Positions 1 to 42,920 of a DNA stretch of 42,920 bases are shown here, in pieces. Origin of the DNA: Lishizhenia tianjinensis (GTDB lineage: Bacteria; Bacteroidota; Bacteroidia; Flavobacteriales_D; Crocinitomicaceae). The translations under genes were made by a program, and so were the position numbers. Each line of letters starts with the position of its first letter. Position 1 is the stretch's first letter. The notes below the pieces were generated by a model that worked only from the letters and a program-made list of their open reading frames with translations, had not been told where the DNA came from and searched no databases. Location: the NCBI GenBank assembly GCA_945902115.1, contig CAMDLY010000019.1, forward strand, positions 1 to 42,920. Direction: 5' to 3'.

Positions 1-291
1 AACAACGACCCGTTTTATTATGCTCCCAATACATTTATCCCGGATGGAGATGGGCGCAACGATGTGTGGAATGTTGTATTCTCAAATCCTGAGTACTTGA
101 AGAAATATGCCCTAAGGATCTTCAACCGCTGGGGACAGGTGGTTTTTGACACACAAGATCCCAACACAGGATGGGACGGCACCTATAATGGCTTACCGAG
201 TCAGGATGGAGCCTATACGTGGTCCTTGCTATTCACCTGGTACGATTACCGCACCTATGACTTTTACGGGCATATCAATTTGTTGAAATAG
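1..291 (+). CDS. T9SS type B sorting domain protein, C-terminal fragment
   Basis: Reading frame 1 is open from the first base to a TAG stop, so this is the C-terminal 96 residues of a larger protein that begins outside the window. The fragment opens with APNTFIPDGDGRNDVW, then has IFNRWGQVVF, then GWDGTYNG and GAYTW. This order is the signature of the gliding-motility-associated C-terminal domain (CHU_C, type B sorting signal), which in Bacteroidota directs proteins through the type IX secretion system to the surface or medium. The body and function of the protein cannot be seen. An ATG at 64 lies inside the domain and is not a real start. Confidence 0.9.
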   Translation, partial: NNDPFYYAPNTFIPDGDGRNDVWNVVFSNPEYLKKYALRIFNRWGQVVFDTQDPNTGWDGTYNGLPSQDGAYTWSLLFTWYDYRTYDFYGHINLLK

Positions 292-294
292 GGT

Positions 295-1944
295 TTACTT
301 ATATTCTTCAAAAATTTTATTCAACCAGCGAAGCATTGCAAACATAAGTAAAGCAGCTGCTCCCAATAAGAGGGAATTTATGTAGAAGAAATTGGCTTTA
401 TCTTCATAACCGTCCCATAATGAACTGAGAACTCCTGATAATTTATTTCCAATAGAGGTAGCTAAAAACCATCCTCCCATCATAAGTGATGTCAGTCTTG
501 GGGGGCTTAATTTCGAAACTAGGGATAAACCCATTGGGCTTAAGAAGAGTTCTCCAATAGTTATCACAGCATACGATGAAATAAACCACCATGCCGAGGA
601 TTTTTCAAGACCATTATTACTTGCATATACGGCACCAACCATAACAAAACATGACAAGGCAGAAATCAATAAGCCAAATGCAATTTTAGTTGGTGTCGAA
701 GGTTCTTTACCTCGTCTATTTAAAAAACTAAAAAAACCGATTACCAAAGGCGTGAGTACCACAACCCAAAAAGGATTTACCGATTGAAATAAATTGGTGT
801 TATATGCATATATCTCCTCTCCGTCTTTTGGGATTTTGTCTTTATCTAAATTTTTAAAATAAACCGGATAATCTACTACTTTTAATTTCTTTTCATTCTT
901 TTCTAGCGGCAAAGAATCTTTACCAATAGGTCTAAATTGGTTATCTAAGAGGGTAATTGAGTCTTTGGAATAAGTAATTTTTTCAGCCAGTTGAAGCGTA
1001 TTTGTTACACCTAACATACTCGTTGGAACTTCTCTATCAGTATAATTATTAGCCCAAGTATTTAAGGTGGAACCATTTTGTTTGAATACTGCCCAAAAAG
1101 CGATTACCACAGCAAAAATTGCGAGCATTGCCGCAATTGGTTTTTTCTCATTACTGGGTGATTTAACGAGTAAACGGCCATAAAAGAAAATTACAGGAAT
1201 ACAACCAAACAAGAACGCATCTGTTGAAACAGAGCCTATAAGTGGTTTTGGAAACAATAATGGAACCAGACCAAAAATTATGGAGGGAATCAAAATCAGC
1301 GCAAAAATTTTAACAAGCGACATATCACTTTCGGCTCTTGGTTTAATCACGTCCGCATGCTTATAATGTTTTGTTCCAATCCAAAAAATAATTATACCAA
1401 TGAACATTCCCACACCGGCTGCAATGAATGCAGCGTACCAACCATAAATATTGTAAAGAGCTGCGCCAAAAAAATTGCAGACGAAAGCTCCTATATTTAT
1501 GCCCATATAGAAGATATTATAACCTGCATCCTTTTGAGATTTATATTCGGGTGAATTGTAGACATTACCAAGAAGGGTAGAGATATTTGGTTTAAAAAAT
1601 CCATTTCCTACAATTATGAAGGTCATTGCAATATAAAGTGCATTCAGGTCGTGTATAGACATTAAGCAATAACCTATTCCCATCATAATGCCGCCAATAG
1701 TTATTGCTCTCCTATATCCTAGTACCCTATCGGCCAGTAATCCACCAATAAATGGCGTAAGAAAAACCAACGCTATAAAGGTGCCATATAAATCTGAAGC
1801 TTCTTTCTCATTTAAACCAAAGCCCTTTTCTGCGTCTTTTAGGTAAAGGGTAAAAATCCCGATCATCAGGTAATAGCCAAATCTCTCCCACATTTCGGAG
1901 AAAAACAAAAAAGGCAGGGCTCTTGGATGTTGTCTTACTTTCAT
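295..1944 (-). CDS. POT family proton-coupled peptide transporter (549 aa)
   Basis: Inner-membrane symporter predicted to import di- and tripeptides with protons. The POT signature ExxERF is at residues 17-22 (EMWERF) in the first helix, followed by the usual first-half motifs (GGLLADR near 67-73; GNGFFKPNIS near 113-122; FYMGINIGAF near 145-154). About twelve to fourteen hydrophobic segments are visible. Residues about 305-385 form a hydrophilic insertion between the helix ending near FKQNGS and the one starting near LFQSVNPFW. In the family fold this loop faces the periplasm. The gene lies downstream of a second POT gene on the same strand, with a terminator hairpin between them. The ATG at 1944 has no Shine-Dalgarno site, which is normal for this phylum. 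Substrate range is inferred from the family only. Confidence 0.92.
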   Translation of the reverse strand: MKVRQHPRALPFLFFSEMWERFGYYLMIGIFTLYLKDAEKGFGLNEKEASDLYGTFIALVFLTPFIGGLLADRVLGYRRAITIGGIMMGIGYCLMSIHDLNALYIAMTFIIVGNGFFKPNISTLLGNVYNSPEYKSQKDAGYNIFYMGINIGAFVCNFFGAALYNIYGWYAAFIAAGVGMFIGIIIFWIGTKHYKHADVIKPRAESDMSLVKIFALILIPSIIFGLVPLLFPKPLIGSVSTDAFLFGCIPVIFFYGRLLVKSPSNEKKPIAAMLAIFAVVIAFWAVFKQNGSTLNTWANNYTDREVPTSMLGVTNTLQLAEKITYSKDSITLLDNQFRPIGKDSLPLEKNEKKLKVVDYPVYFKNLDKDKIPKDGEEIYAYNTNLFQSVNPFWVVVLTPLVIGFFSFLNRRGKEPSTPTKIAFGLLISALSCFVMVGAVYASNNGLEKSSAWWFISSYAVITIGELFLSPMGLSLVSKLSPPRLTSLMMGGWFLATSIGNKLSGVLSSLWDGYEDKANFFYINSLLLGAAALLMFAMLRWLNKIFEEYK

Positions 1945-1959
1945 TTTTGTCTGTTTTAA

Positions 1960-1996
1960 AATAAAAAAAGGCTATCAATCAATATCGATAGCCTTT
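1960..1996 (-). terminator. Rho-independent terminator after the 2014-3993 gene
   Basis: A perfect 10-bp stem, AAAGGCTATC at 1967-1976 and GATAGCCTTT at 1987-1996, encloses a 10-nt loop. Read on the minus strand, the stem is followed by a T-rich tract, so it should terminate transcription of the upstream transporter gene. It leaves only 22 bases between the foot of the hairpin and the ATG of the next transporter gene. Confidence 0.75.
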
Positions 1997-2013
1997 CTAA
2001 AATTATTTATTGT

Positions 2014-3993
2014 TTATTTAACGCCATTCATCATGACTAATAACTTTTTAGATAATAAAAATAAAATCACTGAGGCGGTACCTGCCATGAAAACAAAAAT
2101 CATGAAGAAATTATATAAATTTTCTATCTTCATTCCAAGAAACGAAGGTTTTTCAGGTTTAATATTCCAAATCTCAATCACTTTTGAATCTTTTTCTCCA
2201 GCTTTGCCGGGTTCATATTTAATGATGGTAAGTTTATCACCTTCTTGGTTAAGAAAATGTGCAAAATGAAATTTAGGTTTCGAACCTACGATTAATTTTA
2301 AGGTGAAATCAGATACTTTTACTTTCGCTTCTTTCCCAATTTCAAAACTTAACAGAGAATCTTTCTTTTCTTCAGCCTCGGTACCGAAAAGTTTATTTTT
2401 GAATCCCTCAAAAAATGTAGGTTCCTTTTCTGCTTCAAAATTATCAGAAAGTAAACTAACATTACCTTGGTTACTTTTATATTTAGTGGCTAAATCTTTT
2501 ACAAAAGTGGTGTCAATTGATTTTTTTTGAATTGTTTCCTTGGCATTTAGGTCTTTAAAATTAAAGGCTGAGATATTAATTGTCCTTTCTAATTTAACTT
2601 CTTCAGGATATAGTGAACTCAAATCACCCGCAAACTTATTCGCCGTTGCCGTTGACAGGAACCAAACTCCCATTAACAAAGAGGCAAAACGAACAGGTGC
2701 CAATTTAACTACCATCGATAGACCAATTGGTGAAAGACAAAGCTCCCCAAATGTATGAACAGTGTAGAGTGTAACGAGCCAAAATAAACTCACCTTAACA
2801 CTTGGGTCTAAGTCTTTTACCCCGATGGCGATAATAAAATATCCTACAGCTAGCAGAAATAAACCTAAAGCCTGTTTTACGGGCGAGCTTGGTTCTCTGT
2901 TATTAGCGCCAAGTTTTGTCCAAATGAGTGCGAATATTGGAGCGAAAATAACTATTGCTACAGCATTAATACTTTGAAAATAAGAGGATGGGACTTCCAT
3001 ATTAAAAATATTTCTATCGGTTTGCTCTTGGGCAAAGAATGTTAGTGAAGCACCAGCTTGTTCAAATGCAGACCAGAAGAAGATTACGAAAAATGCAATT
3101 ATAAAGATTACCCATATTTTTTGTTTCTCATCTTTCGTTAAGCTTTTATCAGTGATAATTGAGGCTGGTGCAATTATACACAATGTGTAGATAAACGCTC
3201 CGATTAAGTCTAATCCCATGAGTCCTTTGAAAGCAACAAATAGGACCACGGAAATCAATGCCCAGTTTACTAATTTACCAATTTGTAAGGGCTCTTTTTC
3301 TTTATTCTCAACAACTACTTTCTCTGGTTTTGTTCCAATTGGATTGCCGCTAGGATCAACTATATATTTATTCTTTAGAAGCTCAAAAACTATTGTGCTT
3401 ATGATCATTCCAATGCAAGCTGCAAGAAAGCCCCATTTAAACATACCGGGAATAATTAAGCCGTCATTGTCATAAACCTCACCTAAGCCACCTGTAACGA
3501 GTGGAGCAAAGAAAGCTCCGAGGTTAATTCCCATATAGAATATGGTAAAAGCAGCATCAACGCGTTTATCGCCTTCATTGTATAACTGACCCACCATTGT
3601 AGAAATATTCGGCTTAAAGAAACCATTTCCAAATATTAAGAATCCTAAACCAGTAAACATCAAAGTAGAAGCTAAGCCAACATCAGTGTAAAATGAACCG
3701 GCAAGAAACATGAAGAATTGACCAATAGCCATCATGATTCCACCAACAAAAATAGATCTGCGATTACCCCAATATCTGTCAGCAACATATCCTCCAATGA
3801 GTGGTGTCAAATAAACCAATCCCGTATAATTTCCATATACAGTTGAGGCAAGCGATTTATCAAACATTAAAGCATTCACCATGAAAAGAGTGAAAATAGC
3901 CCTCATTCCATAATAGCTGAAACGTTCCCACATTTCTGTTACAAAAAGCAAATAAAGACCTTTTGGATGCCCCGTAGTATTGTTATTTTCCAT
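2014..3993 (-). CDS. POT family peptide transporter with large periplasmic insert (659 aa)
   Basis: Second proton-coupled oligopeptide transporter. ExxERF is at residues 20-25 (EMWERF) followed by SYYGMRA; GGYVADRYWG, GNGFFKPNIS and FYMGINLGAF follow in order. The second-half helix carrying FWSAFEQAG and then SSYFQSINAV is intact. Unlike its neighbour it has no large insert there. It instead carries about 165 hydrophilic residues (about 462-628) between the penultimate helix (TATANKFAGDL) and the last helix (FFMIFVFMAG). In the standard POT topology that loop is periplasmic. The total length is well above the roughly 450-500 residues of simple bacterial POTs. Transcription probably ends at the hairpin just downstream. 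The gene is divergent from the tcdA operon. Confidence 0.92.
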   Translation of the reverse strand: MENNNTTGHPKGLYLLFVTEMWERFSYYGMRAIFTLFMVNALMFDKSLASTVYGNYTGLVYLTPLIGGYVADRYWGNRRSIFVGGIMMAIGQFFMFLAGSFYTDVGLASTLMFTGLGFLIFGNGFFKPNISTMVGQLYNEGDKRVDAAFTIFYMGINLGAFFAPLVTGGLGEVYDNDGLIIPGMFKWGFLAACIGMIISTIVFELLKNKYIVDPSGNPIGTKPEKVVVENKEKEPLQIGKLVNWALISVVLFVAFKGLMGLDLIGAFIYTLCIIAPASIITDKSLTKDEKQKIWVIFIIAFFVIFFWSAFEQAGASLTFFAQEQTDRNIFNMEVPSSYFQSINAVAIVIFAPIFALIWTKLGANNREPSSPVKQALGLFLLAVGYFIIAIGVKDLDPSVKVSLFWLVTLYTVHTFGELCLSPIGLSMVVKLAPVRFASLLMGVWFLSTATANKFAGDLSSLYPEEVKLERTINISAFNFKDLNAKETIQKKSIDTTFVKDLATKYKSNQGNVSLLSDNFEAEKEPTFFEGFKNKLFGTEAEEKKDSLLSFEIGKEAKVKVSDFTLKLIVGSKPKFHFAHFLNQEGDKLTIIKYEPGKAGEKDSKVIEIWNIKPEKPSFLGMKIENLYNFFMIFVFMAGTASVILFLLSKKLLVMMNGVK

Positions 3994-4035
3994 GTTAGAA
4001 GAATATATTTAGTTGCCGAATTTAAGAAAAAATGT

Positions 4036-4066
4036 TTACCTAGCCTTAATTTTATATTTTAGGTAA
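4036..4066. repeat. 7-bp inverted repeat in the divergent POT/tcdA intergenic region
   Basis: TTACCTA at 4036-4042 and TAGGTAA at 4060-4066 are exact inverted copies separated by 17 bases, in the 160-base region between the divergent transporter and tcdA genes. It could be a binding site for a dimeric regulator. The arms are short and AT-rich, so chance is a real alternative. Confidence 0.25.
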
Positions 4067-4165
4067 TTCATCCAACTAATTCTAAGTAATCGGTTTCTAG
4101 TCTTTATAGGGCCCCTCAGAAAAAAAAAATACTTTTACAATCTATTCTTTTAAATGATTGGAAAT

Positions 4166-4918
4166 ATGGAGAAATGGTTGGAGCGAACAGCACTTCTTTT
4201 GGATGAAAAAAAAATGCAACGATTGAAGAATGCACATGTCTTAATTGTTGGATTAGGTGGTGTTGGATCCTTCGCAGGTGAGTTTATTGCCCGAGCAGGA
4301 GTGGGAAGAATTACACTCATTGATGGTGATGTTTTTGACATAACGAATAAAAATCGTCAACTTACAGCGCTTGACTCTACCATTGGTCTCAATAAAGCAA
4401 AGGTTTTAGCTGAACGCATCAAAGATATAAACCCACGTATCGAATTGACAATATTAGAGGAGTTCGTAGTACCTGAAAGGGTATGGGGACTGATGGAAAT
4501 ATACCAGCCGGATTATGTGATGGATTGCATCGATTCGGTAACACCAAAATTAGAATGGATAAAAGTGTGCAAAAGGAAGAAAATAAAAATTATCAGTCAT
4601 CTTGGGGCAGGTGGTAAAACAGATCCTTCGAAAGTACAAGTTTCAAAATTAGAAAATGCTCACAACTGTAAATTAGGAGCACATATTAAAAAGCGCTTGC
4701 GACGTGAAAACATTACCTTGAAAGGTGTTAAAGCCGTTTTTTCTTCTGAGTTACAACAGAAATCTTCATTAAAAATGACCGATGGAACTAATTTCAAAAA
4801 GTCGTATTATGGTACAATAAGCTATATGCCTGCTCTTTTTGGTTTGATGGGGGCAGCAGAAGTTATTATGTATCTTTCAGAAAAAGAATGTATATTTGAA
4901 AAAAAAATAGTGACATGA
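4166..4918 (+). CDS. tcdA: tRNA threonylcarbamoyladenosine dehydratase (TcdA/CsdL, E1-like)
   Basis: ThiF/HesA/MoeB-type E1-like enzyme. TcdA uses ATP to cyclise N6-threonylcarbamoyladenosine at position 37 of ANN-decoding tRNAs to the ct6A form. The family start WLERTALLL at residues 4-12 is followed by the nucleotide-binding GLGGVG at 29-34, the acidic strand end LIDGDVFDITNKNRQ and the DCIDSVTPK segment. The length of 250 residues fits the TcdA branch rather than the longer MoeB. I start at the ATG at 4166 because homologues begin just before WLERT. The ATG at 4154 (MIGNMEKW) would add four residues. A near-consensus -7 element (TACTTTTA, 4130-4137) lies upstream. The next gene overlaps the stop by four bases (ATGA). 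Confidence 0.88.
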   Translation: MEKWLERTALLLDEKKMQRLKNAHVLIVGLGGVGSFAGEFIARAGVGRITLIDGDVFDITNKNRQLTALDSTIGLNKAKVLAERIKDINPRIELTILEEFVVPERVWGLMEIYQPDYVMDCIDSVTPKLEWIKVCKRKKIKIISHLGAGGKTDPSKVQVSKLENAHNCKLGAHIKKRLRRENITLKGVKAVFSSELQQKSSLKMTDGTNFKKSYYGTISYMPALFGLMGAAEVIMYLSEKECIFEKKIVT

Positions 4919-5340
4919 AAATTTTTGCTAGTATTCTATTGATGGCTTTGGTTTTGTCTTCTTGTATTAAATATGAGGATGGACCTGCGTTTAGTTTTTT
5001 GACTAAAGAAAAACGATTAACAAGAGCATGGCAACTGACTAAAGTTGAATATTTTATTGGACAAGACTCTATCTTAGTAGAAGGCGAGGTATATCCATTT
5101 TTTTTAGATTTTGAGAAAGACAAAAGTTTATTTTATAAAATTGAAGAGAGTGGGAGTCTTCAAGAATATTCATCCTCTTGGAATTGGCATCTCGGTACGT
5201 GGGGCATAACTTTAGATTTGGCTCAAGGCGCAATGGGAAATAATGGTTTACGAAATTATCAAATAAAAAGACTATCTAAAAAAGAATTATGGCTCAATGA
5301 CAGAGTGACTGGAAATAATTATTACTTCGAAGCATATTAA
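4915..5340 (+). CDS. Small lipoprotein, function unknown (141 aa)
   Basis: The N-terminus is a lipoprotein signal: charged start, hydrophobic core and LSSC with the lipidation cysteine at residue 17. The mature part is about 125 residues, with RAWQLTKVEYF early on and alternating beta-like segments (FFLDFEKDKSLFY, WNWHLGTWGI, YQIKRLSKKELWL). This pattern (W-L, F-disrupted strands, TW, K-LWL) resembles the small lipocalin-like lipoproteins common in Bacteroidota, but I cannot assign a ligand. Translation is coupled to tcdA through an ATGA overlap. The T9SS cargo gene follows after 12 bases, so the three probably form one transcript. Confidence 0.75.
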   Translation: MKIFASILLMALVLSSCIKYEDGPAFSFLTKEKRLTRAWQLTKVEYFIGQDSILVEGEVYPFFLDFEKDKSLFYKIEESGSLQEYSSSWNWHLGTWGITLDLAQGAMGNNGLRNYQIKRLSKKELWLNDRVTGNNYYFEAY

Positions 5341-5352
5341 TACAAAAGGCAA

Positions 5353-7368
5353 ATGAAAAATATTTTACTATTGAGTGGATTTCTAACGACCAATCTCGTG
5401 TTTGGTCAAATATTCTCTGACGATTTTGAAAGTTATGCTCCAGGATCTTATATAGGCCCTCAATCCGCATCATGGACAACTTGGTCTGGAACTGAAGGTG
5501 GGGCTGAAGATGCTCAGGTAACAAACAACCAAGCAAGCAGCGGAGTAAATGCCATTTATTTTTCATCAACCTCGGCAAATGGAGGCCCACAAGATGTTGT
5601 ATTAGACTTCGGACCTTTATACACTAGTGGCGTATTTACTTTTGAGTCAGATATGTATGTAAATAATGGAAAAACAGCTTACTTTAATTTTCAAGCTTCC
5701 CAAACAATAGGTACCACTTGGGCCTTAAATGTTAATTGTACGAATGGAGATTTGTATATCGATGATGCTATTACCTCTAATTTAGTTGTGAGTACCTATC
5801 CTCAAGCTTCTTGGTTTACCTTAAAAATAGAGGCGAATTTAACGTTAAAAGTTTGGAAGGCATACATAGACGGAGTTTTAGTCGGTACCTGGATTAATGG
5901 AGTCAATGCATTGGCGTCTCTAGATTTATTCCCTATTCAAAATAGTCAATTTTATGTTGACGATATAAGTTTCAATCATGTTCCGTATACGCTATCAAAC
6001 GTAAATGGAATGATGGCTATGGCAAATTTAGGAGGTGAGTTAGCAGGTCAGAATGTAACACCCAAGCTGACTGTTGTAAATGCAGGTACATCGGCAATTA
6101 ATTCTTTCGACGTGAACTTAAACTACGGAGGAAATAACTATTCTCAAACTGTTTCTGGAGTGAATATCGCGAGTACTGCAAATTATGCGGTTAGCCTAAA
6201 TTCTTTACCGCTTGTTGCTGGTAATCAAATTTACACAGCAACAGTGTCCAATGTTAACGGAGCTTCTATGGATGATGTAAGTTCAGATGATACTTTAGTA
6301 GGTTCCATTAATCCTGTTGTTCCTGCGGTAGGAAAAATTGTTGTTTCCGAGGAAGGAACTGGAACATGGTGTCAGTGGTGCCCACGTGGTAGTGTTTTCA
6401 TGGATCAATTCAACACGAAATACGGCCCGTTTTGGGCAGGTATTGCTGTTCATAACGGGGACCCAATGACTGTGACTGATTATGATGCTTCTTTTGGCTC
6501 ATTGATTGCTGGATACCCAAGCGCTCTTGTAGATCGTGGAGGAGATGTAGATCCTTCGGGAATGACACCGGATTTTTTAACTCGCATTCAAATTGCACCC
6601 AAAGCTATTCTTACAAATGGAGCAATATGGGATGCTGCATCAAGGACATTGAATGTTTCTGTAACAGCTGATTTTCAAGCAACTGCCAATAGTAATTATA
6701 AATTAGCTTGTGTTCTTACGGAAGACGCAGTAACTGGCACAGGCTCAGGATATAACCAATCGAATGCTTATGCAGGTGGATCAAATGGTGTAATGGGAGG
6801 ATATGAAACTTTAGGAAATCCGGTTCCTGCGGCTCAGATGGTATATGACCATGTAGCAAGAGCGATTGCTCCAAGTTTTGACGGTTACACGAATAGTTTT
6901 CCAGCTTCGGTGAATGCTGGTGAGGAGCATACGATTAATTTTTCATTCGTGCTTCCTGTTGGTTGGGACGAAAATGAAATTCATATAATAGGTTTATTAA
7001 TTGATCCGAACGGAAGAATTGATAATGCTGGAAAAGCTACCCTTACAGAGGCGGTATCAAACGGTTATGTTAACGGAAGTAATGCTGGTATTTTTGAAGC
7101 GAGTGAAAATCAAATCGACGATATCGTAAAAGTAGCACCAAATCCAGCCGATAACGAAACTGTATTGTATTTTAACTTAAAGAAGTCATCATCTGTTGTA
7201 ACTGTTTTAACTGATGTATCTGGAAAAGTAATTTATTCACAAGCTAGTGAACTTGATAAAGGATCTTGGTCTCAAGTGATTCCTATGAGTCAATTGAACG
7301 CTGGAGTTTATTTTGTTAACATTCAAATGGAGGGTCTTTACAGAACAATGAAGGTATTGAAGAAATAA
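5353..7368 (+). CDS. Secreted Omp28/thioredoxin-like protein with T9SS type A sorting domain (671 aa)
   Basis: Residues 1-19 form a signal peptide ending in VFGQ. Residues about 20-210 look like a secreted carbohydrate-binding or LamG-like beta-sandwich (DDFESYAPGSYIG early, FYVDDISF at the end). Residues about 225-320 form an Ig-like beta region. Residues about 325-580 match the Omp28-like thioredoxin fold, with a CxxC site at C340 and C343 (GTWCQWCPRG). The last 75 residues start with VAPNPADNETVLYF and contain LTDVSGKVIY and LNAGVYFVNIQ, the type A sorting signal used by the type IX secretion system. Inference: a surface or secreted redox-active or binding protein. It is the last gene of the tcdA operon and is followed at once by a strong terminator. 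Confidence 0.88.
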   Translation: MKNILLLSGFLTTNLVFGQIFSDDFESYAPGSYIGPQSASWTTWSGTEGGAEDAQVTNNQASSGVNAIYFSSTSANGGPQDVVLDFGPLYTSGVFTFESDMYVNNGKTAYFNFQASQTIGTTWALNVNCTNGDLYIDDAITSNLVVSTYPQASWFTLKIEANLTLKVWKAYIDGVLVGTWINGVNALASLDLFPIQNSQFYVDDISFNHVPYTLSNVNGMMAMANLGGELAGQNVTPKLTVVNAGTSAINSFDVNLNYGGNNYSQTVSGVNIASTANYAVSLNSLPLVAGNQIYTATVSNVNGASMDDVSSDDTLVGSINPVVPAVGKIVVSEEGTGTWCQWCPRGSVFMDQFNTKYGPFWAGIAVHNGDPMTVTDYDASFGSLIAGYPSALVDRGGDVDPSGMTPDFLTRIQIAPKAILTNGAIWDAASRTLNVSVTADFQATANSNYKLACVLTEDAVTGTGSGYNQSNAYAGGSNGVMGGYETLGNPVPAAQMVYDHVARAIAPSFDGYTNSFPASVNAGEEHTINFSFVLPVGWDENEIHIIGLLIDPNGRIDNAGKATLTEAVSNGYVNGSNAGIFEASENQIDDIVKVAPNPADNETVLYFNLKKSSSVVTVLTDVSGKVIYSQASELDKGSWSQVIPMSQLNAGVYFVNIQMEGLYRTMKVLKK

Positions 7369-7386
7369 GATTCCCATACTTTTTTT

Positions 7387-7416
7387 AAAGGCTGTTCTTT
7401 CGGACAGCCTTTTTTA
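7387..7416 (+). terminator. Rho-independent terminator after the T9SS cargo gene
   Basis: AAAGGCTGT at 7387-7395 pairs with ACAGCCTTT at 7404-7412, and the inner bases can extend the stem to an apical TTTC. The plus strand continues into a T tract. The T tract overlaps the stop codon of the convergent ostA-like gene. The other strand has A residues after the stem, so the hairpin should act mainly on plus-strand transcripts. Confidence 0.8.
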
Positions 7417-8937
7417 TTTCTTCCGACGAGGCCTAAGCTGGGGATTCCATTGAAATCCATTTATCCATTTTTCTTTTTCATCAATTTTGTCTAGAGGAAA
7501 AAATATTCCATCTGGTTTATCGAAGTAGGTTATTTTACGAACCTCTCCGCTGTCCAAGTATATTCTCAGTTCCGCAGCGAATAAACGATTCATCCCCAAT
7601 CTTTTTATAGTGATTACTGTGTCTTTTTTTTCTTCATCAGTAGGATAAAATATGGTCCAAGCATTTCCTTTGACATCTATTTTGGTGAGTTCCTCGTTTG
7701 AAAAAAAGGCATGTATAGCCTTTCCAGATACTTGATTGTAGTATTTCCCACTGTCCACCTCCATTAATGCCGTAGCATGACCAAGTACTAATGCGGAGTC
7801 AATAATCGAGTCATTAAGAAATATCTGCATGCTGTCACCCTTTAATTCAGTATTTTCTGACCATATAATAGGTGAATTAAAGAGTGTGACTTTTTTATTG
7901 GACAATAAATACTGACTGCTGTCGGATATACCGCTTACTTTTCCATACCAAAAAGCCACATTTCTAAATGCTACCATTTCTTGAAGATTTAATAAACTGT
8001 CCTTGTAAAGTTTAATACTATCAGCTCGGAGTATCAATGTATCGTTTTTTATAATTTTCGTCGCTATTGCTTGGCCCGAAGCATAGGCCATTTTTTTTTG
8101 ATCTGAGGAAAATAACTGCCTTCCTGAGCAACTTATATTTTCTATTTTATCGGTGTAAGTTGCATTTCCTTTTGCTTTGAATTCGTTGATTTTAGCATTG
8201 TATGTAATGGTATCGGCAGATAAAAATAAATCGTGTTTATTAACCTGGACAGATTTTAAAAGTTGTGCTCGTTCGTTGCTGACGTCATACCATCCTTTCT
8301 TACAATAAATTTGGACACTATCATTTTTTATATTCGTAGGTCCATAGAAATAGGCTATTTGTTTGGAATAATTGAATTTAAGCGTATCGGTAGTCATGGT
8401 CAATCCATCTTTTGAGTACTTGACTTTTCCACTAAATGAAACATTTTTTGAATCCGGATATAAGTATCCTGATTTACTAGTGATTTTTTCATTTGTAAGA
8501 ATTGATTCTATTTTTCCGAAATTCCTATAAATAGCCCTTCCATTTTTTGCATCGTAATCAATGGAGTCTGTACTTATTTTATACTCAGCATCTCTAATTT
8601 TTACATTTCCCCAAAGCTTCGCATATTTAACTGAAGTTTTATAATAAAATGAATCACAATAGAGGTTTATCTGGTCTTTTTGAACATGGACATTACCAAA
8701 TGCTTTAATTGTTTGTGTCTTTTCATTGTATGAAGCAGAATCACAGTACATTCGATTTCCTTTGTATGTGAAATTTACCGTGCCTAAAAGTTTGTGTTCA
8801 CCAGTCTTTTTGTTGTATTCAATTTTTTGAGATCCAGGAAGCAGAACGATAGGATATTTTTGAGATAAAACACTTGTAACAAAAAAAACCGCGAAGATGA
8901 TCTGCGCAGTTTTTCTTATGTTTAGTTTTTGGTTCAC
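7414..8937 (-). CDS. OstA/LptA-like LPS-transport protein (507 aa)
   Basis: A signal peptide (FAVFFVTSVLSQ, ending near residue 26) leads into repeated short beta-strand units of the LptA/OstA type, such as GTVNFTYKGNRMYCDSASYN, AFGNVHVQKDQINLYCDSF and KLWGNVKIRDAEYKIST, each a G-x-V strand followed by a D-S/D-T turn. This is the periplasmic beta-jellyroll that carries LPS from the inner to the outer membrane. The Bacteroidota OstA-like proteins are longer than LptA (about 180 residues) and lack the LptD barrel, as here. The start is GTG at 8937, overlapping the purA stop in GTGA. It is the last gene of the fur-STAS-purA operon. The LPS role is inferred from the fold. Confidence 0.85.
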   Translation of the reverse strand: MNQKLNIRKTAQIIFAVFFVTSVLSQKYPIVLLPGSQKIEYNKKTGEHKLLGTVNFTYKGNRMYCDSASYNEKTQTIKAFGNVHVQKDQINLYCDSFYYKTSVKYAKLWGNVKIRDAEYKISTDSIDYDAKNGRAIYRNFGKIESILTNEKITSKSGYLYPDSKNVSFSGKVKYSKDGLTMTTDTLKFNYSKQIAYFYGPTNIKNDSVQIYCKKGWYDVSNERAQLLKSVQVNKHDLFLSADTITYNAKINEFKAKGNATYTDKIENISCSGRQLFSSDQKKMAYASGQAIATKIIKNDTLILRADSIKLYKDSLLNLQEMVAFRNVAFWYGKVSGISDSSQYLLSNKKVTLFNSPIIWSENTELKGDSMQIFLNDSIIDSALVLGHATALMEVDSGKYYNQVSGKAIHAFFSNEELTKIDVKGNAWTIFYPTDEEKKDTVITIKRLGMNRLFAAELRIYLDSGEVRKITYFDKPDGIFFPLDKIDEKEKWINGFQWNPQLRPRRKK

Positions 8938-10208
8938 TTTTTTGTAATGAGTGTTTGTTTTCTGTCGGGTCCGACTGAAACAACGCTAATTGGGACGTTT
9001 AATTGTTCTTCTAAGTAAGAAACATAGTGTTTTAATGGTTCAGGACTTTCATCATACGACGTTAGATTTGTCAAATCAGTCGACCATCCCTTTAAGGAAG
9101 TATAGACCGGTGTAATTTGTTCATCGTTGACATCAAAAGGAAAGTCGTAAACTTCTTTTCCATTGATAAGGTAATGCGTACACACTTGTATTTCATCGAA
9201 AATACTCAATACGTCTGATTTCATCATGCATAATTCCGAGACGCCATTAATCATTATAGCATAGCGCATTTGTACCAAGTCAATCCATCCACATCTTCTT
9301 GGTCTTCCGGTAGTGGCACCAAACTCCTTACCTTCTTTTCTAATTTCCTCTCCCACTTCATCATCTAATTCAGTAGGGAAGGGGCCACTTCCAACTCGTG
9401 TGCAATAGGCCTTGAATATCCCAATAACTTTCCCTATTCTTGTTGGGGCTATTCCAAGCCCAGTGCATGTGCCTGCTGTAACCGTGTTAGATGATGTAAC
9501 AAATGGATATGTCCCGAAGTCGATATCCAGCATTGTTCCTTGCGCACCTTCAGCTAGAACCCTTTTACCCGAGAGAAACGCTGAGTTCAGATAATGCTCA
9601 CTGTCAACGGCTGTTAATTCTCTTAATTTATTGATACCTTCGAACCAAGGGCCTTCCAGTTCTGCTAAATTATAGCTAAAATTTTCATGGTGCTTGAGGA
9701 TTCCCTCGTGTTTTTCGACCAATGCATCATATTTTTCTCTAAATTTCGGTGAAAAAATATCCCCAACGCGTAGACCATTCCTTCCCGTTTTATCCATATA
9801 GGTTGGGCCAATTCCTTTTAAAGTTGATCCTATTTTGTTTTTACCTTTAAGCTGCTCAGATGCTGCATCTAACAACCGGTGTGTTGGAAGAATCAAGTGA
9901 GCTTTTTTTGATATTAATAAGCTCTTTTTAAAGTCGATAGCAAAGGGAGCTAATTTATCTAGTTCATTTTTAAAGATAACAGGATCTATTACTACACCGT
10001 TACCGACAAGATTTATGACGCTACTATGGAAAATACCTGAGGGTATTGTATGTAGAACATGTTTTATTCCTTCAAATTCTAAGGTATGACCTGCGTTTGG
10101 CCCGCCTTGAAAACGTGCAATGATATCGTAAGATGGTGTCAATACATCAACAATTTTTCCTTTTCCTTCATCTCCCCATTGAAGACCTAAAAGTACATCC
10201 ACTTTCAT
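8934..10208 (-). CDS. purA: Adenylosuccinate synthetase
   Basis: Cytoplasmic enzyme that condenses IMP and aspartate with GTP hydrolysis to adenylosuccinate, the first committed step from IMP to AMP. The GTP-binding loop GDEGKGK is at residues 12-18 with the catalytic Asp13, and GPNAGHT is at 36-42 with the catalytic His41. KGIGPTYMDKTGRNGLRVGD and TTGRPRRCGWID are further family signatures. The length of 424 residues is normal. It sits two bases after the STAS gene and overlaps the ostA-like gene by four bases. In many flavobacteria purA lies next to a fur-type gene, which agrees with this layout. Confidence 0.97.
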   Translation of the reverse strand: MKVDVLLGLQWGDEGKGKIVDVLTPSYDIIARFQGGPNAGHTLEFEGIKHVLHTIPSGIFHSSVINLVGNGVVIDPVIFKNELDKLAPFAIDFKKSLLISKKAHLILPTHRLLDAASEQLKGKNKIGSTLKGIGPTYMDKTGRNGLRVGDIFSPKFREKYDALVEKHEGILKHHENFSYNLAELEGPWFEGINKLRELTAVDSEHYLNSAFLSGKRVLAEGAQGTMLDIDFGTYPFVTSSNTVTAGTCTGLGIAPTRIGKVIGIFKAYCTRVGSGPFPTELDDEVGEEIRKEGKEFGATTGRPRRCGWIDLVQMRYAIMINGVSELCMMKSDVLSIFDEIQVCTHYLINGKEVYDFPFDVNDEQITPVYTSLKGWSTDLTNLTSYDESPEPLKHYVSYLEEQLNVPISVVSVGPDRKQTLITKK

Positions 10209-10210
10209 AC

Positions 10211-10549
10211 TTAAGATTTAAATATAGATTTTACCTCATTTAGCGAATCAACTATTGGAAATACTTCGTCCATTTTTGTAATCTCAAATAGTTTTTTAAT
10301 CCCTTCACCAACTTTCAATATTACCACCTCACCACCGTTAATTCTAGATCTTGTCAAAGATTTCACAAGAAATGCAATACCACTAGAATTTGTGTGTTGT
10401 AGTTTCGATAAATCAAATACCAATTTCCAATTTTTATTCTCGTTTAACATCTTGTGAGCAGGTTCTAAATCAGCTTCGGACAGAATTCGACCTTCCATTT
10501 CAATTATTTTGAAATCATCCTGAAATTTAATCTTAATTGAAAGACTCAT
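10211..10549 (-). CDS. STAS domain protein (anti-sigma factor antagonist type)
   Basis: A single 112-residue STAS domain. The core [21 protein letters not shown] contains the NSSG phospho-acceptor loop at residues 54-57. In SpoIIAA-type antagonists this loop is DSSG and the first Ser (here Ser55) is phosphorylated by a partner kinase. Here Asn replaces the usual Asp. The usual partners (RsbW/SpoIIAB-type kinase, PP2C phosphatase) are not in this window. The gene overlaps the upstream fur gene in ATGA and ends two bases before purA, so co-transcription and translational coupling are likely. The target is unknown. Whether it regulates a sigma factor or another process cannot be told from sequence. 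Confidence 0.88.
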
Positions 10550-10980
10550 TTTTTTTGATTTTTTGTTCCGTAGAAATAAAGGGAATGATGATCGACTGTA
10601 ATGCCAAATAATTCTTCAATGGTAGATTTTATTTGATGAATCCTGGGATCACAAAATTCAATGACTTCTCCCGTATCGGTGCAAATGATATGGTCGTGTT
10701 GTTTATTATTGTGCGATTTTTCGAATTGTGCGATGTTTTTTCCAAATTGGTGCTTTCTAACTAGATTGCAAGAGAGGAGCAAATCTATGGTGTTGTATAG
10801 TGTGGCCCTTGATACCCTGTAGTTATGATTTTTCATTTTTATATACAAAGACTCAACATCGAAGTGTCCTTCGTAATTGTAAATTTCTTCCAGTATTGCA
10901 AATCTCTCTGGTGTTTTTCTATGCCCATTTTGTTCTAAATAGGACGAGAAAATTACCCTTACTTTTTCATTTAAATCCAT
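10546..10980 (-). CDS. Fur-family transcriptional regulator
   Basis: Winged-helix metalloregulator of 144 residues. The DNA-binding half carries [26 protein letters not shown] and [14 protein letters not shown], the recognition helix region. The dimer/metal half carries [16 protein letters not shown] and ends with [10 protein letters not shown]. The regulatory-site histidines (HDH, HH) are present. The first structural CxxC is reduced to CTDT and the second CxxC is absent. I start at the ATG at 10980. The upstream ATG at 10998 overlaps an exact -7 box (10996-11003) and adds only MFLRFY. The first gene of the operon with STAS, purA and ostA-like, it may repress its own operon. The metal (iron, zinc, manganese or peroxide sensing) cannot be assigned. 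Confidence 0.88.
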
Positions 10981-10995
10981 GTAAAACCTAAGAAA

Positions 10996-11003
10996 CAAAT
11001 TTA
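10996..11003 (-). promoter_or_regulatory. Predicted -7 box of the fur-STAS-purA-ostA operon
   Basis: On the minus strand this is TAAATTTG, an exact match to the Bacteroidota -7 consensus TAnnTTTG, with 15 bases between it and the ATG at 10980. No TTG (-33) stands at the usual spacing of about 17-23 bases, so this rests on the -7 element alone. Confidence 0.5.
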
Positions 11004-11060
11004 ATAATAGTCTGACTGTGTGCAGTGTTTATAACAAATGTTTATCAACATATTTTTAAC

Positions 11061-11088
11061 CAAAAAAAAGGGAGCATAGCTCCCTTTT
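11061..11088 (-). terminator. Rho-independent terminator of rpsA
   Basis: AAAAGGGAGC at 11066-11075, a three-base loop and GCTCCCTTTT at 11079-11088 form a perfect 10-bp hairpin. On the minus strand it runs into further T residues. It lies 23 bases beyond the rpsA stop codon. Confidence 0.85.
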
Positions 11089-11110
11089 CATTCTGTAAAG
11101 ATCTAGGCAA

Positions 11111-12904
11111 TTATTCGCCTTTTTCCATTTTTTCTTTCAACTCAGCTAAGGCATCGATATCACCAAGCGTTGATTTCTCAGATGCTTGATTAACCGCTTG
11201 AACGGCAGAATTACCTGTCGATGTTGTAGCTTTTTTACCTTTAGCACTTGAACTAGCGCTTGGCTTATCCTCACCCTCTTCGAAGGTACGTGTATGTGAG
11301 ACAACGATCTTTTTAGCATCTTTATTGAATTCGATAACTTTAAAGTCGAGAACTTCTTCAACTTTAGCGTTGCTTCCGTCTGCTTTTTTCAAATGTTTAG
11401 CTGGACAAATCCCCTCTACACCATAAGGTAAAGAGACAATACCTGACTTATCTTTCATGTCAATGATAGTTCCACTGTGTATATTTCCTTCAGCAAAAGT
11501 AGCTTCAAAAACATCCCAAGGATTTTCCTCAAGTTGTTTATGTCCTAGAGAAATTCTTCTGTTATCTCGGTCGATTTCTAAAACTATAACATTCATTTCT
11601 TCGCCTACTTTGCAAAATTCTGATGGATGCTTAATTTTCTTTTGCCAAGACAAGTCAGAAATATGAATCAAGCCATCTACCCCTTCTTCCAATTCAACGA
11701 ATACGCCGAAGTTTGTAAAGTTGCGAACTTTTGCAGAATGCTTAGAGCCAACAGCATATTTTACCTCAATATCATTCCATGGGTCAGGCATCAATTGTTT
11801 GATTCCAAGAGACATTTTTTTATCTTCTCTATCTAGGGTTAAAACAACGGATTCCACTGTGTCTCCTACAGCCATAAAGTCTTGTGCAGAACGTAAGTGT
11901 TGTGACCAACTCATTTCAGATACGTGAATAAGTCCTTCTACACCGGGGGCAATTTCAACAAATGCTCCATAGTCAGCTATCACCACTACTTTTCCTGATA
12001 ATTTATCTCCTATTGAAATATTACCGTCTAATGAATCCCAAGGATGCGGTTGTAGTTGTTTAAGACCTAAGGCAATTCTTTTCTTTTCGTCATCGAAGTC
12101 GAGAATTACAACATTTATTTTCTGATCTAATTCAAGCATCTCTTCGGGATGTGTAACACGACCCCATGATAAGTCAGTAATATGTATCAAGCCATCAACA
12201 CCACCTAGGTCGATAAAAACACCATAAGAAGTAATATTTTTCACAATACCTTCTAATATTTGTCCTTTTTCTAGGCCAGAAATAATTTGTTTTTTCTGTT
12301 CTTCAAGTTCTGCTTCAATTAACGCTTTGTGAGAAACAACGACATTTCTAAATTCCTCGTTGATTTTAACCACCTTGAATTCCATGTTCTTTCCAACATA
12401 TACATCGTAGTCACGAATTGGCTTTACATCAATTTGAGAACCAGGTAAAAATGCTTCTATGCCGAAAACGTCAACAATTAAACCACCTTTGGTTCGGCAC
12501 TTTACATAACCTGTTATAATTTCTCCAGTGCGTAAAACATCATTTACGCGAATCCATGCGCTGTGCATGCGAGCAGTTTTATGAGAGACGATGAGCTGAC
12601 CTGTTTTGTCCTCTCTGCATTCCACATATACGTCTACAACGTCTCCAATCTTCAATTCGGAGTTGTAGCGAAATTCATTTGCTGCAACTACACCTTCAGA
12701 TTTATAACCAATGTTTATGATTACTTCTTTTTTTGTGATTAGTACAACTGTACCTTGGATTACTTCTTTTTCGTTTATTGAAGTAAGGGTTTTTTCGTAA
12801 CGATCAGACATTTCTGAACGCTGTACTCTGGTGTAGCCATCTAATTGTAAAGCTTCCCAATCAAAATCTGCTGTACCAGCAGTGTTTACTGTATTTTCTG
12901 CCAT
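11111..12904 (-). CDS. rpsA: 30S ribosomal protein S1
   Basis: Ribosomal mRNA-binding protein of 597 residues with six S1 (OB-fold) repeats. They begin near residues 48 (EVIQGTVVLI), 130 (GEIITGYVKC), 213 (GQILEGIVKNITSYGVFIDL), 298 (GDKLSGKVVVIADYGAFVEI), 383 (GSKHSAKVRNFTNFGVFVEL) and 468 (GNIHSGTIID). Repeats 3-5 keep the classic GVDGLIH-SDLSW pattern, and repeats 1, 2 and 6 are divergent as in other S1 proteins. A low-complexity Ser/Ala/Lys/Thr tail follows. It is monocistronic, with its own terminator and a 165-base upstream gap that contains three small hairpins. As S1 initiates translation on mRNAs and Bacteroidota rarely use Shine-Dalgarno sites, its expression control is of interest. 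Confidence 0.96.
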   Translation of the reverse strand: MAENTVNTAGTADFDWEALQLDGYTRVQRSEMSDRYEKTLTSINEKEVIQGTVVLITKKEVIINIGYKSEGVVAANEFRYNSELKIGDVVDVYVECREDKTGQLIVSHKTARMHSAWIRVNDVLRTGEIITGYVKCRTKGGLIVDVFGIEAFLPGSQIDVKPIRDYDVYVGKNMEFKVVKINEEFRNVVVSHKALIEAELEEQKKQIISGLEKGQILEGIVKNITSYGVFIDLGGVDGLIHITDLSWGRVTHPEEMLELDQKINVVILDFDDEKKRIALGLKQLQPHPWDSLDGNISIGDKLSGKVVVIADYGAFVEIAPGVEGLIHVSEMSWSQHLRSAQDFMAVGDTVESVVLTLDREDKKMSLGIKQLMPDPWNDIEVKYAVGSKHSAKVRNFTNFGVFVELEEGVDGLIHISDLSWQKKIKHPSEFCKVGEEMNVIVLEIDRDNRRISLGHKQLEENPWDVFEATFAEGNIHSGTIIDMKDKSGIVSLPYGVEGICPAKHLKKADGSNAKVEEVLDFKVIEFNKDAKKIVVSHTRTFEEGEDKPSASSSAKGKKATTSTGNSAVQAVNQASEKSTLGDIDALAELKEKMEKGE

Positions 12905-12922
12905 TTGGCTTAATTAATTGTA

Positions 12923-12997
12923 TTTCAAAAATCCTTACTATTTGAAAGAAATAATTACTTAGCGTTGTATAGGAAACGCTGCTTTCACCTTGAAAGC
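12923..12997 (-). promoter_or_regulatory. rpsA leader with three tandem hairpins
   Basis: Three perfect inverted repeats lie in a row upstream of the rpsA ATG: TTTCAAA 12923-12929 with TTTGAAA 12941-12947; AGCGTT 12961-12966 with AACGCT 12975-12980; GCTTTC 12981-12986 with GAAAGC 12992-12997. The last two abut. If they are transcribed, the rpsA 5' leader would be structured, which would fit autogenous translational control by S1 as known for the E. coli rpsA leader. No promoter was recognised, so the transcript start is unknown. Confidence 0.4.
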
Positions 12998-13069
12998 GGT
13001 CGCGAAGTTAATGATTTTGAATTGAATGGTAAAATAAAAAAGGAACTAATTACCTACTTTTGTGAGTAA

Positions 13070-13999
13070 TCAGGGAGATTTTTTCTTTTTTTTCTCTTCG
13101 AGTTTGATAATATCGGTACGAATGCCGTAATCGTCGAAGGAATATTCTTCAATTTTCTTTCCTTTAACATAAACAGTGACTAGTTTAGGTTTTCCATCAG
13201 TGTAATTTTCTATATGCTTGCCTTCAGGAATATCCTTTTTGAAAAAAGCCTGATTTACAATTTTTCCCTGCTCATCGCTGGTTCTAAATTCACCATTTTT
13301 TAAGCCATTATTCCATTCTTCTACTCTTGCCTCTTTTCCATCGGGATAGAAAATTTTCCACTTACCGTGTTTCTTACCGTCCTTGTAATAATAGTCGACC
13401 TCTATTTTTCCATTTGGGGCGTAGGTTTGGTGAGCTCCGTCTAATAGGCCGTCTTTGTACCGAACAATTTTGGCGCGTTTAGAATTTTCGTAATACTCAA
13501 TTTTGACGCCATTGGGCTTACCATTTTTATACTCCTCCATGTAAATGGTGTCATTTTTTGTATTGTTTTCAAATAAAATATATTTACCATCAACTACATT
13601 GTTTATATGTGTAATTTCTCTTTCTTTTCGGTAGGTACTATCGAAAAATACCACACTTGTCCCGTTTAATTTCCCTAAAACAAAATTTTGAACGGACTGT
13701 GGACAACCTGAATTATAATATGAAGTATCTTGGCCATTTCTTTTTCCATCAATGATTGAAATTTGCTCTTGCATAACACCATTGCGGTAACAACTGATAC
13801 ACGTTCCCGAAAACAACATAGAATTATCCCTTTTTGAGAGATAGGTATTCGACTCCTCATCGAAGGCGACAAGATTTCTACAATCATTATATTTTTGAGG
13901 ACATATTTTTTTTCTTTTGTAGCACGGCGCACTCTCTTGGGCAAATATGAATGAGGCCATCGCTAAACTCACGTAAATGGAAGAAATTAATTTTATCAT
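13070..13999 (-). CDS. Secreted MORN-type repeat protein (YwqK-like, 309 aa)
   Basis: A signal peptide (MIKLISSIYVSLAMASFIFA) is followed by a Cys-rich stretch (PCYKRKKICPQKYNDC) and then about seven repeats of roughly 23 residues of the form K(D/N)G-x-x-x-G-x-x-x-x-Y/F. Clear copies are KNGKPNGVKIEYYENS, KDGLLDGAHQTYAPNG, KDGKKHGKWKIFYPDG and NNGLKNGEFRT. These MORN_2 repeats form a beta-meander. Bacteroidota proteins with them are often labelled YwqK-family antitoxins, which is not a safe functional call here because the protein is exported. I chose the ATG at 13999. The longer frame to 14086 would overlap the thioesterase gene and bury the signal peptide. It is the last gene of the FlaA1-thioesterase operon. 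Confidence 0.8.
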   Translation of the reverse strand: MIKLISSIYVSLAMASFIFAQESAPCYKRKKICPQKYNDCRNLVAFDEESNTYLSKRDNSMLFSGTCISCYRNGVMQEQISIIDGKRNGQDTSYYNSGCPQSVQNFVLGKLNGTSVVFFDSTYRKEREITHINNVVDGKYILFENNTKNDTIYMEEYKNGKPNGVKIEYYENSKRAKIVRYKDGLLDGAHQTYAPNGKIEVDYYYKDGKKHGKWKIFYPDGKEARVEEWNNGLKNGEFRTSDEQGKIVNQAFFKKDIPEGKHIENYTDGKPKLVTVYVKGKKIEEYSFDDYGIRTDIIKLEEKKKKKSP

Positions 14000-14028
14000 A
14001 TTTGTAGGAATGATTCGTTTAATTATTG

Positions 14029-14424
14029 TTACGAATTTAGTGCCATTAAACGCATTTTCATTTTTTCGGGAATCAATTGAGTACAATTATTAACGTTGTT
14101 GAAGCTAACCATAACTGATTTTCCTTTGGTTACGACTCTTTCCTTCACAGTAATTAGGTAATTTAATGTGAAACTTTTACTTCCAATGTGTTCTACAGAG
14201 ATACTAACCTCAGGGGAGTCATGTAATAATATAGGTGAGAGGTAGTCAATTTCATTTCTTGCTAATAAAATTCCATCTGAATTCCAATCCCATTCTTCGC
14301 CAAGTATTTGCTTGAAATAATGTACACGAGCCATCTCGAAGTAGCTTAAATATACCGCGTTATTAACGTGTCCCATTACATCAATATCGGCAAAACGTAT
14401 TTGTATTTGTGCAGGACTTATCAT
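14029..14424 (-). CDS. 4-hydroxybenzoyl-CoA-type acyl-CoA thioesterase (hotdog fold)
   Basis: A 131-residue single hotdog domain. The family signature RFADIDVMGHVNNAVYLSYF covers residues 10-29, with Asp13/Asp15 in the catalytic region and the central helix HVNNAVYLSYFEMARVHYF. The strand SISVEHIGSKSFTLNYLI and a C-terminal strand ending in VSFNN complete the fold. It probably hydrolyses acyl-CoA esters in the cytosol. The substrate is not predictable. It overlaps the upstream dehydratase gene in ATGA, so translation is coupled, and the MORN-repeat gene follows. Confidence 0.88.
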   Translation of the reverse strand: MISPAQIQIRFADIDVMGHVNNAVYLSYFEMARVHYFKQILGEEWDWNSDGILLARNEIDYLSPILLHDSPEVSISVEHIGSKSFTLNYLITVKERVVTKGKSVMVSFNNVNNCTQLIPEKMKMRLMALNS

Positions 14425-16304
14425 AAATCTAATTTTTCGTATTCGGAGTTATTACTGATATATTCGGGAACGATTTTTTTCATCAATGCTACAATTTCCA
14501 TATTTTTCTGAGTAGGAATTAATGCGATTAAATCAGAAATATAATTCATGGAATCAACCCCGGCCATTCTCGTTTTTGCAATCAAAATTTTCTCATGATG
14601 CGTCGGTAATGTATTTTCTTCATTCGCCAATAGCTCCTCGTAAAGTTTTTCACCAGGCCTGAGACCTGTATATTTAATTTCGATGTCTTTTCCTAATTCA
14701 AGATTACTCAGTGTAATCATTTTCTTTGCAAGCTCAATAATTTTGATAGGTTCTCCCATCTCGAATACAAAAATCTCACCGCCATTTCCTATAGTTCCGG
14801 CTTCCATAACCAATTGACATGCCTCAGGAATGGTCATGAAAAATCTAGTTATGCGTTCATCGGTTACAGTAATTGGACCTCCGTTTTTGATTTGTTTTTC
14901 AAATAATGGAATTACCGAGCCATTTGATCCTAGCACGTTGCCAAATCTGGTAGTAATAAATTTTGTATTGCTGCTATTGTTTATAAATTGGGTATACATT
15001 TCAGCAATTCGTTTTGAAGCCCCCATAACATTCGTGGGGTTAACGGCTTTATCCGTAGAGATCATTACAAATTTCCCAACGCCACAAGCGTTGGCTAGGT
15101 CTGTAAGGATTTTTGTGCCTTTTATGTTATTCAATACCGCCTCGGCCGGGTTAAGTTCCATCATGGGGACGTGTTTGTAAGCAGCGGCATGAAAGATTAC
15201 ATCAAATGAAAATGCGTGAAAAAGCTTATGCATACGCTCTTCGTTGCAAATATCACCTACTACGATTTCATAATTCAACTTTGGATACGATTCTTTTAAC
15301 TCATGTTGTATATCATAGAGCGGAGATTCTGCTTGATCCAAAAGAATTAATAGTCTTGGATTAAAGGTTGCGATTTCTCTGCACAGTCCCGAACCAATTG
15401 AACCAGCTGCGCCACTTACGAGTATAGTTTTTCCTTCGAGATTAGCTTTGATTTCGTCAATACTCAACTTTATAGTTGCCCGGCCTAATAATTCTTCAAT
15501 ATTAATTTGTGTGATTTGCTTTGAGCTAAAACCTCCGTTAATCCAGCTTTTTGCATGGGGAACTTTTTTTATGGAAATTCCGTGGTCAAGGCAAATATTT
15601 GCTATTTCACGTTGTCGATTTACCTGTAATTTTTGAACAGCAATAATGCATGATTTCACATTATACTGGGATTTTAATTTTTGAAGGTCATCCAATTTAT
15701 ATACTTTTCGACCTTCAATTCTGTTTCCGACTAATTTGTTGTTGTCATCAATAAAAGCAACAACGACTTGGTTGTTTTTGGTATCTTGTTCAATAGTTTT
15801 TTTGGTAATTAAACCTGAAATCCCTGCCCCAAAAATAACTACGGCTTCTTTTGCGTCTATATTTTTCTTCGATTCTAAGTAAGTTAATTTCACCACAAAA
15901 CGGCTTCCTACCATGAAGACAAAGCTTGCCATAAACTCCATAATCAAAACCGATGTTGGAAAAAGGTAGTATCCGTCGAACATAAAATACCGAACGAAGC
16001 CACCAATAAAAAACAACATTGAGATGGTCGATACGGCTATAAATATGCGTTTTAAGTCCTCGGTTGAAGTATGTCGTAACAATCCTTGATGGATTTTAAA
16101 TAAATAAAAAACAACAAATTTTATCAGGAAGAAGAGCCACAATGACTTTGATAATTGGTTCCACTCTTTTTCAATTGTTTCGTAATCCGCTGTCATGTCA
16201 AATCTGAGCAGGTAGGCAATACTGAGCGCTAGGGCTGCAATACCGAGATCAGCTACCAGAACTATCCAACGAGGGGTGCGAGACTTAAAAGAAAATATAG
16301 TCAT
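14421..16304 (-). CDS. Membrane-bound UDP-sugar 4,6-dehydratase (FlaA1/WbpM/CapD family)
   Basis: Inner-membrane enzyme of 627 residues that starts deoxy-amino-sugar synthesis for surface polysaccharides, usually on UDP-GlcNAc. Residues about 12-140 hold four membrane helices. Residues about 150-270 form a CoA-binding-like Rossmann domain (VIFGAGISG at 156-164). Residues about 288-575 form the short-chain dehydrogenase domain with GAAGSIGSG at 298-306. The catalytic motif is STDKAVNPTNVMGASKR (416-432), with Met427 in place of the Tyr of YxxxK, the SMK triad typical of this membrane subgroup. The first gene in an overlapping set with the thioesterase and MORN genes, it follows a small secreted protein by four bases. 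The exact sugar product is not known. Confidence 0.92.
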   Translation of the reverse strand: MTIFSFKSRTPRWIVLVADLGIAALALSIAYLLRFDMTADYETIEKEWNQLSKSLWLFFLIKFVVFYLFKIHQGLLRHTSTEDLKRIFIAVSTISMLFFIGGFVRYFMFDGYYLFPTSVLIMEFMASFVFMVGSRFVVKLTYLESKKNIDAKEAVVIFGAGISGLITKKTIEQDTKNNQVVVAFIDDNNKLVGNRIEGRKVYKLDDLQKLKSQYNVKSCIIAVQKLQVNRQREIANICLDHGISIKKVPHAKSWINGGFSSKQITQINIEELLGRATIKLSIDEIKANLEGKTILVSGAAGSIGSGLCREIATFNPRLLILLDQAESPLYDIQHELKESYPKLNYEIVVGDICNEERMHKLFHAFSFDVIFHAAAYKHVPMMELNPAEAVLNNIKGTKILTDLANACGVGKFVMISTDKAVNPTNVMGASKRIAEMYTQFINNSSNTKFITTRFGNVLGSNGSVIPLFEKQIKNGGPITVTDERITRFFMTIPEACQLVMEAGTIGNGGEIFVFEMGEPIKIIELAKKMITLSNLELGKDIEIKYTGLRPGEKLYEELLANEENTLPTHHEKILIAKTRMAGVDSMNYISDLIALIPTQKNMEIVALMKKIVPEYISNNSEYEKLDL

Positions 16305-16308
16305 TATC

Positions 16309-16713
16309 TTACTCTACGGTAAAAGCAGTCAATTGTAAATCAGATAAAATAGCAGCAATTCGTCTACTCTTATCTTCTTTAAAATATTTCAGTCCACCAC
16401 TTGTTCTATCCGTTAAATTACCTTTAATTATTTCACCGGGTTCAAGGTTGAAAGAAAATTGGTATTCTTTATTTCCGCAATTACTACAAATACCATCATA
16501 ATACATGTCAACATGAAAAGATATTTTTTTTTTGGTCTTAGTGCTATTCTCGATTTGAGCGATTTCAAATATCCATCCGAACTCGGTTGAATTTTTATCT
16601 CTGACCTCTATTGAATTGGTTATGATAATAACTCCACTCTTTTCAAATTTATGTTGTGAAAAAATAAAATTATGTGATGATAACAGTAAGAAAAGAAGAG
16701 CAAATGTTTTCAT
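16309..16713 (-). CDS. Small exported protein, unknown function (134 aa)
   Basis: A signal peptide (MKTFALLFLLLSSHNFIFSQ) is followed by about 115 residues with GVIIITNSIEVRDKN, a single CSNCGN motif and the C-terminal strand AAILSDLQLTAFTVE. No family recognised; it looks like a small beta-rich periplasmic protein. I start at the ATG at 16713. The in-frame codon at 16731 lies inside the promoter palindrome, and its translation would put MYKYNF before the signal peptide. It is the first gene of the minus-strand operon that continues with the FlaA1-type dehydratase. Confidence 0.7.
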   Translation of the reverse strand: MKTFALLFLLLSSHNFIFSQHKFEKSGVIIITNSIEVRDKNSTEFGWIFEIAQIENSTKTKKKISFHVDMYYDGICSNCGNKEYQFSFNLEPGEIIKGNLTDRTSGGLKYFKEDKSRRIAAILSDLQLTAFTVE

Positions 16714-16717
16714 GAAG

Positions 16718-16737
16718 TTATATTTGTACAAATATAA
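16718..16737. promoter_or_regulatory. 20-bp perfect palindrome with a -7 box on each strand
   Basis: TTATATTTGTACAAATATAA reads identically on both strands and fills the middle of the 51-base gap between two divergent genes. It contains TATATTTG, an exact TAnnTTTG, at 16719-16726 on the plus strand and, by symmetry, at 16729-16736 on the minus strand. The predicted starts give leaders of about 34 bases to the CYTH gene (16765) and about 11 bases to the small exported protein (16713). No TTG was seen at -33 on either strand. It could also be an operator for a dimeric repressor. Confidence 0.6.
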
Positions 16738-16764
16738 TCATAATCCGAAAAAAAAATATCAGTA

Positions 16765-17217
16765 ATGTCAGTTGAAATCGAAAGGAAGTATCTAGTAAAT
16801 AATGAATTAATCCCATCGTTAGAAGGCTTCAAAAGTGATATCATCGTGCAGGGGTATTTATCATCGATTCCAGAGTTGACGATTAGACTAAGACTTAAAA
16901 ACGAAAGCGCATTTTTAACTTTTAAAGGTAAAACAGAAGGAATAAAAAGGCAGGAATTGGAAATTCCAATCGATAGTGCATTTGCGCATAAGTTTATTCA
17001 ATCTTTTGATATTTTAGTCCTAAGAAAGAAAAGATACTATATCCCGCACGGCCACTTAACGATTGAATTGGATGTTTTTGAAGGAAAATTAGACGGATTA
17101 ATTCTCGCGGAAGTAGAGCTAGCACATGAGGACGAGCAATTCAGTTTACCCGAATGGTTTGCGCAAGAGGTGAGTTATGATCCAGCATATTATAACGTAA
17201 ATCTAATCCGACGTTAA
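16765..17217 (+). CDS. CYTH domain protein (inorganic triphosphatase-like)
   Basis: A compact 150-residue CYTH/TTM tunnel protein. The signature ExExK is Glu4-x-Glu6-x-Lys8 (EIERKYLV). It is followed by the tunnel strands TIRLRLKNESAFLTFKGK, RQELEIPI, LTIELDVFEG and LILAEVELAHEDE, which hold the charged residues that bind triphosphate and divalent metal. Small bacterial proteins of this type usually hydrolyse tripolyphosphate or other organic triphosphates. Adenylate cyclase activity is rare and not implied. It stands alone on the plus strand, driven by the palindromic promoter, and its TAA stop overlaps the stop of the convergent gene within TTAA. Confidence 0.88.
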   Translation: MSVEIERKYLVNNELIPSLEGFKSDIIVQGYLSSIPELTIRLRLKNESAFLTFKGKTEGIKRQELEIPIDSAFAHKFIQSFDILVLRKKRYYIPHGHLTIELDVFEGKLDGLILAEVELAHEDEQFSLPEWFAQEVSYDPAYYNVNLIRR

Positions 17218-17546
17218 ATACTCTCTCGGCTTAAATCTTTCGCTAAAAGGTCATAAACAAATGACCCGAATTCAGTTGTGAAATATTCTTTGAAAGCATC
17301 CACATTTTCTATTTTTGGCCAGTCTTCATTATTTTGTGAAACGGGGTAGAATTCTTGTTGGCTAATTTTTTTGAAGTATTTTTCAAGAAGGGAGTCCTCC
17401 TCCCAAAATTCGTCCTCTATAAGGTAGCAGGAAGCCTCATTAATGGTATTGTTCGAAAAAATGGAATCTTCATTATGCGAATTCGCCCATTCGTTAAACT
17501 TATTAGTGGGGGTGGCGAGTATAAAACCTCTATTTACTAGCTTCAT
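17214..17546 (-). CDS. Conserved-looking hypothetical protein (110 aa)
   Basis: I do not recognise this family. It begins MKLVNRGFILATPTNKFNEW, is acidic (SCYLIEDEFWEEDSLLEKYF) and ends in a helix-like FVYDLLAKDLSRES. There is no signal peptide, membrane segment or Cys pair, so it is probably cytoplasmic. The start overlaps the end of the upstream lipoprotein gene by 17 bases, which suggests coupling. The stop overlaps that of the CYTH gene by four bases. The spacing supports a real gene rather than a chance frame. Confidence 0.65.
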   Translation of the reverse strand: MKLVNRGFILATPTNKFNEWANSHNEDSIFSNNTINEASCYLIEDEFWEEDSLLEKYFKKISQQEFYPVSQNNEDWPKIENVDAFKEYFTTEFGSFVYDLLAKDLSRESI

Positions 17547-18159
17547 TTTGACTCTTTATTAATTTATCTTTTTCAAAAGTATACCAAATAGTTTCTTTTC
17601 GATTACTTTTCATGAAGTAAATCAACCTTTCATTTTTTGAGAAAAAACGAAAAATTCTTAAAGCCTTTGTTTCATCTAAAGGGTATGATGATGTTATGGT
17701 CTGAAAGTGTTTTTCTGTCAATATAAAAATAGAATTCTTTTTACTTAACGATAGCGGACTTCCCACTTTACTCAGCTTAACCTCATCAAGCCAATTGAAA
17801 AAAGCATTTTTCCCTTCACTGGAGTCACTGAAAAAATGAATTGATAATTCAATTTGAGGTTTAGTAAGGTGTTTAAAAGTCATCTGCAAGGAACTATCAT
17901 TCGCAAATCGATCTAAAAATTTTTTATTTTTCTGGATACCTGAAACGAAAATATCAAGATTTATTGAGTCAGAAGTGAGTGATTCATTTAGCAAGGCTGT
18001 GTCAATATTAAACTGATTGACTTTTTTGGAAGTAAATGAAATGGTATCTGTTTTTTCCTCTTTATTGATAACAGAACTCCCCGGTAATACCTCTCTATCT
18101 TTTTCTTGACTGCAAGATAGAGTAATGAAAAAGACAAACGTTAAGTATAAGAATCTCAT
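17530..18159 (-). CDS. Lipoprotein of unknown function (209 aa)
   Basis: The start MRFLYLTFVFFITLSCSQ gives a lipoprotein signal with the lipidation Cys at residue 16. The mature part is Ser/Lys-rich with no recognised domain; notable segments are SINLDIFVSGIQKNKKFL, QIELSIHFFSDSSEGKNAFFNW and the C-terminal LIYFMKSNRKETIWYTFEKD. It is likely anchored in the inner or outer membrane facing the periplasm. It is divergent from the next lipoprotein gene (18239) and overlaps the following 110-residue gene. A near-consensus -7 element (TAATTTCG, minus strand, 18171-18164) lies a few bases before the ATG. Confidence 0.7.
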   Translation of the reverse strand: MRFLYLTFVFFITLSCSQEKDREVLPGSSVINKEEKTDTISFTSKKVNQFNIDTALLNESLTSDSINLDIFVSGIQKNKKFLDRFANDSSLQMTFKHLTKPQIELSIHFFSDSSEGKNAFFNWLDEVKLSKVGSPLSLSKKNSIFILTEKHFQTITSSYPLDETKALRIFRFFSKNERLIYFMKSNRKETIWYTFEKDKLIKSQNEASK

Positions 18160-18214
18160 GCTTCGAAATTAGGTTTTTTAACACGATTTTTAAGCCACCA
18201 AGGGCTTTTATTCG

Positions 18215-18222
18215 TAATTTTG
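18215..18222 (+). promoter_or_regulatory. Predicted -7 box for the 18239-23520 gene cluster
   Basis: TAATTTTG is an exact match to TAnnTTTG and lies 16 bases before the ATG at 18239, giving a predicted leader of about 13 bases. No TTG at the expected -33 distance was found. Confidence 0.5.
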
Positions 18223-18238
18223 TGAAAAAATATTTAAT

Positions 18239-18787
18239 ATGAAGTTTTTAATTTTCTTTGGGTTAGCTTTTTTTCTATTGTCCTGTGGCGTGAAAGTTCC
18301 ATACACCACCCAAATCAGAGATGAATTTGGTTTAGATACTGACGATAAGATGGGGAAGGTTCAGTTTTTTATTTCTGGGATTGTTTTCTTGGATGAAGAA
18401 AAAAGGAGTGATAACCAAAATACAACCCAAAACGGAACATTGATTTCAAGTTCATCCTCTAGTAAAGAGAGCGTAATAATTCCCGTCAACACGCGCTGTG
18501 TATTTGATGGTTTTGGTCCAAAAGGTGAATTGATGGTACGTTTTGAAACTGGAGACAAGAAAGTGATTCCTTTCAATGTCAGAGAAGGTGGATCTGCAAC
18601 CGGCAAGCGTTATTATTTTTCACCTGAGGTAACAAATTCAGGTTCTTTTGTAAATTATGGTTCGTCTAAGTACAAAGTAAGAACCAATGTAACGAGCGAC
18701 CCGCGGAATGTTCACCTTTTAGTTGTGAAAAAACGATTAGACCGAAGTAAGAGAAAAGAACGCGTGGTGAAAGGAATGAAAGTTTAA
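18239..18787 (+). CDS. Lipoprotein of unknown function (182 aa)
   Basis: The signal MKFLIFFGLAFFLLSCG places the lipidation Cys at residue 16. The mature protein has KVQFFISGIVFLDEEKR, a Ser-rich linker (SSSSSSK), a beta-rich stretch (IIPVNTRCVFDGFGPKGELM and VRFETGDKKVIPF), GKRYYFSP and a strongly basic tail (KKRLDRSKRKERVVKGMK). I know of similar unnamed Bacteroidota lipoproteins but no function. It begins the plus-strand cluster, ends three bases before a phosphodiesterase-like lipoprotein gene, and is probably co-transcribed with it. Confidence 0.7.
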   Translation: MKFLIFFGLAFFLLSCGVKVPYTTQIRDEFGLDTDDKMGKVQFFISGIVFLDEEKRSDNQNTTQNGTLISSSSSSKESVIIPVNTRCVFDGFGPKGELMVRFETGDKKVIPFNVREGGSATGKRYYFSPEVTNSGSFVNYGSSKYKVRTNVTSDPRNVHLLVVKKRLDRSKRKERVVKGMKV

Positions 18788-18790
18788 CAC

Positions 18791-19684
18791 GTGCTAAAAT
18801 CCTTAGTTTTTTTAATTGTTATCTCGTTTGGGGTGATCTCCTGTGATAGGTTTAATCCAGGTAAAGAAATTATTACAAATTGTGTACAAGGCTCAGAACC
18901 TACAAAAAAAATCTTATTTATTGGATGGGATGGTGTTCGTTCAGATGCTCTCCAGCAAGCAAACACTCCAAATTTAGACAGTTTATTACAAAATTCTCTT
19001 GTAAGTTACAATTGTGACCGAGGAGAGCATACAGTAAGTGTTCCAGGTTGGTCTACTGTCTTACATGGTGTCTGGCCCGCTAAACACAACCTTAAAGAGA
19101 ACTCTTTTCGTAATAATAGATACGACGACTATCCAGATATTATTACCATCACCAAGCAATTCAAACCTAACCTCAGCGCTACTGTATTGACGAATTGGGA
19201 CGATTTTTTGAGAATTACGAGCAATGAAAATTATGCCCAACGATATGAAAATGATCAACAAGTCACTTCCGCTGCTATTCAATTGCTCAATGATTGCACA
19301 CCAGATATGATGTTTTTGCACTTGGATTATCCTGATTACATAGGACATCGTTTAGGATTTTCCCCGGATATCATAGAGTACATTGGTGCCATTGAAGTAG
19401 CAGATTTTTACCTCGGGCAAGTTATGGAGGTAATAAGAGAAAGAGAGTCTTCCTTCAGTGAAGAATGGATGGTAGTACTTACCACAGATCATGGTGGCAA
19501 CGGAACCGGACATGGGGGACAGGATCATTTAACACAGACTAGAAAGGTTTGGACTGTTGTCAGAACGCCGAATGGAATTCAGCAAGTAATAAATGAGTTA
19601 AACAGCGTAGACTTGATGCCGACAATGTTAAAATGGCTAGATATAATTGGCGTTCCAAATCTCGATGGGACACCCTTAATATAA
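18791..19684 (+). CDS. Alkaline-phosphatase-superfamily lipoprotein (nucleotide pyrophosphatase/phosphodiesterase type)
   Basis: A 297-residue lipoprotein starting at GTG 18791, with the lipidation Cys at residue 18 (GVISC). The metal- and substrate-binding pattern of the type I phosphodiesterase/nucleotide pyrophosphatase branch is present: WDGVRSD (Asp47), the nucleophile region HTVSVPGWSTVLHG (Ser83 where NPP enzymes have Thr), HLDYPDYIGH, and TTDHGGNGTGHGG. Both predicted zinc sites are therefore complete. It probably hydrolyses a phosphodiester or phosphate ester in the periplasm or at the surface. Specificity is unknown. It lies between a lipoprotein gene and the fused E1 gene, with gaps of three and four bases. 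Confidence 0.85.
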   Translation: MLKSLVFLIVISFGVISCDRFNPGKEIITNCVQGSEPTKKILFIGWDGVRSDALQQANTPNLDSLLQNSLVSYNCDRGEHTVSVPGWSTVLHGVWPAKHNLKENSFRNNRYDDYPDIITITKQFKPNLSATVLTNWDDFLRITSNENYAQRYENDQQVTSAAIQLLNDCTPDMMFLHLDYPDYIGHRLGFSPDIIEYIGAIEVADFYLGQVMEVIRERESSFSEEWMVVLTTDHGGNGTGHGGQDHLTQTRKVWTVVRTPNGIQQVINELNSVDLMPTMLKWLDIIGVPNLDGTPLI

Positions 19685-19688
19685 TAAA

Positions 19689-21695
19689 ATGGAAGAAGTA
19701 AAAATTGCCACACGCACGATTACATTCAATAGAGAGGGTTTTGACGATAGCGAATTACTAGCGATATACAATAAGTTGTTGAAGCCACGTATGATAGAGG
19801 AGAAAATGTTGATTCTTCTCCGTCAAGGAAAAATTACAAAATGGTTTTCCGGTTGGGGACAAGAAGGTATATCTGTAGGATGCGCTTATGCAATGGCTAT
19901 GGAAGAATATATACTTCCTATGCACCGAAACCTTGGTGTTTTTACCACTCGTGAAATTCCTTTAAAGAATTTATTTGCACAATTCCAAGGAAAGTCAGCA
20001 GGTTTTACCAAAGGAAGAGATCGTTCATTTCATTTTGGAACCCAAGCACATAAGTTGGTTGGTATGATTTCCCATTTAGGTCCGCAGCTCGGAATTGCTG
20101 ATGGAATCGCTTTAGGAAACATATTGAAAGGAAATGGTCAATCAACAATGGTTTTTACAGGTGACGGTGGTGCTTCCGAAGGAGATTTTCATGAATCACT
20201 CAATGTAGCAGCAGTTTGGAATTTACCCGTTATCTTTTGTGTTGAAAATAATTGTTGGGGCTTATCGACACCATCTGTTGAGCAGTTTAAATGTAATGAG
20301 TTCATTGACAAAGGAATCGGATACGGAATGAATGCTGTTCAAGTTGATGGAAACAATATCCTCGAGGTTATTCGGACAGTGAGAAAAATAAACGAAGAGA
20401 TCAGAAGAGACCCAAAACCTTACCTTCTCGAATTGATGACTTTTAGAATGAGAGGGCATGAGGAGTCTTCAGGAACTAAGTATTATCCGGAAGGATTGCA
20501 AGATGAGTGGTCAAAGAAAGATCCAGTGATAAATTTCGAACTTTATTTGAAAGAGATTGGTTTATTGACGCAGGAAACAGAGAATGAAATAAAGGAGGCC
20601 TTTAAACAGGAAATTCAAACGGGATTTGATGCAGCAAATGCAGAGCCTCAAATTGATCCCAAAAATAACAACGAGCAGGTGGATGTATACGCGCCTTTTA
20701 CGCAACAAGTTGTAAATGCAACAGGAAATAAAAGCGAAAAAAGATTTATCGACGCTATTCAAGATGCATTAATTCAATCAATGGAGCGTTACCCAGAGCT
20801 GGTGCTAATGGGTCAGGATATTGCAGAATATGGTGGAGCATTCAAAGTTACAGAGGGTCTTGTTGAAAAATTTGGAAAATCGAGAGTTCGAAATACGCCA
20901 CTTTGTGAGTCGGCTATTGTTGGATCTGGTCTGGGTCTTTCTATTAACGGTATGAAAGCCATGGTAGAAATGCAGTTTGCAGATTTTGTTACCTGTGGTT
21001 TCAATCAAATAATAAACAACCTCGCAAAAATACACTGGCGATGGGGGCAAAATGCAGACGTGGTGGTCAGAATGCCCACAGGTGCAGGAACGGCCGCAGG
21101 TCCTTTTCATTCTCAAAGTAACGAAGCTTGGTTTGCTCACACACCAGGGCTTAAAGTAATATATCCTTCGAATCCTCACGATGCAAAAGGTTTATTAAAC
21201 GCAGCATTTGAAGATCCCAATCCTGTGATTTTCTTTGAGCATAAATTTCTATACAGAAGCTTGAAGCAAGATATCCCCGATGACTACTATACCGTTGAAA
21301 TTGGAAAAGCCGCAACCGTAAGCGAAGGTAAGGACCTAACAATTATTACATACGGAATGGGTGTTCATTGGGCAAAAGAAGCAATGGCCTTGAACGCTGA
21401 ATATACGGCAGAGATTTTGGATTTACGAACCTTACTTCCTCTGGATCAAGAAGCAATTTTTTCTGCGGTGAAAAAGACAGGAAAGGTTATTGTGTTGCAC
21501 GAGGATTGTATGACAGGAGGGATCGGTGGTGAATTGGTCGCACTTATAGCCGAGCATTGTTTTGAATTTCTCGATGCCCCAATTCTACGTGTGGCTTCTA
21601 TGGATACCCCTGTTCCGTTTGCCGTAAACCTTGAAAAACAATTTTTACCACAGGAAAGACTTCATGAGGCGATTAAAAAACTTACCTCTTTTTAA
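19689..21695 (+). CDS. Fused 2-oxoacid dehydrogenase E1 alpha/beta (branched-chain type)
   Basis: Cytoplasmic thiamine-diphosphate enzyme that decarboxylates a branched-chain 2-oxoacid (or pyruvate) and passes the acyl group to the lipoyl E2. Residues about 20-330 are the alpha part with the ThDP/Mg motif GDG (158-160) to NN (187-188), and FTKGRDRSFHFG before it. Residues about 350-668 are the beta part (LVLMGQDIAEYGGAFKVT, ESAIVGSGLGLS, VVVRMPTGAGTAAGPFHSQS, VIVLHEDCMTGGIGGELVA). The fusion in one 668-residue chain is the usual Bacteroidota arrangement. Homologues are mostly annotated as 2-oxoisovalerate dehydrogenase. E2 and E3 are not in the window. The downstream gene starts 32 bases inside this one. 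Confidence 0.92.
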   Translation: MEEVKIATRTITFNREGFDDSELLAIYNKLLKPRMIEEKMLILLRQGKITKWFSGWGQEGISVGCAYAMAMEEYILPMHRNLGVFTTREIPLKNLFAQFQGKSAGFTKGRDRSFHFGTQAHKLVGMISHLGPQLGIADGIALGNILKGNGQSTMVFTGDGGASEGDFHESLNVAAVWNLPVIFCVENNCWGLSTPSVEQFKCNEFIDKGIGYGMNAVQVDGNNILEVIRTVRKINEEIRRDPKPYLLELMTFRMRGHEESSGTKYYPEGLQDEWSKKDPVINFELYLKEIGLLTQETENEIKEAFKQEIQTGFDAANAEPQIDPKNNNEQVDVYAPFTQQVVNATGNKSEKRFIDAIQDALIQSMERYPELVLMGQDIAEYGGAFKVTEGLVEKFGKSRVRNTPLCESAIVGSGLGLSINGMKAMVEMQFADFVTCGFNQIINNLAKIHWRWGQNADVVVRMPTGAGTAAGPFHSQSNEAWFAHTPGLKVIYPSNPHDAKGLLNAAFEDPNPVIFFEHKFLYRSLKQDIPDDYYTVEIGKAATVSEGKDLTIITYGMGVHWAKEAMALNAEYTAEILDLRTLLPLDQEAIFSAVKKTGKVIVLHEDCMTGGIGGELVALIAEHCFEFLDAPILRVASMDTPVPFAVNLEKQFLPQERLHEAIKKLTSF

Positions 21696-23520
21696 GAAAT
21701 TAAAAAGCTCGATTCAGCAACAACTTTGGTTAAACCTATTTGTAAGATTTGGACTGATTGTAGCTGCCTTACTGATTTTTCGAATTGTCTTCTTACTTAA
21801 GAACAATATCTTTTTTACTAAAATTAGCTTTTCGGATTATTTAGTGGGGACATGGTTTGACTTAATTACGATTTGTCTGTACTATCTCCCATATTTAGTG
21901 ATCAGCATAATGCCACTGCCCGAAATTATGCATAAAGTAAGGCATTGGATTTCAACCCTTATTTTTTCCATTACCACTTTCGTGGTTTATTTTTTCTCGG
22001 CATGGGATATTGCCTACTTTTCATACACACGAAAAAGGATTTCATACGATTATTTTAAGTTTATGATTTCGGACAACACTGCCGAAAAGGTAGCAGGAGA
22101 TTTCCTTGCTGAGTTTTGGTGGCTATTGTTATTCTTTGTTGTAATCTACCTAGTTACAATTTTTATTTATTTGGCAATACCAAGAATTTCCCCAACAGCC
22201 AACAAATGGAGAAATTACGTAACGCTTGCAGTGGGAGTAGCTCTTTTTGTGGTAATTGGAAGGGGAGGCTTTCAATTTAAACCTGTTGGTGTACTAGAGG
22301 CAACGAACTATACCTCACTCGAAAATGCCCCAGCAGTGCTTAATTCAGCTTTCTCCATTTTAAAAACTTTTAATAATCAGGGAATAGAAAAGAAGAATTA
22401 CTTCAGTAAAAACGAAGTAGAAAAAATTTTTAACCCTAATCAACGAACTAGAGAACTTAAATTATTGGAAGGTAAGCCAAATGTGGTAATGATTATTTTT
22501 GAGAGCTTCGGTTCTATGTATGTTGGCCCGGAAAATCCCGAGAGTTTCACACCCTTTCTTGATTCCATACTTTCAAAAAGTATGTATTTTAATTACGGTA
22601 TTTCTAATTCCAAAACATCCATGGATGCTTTACCTGCTATTGTCTTGTCAATTCCTACTTGGATGAATGAGTCCTTTATTTTATCCTCGTATAGCATGAA
22701 CCAGTTTTCGGGATTGCCAGGTATATTGAAAAAAGAGGGCTACAGTTCTGCATTTTTTCATGGGGCAAATAATGGTTCGATGCGGTTTGATGCGTTCTCT
22801 AATGCAGCTGGATTTGATCGCTATTATGGGAGAAACGAATACAACAATGACGAACATTTCGATGGAAATTGGGGTATCTCTGATCATTATTTTATGAATT
22901 GGAGCATCGATAAAATGAATGAAATGAAACCCCCATTTGTAGCATCAATATTTACCATTTCCTCTCATCATCCGTTCATAGTACCAGAAGGCTATAAAGA
23001 AAAAGTGAAAAATGGTCCTGATCCTATTTGCCGCACCTTATCTTATGTTGATTTTGCGTTTAAAGAATTTTGGGAAAAAATTTCAAAGCAAGATTGGTTT
23101 AATAATACCTTATTTATTTTTGTCGCAGACCATGTCGGGCCAACAAGTCGGTCGGATAGAACAAACTTAGAATGGTCATATCGTATACCAATTGGTTTTT
23201 ATCATCCCTCTGTAAGCTTACCCAAGGTGCCTGAAAACAGGGCATTTCAGCAAATTGATATTATGCCGACAGTTCTTGATTTAGTCAATTCAAAACAGCC
23301 TTATTTTGCTATCGGAACTTCTTATTTTCAGCAAAAAAACATGCCTAATATGGTTTACGATCAAGAAAACTTCATTCATTTTTCATGGGGGAGAAAACCT
23401 TTTTTATGGAATGACTCTAAGACTTTATTTTCAGCGAAGGAGGCACTGTTGGTAAAAAAAATGAAAGCAATCTATCAGCAGTACTCGAATAATTTGATAG
23501 ACAACACGATGTTGCCCTAG
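21664..23520 (+). CDS. LTA-synthase-family membrane sulfatase-like protein (618 aa)
   Basis: Five N-terminal membrane helices (residues about 26-205) anchor an extracytoplasmic alkaline-phosphatase-superfamily domain (about 270-560). Its metal/nucleophile pattern is complete: VVMIIFESFGS (Glu280), NSKTSMDALP with the likely nucleophile Thr318, and FIFVADHVGPTS with the paired Asp-His. The Gram-positive relatives make lipoteichoic acid, and others transfer phosphoglycerol or phosphoethanolamine. Bacteroidota make no LTA, so the acceptor here is unknown. I start at the ATG at 21664, preceded by AGGAAAG, a rare Shine-Dalgarno-like site. A TTG at 21631 would add 11 residues. It overlaps the E1 gene by 32 bases and its TAG shares CTAG with the convergent stop. 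Confidence 0.85.
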   Translation: MRRLKNLPLFKKLKSSIQQQLWLNLFVRFGLIVAALLIFRIVFLLKNNIFFTKISFSDYLVGTWFDLITICLYYLPYLVISIMPLPEIMHKVRHWISTLIFSITTFVVYFFSAWDIAYFSYTRKRISYDYFKFMISDNTAEKVAGDFLAEFWWLLLFFVVIYLVTIFIYLAIPRISPTANKWRNYVTLAVGVALFVVIGRGGFQFKPVGVLEATNYTSLENAPAVLNSAFSILKTFNNQGIEKKNYFSKNEVEKIFNPNQRTRELKLLEGKPNVVMIIFESFGSMYVGPENPESFTPFLDSILSKSMYFNYGISNSKTSMDALPAIVLSIPTWMNESFILSSYSMNQFSGLPGILKKEGYSSAFFHGANNGSMRFDAFSNAAGFDRYYGRNEYNNDEHFDGNWGISDHYFMNWSIDKMNEMKPPFVASIFTISSHHPFIVPEGYKEKVKNGPDPICRTLSYVDFAFKEFWEKISKQDWFNNTLFIFVADHVGPTSRSDRTNLEWSYRIPIGFYHPSVSLPKVPENRAFQQIDIMPTVLDLVNSKQPYFAIGTSYFQQKNMPNMVYDQENFIHFSWGRKPFLWNDSKTLFSAKEALLVKKMKAIYQQYSNNLIDNTMLP

Positions 23521-24842
23521 TCAATTTTCATCTTTATTCGCCAATCATTTGGAAACAAGTTGTTGAATCGATTCCCTAAATGATTTATAAAACCTAAAGA
23601 AATTTCGCCGAATGTTATTTCCTTGTATCCCTTGGTCGTATCTATCGGGAATGTTTCTCCTTTGAGAAATTTTAGGGCCTCTTGCTTTTCTAAATTAATT
23701 TTTTCGACAGAAGAGCCAAGAAAAGGACTGAGCGCCAAATCGATTTGCGGAACTTCTTTCTTCCCAAAAAGTTGAGACACGGTTATTCCTGTCTTTAAGA
23801 CATAAAAATTTTCTTTCATTTGTTTGGAAAGTGCCAATACTTCTTGCGTGCTTGCAATTACGTATCCATTGGATTCAATGCAGGATAAGGAAAGCGGATT
23901 TTCTATAATAAATGAAGGCGTTTCACTGATGTAGGAAATTATTGTTTTTCTGCTCTCAATGTTGTCATTATCCTTTTTTCTTAAAACAGCGCAATAAAAT
24001 CCTTCACTTTCTGTATTTCCTGGAAAAAAGTACTGCCCGATGCCTTCTTTATCTTTTATAATACCCTCAAATTGAGGTATTTCACAAACGGATAGATTGA
24101 ATTTTACTATAAAATCACGCAGGAGTTCTTCGTTTTCACTGGGGTTAAAAGTGCACGTGGAATATATCAAATACCCATTATTTTTTAGAATGGGAATTAA
24201 ATTCTCCAATATATCACGCTGTCTCGTCTCACACAGGGCACAATTTCGCTCAGACCATTCATCTCTTGCTTTTAGATCTTTGCGAAACATTCCTTCTCCA
24301 GAGCAAGGGGCATCAACTACAATAAGGTCAAATTTTAACGTGGATTTTCGAAAAGTCTTTGTATCGTTAGAGGTGACTATTTGATTAACAAAACCCCATT
24401 TAGTGATGGTCTCAACGAGTATCGCAGCTCGAGATTTGATCACCTCATTGCTGATAAGTATTCCTCTATTTGAGAGTTTTTCTGCGAGAATGGATGTTTT
24501 CCCCCCTGGGGCAGCACACGCATCCAATACAAGGGGTGAATCCGTTAAGTCCAAATGGTTTAACATGGTCTCGAGATACATGGAACCAGCTTCTTGAGGA
24601 TAGTACGCGCCGCCATGGAAATTTGGGTCTAAGGTAAAAATTGGTCTTTCGTGTAAGTAAAACCCATTTTTTGACCACGGCACTTTGGCCTTGTATTCAT
24701 AACCTTCAGTTTTTTTATGCGGGTGTTTCCGAATGGATATTGGAGCTTTTGTATTCAGCTCTTCGAAAAGAGTTTGCGCAAACGGATATTGTTCTCGCAT
24801 TCTACGTTCGAAGTCTTCTGGAAGATTATTTGATGAATTCAC
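23517..24842 (-). CDS. RsmF/NOL1-NOP2-Sun family RNA m5C methyltransferase
   Basis: Uses S-adenosylmethionine to methylate cytosine C5 in RNA, most likely 16S rRNA. The SAM-binding motif DACAAPGGKTSIL starts near residue 107. The two catalytic cysteines are Cys180 (DAPCSGEG, motif IV) and Cys230 (STCTFNPSE, motif VI nucleophile). The C-terminal 150 residues resemble the RsmF PUA-like tail (GYVIASTQEV, LKFLKGETFPID). The length of 441 residues fits RsmF of Bacteroidota. It starts at GTG 24842, overlapping the tilS stop in GTGA, and is the third gene of the pabB-tilS set. The exact nucleotide target is inferred. Confidence 0.9.
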   Translation of the reverse strand: MNSSNNLPEDFERRMREQYPFAQTLFEELNTKAPISIRKHPHKKTEGYEYKAKVPWSKNGFYLHERPIFTLDPNFHGGAYYPQEAGSMYLETMLNHLDLTDSPLVLDACAAPGGKTSILAEKLSNRGILISNEVIKSRAAILVETITKWGFVNQIVTSNDTKTFRKSTLKFDLIVVDAPCSGEGMFRKDLKARDEWSERNCALCETRQRDILENLIPILKNNGYLIYSTCTFNPSENEELLRDFIVKFNLSVCEIPQFEGIIKDKEGIGQYFFPGNTESEGFYCAVLRKKDNDNIESRKTIISYISETPSFIIENPLSLSCIESNGYVIASTQEVLALSKQMKENFYVLKTGITVSQLFGKKEVPQIDLALSPFLGSSVEKINLEKQEALKFLKGETFPIDTTKGYKEITFGEISLGFINHLGNRFNNLFPNDWRIKMKID

Positions 24843-26089
24843 GCCGTATGTAGAGTGATTTTTGTGAGTTTCTTATCTTTTTCTGTGGCTATTTTCCTTC
24901 TATCAATAGCCAATTCATAACACCATAAAATGTGATCTTCATCACAAATTATAGGTATAGTCGTCTTTTTTGAATTTGGGATTTTCGCAGCGGTAAATAC
25001 GTCAGAAAGTAATTTTGAACCATTCATCCCTAACGGAAAAATACGATCACCTTCTTTCCAGAATCGGATAAATGGCTGGCCTTTTAATTTTTCACTATTT
25101 AGAAAAAGACTCGATTTGTTATATGTAGTTGGAGGTTGAAGGATATCCTCAACACATATTGCGTATTTCGGTAATGATTCTTCACCTAAATTAAGGATAA
25201 TTTTCGTTCTATCTTTATGAAAAGTGGCCTGTTTATTTACTTCGAAAAGGCTTCCACTATGTGCATCTAAAAAATTACGAAATTCCATGAGTTGACTTCC
25301 TTTTAGGCCAAATTGTTTAAGGAAAAGAAGTAATTTATCGTCTGAGAATGCTTTGAGTTCTTTCAGTGGAAAAATACCATTATACGCTACTAGGAATTTT
25401 TGAAGAGAATTTTTATCCTCTATTTCTTGTTCTCTCAGTTTTTCTTGAATCAATAGAATGGCATCTCTAAGTGACGAAAATGTCTGAGATAATTCTGGAA
25501 TCAATCGATTTCTGATTGAATTACGCAAATAAATAGATTTCTTATTACTGCTATCTTCTCTCCATCCAAGCTCATGTTGAGCCATGTATTCTTCTATTTC
25601 ATTGGGCTTTACATTCAACATTGGTCTAACTACTTGATTCTCGGAAAGCGACATCCCTTTCAACCCGCTTCGACCTGAATTCCTGAATAAATGTATCCAG
25701 AAATTTTCTATTTGGTCCTGTTGATGATGTCCCACGAGTATACATGAGTTATTGATTTTTTTTATTTCTTGTTCAAAAAACGAGTAGCGTATGTCACGGG
25801 CTAACTGCTGAATATTCCCTTTGTTCAATGTTGCCAGCGGAATTTTAACATCATGAACAATCAATGGGGTATTTATGCTTTGCGCAAAATTCTCAAGCCA
25901 GCGCTGATCTTCATTACTTTCCTCTCCGCGTAGGTGATAATTTACGTGCAATAAAGTTAGAGGATAACCCAATGAATACAAAGCATGGGCAAGTGCCACA
26001 GAGTCCTTTCCTGACGATATGGCAACAAAAAAATGATCGAATACTATTTTCTTGAGCTCGCTTTGTACGCAGTTAACTAGTGATGACAT
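24839..26089 (-). CDS. tilS: tRNA(Ile)-lysidine synthase
   Basis: ATP-dependent enzyme that attaches lysine to C34 of the tRNA-Ile CAU anticodon so that it reads AUA. It is essential in most bacteria. The PP-loop is ISSGKDSVAL (residues 24-33): the consensus SGGxDS is here SSGKDS, so the first Gly is Ser. It is followed by TLLHVNYHLRGEESNEDQRWL, VGHHQQDQIENFWIHLFR and EDSSNKKSIYLRNSIRNRLIP, all TilS signatures. The C-terminal TilS domain has FWKEGDRIFPLGMNGSKLLSDVF. I start at the ATG at 26089 rather than the TTG at 26104. It overlaps pabB by 17 bases. Confidence 0.93.
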   Translation of the reverse strand: MSSLVNCVQSELKKIVFDHFFVAISSGKDSVALAHALYSLGYPLTLLHVNYHLRGEESNEDQRWLENFAQSINTPLIVHDVKIPLATLNKGNIQQLARDIRYSFFEQEIKKINNSCILVGHHQQDQIENFWIHLFRNSGRSGLKGMSLSENQVVRPMLNVKPNEIEEYMAQHELGWREDSSNKKSIYLRNSIRNRLIPELSQTFSSLRDAILLIQEKLREQEIEDKNSLQKFLVAYNGIFPLKELKAFSDDKLLLFLKQFGLKGSQLMEFRNFLDAHSGSLFEVNKQATFHKDRTKIILNLGEESLPKYAICVEDILQPPTTYNKSSLFLNSEKLKGQPFIRFWKEGDRIFPLGMNGSKLLSDVFTAAKIPNSKKTTIPIICDEDHILWCYELAIDRRKIATEKDKKLTKITLHTA

Positions 26090-27275
26090 TGCGCATTTTT
26101 TCAATTTTAATTAGGCACTCTTCATATTCTTTTTCAGGATCCGAAGATATGGTGATGGCGCTACCAACGCCACAGCTCATTCGTTTAGTATTATTATTAT
26201 AAACCAAGCTTCTAATTACTACATTCAAATCAAAGTCACCCTTAGGGTCTATGTAACCTATGGAGCCTGAATACAACCCCCTGTTGAAGTCCTCCATTTC
26301 GTCGATAATTTCTAGTGCTCTTTTTTTAGGTGCACCGGTCATCGACCCCATTGGAAATAGCGCACGAATAATATCATAGAAACTTTCTGTATTCGGTTCG
26401 CAAGAGACTGTTGAGATCAATTGATGTACTGTCGGAAAACTATAAACTTTGCACAATTCATCTACTTTCACAGAGCCTCTGGTGGCAATTTTTGAAAGGT
26501 CATTCCGCACTAAGTCAACAATAATTACATTTTCTGAGTGCTCCTTGGGGTCGGTCATTAATAAGTCAATGTTTGATCTATCTTGCTCTTCAGTAATTCC
26601 TCTCGCTGCTGTGCCTTTAATGGGTTGAGAAATTATTCTTCCGTCTTTTTTCTGTATGAATCTTTCAGGACTCGCACAAAAAAGAAAATGTTCGTTAAAG
26701 TTAAAGTATGCTGAAAAAGGAGCTTGCGTAAAATGATTCAATTTAAAATATAAATCCAACGGGTGAGTAATTTCTACGTCATTAGCAAAAAATTCTTGGC
26801 AATAATTCACCTCATAAATATCCCCTCGTTGCAAATGTTTTTTTATTTGATTTACCCGAGATAGGTAATCATTTTTGCTCGTTTTTGCACGCAGAGGAAT
26901 AGAGTAGGAGTGGTAATTTTCATTGGTCTCCATTTCCATCAACCAATCTAAAAATGCCATAACTTCTGAAGATGACGTTCCTTTTAATAATGCATGACCT
27001 TCACTTTTGAAATTCACTACAAATTTGGGCGACCATAACAATAACATTGGAAATTCTTGTTTATCCTCAAGTTTTGAAGTCAAGCCCATTAGAGGATTCT
27101 TTAAATTGTAGTTCAATGCAAGAAACGTATAGTCGTCTTTATGTTTGGAGAGATACGTGTCGATTTCTTTGGATTCAAAAGAGGTAGAAACTAGGTAGTC
27201 TTCGCATTCAAAACCAACTAATCTGTCTCCGTTATTACTATTGAAAATGCAAATAGGAACTTCTTCGTAACTCAT
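26073..27275 (-). CDS. pabB: Aminodeoxychorismate synthase component I
   Basis: Chorismate-binding enzyme that makes 4-amino-4-deoxychorismate for p-aminobenzoate and folate synthesis, using ammonia from a PabA amidotransferase. QPIKGTAARG places the PabB-type lysine at 220. Anthranilate synthase has Ala at this place, which supports PabB over TrpE. Other signatures: RGDIYEVNYCQEF, KEHSENVIIVDLVRNDLS, PTVHQLISTV, MGSMTGAPKKRALEIIDE, GLYSGSIGYI. The length of 400 residues is somewhat short, with a reduced N-terminal lobe. pabA and pabC are not nearby. It is the first gene of the pabB-tilS-rsmF-like set. Confidence 0.92.
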   Translation of the reverse strand: MSYEEVPICIFNSNNGDRLVGFECEDYLVSTSFESKEIDTYLSKHKDDYTFLALNYNLKNPLMGLTSKLEDKQEFPMLLLWSPKFVVNFKSEGHALLKGTSSSEVMAFLDWLMEMETNENYHSYSIPLRAKTSKNDYLSRVNQIKKHLQRGDIYEVNYCQEFFANDVEITHPLDLYFKLNHFTQAPFSAYFNFNEHFLFCASPERFIQKKDGRIISQPIKGTAARGITEEQDRSNIDLLMTDPKEHSENVIIVDLVRNDLSKIATRGSVKVDELCKVYSFPTVHQLISTVSCEPNTESFYDIIRALFPMGSMTGAPKKRALEIIDEMEDFNRGLYSGSIGYIDPKGDFDLNVVIRSLVYNNNTKRMSCGVGSAITISSDPEKEYEECLIKIEKMRNVITS

Positions 27276-27358
27276 ATTTTGTTCGGTCGGTAATTTTAAG
27301 TAAAAATAACAACAATAAACTATTTACTTAATGAGTTGTTCTTAGCTTTATGACAAAT

Positions 27359-29749
27359 ATGAAAAATATATTATTTTTAATAGTTCTATTCTCATTACAG
27401 ACTTTGGTAGCTCAGTCTAAATTTACATTGAGTGGATACGTTACAGAATCTAAGAGCGGTGAGGCCGTCATAGGCGCGAAGGTTGTTATACCTTCCCTTA
27501 ATCAGGGATCATCCACAAATAATTATGGGTTTTATTCCATTACGGTTCCAGCAGGAATGTATACCGTGGAATTCCGTTCGGGAGTTTACTCCACGGAGAC
27601 AAGGGAGCTAGATTTAACCAAAGATATACGACTCAGTGTGGAAGTCGGTACAAAAGACTTAAATGAAATAAGGTTGAGTGGAAAAAAAGGTGAGAATGTA
27701 AATTCTACCCAAATGGGACAGATTGCTTTAGAAATGGAAACAATTAAAACCTTACCTGCTTTCATGGGGGAGGTTGATGTAATCAAGACCATACAACTAC
27801 TTCCGGGAGTATCTTCTGTATCAGAAGGTGGACAGGGCTTTTATGTTAGGGGAGGGGGACCTGACCAAAATTTAGTTCTACTTGACGAGGCAGTGGTGTA
27901 CAATGCAGCTCATCTATTTGGATTTTTCTCAGTGTTTAATGCTGATGCTGTGAAAGGGGTTAATTTGATAAAAGGTGGAATGCCTGCCAATTTTGGTGGA
28001 AGAATGTCATCAGTTTTAGAGGTTAACATGAACGAAGGAAATTACAAGCGTGTAAGAGTCACCGGAGGTATCGGTGCGATTTCTTCAAGACTCACAGTCG
28101 AAGGGCCTATAAAAAAAGATAAGGGTTCATTCATTATCTCGGGTAGAAGAACCTACATAGACATTCTCTTGAAGGCGGCAATTCCTGACTCTTCGCCTTT
28201 TTCGGGAAGTGGATATTATTTCTACGATTTTAATTTTAAGGCAAATTATAAACTTGGGGAGAAAGACCGAGTTTACTTTAGTGGCTACTACGGAAAGGAT
28301 GTATTTAGTTTTGGTTCCACCGAGGACGACTTTAGTGTAGATATGCCATGGGGAAATGGTATTATGGCTTTACGTTGGAATCATTTGTTTTCGAATAAAC
28401 TCTTTATGAATGTAACGGGGACATTTACAGACTATCAATTTGAGTTCGCTTCTGCACAAGACCAATTTCAATTTGGCTTACTTTCCGGAGTGCGCGATGT
28501 TGGCGCCAAAGTAGACTTTACATATTTTCCGAATACGAAACATCGCCTAAAATGGGGAGGTGATTATACGTTCCATACCTTTACGCCGACTAGTATTTCG
28601 GCCCAATCTGATAGCATCGTATTCGATACTGGTTTAGCGCAGCAATTGAGGTCTCATGAGACAGCTGCCTACGTCCTTGACGAATTCGACGTGAGCGAGT
28701 CACTACGTATGAACGTTGGTTTACGATACAGTGCCTACGCCTTTACCGGACCTTTTACGCGTTACATAAAAGGAGATATTGGTACTCCCGATACGACTAT
28801 TAACTATGGTCGTGGGGATATCATTAAATTTTATCACGGCTTAGAACCACGTATTTCTTTGCGTTATCTGTTGCCCGACAAAAGTTCTATAAAAGCAGGT
28901 TATGCTTACAACTACCAATATGTACATTTAACCTCATTGAGTGCAGTTTCGTTACCAACAGATGTTTGGTTTCCTACAACTGATTTGGCAAAACCTCAAA
29001 AGGGGTATCAATTGTCCTTGGGATATTTTAGAAATTTTGACGACGACAAATGGGAGACGAGCGTTGAAGTATATTATAAAGGCCTAAAAAACTTAGTTGA
29101 ATACAAAGAAGGCGCCTTACCTGGAGATAACGTGAATGATAATACGGATAATCTTTTGGTGTATGGTGTTGGCTGGGCATATGGAGTAGAGTTTTTTGTT
29201 AAAAGAAATTTCGGAAAGTTTACGGGTTGGGTTGGTTATACTTGGGCCAAAACAGAAAGAAAATTCGAGGATTTGAATGAAGGAAATCCTTTTCCTGCAA
29301 AATATGACCGTCGCCATGATTTAAGTATTGTAGCTTCATATAAGCCTAATGACAGATGGGTTTTTAGCAGCGCATTTATCTATGCAACCGGGAATACACT
29401 CACGCTGCCATCCTCATGGTATGTCCAGGAGCAAAATTTACTGTTCAATTACGGGGCAAGAAATTCAACGAGAATGCCGGTATATCACCGTTTGGATTTA
29501 TCTGCAACATGGTATGATAAAGCCGAAAAAACAATTTTGGATCCAAGAACTGGAATAGAGGTCAAAGTGAAAAAACGTTTCAGACACAATTGGGCATTTT
29601 CGATTTACAATGTTTATAATCGAGCCAATCCTTTTTTCTTGTACGTAGACAACGATGGGGACTTTCTCAACGGAGACTTTAAAATATCGGTTAAGCAGGT
29701 TACTTTATTTCCTGTCATACCAAGTGTAACCTGGAACTTTGAATTCTGA
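27359..29749 (+). CDS. TonB-dependent outer-membrane receptor with carboxypeptidase-like regulatory domain
   Basis: The signal peptide MKNILFLIVLFSLQTLVAQ is followed by a CarboxypepD_reg-like domain (FTLSGYVTESKSGEAVIGAK to about residue 95), the plug (LPAFMGEVDVIKTIQLLPGV, GFYVRGGGPDQNLVLLDEA, NFGGRMSSVLEV) and a beta-barrel ending in an aromatic residue (VTWNFEF). At about 796 residues it is shorter than SusC proteins. The substrate is unknown. I use the ATG at 27359, directly before the signal peptide; the ATG at 27350 adds only MTN. The last base of the stop is the first base of the DUF4249 lipoprotein ATG (TGATG), so the two are translationally coupled and likely work together. Confidence 0.9.
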   Translation: MKNILFLIVLFSLQTLVAQSKFTLSGYVTESKSGEAVIGAKVVIPSLNQGSSTNNYGFYSITVPAGMYTVEFRSGVYSTETRELDLTKDIRLSVEVGTKDLNEIRLSGKKGENVNSTQMGQIALEMETIKTLPAFMGEVDVIKTIQLLPGVSSVSEGGQGFYVRGGGPDQNLVLLDEAVVYNAAHLFGFFSVFNADAVKGVNLIKGGMPANFGGRMSSVLEVNMNEGNYKRVRVTGGIGAISSRLTVEGPIKKDKGSFIISGRRTYIDILLKAAIPDSSPFSGSGYYFYDFNFKANYKLGEKDRVYFSGYYGKDVFSFGSTEDDFSVDMPWGNGIMALRWNHLFSNKLFMNVTGTFTDYQFEFASAQDQFQFGLLSGVRDVGAKVDFTYFPNTKHRLKWGGDYTFHTFTPTSISAQSDSIVFDTGLAQQLRSHETAAYVLDEFDVSESLRMNVGLRYSAYAFTGPFTRYIKGDIGTPDTTINYGRGDIIKFYHGLEPRISLRYLLPDKSSIKAGYAYNYQYVHLTSLSAVSLPTDVWFPTTDLAKPQKGYQLSLGYFRNFDDDKWETSVEVYYKGLKNLVEYKEGALPGDNVNDNTDNLLVYGVGWAYGVEFFVKRNFGKFTGWVGYTWAKTERKFEDLNEGNPFPAKYDRRHDLSIVASYKPNDRWVFSSAFIYATGNTLTLPSSWYVQEQNLLFNYGARNSTRMPVYHRLDLSATWYDKAEKTILDPRTGIEVKVKKRFRHNWAFSIYNVYNRANPFFLYVDNDGDFLNGDFKISVKQVTLFPVIPSVTWNFEF

Positions 29750-30684
29750 TGAGTAGAAAATTATTACTTACGCTGGCTAGTACCCTACCTTTGACGATAA
29801 TATTTTTATCATCTTGTACTAAAGAGGTGCAGATTGAAATTCCAGGTTATAAGGAGCAATTAGTTGTCGATGGCTTCATCGAAACAGGTGTGCCTGCTGT
29901 AGTTTTATTAAGTAAAACAAATAATATCTACGCTGGAACGAACATTCAAAATTATATAGATGGTTTTGTCTCAGGTGCAACAGTTATCGTATCTAATGGA
30001 ACAATCACCGATACCTTGTCAGAAGTATGTACTAATAATCTACCGCCTGGATCTGAAGAAACGGTAGCGGCTTTTTTCGGTTTGCCCGTAGAGCAAATTG
30101 TTAACCTAAATTTATGTTTTTATGTTTCCGATCAGTTGGTTGGAGAAGTTGGTAAGACATATGACTTAACAATCGTGGATGAAGGGAATACATATACCTC
30201 TCAAACACGTATTCTAGAACCCGTAGCGCTAGACAGTATTTATTGGAAACAAGAGGCGGGAGCTCCTGGTTACGGTTTTTGCTGGTCACAATTGAGCGAT
30301 CCGCCAGCAACGGGAAATGCTTATCGTTGGGATGTAAAATATATCTCGGACGTATCGTTTTCAAAACCCTTTGGACCCTATTCAGATGATAGGTTTTACA
30401 ACGGGTTAACCTTCGATTTTCCTAATCCTAACCCCATGAGCTTCAACGACCAAACAATAGCTCCTGAAGTAAGAGGATATTTTAAACAAGGGGATACGCT
30501 TGTGGTAAGGTTGTCCACCATAGGTCAAAAAGAGTTTCAGTTCTTCGATAAAAAATACAACCAAATTTACAGTGGCGGAAACCCATTTTCCACCCCCGTA
30601 AATATTCCCTCTAACATCATCGGCGGTGCCTTAGGAATTTGGGCGGGATATTCACCAAGCTTGGATACTTTAATTTGTCAATGA
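29749..30684 (+). CDS. DUF4249 family lipoprotein (TonB receptor partner)
   Basis: A 311-residue lipoprotein with the lipidation Cys at residue 23 (FLSSC). The beginning of the mature part, VQIEIPGYKEQLVVDGFIETG followed by PAVVLLSKTNNIY, is the DUF4249 pattern, then GATVIVSNGTITDTLSE, VGKTYDLTIVDEGNTYTSQTRI and a beta-rich C-terminus (GALGIWAGYSP). Proteins of this family are found next to TonB receptors with a carboxypeptidase-like domain in Bacteroidota and are thought to be surface lipoproteins that assist uptake, in analogy to SusD. That role is inferred from context. Start coupled to the receptor stop. Confidence 0.88.
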   Translation: MSRKLLLTLASTLPLTIIFLSSCTKEVQIEIPGYKEQLVVDGFIETGVPAVVLLSKTNNIYAGTNIQNYIDGFVSGATVIVSNGTITDTLSEVCTNNLPPGSEETVAAFFGLPVEQIVNLNLCFYVSDQLVGEVGKTYDLTIVDEGNTYTSQTRILEPVALDSIYWKQEAGAPGYGFCWSQLSDPPATGNAYRWDVKYISDVSFSKPFGPYSDDRFYNGLTFDFPNPNPMSFNDQTIAPEVRGYFKQGDTLVVRLSTIGQKEFQFFDKKYNQIYSGGNPFSTPVNIPSNIIGGALGIWAGYSPSLDTLICQ

Positions 30685-30692
30685 TTGACTAA

Positions 30693-31163
30693 TTAAGTGA
30701 GTCTCGTAATTACCTCACTTTGGTTTGGGTAAGACTTCATAAGTTCCTCTTTTGAGAACAGTTCAAATGTAGAAAAATCAAAGCCCGGTGAAACTGCGCA
30801 CGATACTAATGCATAGCCTTCTGTGAGTTCAATTTCACTTCCAAAAATTGTATTTCCCTTTACCAACGCATGTGGAGTTTCATTATTTGTTAAATCAAGA
30901 CCAAGATGTATGGTCGTTAATTCACTTTTGTCTAATATGTGAATACTTAAAGGGCTTCCTTCATGAAAATACCAATGTTCATCACTTTGAATACGATGGA
31001 AACGCGACGGTGAATCTGAGGTAAGTAAAAAATAGATGGAAGTCATCAACGAAAGACCGTTTTGTGTATTTTCCGTTGAACGATAAGTCTCTTTATAATA
31101 ACCACCTTCGGGATGAGGATGCAATTGAAGTGATTCAACTAATTCTTTAACTCGTGTATTCAT
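30693..31163 (-). CDS. Cupin superfamily protein (DUF985 type)
   Basis: A 156-residue single-domain cupin. The family signature LQLHPHPEGGYYKETYRS (residues 12-29) is followed by TSIYFLLTSDSPSRFHRIQSD, EHWYFHEGSPLSIHIL and a C-terminal VSCAVSPGFDFSTFELFS. His residues in FHRIQSDEHWYFHEG could hold a metal. The substrate is unknown for this branch. It is the last gene of the minus-strand cluster that begins with the TPR gene. The stop lies nine bases from the DUF4249 stop on the other strand. An imperfectly placed AAGTGAG/CTCACTT inverted repeat covers its last codons. Confidence 0.88.
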   Translation of the reverse strand: MNTRVKELVESLQLHPHPEGGYYKETYRSTENTQNGLSLMTSIYFLLTSDSPSRFHRIQSDEHWYFHEGSPLSIHILDKSELTTIHLGLDLTNNETPHALVKGNTIFGSEIELTEGYALVSCAVSPGFDFSTFELFSKEELMKSYPNQSEVITRLT

Positions 31164-31934
31164 TTACTCAATTGGATTTATTAAAGGTTGACGACCGGTA
31201 TTTTTAATTTTTGGCAGGTAATAGCGAAAATCAACAGATAAAAATGCACCGCTTGCTTGACGAAAGTCATTTGCTTTTAGTTGGGTACCATAAAAATACA
31301 GACCATTATATTCAAAAAGAGGAGCCAAAGCAATTTTCGCTGTAGTTCCTAAATAAAAATATCCTGACTTTTTAGTCCTAAATTCAAATCCTGCTTGTGC
31401 GTTTATTTCAGCTCCGAATTTCCATCTCGAATAGCCATAATGCACAAAATTACTTTTACCATCCGTATAATTATTTACTCTAACACTCGTGGGCTTGTAA
31501 AAAAATGAGGTTCCGAGACCCGCTGAGCCGAAGATCGATTTGGTCAGTTTTACAAATACAAGTCCTTGAATTGGAAATTCATAGTTAACAAAGGTTATAT
31601 TATTTTGAAGGGATATCCCAGAATCAGCCACTGCCATGGAAACTTTCAAGTGCCGTTGGGTATAATTGATGCCACCTTCAATACTGAAGCCTCTTTCAAA
31701 ATCTCTACGGATCATCCCACCAAATGAATATCCCGGGAGGAAATTTGTTGAAGACGAATACATCGAATCGGATAAAACCATTGGGATTTCACTACCGAAA
31801 CCAGGCATGATTAATCGCATTTGTACTCCGAAGAATAAGGATAAATCTTCATTGAATTCTTCTCGGTATTCTCTCTGTCCAATAAAAGAAAAGCAACTTG
31901 ACAACAAAAAGAAGGAGAGGGCAAATTTTTTCAA
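31164..31934 (-). CDS. Outer-membrane beta-barrel protein (256 aa)
   Basis: The signal peptide MKKFALSFFLLSSCFSFIGQ is followed by alternating hydrophobic strands typical of a small porin-like barrel: GYSFGGMIRRDFERGFSIEG, INYTQRHLKVSMAVA, FVNYEFPIQGLVFVKL, FGAEINAQAGFEFRTK, GYFYLGTTAKIALAPLF, FLSVDFRYYLP. Function unknown. The start is TTG at 31934, two bases after the nitroreductase stop. No in-frame ATG comes before the mature region (next Met near residue 38), so TTG is the only start that keeps the signal peptide. The cupin gene follows directly. Confidence 0.78.
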   Translation of the reverse strand: MKKFALSFFLLSSCFSFIGQREYREEFNEDLSLFFGVQMRLIMPGFGSEIPMVLSDSMYSSSTNFLPGYSFGGMIRRDFERGFSIEGGINYTQRHLKVSMAVADSGISLQNNITFVNYEFPIQGLVFVKLTKSIFGSAGLGTSFFYKPTSVRVNNYTDGKSNFVHYGYSRWKFGAEINAQAGFEFRTKKSGYFYLGTTAKIALAPLFEYNGLYFYGTQLKANDFRQASGAFLSVDFRYYLPKIKNTGRQPLINPIE

Positions 31935-31935
31935 A

Positions 31936-32526
31936 TTATTCAGTTATCCATGTAGTGTTGTATTCTAACGGTTTTCGATGCGCTATTTCTGGCCATTCAC
32001 CAGAAAGATACCCTATATAAATAAGGCCAAGGCATTTATCTTGATGCCCGAGACCTAAAAATTCATTCATCGCTTCGTGATAAATCAATTTTGGAGTAGA
32101 CCAAAAAGCACCTAGACCGTAGGCAGTACAGGTTAATTGCATGTTTTGTATGGCACATGCAACAGCTTCGATTTCCTCTATTTCGGGTATACGTTGCTCT
32201 TCCTGTCTTTTCATCGATACAGCGATGGCTACCGAGGAAAGTTTTGGCCTTCGAACTAGTTTTGCTAATTTTTGTGCATTTTGAGATTCCTCAGGGGTCA
32301 GTTGTAAATATGTTTTTCCTAAAAAGTCGCTCAGTTTGTCAAGTCCCGCATCAGTAAAAACATGAAACCTCCATGGTTGGGTGTTTCCATGTGTGGGGGC
32401 GAATTGAGCGTTTGTCAAAATTAATTCAAGTTGATCTTTATGCACTTTTCTTGTTGAAAATTGCTCCGGGTAGATGGTTCGCCTGTTGCGAATTAATTCG
32501 GTTATTTCTGATAAATTATATTTCAT
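31936..32526 (-). CDS. Nitroreductase family FMN oxidoreductase
   Basis: A 196-residue flavin oxidoreductase. The N-terminus LIRNRRTIYPEQFSTR and the FMN-pocket segment NAQFAPTHGNTQPWRFHVF (residues about 36-54) define the family. VACAIQNMQLTCTAYGLGAFW and CLGLIYIGYLSGEWP are the conserved second half. It probably reduces a nitroaromatic, quinone or related compound with NAD(P)H; the native substrate is unknown. Its ATG overlaps the TPR gene stop in ATGA, and the barrel gene follows by a TTG start one base after its stop. Confidence 0.9.
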   Translation of the reverse strand: MKYNLSEITELIRNRRTIYPEQFSTRKVHKDQLELILTNAQFAPTHGNTQPWRFHVFTDAGLDKLSDFLGKTYLQLTPEESQNAQKLAKLVRRPKLSSVAIAVSMKRQEEQRIPEIEEIEAVACAIQNMQLTCTAYGLGAFWSTPKLIYHEAMNEFLGLGHQDKCLGLIYIGYLSGEWPEIAHRKPLEYNTTWITE

Positions 32527-33053
32527 TTAAGACAATAAATAGACATGTATTCGCTTGCTGAACTATTCCCTAATTCAAGAGATTTTTTTAAATCTTGGCA
32601 ACAACCTTTTATATCACCATTCATTCTTTTCATTAAGCTACGCATGAAATAATACGAAGCATTTTCTGTATTTAATGCTATTGCTGTGGAAATATCTTTC
32701 AATGATTCCTCAGTTTTATCAAGATTAAAATAACAAAATGACCGAATGGAATACATATAAGCAAGTTCAGTTTCATTCCTTTCCGTTGCTTTTTCGATAG
32801 AAATCGCCTTGTTAATTGTGCTTAGTGCACCATCAAATTGTTGATTTTCGCAGGCAATATTTGTGAGTTGAACATATGCTTTAGCATACATCGAGTCAAC
32901 AGTCAAGACTTTCAGGTAGTATTTTTTTGCTTTTTGGTAATCTTGCTTTTCGTAGGCGTAATTGGCTTTTGAAAGCGATAATAAAAGTTTATTTGTTTGA
33001 GCAGAGGCAATTATAGAATAAAATAGAAAAAGCACCAGTAGAGAACACTTCAT
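32523..33053 (-). CDS. Secreted TPR repeat protein (176 aa)
   Basis: The signal peptide MKCSLLVLFLFYSIIASAQ is followed by about four tetratricopeptide units: ANYAYEKQDYQKAKKYYLKV, AKAYVQLTNIACENQQFDGA, AYMYSIRSFCYFNLDKTEES, ASYYFMRSLMKRMNGDIKGC. A short tail (CCQDLKKSLELGNSSASEYM) resembles the ends of Bacteroidota TPR proteins in which the last unit is GDKKGACKDW-like. It should act as a protein-binding scaffold in the periplasm; no partner is known. It heads the minus-strand nitroreductase/barrel/cupin set, with an exact -7 box a few bases upstream. Confidence 0.85.
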   Translation of the reverse strand: MKCSLLVLFLFYSIIASAQTNKLLLSLSKANYAYEKQDYQKAKKYYLKVLTVDSMYAKAYVQLTNIACENQQFDGALSTINKAISIEKATERNETELAYMYSIRSFCYFNLDKTEESLKDISTAIALNTENASYYFMRSLMKRMNGDIKGCCQDLKKSLELGNSSASEYMSIYCLK

Positions 33054-33058
33054 GCAGT

Positions 33059-33066
33059 CAAAAGTA
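33059..33066 (-). promoter_or_regulatory. Predicted -7 box of the TPR/nitroreductase operon
   Basis: On the minus strand this is TACTTTTG, an exact TAnnTTTG, only five bases before the ATG at 33053. If the box is used, the mRNA would have a leader of about two bases. Confidence 0.45.
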
Positions 33067-33123
33067 AGAAATATGTACTATAAATCAAAGAAAACCTGCA
33101 TTCCTCGATTGCTTTTAAAATCG

Positions 33124-33131
33124 TATTTTTG
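33124..33131 (+). promoter_or_regulatory. Predicted -7 box of the 33137 receptor operon
   Basis: TATTTTTG is an exact TAnnTTTG and lies five bases before the ATG at 33137, mirroring the divergent box at 33059-33066. The nearest TTG is 12 bases upstream, closer than the usual -33 spacing, so support is from the -7 alone. Confidence 0.45.
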
Positions 33132-33136
33132 CTTTC

Positions 33137-35596
33137 ATGAAAAATCACCTCTCGTTAGTAATTTTGTTCTTTAGTTTCCATATTGTTGCTCAAAAGGCTT
33201 CCAATGATGGGGTTATTTTCGGAAAAGTAATCGATGATATGAGCTCCCAAGCGCTAGAATATACATCAGTTCGATTATTAAAAGCTAGCGACTCATCTGT
33301 TGTGATGGGTATTTACACAGATGCCTCTGGTAAATTTCAATTTGAGAATTTATCTTATGACAAGTTTATGTTAAAAGTGTCCAGGGTGGGATTTCAGACA
33401 TATTTCAGTAAAATACTTCCTTTGACCCCAACTGTAAATGTCTACAACTGTGCTGTAATTCGTTTGAGTGTCGACACCAAAAAATTAAATCAAGTCAATT
33501 TATCTGGCAACTTAGATGTCTTGAAAGCAGGTATTGATAAAAAAATATATAATGTTTCTGAAGACCTATCAGTAAAGGGTGGTACGGCGAACGATATTTT
33601 AACGCGCTTACCTTCGGTTGAGCTTGACCAAGAGGGGAGGATTTCACTGCGCGGTGAAGGAACTGTTACTGTTTTAATCGATGGAAGACCAAGCTCGATA
33701 TCTGGAGCGAATGGTAAAACACTTTTGGATGCTTTGCCGGCAGGTTCTATAGAACGCATCGAGATTGTTACCAACCCCTCAGCTAAGTATGATCCCGACG
33801 GTAATTCTGGCATCATCAATATTGTATTGAAAAAAAATATGTTGAAAGGTTTCAACGGTGCGATTTCAACAAACCTCGGTTCTGGAGACATCAAAAAGGG
33901 AAATGTAGCTGAAACAAATCTTTCTTTGAGTTATAGAAATGGTGCGGTAAATGTTTTTGGTATTTATAGTTTTCGTTACTTGGATGGATTTAGGAACAAT
34001 TACTCTGATATCAACCAGTTGAATACTGACGGCAGTCGTTTTATTTTAGATCAAAATCGTACAGGCACTGACCTAAACGCTGGTCCTACTTTCAGAACTG
34101 GCGCCGACTTTAACCTAAAGGATAGGCAAACTTTGGGATTCTCCATGACAGGAAATTTGGGTGAAAGAAATAGGACAGGTGATTTGTGGAATTCGGTTTA
34201 TGATACCTTGGATAATCGAATTGAGTTATGGCAACGAACGAGCGACGACCCGTCGCAACAACAGAACATAGACTTTAATGCAAATTATCGATATGATTTG
34301 AAAAATGACAGAGGAAATTTTGTGATAGATGCATCCAAATCATTTGGTAAGGAAGGTATCCAAGGGTTTTATCAAGAAAATTATTTTCTACCAGACTCCA
34401 TTCCGAACAGTGCTAAAAACTCCTTGAAACAGCAGTTGGATAATAGGGAAAAAAACAATATTACAACCATGCAGGCAGATTTAACGCTTTTGTTTCCTAG
34501 TATCGCAGCAAGGATAGAAACTGGTGTTAAAGCAATATTACGCGATCAAGAAGTTGATACAAAATCTGAAACATTTGATTACTTAATAAATCAATATAGT
34601 GAAGATACCCTTGCTAATTTCCTTTACGAATACAAAGAGCGTATTTATAGTGCATATGGTGTATTTGGACAGCAATTGGGTAAATTTAAGTACCAAGCAG
34701 GATTGCGTTTTGAGCAAGCATACCAATTACCAAATTTGGTATCTCAAGGTTTAAACATCAATAATCCTCCGTATTTCAATGTTTTTCCATCAGTGCATAT
34801 ACGCTACGAGATCTTTCCGAAATCTGAGATTAGCTTGAGTTACAGCAAGCGAATCACAAGACCATCCTCTGCAGATATGAACCCATTCACTAATTATTCA
34901 GACCCATATAATTTGCGTATCGGAAATCCCTATCTCCAACCAGAGTACACAGATTCGTATGATTTGGGTCATATCCATGAAAGAAAGAAATACAGTATTA
35001 CAAGTAGTTTATATTACCGTAATTCCAAAGGAGTTATCAGTAGGGTAAAGGAATTTTATGACAATAATACTAGCGCGGTGACTTTCATGAATATTGCTGA
35101 AACGAGGAGTTTAGGTTCTGAAGTTATTTTATCGGTAAAACCTTCATCGTGGAGTAAGGCTTCAATTTCTTGGAACGGCAACTATATTTACTACCTCGCA
35201 AATCAAGAGTCTTTACCTAATAGAGATGGTTATTTTCAAAATCTTAAGTTTAATACATCCGTGGAATTTTGGAAAAAAACTGCCTCCATACAGCTTAGCG
35301 TTACCTATAATGGTAAAAGAATCACTGTCCAAGGAATAGCGCAGCGCCAAGGACCTACTGATATTGCATTCGAAAAAAGATTAGCAAAGGGAAAGTGGTC
35401 TGTAGGAGCAAGAGTATCGGATATTTTCAATGTTCAAGGTTTTTATTTTTTGGTTGATCGTCCGACAGTCACGCAGGAGTCAACTTTTAAATGGCTAACA
35501 AGAAGATATTATCTCTCCTTAAGTTATAAATTTGGTAAACTTGAAATTTCAACTAAAAAATCCAACTTAAACGAAAATGGCGGTGGGGATATTTAG
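33137..35596 (+). CDS. TonB-dependent receptor-like outer-membrane barrel protein (OMP_b-brl_3 type, 819 aa)
   Basis: The signal peptide MKNHLSLVILFFSFHIVAQ precedes a CarboxypepD_reg domain (GVIFGKVIDDMSSQALEYTS to about residue 110), a plug (NDILTRLPSVELDQEGRISL, GTVTVLIDGRPSS, IERIEIVTNPSAKYDPDG, GIINIVLKK) and a large C-terminal barrel (FNLKDRQTLGFSMTGNLG, YSKRITRPSSADMNPFTNY, RIGNPYLQPEYTDSYDLG). The order matches the outer membrane beta-barrel family common in Bacteroidota. The substrate is unknown. The stop lies 20 bases inside the following M14 peptidase gene, which supports coupling; a role in peptide handling would fit but is only an inference. Confidence 0.9.
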   Translation: MKNHLSLVILFFSFHIVAQKASNDGVIFGKVIDDMSSQALEYTSVRLLKASDSSVVMGIYTDASGKFQFENLSYDKFMLKVSRVGFQTYFSKILPLTPTVNVYNCAVIRLSVDTKKLNQVNLSGNLDVLKAGIDKKIYNVSEDLSVKGGTANDILTRLPSVELDQEGRISLRGEGTVTVLIDGRPSSISGANGKTLLDALPAGSIERIEIVTNPSAKYDPDGNSGIINIVLKKNMLKGFNGAISTNLGSGDIKKGNVAETNLSLSYRNGAVNVFGIYSFRYLDGFRNNYSDINQLNTDGSRFILDQNRTGTDLNAGPTFRTGADFNLKDRQTLGFSMTGNLGERNRTGDLWNSVYDTLDNRIELWQRTSDDPSQQQNIDFNANYRYDLKNDRGNFVIDASKSFGKEGIQGFYQENYFLPDSIPNSAKNSLKQQLDNREKNNITTMQADLTLLFPSIAARIETGVKAILRDQEVDTKSETFDYLINQYSEDTLANFLYEYKERIYSAYGVFGQQLGKFKYQAGLRFEQAYQLPNLVSQGLNINNPPYFNVFPSVHIRYEIFPKSEISLSYSKRITRPSSADMNPFTNYSDPYNLRIGNPYLQPEYTDSYDLGHIHERKKYSITSSLYYRNSKGVISRVKEFYDNNTSAVTFMNIAETRSLGSEVILSVKPSSWSKASISWNGNYIYYLANQESLPNRDGYFQNLKFNTSVEFWKKTASIQLSVTYNGKRITVQGIAQRQGPTDIAFEKRLAKGKWSVGARVSDIFNVQGFYFLVDRPTVTQESTFKWLTRRYYLSLSYKFGKLEISTKKSNLNENGGGDI

Positions 35597-37304
35597 AAAT
35601 TTAGTCTGTCTGTTGATTTTTTCGCTCAGCTCGAGTGGTTTTTTCGCTCAGCTAAGATGGGATGAAAATACAACACCTACTTACCCAGAACTCATCAATT
35701 ACCTTAAAAAGCTAGACAAAGAGCATCTCGAAATAGAGTTATATGCGATGGGGCAGTCAGATTATGGTGAACCCATCTATGTTTTGCTGATGAACGGAGC
35801 TGGAGACTCCACCTTGACCTTTGCGAAAGCGCGATCTAAGACAACCCTTTTAGTAAATAACGCCATTCATCCGGGAGAGCCTGATGGGGTAAATGCATGT
35901 CTCATTTGGATTGACAATTGGATAAAAAAAGGAAAAAACATTCCAGATATGCCTGTTGTGGCTATCATTCCAGCATACAATGTGGGAGGAATGTTTAACC
36001 GTTCTTCAACAAGTAGAGCAAACCAAAATGGTCCTGAAGAATATGGTTTTAGAGGTAACGCAAGAAATCTTGACTTAAATAGGGATTTTATAAAAGCAGA
36101 CGCAGAGAACACCAAAACGTTCACGCGTATATTTCATGCCTTGGACCCAGATGTTTTTGTAGATAATCATGTGAGTAATGGCGCAGATTATCAATATACA
36201 CTTACTTACATCGCCTCTGTGAAAGAAAGGATGGCGCCAAGTTTAAGAAAGTTGACATATGGTCAGTTGATTCCCTACATGACAAAAGTATTAAGAAAGA
36301 ATAGTTGGGATTTGTTTCCCTATGTCGAGTTGAAAGGAAAAACACCCGAGGAAGGCATCATTGCGTTCAATGATTTACCTCGTTATGCAATGGGGTATGC
36401 AAACCTCTTCAATACTATCAGCTTTACTGTTGAGACACACATGTTAAAACCCTTTCCTGAACGAGTAAAGGCTACACACGACTTTTTAGATGAACTTATT
36501 TGTTGGATGAGTGGCCATGCGAAATCGATAGAGTCTGAAAGAATGAAAGCTCGTGAGTGGACCAAAACAAAAACTTTTTTTCAATACAACTATGAATTAT
36601 TGGAGAGACAAGATTCTATTTTATTCAAAGGTTTTGAGGCAGAGTATATTGAAAATAGCTATACTGGCTTGACTCACCTCAATTATAATCGTTCTAAACC
36701 GTTTTCAAGAAATATTCCTGTTTATTCTCATTACGCGGCGGCGGACTCCATAAAGGTGCCAGATTTTTATGTTTTAGAAGCGCAAGAGAAAATGGCCAAA
36801 TCGATGCTTCAGTTGAATCAAATAGACTTTATCGAAGTTCCTGGGGACACGAGTGTTGATCTGTACCACTTCATGGTGAAGCAATTCAAAAGTTTACAAA
36901 GGCCCTATGAAGGACATTTCAAACACTCAGAGATAGAGATTGCTCCACCTTTCAAGCAGTTAACGAAATTAAAAAAAGGAGATTGGATAATACCCGCAAA
37001 GCAGGAAAAAGCAATGTATATTCATGCTGTTCTTTGGCCTGAGGCTGAGGACTCATTTACTTCTTGGAATTTTTTTGATTCCTATTTACAACAAAAGGAA
37101 TATTTTTCGAGTTACGTTTTCAAGGATAAGATTTCAGAAATATTTTCCTCAAATCCTCAGTTGAAAATTGACTTTGATCAAAAAAGAATGAATGACTCTT
37201 CGTTTGCAAGCAGTGAATGGGATCAATTATATTTTATATATTGCAATAGTCAATATTTCGAGCCTACCTTTATGAGATTACCGATATCATTCGGATATTA
37301 CTAA
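35577..37304 (+). CDS. Exported M14 family zinc carboxypeptidase (575 aa)
   Basis: The signal peptide (FRNLVCLLIFSLSSSGFFAQ) is followed by the carboxypeptidase domain with complete zinc ligands: His98 and Glu101 (HPGEPDG) and His198 (VDNHVSNG). Arg/Asn of LDLNRDF (168-169) bind the substrate carboxylate, and the catalytic Glu286 is in SFTVETHM. The C-terminal 250 residues have no recognised domain. It should trim peptides or amide bonds in the periplasm or at the surface. It starts 20 bases inside the receptor gene and ends four bases before the flippase gene. The signal peptide is encoded by a region with a 15-bp direct repeat in two reading frames. Confidence 0.9.
   Translation: MAVGIFRNLVCLLIFSLSSSGFFAQLRWDENTTPTYPELINYLKKLDKEHLEIELYAMGQSDYGEPIYVLLMNGAGDSTLTFAKARSKTTLLVNNAIHPGEPDGVNACLIWIDNWIKKGKNIPDMPVVAIIPAYNVGGMFNRSSTSRANQNGPEEYGFRGNARNLDLNRDFIKADAENTKTFTRIFHALDPDVFVDNHVSNGADYQYTLTYIASVKERMAPSLRKLTYGQLIPYMTKVLRKNSWDLFPYVELKGKTPEEGIIAFNDLPRYAMGYANLFNTISFTVETHMLKPFPERVKATHDFLDELICWMSGHAKSIESERMKAREWTKTKTFFQYNYELLERQDSILFKGFEAEYIENSYTGLTHLNYNRSKPFSRNIPVYSHYAAADSIKVPDFYVLEAQEKMAKSMLQLNQIDFIEVPGDTSVDLYHFMVKQFKSLQRPYEGHFKHSEIEIAPPFKQLTKLKKGDWIIPAKQEKAMYIHAVLWPEAEDSFTSWNFFDSYLQQKEYFSSYVFKDKISEIFSSNPQLKIDFDQKRMNDSSFASSEWDQLYFIYCNSQYFEPTFMRLPISFGYY
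35617..35653 (+). repeat. 15-bp direct repeat in the M14 signal peptide region
   Basis: TTTTTTCGCTCAGCT occurs at 35617-35631 and again at 35639-35653, a period of 22 bases. As 22 is not a multiple of three, the two copies are read in different frames (IFSLSS and FFAQL), together forming the hydrophobic core and cleavage site of the signal peptide. Confidence 0.85.
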
Positions 37305-37308
37305 CATC

Positions 37309-38817
37309 ATGGGAATAGTACAAAATGAAACATTAAAAACTACTTTACTATCGTCTGCTGGGCTGGTTTTAGGTTATTTAAATAAAGCAGTTCTATTTCT
37401 CATTTTACTTTCGCCGGAACAAGTAGGATTAGTCAATCTTACAGTCACAGTTGGTTTGTTGTTCTCTCAATTCTCAAACCTCGGTACAATATACAGCGTT
37501 TGGAGATTTTTCCCATTTTTTCGCAATAAAGAAAGAGGACATTATGGCTTTTTGTTGCTGAATATGATAATTGTATTCGTGGGTATAACTATGATGACAC
37601 TTTTGGTATTTCTATTTAGGGATACAATAGTCTATTTGTACGGTGACAAATCTGCCTTGTTTGTGGATTATTACTTATGGGTTATTCCTATTGGGGTTGC
37701 TCATGTTTATTATGTGCTATTTGATAACTATTTACGTGGCCTGCATAAAAATGTCGTATCTGTATTTTTAAACGAAATATTTCTTCGATTGATGGTGACG
37801 CTCTTGCTAGTACTCTTATACCTAAAATGGATTAGTTTTCATCAATTTTTTATTTCCCATGCCTTACTTTTTTTCATTCCCGCCGTATTCCTTTTCATAT
37901 ATCTCAGGAAAATAGGGGAGTTAACCTTGTCTATAAAATCCATGCAAGTGTCTAAAAAGTTTAGACGCTTGATTTTATTTTTCAGCGGATTTAGTTACGT
38001 GAATACCTTGGCAGTAATGCTCGTGATATCAATGGATGCTATGATGATAGCCCATTATATTGATTTAAAGGCGACAGCGGTCTACACGACCGTATTATAT
38101 TTAACGAGTGCCGTGATGGTTCCCTACCGCTCATTAATTCGGGTAAGTTCTCCATTAGTGGCCTTACATTGGAAAAATCGAGACATTAATGCTTTGCAAT
38201 TGCTTTACAGTAAGTCGAGTTCTGTAGGCTTGTATTTTGCCTTGCTTAGTTTTTCTGTTATTTGGTTTCCTGTACAAGAAATATTCTCTTTTTTTCCAGC
38301 GTATAAATCCGGTGTGAACGTCTTTTTCTTTATCATGATCGGTAGAATGGTTGATATGTTTTGCGGATTAAACGGTACCATTTTTTCGACATCACGAAAA
38401 TTTAAGTACGACCTTCTCTTTTCGGTGTTTCTTTGTATCAGTGTTTTCTTTTTAAATATTTGGCTGATTCCCATTTATGGTGTTGTTGGTGCAGCGTTTT
38501 CTACAGCAATGGCCTATATTGTATATAACATTTTAAGGTGTTTATATATTTATACAGCCTATGGATTACACCCACTAAAATGGGAACAACTTTACTTATT
38601 TTTATACTTTGCCGGCTTTTTTATATTGATGGAAATGATGAATGTATACGTGTTAAATACGTTTGAATTTTCGAGCTTGATCATTCCTATCGTTATCAAA
38701 TGGTTTTTAATCCTTTTTGCCTTTATTTTTCCTGTGTTTTATTTCAACTTAGAACAAGAATCTACACAATATTTGAAAGAATTTATAGTTAAATTAAAAA
38801 AGAAAACGCAACGTTAA
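37309..38817 (+). CDS. Polysaccharide flippase-like membrane protein (MATE/MOP superfamily, 502 aa)
   Basis: About 14 hydrophobic helices fill the chain, starting with LKTTLLSSAGLVLGYLNKAV and SPEQVGLVNLTVTVGLLFSQFSNLGT, which is the N-terminal pattern of the Wzx/oligosaccharide flippases. Helix 12-13 (PIYGVVGAAFSTAMAYIVYN) is the usual internal repeat signature. It probably moves a lipid-linked glycan across the inner membrane. There are no glycosyltransferases next to it in this window, so the substrate is not known. It follows the M14 gene by four bases and is followed by a small barrel gene. Confidence 0.88.
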   Translation: MGIVQNETLKTTLLSSAGLVLGYLNKAVLFLILLSPEQVGLVNLTVTVGLLFSQFSNLGTIYSVWRFFPFFRNKERGHYGFLLLNMIIVFVGITMMTLLVFLFRDTIVYLYGDKSALFVDYYLWVIPIGVAHVYYVLFDNYLRGLHKNVVSVFLNEIFLRLMVTLLLVLLYLKWISFHQFFISHALLFFIPAVFLFIYLRKIGELTLSIKSMQVSKKFRRLILFFSGFSYVNTLAVMLVISMDAMMIAHYIDLKATAVYTTVLYLTSAVMVPYRSLIRVSSPLVALHWKNRDINALQLLYSKSSSVGLYFALLSFSVIWFPVQEIFSFFPAYKSGVNVFFFIMIGRMVDMFCGLNGTIFSTSRKFKYDLLFSVFLCISVFFLNIWLIPIYGVVGAAFSTAMAYIVYNILRCLYIYTAYGLHPLKWEQLYLFLYFAGFFILMEMMNVYVLNTFEFSSLIIPIVIKWFLILFAFIFPVFYFNLEQESTQYLKEFIVKLKKKTQR

Positions 38818-38840
38818 CTTGAAAATATCGTTTGTAAATT

Positions 38841-39545
38841 ATGAGAAGAAGTATTCTGATGGTGGTTTTTTGTTTGGGAATAGCAAAGGTGTTCTCACAA
38901 AAGATAGACCCAGATGATTCATTTACTTTCGAGATTTGTTTGCCAAATAGTATAGCCAACAAACCTTTTCGAGAAATAATGCAAGGAGTTGTTAGCTTTT
39001 CTCCATATTACCAATACACACTGAAAAATACCTTAAGTTTTGGAGTCGGTGTGAACTACAGCTATTTTAACATCAATCAGTTTCGAGTAACTCAAAAAAT
39101 ATTTGGAGGAATGCACCAAGGTGTTTCTTATCTTAAAGTAGGTCATGAAAAATTTTGGACAGAACGTTTAGGAACTGATATTGGAGTGAAGATGGGATAT
39201 TCCGAGACTTTTGTAATTAGTGATTTATTGAAATCTCAGAATGTTATGTTTCGCCGTATGAATGGGGTATTTATTGAGCCAACCATCGCTTTTGTCATTT
39301 CGAGTGATGTGAACAGTAGTTATCGATTTGTGGTGGGATTTCCATTTTATAATTTCAAGTTTCAGCCATGGACATTAGGGGAGGGGAGTTGGGCATATGC
39401 AACATCTTCCGAAGGTGATAATAACACTCCTGGCGTTTACGATGAATCGACTACTAAATCCCAAGCGCGAAGTTTTACGCTAGGATTTGGATACACTTAT
39501 TATTTCAACGGAAAAAAATCCGAACCTTGGTTGGATAGCGAATAG
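38841..39545 (+). CDS. Outer-membrane beta-barrel-like protein (234 aa)
   Basis: The signal peptide MRRSILMVVFCLGIAKVFSQ is followed by alternating aromatic strands: YYQYTLKNTLSFGVGVNYSYF, LGTDIGVKMGYSETFVISDL, FIEPTIAFVISSDVNSSY, RFVVGFPFYNFKF, SFTLGFGYTYYF. The C-terminal region ends shortly after a strand with aromatic residues, as in porin-like barrels. No specific family recognised. It is 23 bases after the flippase gene and could be in its transcript, though a weak AT-rich promoter-like stretch lies between. It ends two bases before the convergent carboxylase gene. Confidence 0.72.
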   Translation: MRRSILMVVFCLGIAKVFSQKIDPDDSFTFEICLPNSIANKPFREIMQGVVSFSPYYQYTLKNTLSFGVGVNYSYFNINQFRVTQKIFGGMHQGVSYLKVGHEKFWTERLGTDIGVKMGYSETFVISDLLKSQNVMFRRMNGVFIEPTIAFVISSDVNSSYRFVVGFPFYNFKFQPWTLGEGSWAYATSSEGDNNTPGVYDESTTKSQARSFTLGFGYTYYFNGKKSEPWLDSE

Positions 39546-39547
39546 TA

Positions 39548-41191
39548 TCAGGTCTGAATTACCCCTACATTATATCTTTTCTCTATTGGCGCCTGATTAG
39601 CCATTGCAATTCCTAAGGATAAAAATTCCCTCGTTTTTGCTGGGTCGATAATGGCATCAATCCACAACCTGCTGGCAGCATAGTAAGGTGATATTTGTTC
39701 GTCGTATTTGTTCTTTATTTTATTGAACAATTCAGTCTCACGTTCTGGCGTTATTTCCTCTCCGCGACCTTTTAGTGAAGCAACCTCAATTTGGAGTAAA
39801 GTTTTAGCTGCGGCAGCACCAGACATAACGGCTATTTCCGCAGTTGGCCATCCTACTATCAACCTTGGGTCATAAGCTTTTCCGCACATGGCATAATTCC
39901 CGGCGCCATAGGAATTTCCCAGCACAACTGAGAATTTTGGAACAACACTATTGGCCATTGCATTGACCATTTTTGCGCCATCTTTAATTATCCCACCGTG
40001 TTCACTTTTTGAACCAACCATAAATCCCGTGACGTCATGCAAAAACACAAGAGGTATATTTTTTTGATTACAATTCATAATAAACCGAGCAGCTTTATCT
40101 GCGGAATCAGAGTATATTACACCACCAAACTGCATTTCACCTTTGGCATTCTTTACGATTTCTCGGTTATTTGCTACAATGCCAACACTCCAACCATCAA
40201 TTCTTGCATAGGCTGTTATTATAGATTTTCCGTAGTTGGGTTTGTATTCAGTCCACACAGAGTCATCTACAAGGCATTTTAGCAGCTCCTTGGAGTTATA
40301 AGGCTTCGACCTGTCAGCAGGCATAATCCCATATACATTTTTAGGATCCACCTTTGTGTCGACTGAATCAATTCTATCGAATCCCGCAACAGGCTTTTTC
40401 CCTAGTCTACTAACAAGATCTCGAATGGTAGAAAGGCATGTCTTGTCATCAGGAACATTGTAATCACAAATACCTGAAATTTCAGTTTGAGTAGTAGCCC
40501 CACCGAGAGTTTCGTTGTCTATAGATTCACCAATAGCCGCTTTCACTAGATAAGAACCCGCTAAGAATATAGTTCCTGTTTTATCGACAATGAGAGACTC
40601 GTCAGACATAATCGGAAGATAAGCTCCTCCCGCCACGCAACTACCCATTACAGCGGCTATTTGCGGTATGCCTTCAGAACTCATGTGGGCATTATTTCGA
40701 AAAATTCGTCCAAAGTTTTCTTTGTCAGGAAAAATCTCGTCTTGCATGGGCAAAAATACTCCTGCAGAATCTACTAAATAAATAATGGGGATTTTATTCT
40801 CCATGGCAATCTCTTGTGCCCTCAAATTCTTTTTACCTGTGATAGGAAACCAAGCCCCTGCTTTTACGGTCGCATCATTCGCCACCACAATGCAAATTCT
40901 TCCTTTCACATATCCGATGACCACCACTACGCCTCCTGCGGGGCAACCTCCATATTCCTTGTACATCCCATGACCGGTTATGGCACCTACTTCAAATCGC
41001 GGTGACTCTTTGTCGAGTAATAAATCTATTCTTTCCCTTGCGCTTAGTTTTCCACTTTCATGCAGTTTTTCTAACCGTTTTTTTCCTCCACCTTCATAAA
41101 TTTTGGCTAATTCTATCTCCAGAGCGCTTATTTTCAGACGCATTTGATCTTCATTAAAGTTAAATGCTAGTTCTTTTTCTGAAATTGCCAT
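39548..41191 (-). CDS. Biotin-dependent acyl-CoA carboxylase beta subunit (methylcrotonyl-CoA carboxylase-like)
   Basis: Carboxyltransferase subunit of 547 residues that transfers carboxyl from biotin to an acyl-CoA. The N-terminal half has GKLSARERIDLLLD, GAITGHGMYKEYGGCPAGGVV and IYLVDSAGVFLPMQDEIFPD. FGRIFRNNAHMSSEGIPQI and GGAYLPIMSDESLIVDKTGT match methylcrotonyl-CoA carboxylase beta more closely than propionyl-CoA carboxylase. The C-terminal half has FLHDVTGFMVGSKSEHGGII and GNSYGAGNYAMCGKAYDPR. The likely role is leucine breakdown, which fits the branched-chain-type E1 elsewhere in the window. The biotin-carboxylase alpha subunit is not in this window. Divergent from the symporter gene. 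Confidence 0.9.
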   Translation of the reverse strand: MAISEKELAFNFNEDQMRLKISALEIELAKIYEGGGKKRLEKLHESGKLSARERIDLLLDKESPRFEVGAITGHGMYKEYGGCPAGGVVVVIGYVKGRICIVVANDATVKAGAWFPITGKKNLRAQEIAMENKIPIIYLVDSAGVFLPMQDEIFPDKENFGRIFRNNAHMSSEGIPQIAAVMGSCVAGGAYLPIMSDESLIVDKTGTIFLAGSYLVKAAIGESIDNETLGGATTQTEISGICDYNVPDDKTCLSTIRDLVSRLGKKPVAGFDRIDSVDTKVDPKNVYGIMPADRSKPYNSKELLKCLVDDSVWTEYKPNYGKSIITAYARIDGWSVGIVANNREIVKNAKGEMQFGGVIYSDSADKAARFIMNCNQKNIPLVFLHDVTGFMVGSKSEHGGIIKDGAKMVNAMANSVVPKFSVVLGNSYGAGNYAMCGKAYDPRLIVGWPTAEIAVMSGAAAAKTLLQIEVASLKGRGEEITPERETELFNKIKNKYDEQISPYYAASRLWIDAIIDPAKTREFLSLGIAMANQAPIEKRYNVGVIQT

Positions 41192-41282
41192 ATGAAATAC
41201 TTAGAAGTGTAAATATACAAAATGTCAACAAATGATATTCACCACTTTTAGTTTCACCCAGGGATCAATTTAAATTAATTAC

Positions 41283-41312
41283 TTGTTAAGTTTTGTCTTT
41301 TACCTAAATTTA
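41283..41312 (+). promoter_or_regulatory. Possible promoter of the symporter gene
   Basis: TTG at 41283-41285 and TAAATTTA at 41305-41312 (seven of eight positions of TAnnTTTG) are 19 bases apart, the spacing expected for a Bacteroidota -33/-7 pair. The predicted leader to the ATG at 41334 is about 17 bases. The flanking region is very AT-rich, so this is weak. Confidence 0.35.
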
Positions 41313-41333
41313 CAAATAAACTAAACTAAATTA

Positions 41334-42617
41334 ATGAATTCTGATAGCGAAAAATTAGTTCCAAAAACTAAAAAAAGAAGTTTTTTAACTCTTTATATTT
41401 TATTTGCTATGTTTCTTGGCGCAATATTGGGATCCTATATTCATTATAATTTTGATAAGGCTTCAGTTCTTAATTTTAGCACAAATATTAAATTATTAGC
41501 AACTATTTTTATTCGTTTGGTGCAAATGATTATTGCTCCACTTGTTTTTACAACTTTGGTTGTTGGTATTGCTAAACTTGGAGATATAAGAGCTGTTGGC
41601 AGAATAGGGGGTAAGGCGCTTGCTTGGTTTTTTTCAGCTTCTTTGATTTCACTTTTAATAGGAATGTTTTGGGTAAATTTTTTACAGCCAGGCGTCGGAC
41701 TTAATCTTTCAGACATTGACGTCTCAACTGCTTCAGAAGTAACAGATAAGACACAGTCATTTTCCATACAGAATTTTGTTGAACACATAATTCCAAAGTC
41801 TATTTTTGAGGCCATGGCAACGAATGAAATACTTCAGATTGTGATATTTTCTATTTTCTTTGGACTAGCAGCAGCATCAATTGGCGATAAAGTGAAACCT
41901 GTTATTTCTGCTCTTGATTATACTTCGCACATCATCTTAAAAATGGTAAATTACGTCATGAAATTTGCACCAATTGGTGTCTTCGGTGCTATTGCTGCTG
42001 TTTTTGCAACAAAAGACATTTCTGATTTAATGCTTACTTATACAAAGTTTTTTAGTTCCTTTTTAGTAGGAATTGCATCCTTGTGGCTTGTTTTATTACT
42101 TGTGGCTTTTTTCTTTCTTGGTAAGCGCTTAAAAACATTGTTAAAAAGAATTGTAAGCCCTTTGGTGATTGCTTTTGGAACAACGAGTAGTGAAGCTGTT
42201 TTTCCTAAGTTAACAGAAGAACTTGAACGTTTTGGTGTTAAAGATCGAATTGTTTCATTTATGTTGCCACTTGGTTATTCTTTTAATTTGGATGGAAGCA
42301 TGATGTATATGACTTTTGCAAGTATTTTTATTGCTCAAGCGTATGGAATTCCTCTTGATATTGGCACCCAATTTACCATGTTATTCGTTTTAATGCTCAC
42401 CAGTAAGGGAATTGCAGGAGTCCCAAGAGCTAGCTTGGTTGTTATTGCTGCAACTTGTGGAATGTTTAATATACCCATCGAGGGAATTGCCCTAATTCTA
42501 CCAATTGATCATTTTTGTGACATGTTTAGAAGTGCAACAAATGTCTTGGGTAACTCGATAGCAACTTCTGTAGTTGGTCAATGGGAAGAAGGTAAAACGA
42601 CTGAAGTATTACAATAA
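41334..42617 (+). CDS. Dicarboxylate/amino acid:cation symporter (DAACS family)
   Basis: Inner-membrane Na+ or H+-coupled importer of C4-dicarboxylates, glutamate or aspartate. The N-terminal helix is followed by RLVQMIIAPLVFTTLVVGIAKLGD. The family Ser-rich motif GTTSSEAVFPKL, the GYSFNLDGSMMYMTFASIFIAQ segment and the hairpin LPIDHFCDMFRSATNVLGNSIAT are all intact. Length 427 is normal for DctA/GltP. Single gene, divergent from the carboxylase gene. Which acid it carries cannot be told from these motifs. Confidence 0.93.
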   Translation: MNSDSEKLVPKTKKRSFLTLYILFAMFLGAILGSYIHYNFDKASVLNFSTNIKLLATIFIRLVQMIIAPLVFTTLVVGIAKLGDIRAVGRIGGKALAWFFSASLISLLIGMFWVNFLQPGVGLNLSDIDVSTASEVTDKTQSFSIQNFVEHIIPKSIFEAMATNEILQIVIFSIFFGLAAASIGDKVKPVISALDYTSHIILKMVNYVMKFAPIGVFGAIAAVFATKDISDLMLTYTKFFSSFLVGIASLWLVLLLVAFFFLGKRLKTLLKRIVSPLVIAFGTTSSEAVFPKLTEELERFGVKDRIVSFMLPLGYSFNLDGSMMYMTFASIFIAQAYGIPLDIGTQFTMLFVLMLTSKGIAGVPRASLVVIAATCGMFNIPIEGIALILPIDHFCDMFRSATNVLGNSIATSVVGQWEEGKTTEVLQ

Positions 42618-42626
42618 AGCCCAAAA

Positions 42627-42719
42627 ATGAAAATAGTATTTTCAGCAATACTTATATTTTATTTTGCTTCTTCTCATGCGCAAAAAAAATATTTTGAGTG
42701 TTCGCAATCGTACCAGTAA
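42627..42719 (+). pseudogene. 30-codon ORF coding a signal peptide, probable gene remnant
   Basis: Nine bases after the symporter stop, ATG opens MKIVFSAILIFYFASSHAQ, a good Bacteroidota signal peptide with SHAQ cleavage site, but only 11 further codons (starting KKYFEC) follow before TAA. The downstream bases are not a continuing frame in an obvious way. It is most likely the 5' end of a broken secreted-protein gene. A real short secreted peptide is a less likely alternative. Confidence 0.45.
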
Positions 42720-42920
42720 AATACTTAAATGTTGAAAATCAATAATTTAATCGAAGAGAGAGCTATTTTGAGAATATTACCGAACAATCTTCGGCCTTGA
42801 ATTTCTTGGTTTTAGCTACTGAACTGAAACTGTTAATTTTTAAAATTTCTGCAAGAACATTTTTAAAAAATTTCAGTTTCAGAAAGGAGTTAAAATTGTT
42901 CGCTACGAGTTGTAAATACA
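42720..42920. repeat. Inverted-repeat region at the window edge
   Basis: CTGAAACTG at 42824-42832 and CAGTTTCAG at 42874-42882 are exact inverted copies 41 bases apart, with AT-rich, partly paired inner arms. CCGAA (42780-42784) and TTCGG (42790-42794) form a second small hairpin. Both strands have long open frames here (for example a minus-strand frame that enters the window at 42920 and ends at TAG, 42765-42763), which I attribute to base composition and symmetry rather than a proven gene. The region could be the edge of a mobile element or repeat family. The window ends before this can be decided. Confidence 0.4.

Follow-up and report, generated by a model that had tools for sequence, protein, structure and literature searches.

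Bidirectional promoters in bacteria reportedly go back to a founding paper of 2021. In Escherichia coli and Salmonella, where they have been characterized by Warman, Grainger and co-workers, a short, pseudo-symmetric element recruits RNA polymerase in either orientation (PMC12825309; PMC10268837), and the defining feature is a pair of transcription starts on opposite strands that lie 7-25 bp apart (PMC10268837). According to the available parts of these reports, the element in E. coli is the -10 hexamer TATAAT, which is near-symmetric and is shared by both directions (PMC12825309; PMC10268837). Opposite starts in E. coli are most often 18 bp apart, with 10 and 23 bp also common, and steric constraints stop two polymerases from binding simultaneously in opposite orientations (PMC12825309). 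On the Salmonella chromosome, bidirectional promoters are strongly biased to the gaps between divergent genes, where 24% of those of E. coli are found (PMC12825309; PMC10268837). The accessible text of the E. coli work further describes five tested bidirectional promoters whose two directions competed little while activity was basal; strong activation of one direction repressed the RNA made in the other (PMC12825309).

Promoters of the primary sigma factor of Bacteroidota (sigma-ABfr) are built on a different element. In F. johnsoniae the box TAHHTTTG occupies positions -12 to -5 and transcription starts mostly 4-5 nt after it (PMC6847099), and in F. psychrophilum a box at the same position is followed by leaders with a median length of 24 nt (PMC9723704). 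The available parts of three sigma-ABfr promoter papers do not mention two facing boxes (PMC6847099; PMC9723704; PMC7366714), and the word "bidirectional" is absent from the main text of two of them (PMC9723704; PMC7366714). Among the titles listed by a literature search from which most subscription papers were missing, none deals with bidirectional promoters in Bacteroidota, although this speaks only weakly for their absence. Here we analyze a site between divergent genes of a member of this phylum that probably is such a promoter, assembled from two TAnnTTTG boxes.

A Palindrome Between Divergent Genes

The window, that is, the whole stretch of 42,920 nucleotides that was analyzed, belongs to a genome of 2.52 Mb (G000). 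The initial annotation had described a perfect 20-bp palindrome in a 51-base gap between divergent genes, and its coordinates, symmetry and gap length all proved exact: TTATATTTGTACAAATATAA is its own reverse complement and lies in the 51 nt between the ATG of a short exported-protein gene (16713) and that of a gene for a CYTH-domain protein (16765) (Table 1). The exact TAnnTTTG -7 elements claimed for both strands are likewise present. They had been called offset by only a few bases; the two boxes in fact stand face to face with 2 bases (TA) between them, do not overlap and share no base. Applying the Flavobacterium position of the box, -12 to -5 (PMC9723704; PMC6847099, in their available parts), to the window sequence gives predicted transcript starts on opposite strands that are 7 bp apart.

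Table 1. Features of the divergent gap and its flanking genes in window coordinates (both transcript starts are predicted).
Feature	Position	Strand	Details
Perfect 20-bp palindrome TTATATTTGTACAAATATAA	16718..16737		Centre between 16727 and 16728
-7 box TATATTTG	16719..16726	+	Exact TAnnTTTG, directed at CYTH gene
-7 box TATATTTG	16729..16736	-	Exact TAnnTTTG, directed at exported-protein gene
Predicted CYTH transcript start	16731	+	Base A; leader 34 nt
Predicted exported-protein transcript start	16724	-	Base A; leader 11 nt
CYTH-domain protein gene	16765..17217	+	150 aa; Pfam CYTH, E 8.3e-11
Short exported-protein gene	16309..16713	-	134 aa counted from ATG
FlaA1-like nucleotide-sugar epimerase/dehydratase gene	14421..16304	-	627 aa; Pfam Polysacc_synt_2, E 2.1e-119

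The FlaA1-like gene is the next gene downstream of the exported-protein gene, whose product has no Pfam or NCBIfam match. A mechanical list of open reading frames puts the exported-protein start at a TTG at 16731, within the palindrome. We have taken the ATG at 16713 as the putative start in preference to this TTG, because the translation from there opens with what by eye resembles a signal peptide (MKTFALLFLLLSS) and because two relatives that carry the same locus (G064 and G069, below) have an ATG at the same point.

The palindrome is the longest perfect one of the window, followed by one of 14 bp, and a first-order Markov model predicts 0.07 palindromes of at least 20 bp per window. With up to 3 mismatches allowed, the palindrome occurs once in the window against 0.01 occurrences expected.

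The surroundings of the gap offer some further observations. On the minus strand beyond the CYTH gene lie two small genes (17214-17546 and 17530-18159), neither of which matches Pfam or NCBIfam, and homologues of one or both adjoin the CYTH gene in most loci of the genus that keep the exported-protein/CYTH pair. A protein search of genome contigs with the FlaA1-like protein gave 80 homologues, two of which have a CYTH match in their locus; none of the 80 loci has a match to the exported protein.

TAnnTTTG as a Promoter Element of the Genus

The weight of TAnnTTTG as a promoter box was assessed in 1.94 Mb of sequence taken from four genomes of the genus (G000, G014, G062, and G016), with genes taken as ATG open reading frames of at least 90 codons, the promoter zone set at -45 to -14 of 851 gene starts, and expected counts drawn from farther upstream. 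TAnnTTTG was found 216 times in this zone against 22 expected. TAnnTTTA followed at some distance (89 against 42), TAnnTTTC showed little promoter signal (26 against 22), and TAnnTTTT was found 44 times against 60 expected. Among the boxes of the genus, G is rare at both n positions.

Base frequencies over the same 851 upstream regions hold almost no signal for a -33 element. At the site itself, the -33 TTG/TTTG of Bacteroidota primary-sigma promoters is missing; by eye, no TTG stands 19-21 bp upstream of either box. We do not treat this as defining, because the element is not seen in the base frequencies of the genus and because it is described as much less evident in F. johnsoniae (PMC6847099, available parts). 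The site resembles sigma-ABfr promoters in its TAnnTTTG boxes, which stand at promoter distance from both genes, in the short leaders that they would give, and in a -33 element that in F. johnsoniae is weak or unidentified (PMC6847099; PMC9723704; PMC7366714, available parts).

Conservation of the Site at the CYTH Locus

A search of 86 genomes of the genus for the exported protein gave matches in 63. Of the relatives found to share the locus, G064 is the closest, with an exported protein 64%, a CYTH protein 59% and a FlaA1-like protein 82% identical to those of the window; the next closest, G069, has 53, 55, and 74%, respectively. The site in G064, TTATATTTGCACAAATATAA, is identical to the palindrome at 19 of 20 positions, retains both boxes and keeps the distance of 5 nt to the exported-protein ATG that is seen in the window. 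In G069, the site ATATATTTCAACAAATATAA is identical at 17 of 20 positions; its minus box is intact, and its plus box, which points to CYTH, has become TATATTTC by a G-to-C change at the last base. The G069 CYTH box should therefore be weaker, given the slight promoter signal of TAnnTTTC in the genus. Outside the palindrome, the rest of the gap is identical at 19 of 32 positions in G064 and at 15 of 32 in G069.

To extend this comparison, 94 loci were reduced to 53 distinct exported-protein/CYTH gaps by collapsing identical gaps and dropping loci without the divergent pair. The symmetric site occurs in two of the 53, those of G000 and G064, and is missing from all 50 distinct gaps other than those of G000, G064, and G069. 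Of these 50, 39 measure 80-102 nt and have different layouts, and some of the shorter ones have probably been shortened by automatic choice of the start codon. The initial annotation had made conservation in related genomes a check on its reading, and the outcome is divided: the nearest relative found has kept the site and the next has kept half of it, but it is seen nowhere else among the 53 distinct gaps.

This pattern bears on a reading in which only one promoter works, the minus box driving the exported-protein and FlaA1-like genes, the plus half being weak or present by chance, and CYTH being transcribed from elsewhere. Such a reading would account for a minus box that is kept in G000, G064, and G069 beside a plus box that is altered in G069. 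It would also explain why four homologues of the exported protein (L200-L203), whose 3.3-kb loci contain no CYTH match, have the minus box CAAATATA upstream. However, no further plus-strand TAnnTTT[GA] box exists in the 51-nt gap or within 25 nt on either side from which CYTH could be served, the plus box has been kept in G064 among much more diverged flanks, and the clustering of predicted starts at 7-8 bp described below would be unexpected if the second box were accidental. We consider a single working promoter unlikely.

Many of the more distant relatives have something else in place of the facing TAnnTTTG boxes. In many of L204-L224, a pair GACGCAA ... GTTGCATC, roughly inverted (by eye), recurs in an exported-protein/CYTH gap of about 80-90 nt; this pair may be an operator or the elements of another promoter type. 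The G064 assembly also contains a second exported-protein/CYTH pair of this distant type (L363, G064:C248), with a CYTH protein 40% identical and a gap of 95 nt, which is either a paralogue or assembly contamination.

Facing Boxes Recur in Divergent Gaps of the Genus

The 1.94-Mb sample contains 200 divergent gaps of up to 400 nt, of which 91 have a plus box, 98 a minus box and 46 both. Predicted starts on opposite strands are offset by 7 bp in three pairs, by 8 bp in four and by 1 bp in one, and no offset from 9 to 29 bp occurs among the 200 gaps; the remaining offsets between -30 and 40 are represented by one pair each (-30, -21, -11, -10, -6, 30, 38, and 40). Eight gaps have an offset of 1-10 bp against 1.4 expected, a number reached in 0 of 5000 random redraws of the leaders, with a small bias in favour because the redraw uses one pair per gap and the observed count any pair. 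Over offsets of 1-40 bp the same 200 gaps show no excess (10 against 8.0 expected), and the effect is therefore specific to the tight arrangement.

Expressed as the spacer between two facing boxes, the 1.94 Mb hold eight sites with a spacer of 1-2 bp: seven in divergent gaps, one in a codirectional gap and none in coding sequence. Divergent gaps make up 42,004 of the 1,941,441 bases (2%), and within them the density at spacers 1-2 is 167 per Mb, about 20 times the 8 per Mb of two average other spacings. The seven divergent sites appear to represent six different loci, since two of them are the gap between genes for an acyl-CoA dehydrogenase and anmK in two genomes. In three of the seven gaps with an offset of 7-8 bp, one gene lies more than 180 nt from its predicted start under the ATG-only gene calls, and some members of the class may therefore not serve two mRNAs.

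A second sample of 26 loci of the genus with spacer 1-2, limited to one per genome and with permissive calling of open reading frames, placed 10 in divergent gaps, 12 in called coding sequence, three in codirectional gaps and one at a contig edge. At 10 of 26, divergent gaps still hold far more of the loci than their 2% of bases would predict, and the arrangement thus shares with bacterial bidirectional promoters the bias to gaps between divergent genes. Across the 86 genomes, spacers of 1-2 bp gave 400 matches (about 4.7 per genome) against 167 (about 1.9 per genome) for a reversed control, counts that are not independent because related genomes share sites; matches exceed the control in 70 genomes and fall below it in nine. 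Taken with the 12 of 26 loci in coding sequence, the control count means that chance must account for a good part of the matches across the genus. The symmetric two-way element had been called unusual, which holds in the sense that it is uncommon, but these numbers show that it is not unique.

Could the site in the window itself be such a coincidence, with two boxes facing each other by chance in an AT-rich gap? The gap is short and AT-rich, boxes of either orientation are common in divergent gaps, and the control matches demonstrate that chance sites exist. Yet TANNTTTGNNCAAANNTA occurs once in the window where 0.03 such sites are expected, both boxes have been kept in G064, and the spacer of 1-2 bp recurs in divergent gaps. 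We regard coincidence as very improbable.

Two facing-box sites were also noted about 1 kb from a CYTH gene (G008:C24:204117-204134 and G014:C2:458843-458860), probably in the next divergent gap after it. The corresponding gap of the window, 18160-18238, has a plus box at 18215 and no minus box.

The Acyl-CoA Dehydrogenase/anmK Gap

The divergent gap between acyl-CoA dehydrogenase and anmK, which in G000 contains facing boxes at C17:15982-15998 (L043), lends itself better to testing than the locus in the window. Matches were found in 78 of the 86 genomes, and the best 30 loci were compared. All 30 have the divergent pair and all 30 keep the box on the dehydrogenase side. Both exact boxes are present in 21, with a spacer of 1 bp in 10 and of 2 bp in 11, and the number rises to 26 of 30 if TTTA and spacers of 0-2 bp are allowed. 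If anmK of G000 starts at a GTG that lies in frame ahead of the called ATG, its leader would shrink from 64 to 22 nt. The uneven retention of the two boxes, 30 of 30 on one side and 21 of 30 on the other, parallels that at the CYTH locus and is a further point for a single working promoter. The spacer, on the other hand, varies while both boxes persist, which argues for two polymerase boxes and not for one rigid dimer site.

Operators of dimeric regulators between divergent genes are typically inverted repeats that overlap both promoters, and a rigid dimer site is usually intolerant of a change in its spacer. The initial annotation had offered such an operator as its alternative, with the palindrome bound by a dimeric regulator over both promoters so that one repressor would switch both genes. 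In favour of this, the window site is an inverted repeat over both predicted promoters, a perfect dyad of 20 bp that, with its self-complementary centre, looks like a dimer site, and no other part of the gap is as well kept in G064; most of this symmetry, though, would also follow from two facing boxes. Several observations set it apart from known operators of this kind. First, at up to 3 mismatches the 2.52-Mb genome holds the palindrome once, as it does the reversed control pattern, and no second copy that could be a further site of the same regulator; a regulator acting at this site alone would still be compatible with the sequence. Second, the palindrome is not kept as a unit, the dyad being broken in G069 where the minus box is intact and being absent from the other 50 gaps. 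Finally, at the acyl-CoA dehydrogenase/anmK gap the spacer is 1 or 2 bp with both boxes intact. An operator accordingly fits the site worse than a bidirectional promoter does, and we judge it improbable.

Other Geometries and Other Taxa

Further arrangements of the same boxes were considered and set aside. Back-to-back boxes that share a TA (CAAAnnTAnnTTTG, starts 23 bp apart) gave 1204 matches against 836 for the control in the 86 genomes, but an offset of 23 bp was found in none of the 200 divergent gaps, and this layout is therefore not the one in use. A looser pattern, TAnnTTTG-N0-12-CAAAnnTA, was less enriched (1692 against 1056 in the 86 genomes; 23 against 12 in the window genome). Its loci fell into divergent, coding and codirectional positions in numbers of 11, 8, and 11 in a first set of 30 and of 6, 7, and 2 in a second set of 15. 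TAnnTTTG-N20-CAAAnnTA has the wrong geometry.

Outside the genus the picture of the facing-box class is mixed. Offsets of 7-8 bp occur in none of 62 divergent gaps from 80 other Bacteroidota loci, a few of which may belong to the genus; two of these gaps have an offset of 5 bp and one an offset of 23 bp. In 44 other genomes of the family, matches show little excess over the control (182 against 161), although three genomes of one genus among them have 35 against 11. Other families of the order, represented by 133 genomes, show a moderate excess (275 against 188), and the largest of those families shows none (59 against 55 in 65 genomes).

A Candidate Two-Way Promoter

We think it likely that the site is a bidirectional promoter for the primary sigma factor of the phylum, with starts placed by prediction. 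Four lines of evidence point this way: TAnnTTTG has a strong positional signal in the genus, the two boxes predict a leader of 34 nt for CYTH and one of 11 nt for the exported-protein gene, both boxes are kept in G064, and the same geometry recurs in divergent gaps. The CYTH box altered in G069 and the presence of the symmetric site in only two of 53 gaps count against it. The two-way -7 promoter proposed in the initial annotation has thus gained on position, leaders, nearest relative and recurrence and lost some ground with the plus box of G069; it is, from the sequence comparisons made here, the best supported reading.

At such a promoter, a polymerase facing CYTH would melt the DNA from about -11 to +2 and begin transcription at 16731, and one bound the other way round would melt nearly the same bases and begin at 16724, toward the exported-protein and FlaA1-like genes. 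We infer that both boxes and both starts are used in the cell and that a bound polymerase would sterically exclude the other at any moment. Competition between CYTH and the exported-protein/FlaA1-like genes, or a fixed ratio between them, is possible and is not implied by the symmetry, since competition at the E. coli promoters is described as slight at basal activity (PMC12825309, available parts).

Compared with the bidirectional promoters of E. coli and Salmonella, the site has in common a symmetric core element readable on both strands, the bias of its geometry to divergent gaps and, presumably, mutually exclusive binding. It differs in consisting of two complete asymmetric TAnnTTTG boxes that share no base, in contrast to the single shared TATAAT, and in having predicted starts 7-8 bp apart, in contrast to mapped starts that in E. 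coli are mostly 18 bp apart. Beyond this one site, we see about an even chance that the genus has a small class of bidirectional promoters in which two complete, non-palindromic -7 boxes face each other across a fixed 1-2 bp. Both genes of a pair would be served by a single polymerase-sized bubble, with predicted starts 7-8 bp apart. The build, two whole asymmetric boxes facing at 1-2 bp, would then be new, whereas the function would match that of known bidirectional promoters.

Bidirectional promoters have so far been explained by the near-symmetry of TATAAT, and the TAnnTTTG box of Bacteroidota is asymmetric. In this phylum it can therefore be tested cleanly whether a two-way promoter depends on the symmetry of an element as such or can be rebuilt from two whole boxes that face each other. 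If true, the arrangement would show how a sigma factor can have two-way promoters even though its box lacks the symmetry that the shared-element design of E. coli requires, and it would form a minimal either/or switch that needs no regulator. For this locus, the prediction is that the CYTH gene and the exported-protein/FlaA1-like genes share one promoter site, and, if the class is confirmed, each genome would have a few divergent gene pairs in which a start toward one gene precludes a start toward its partner.
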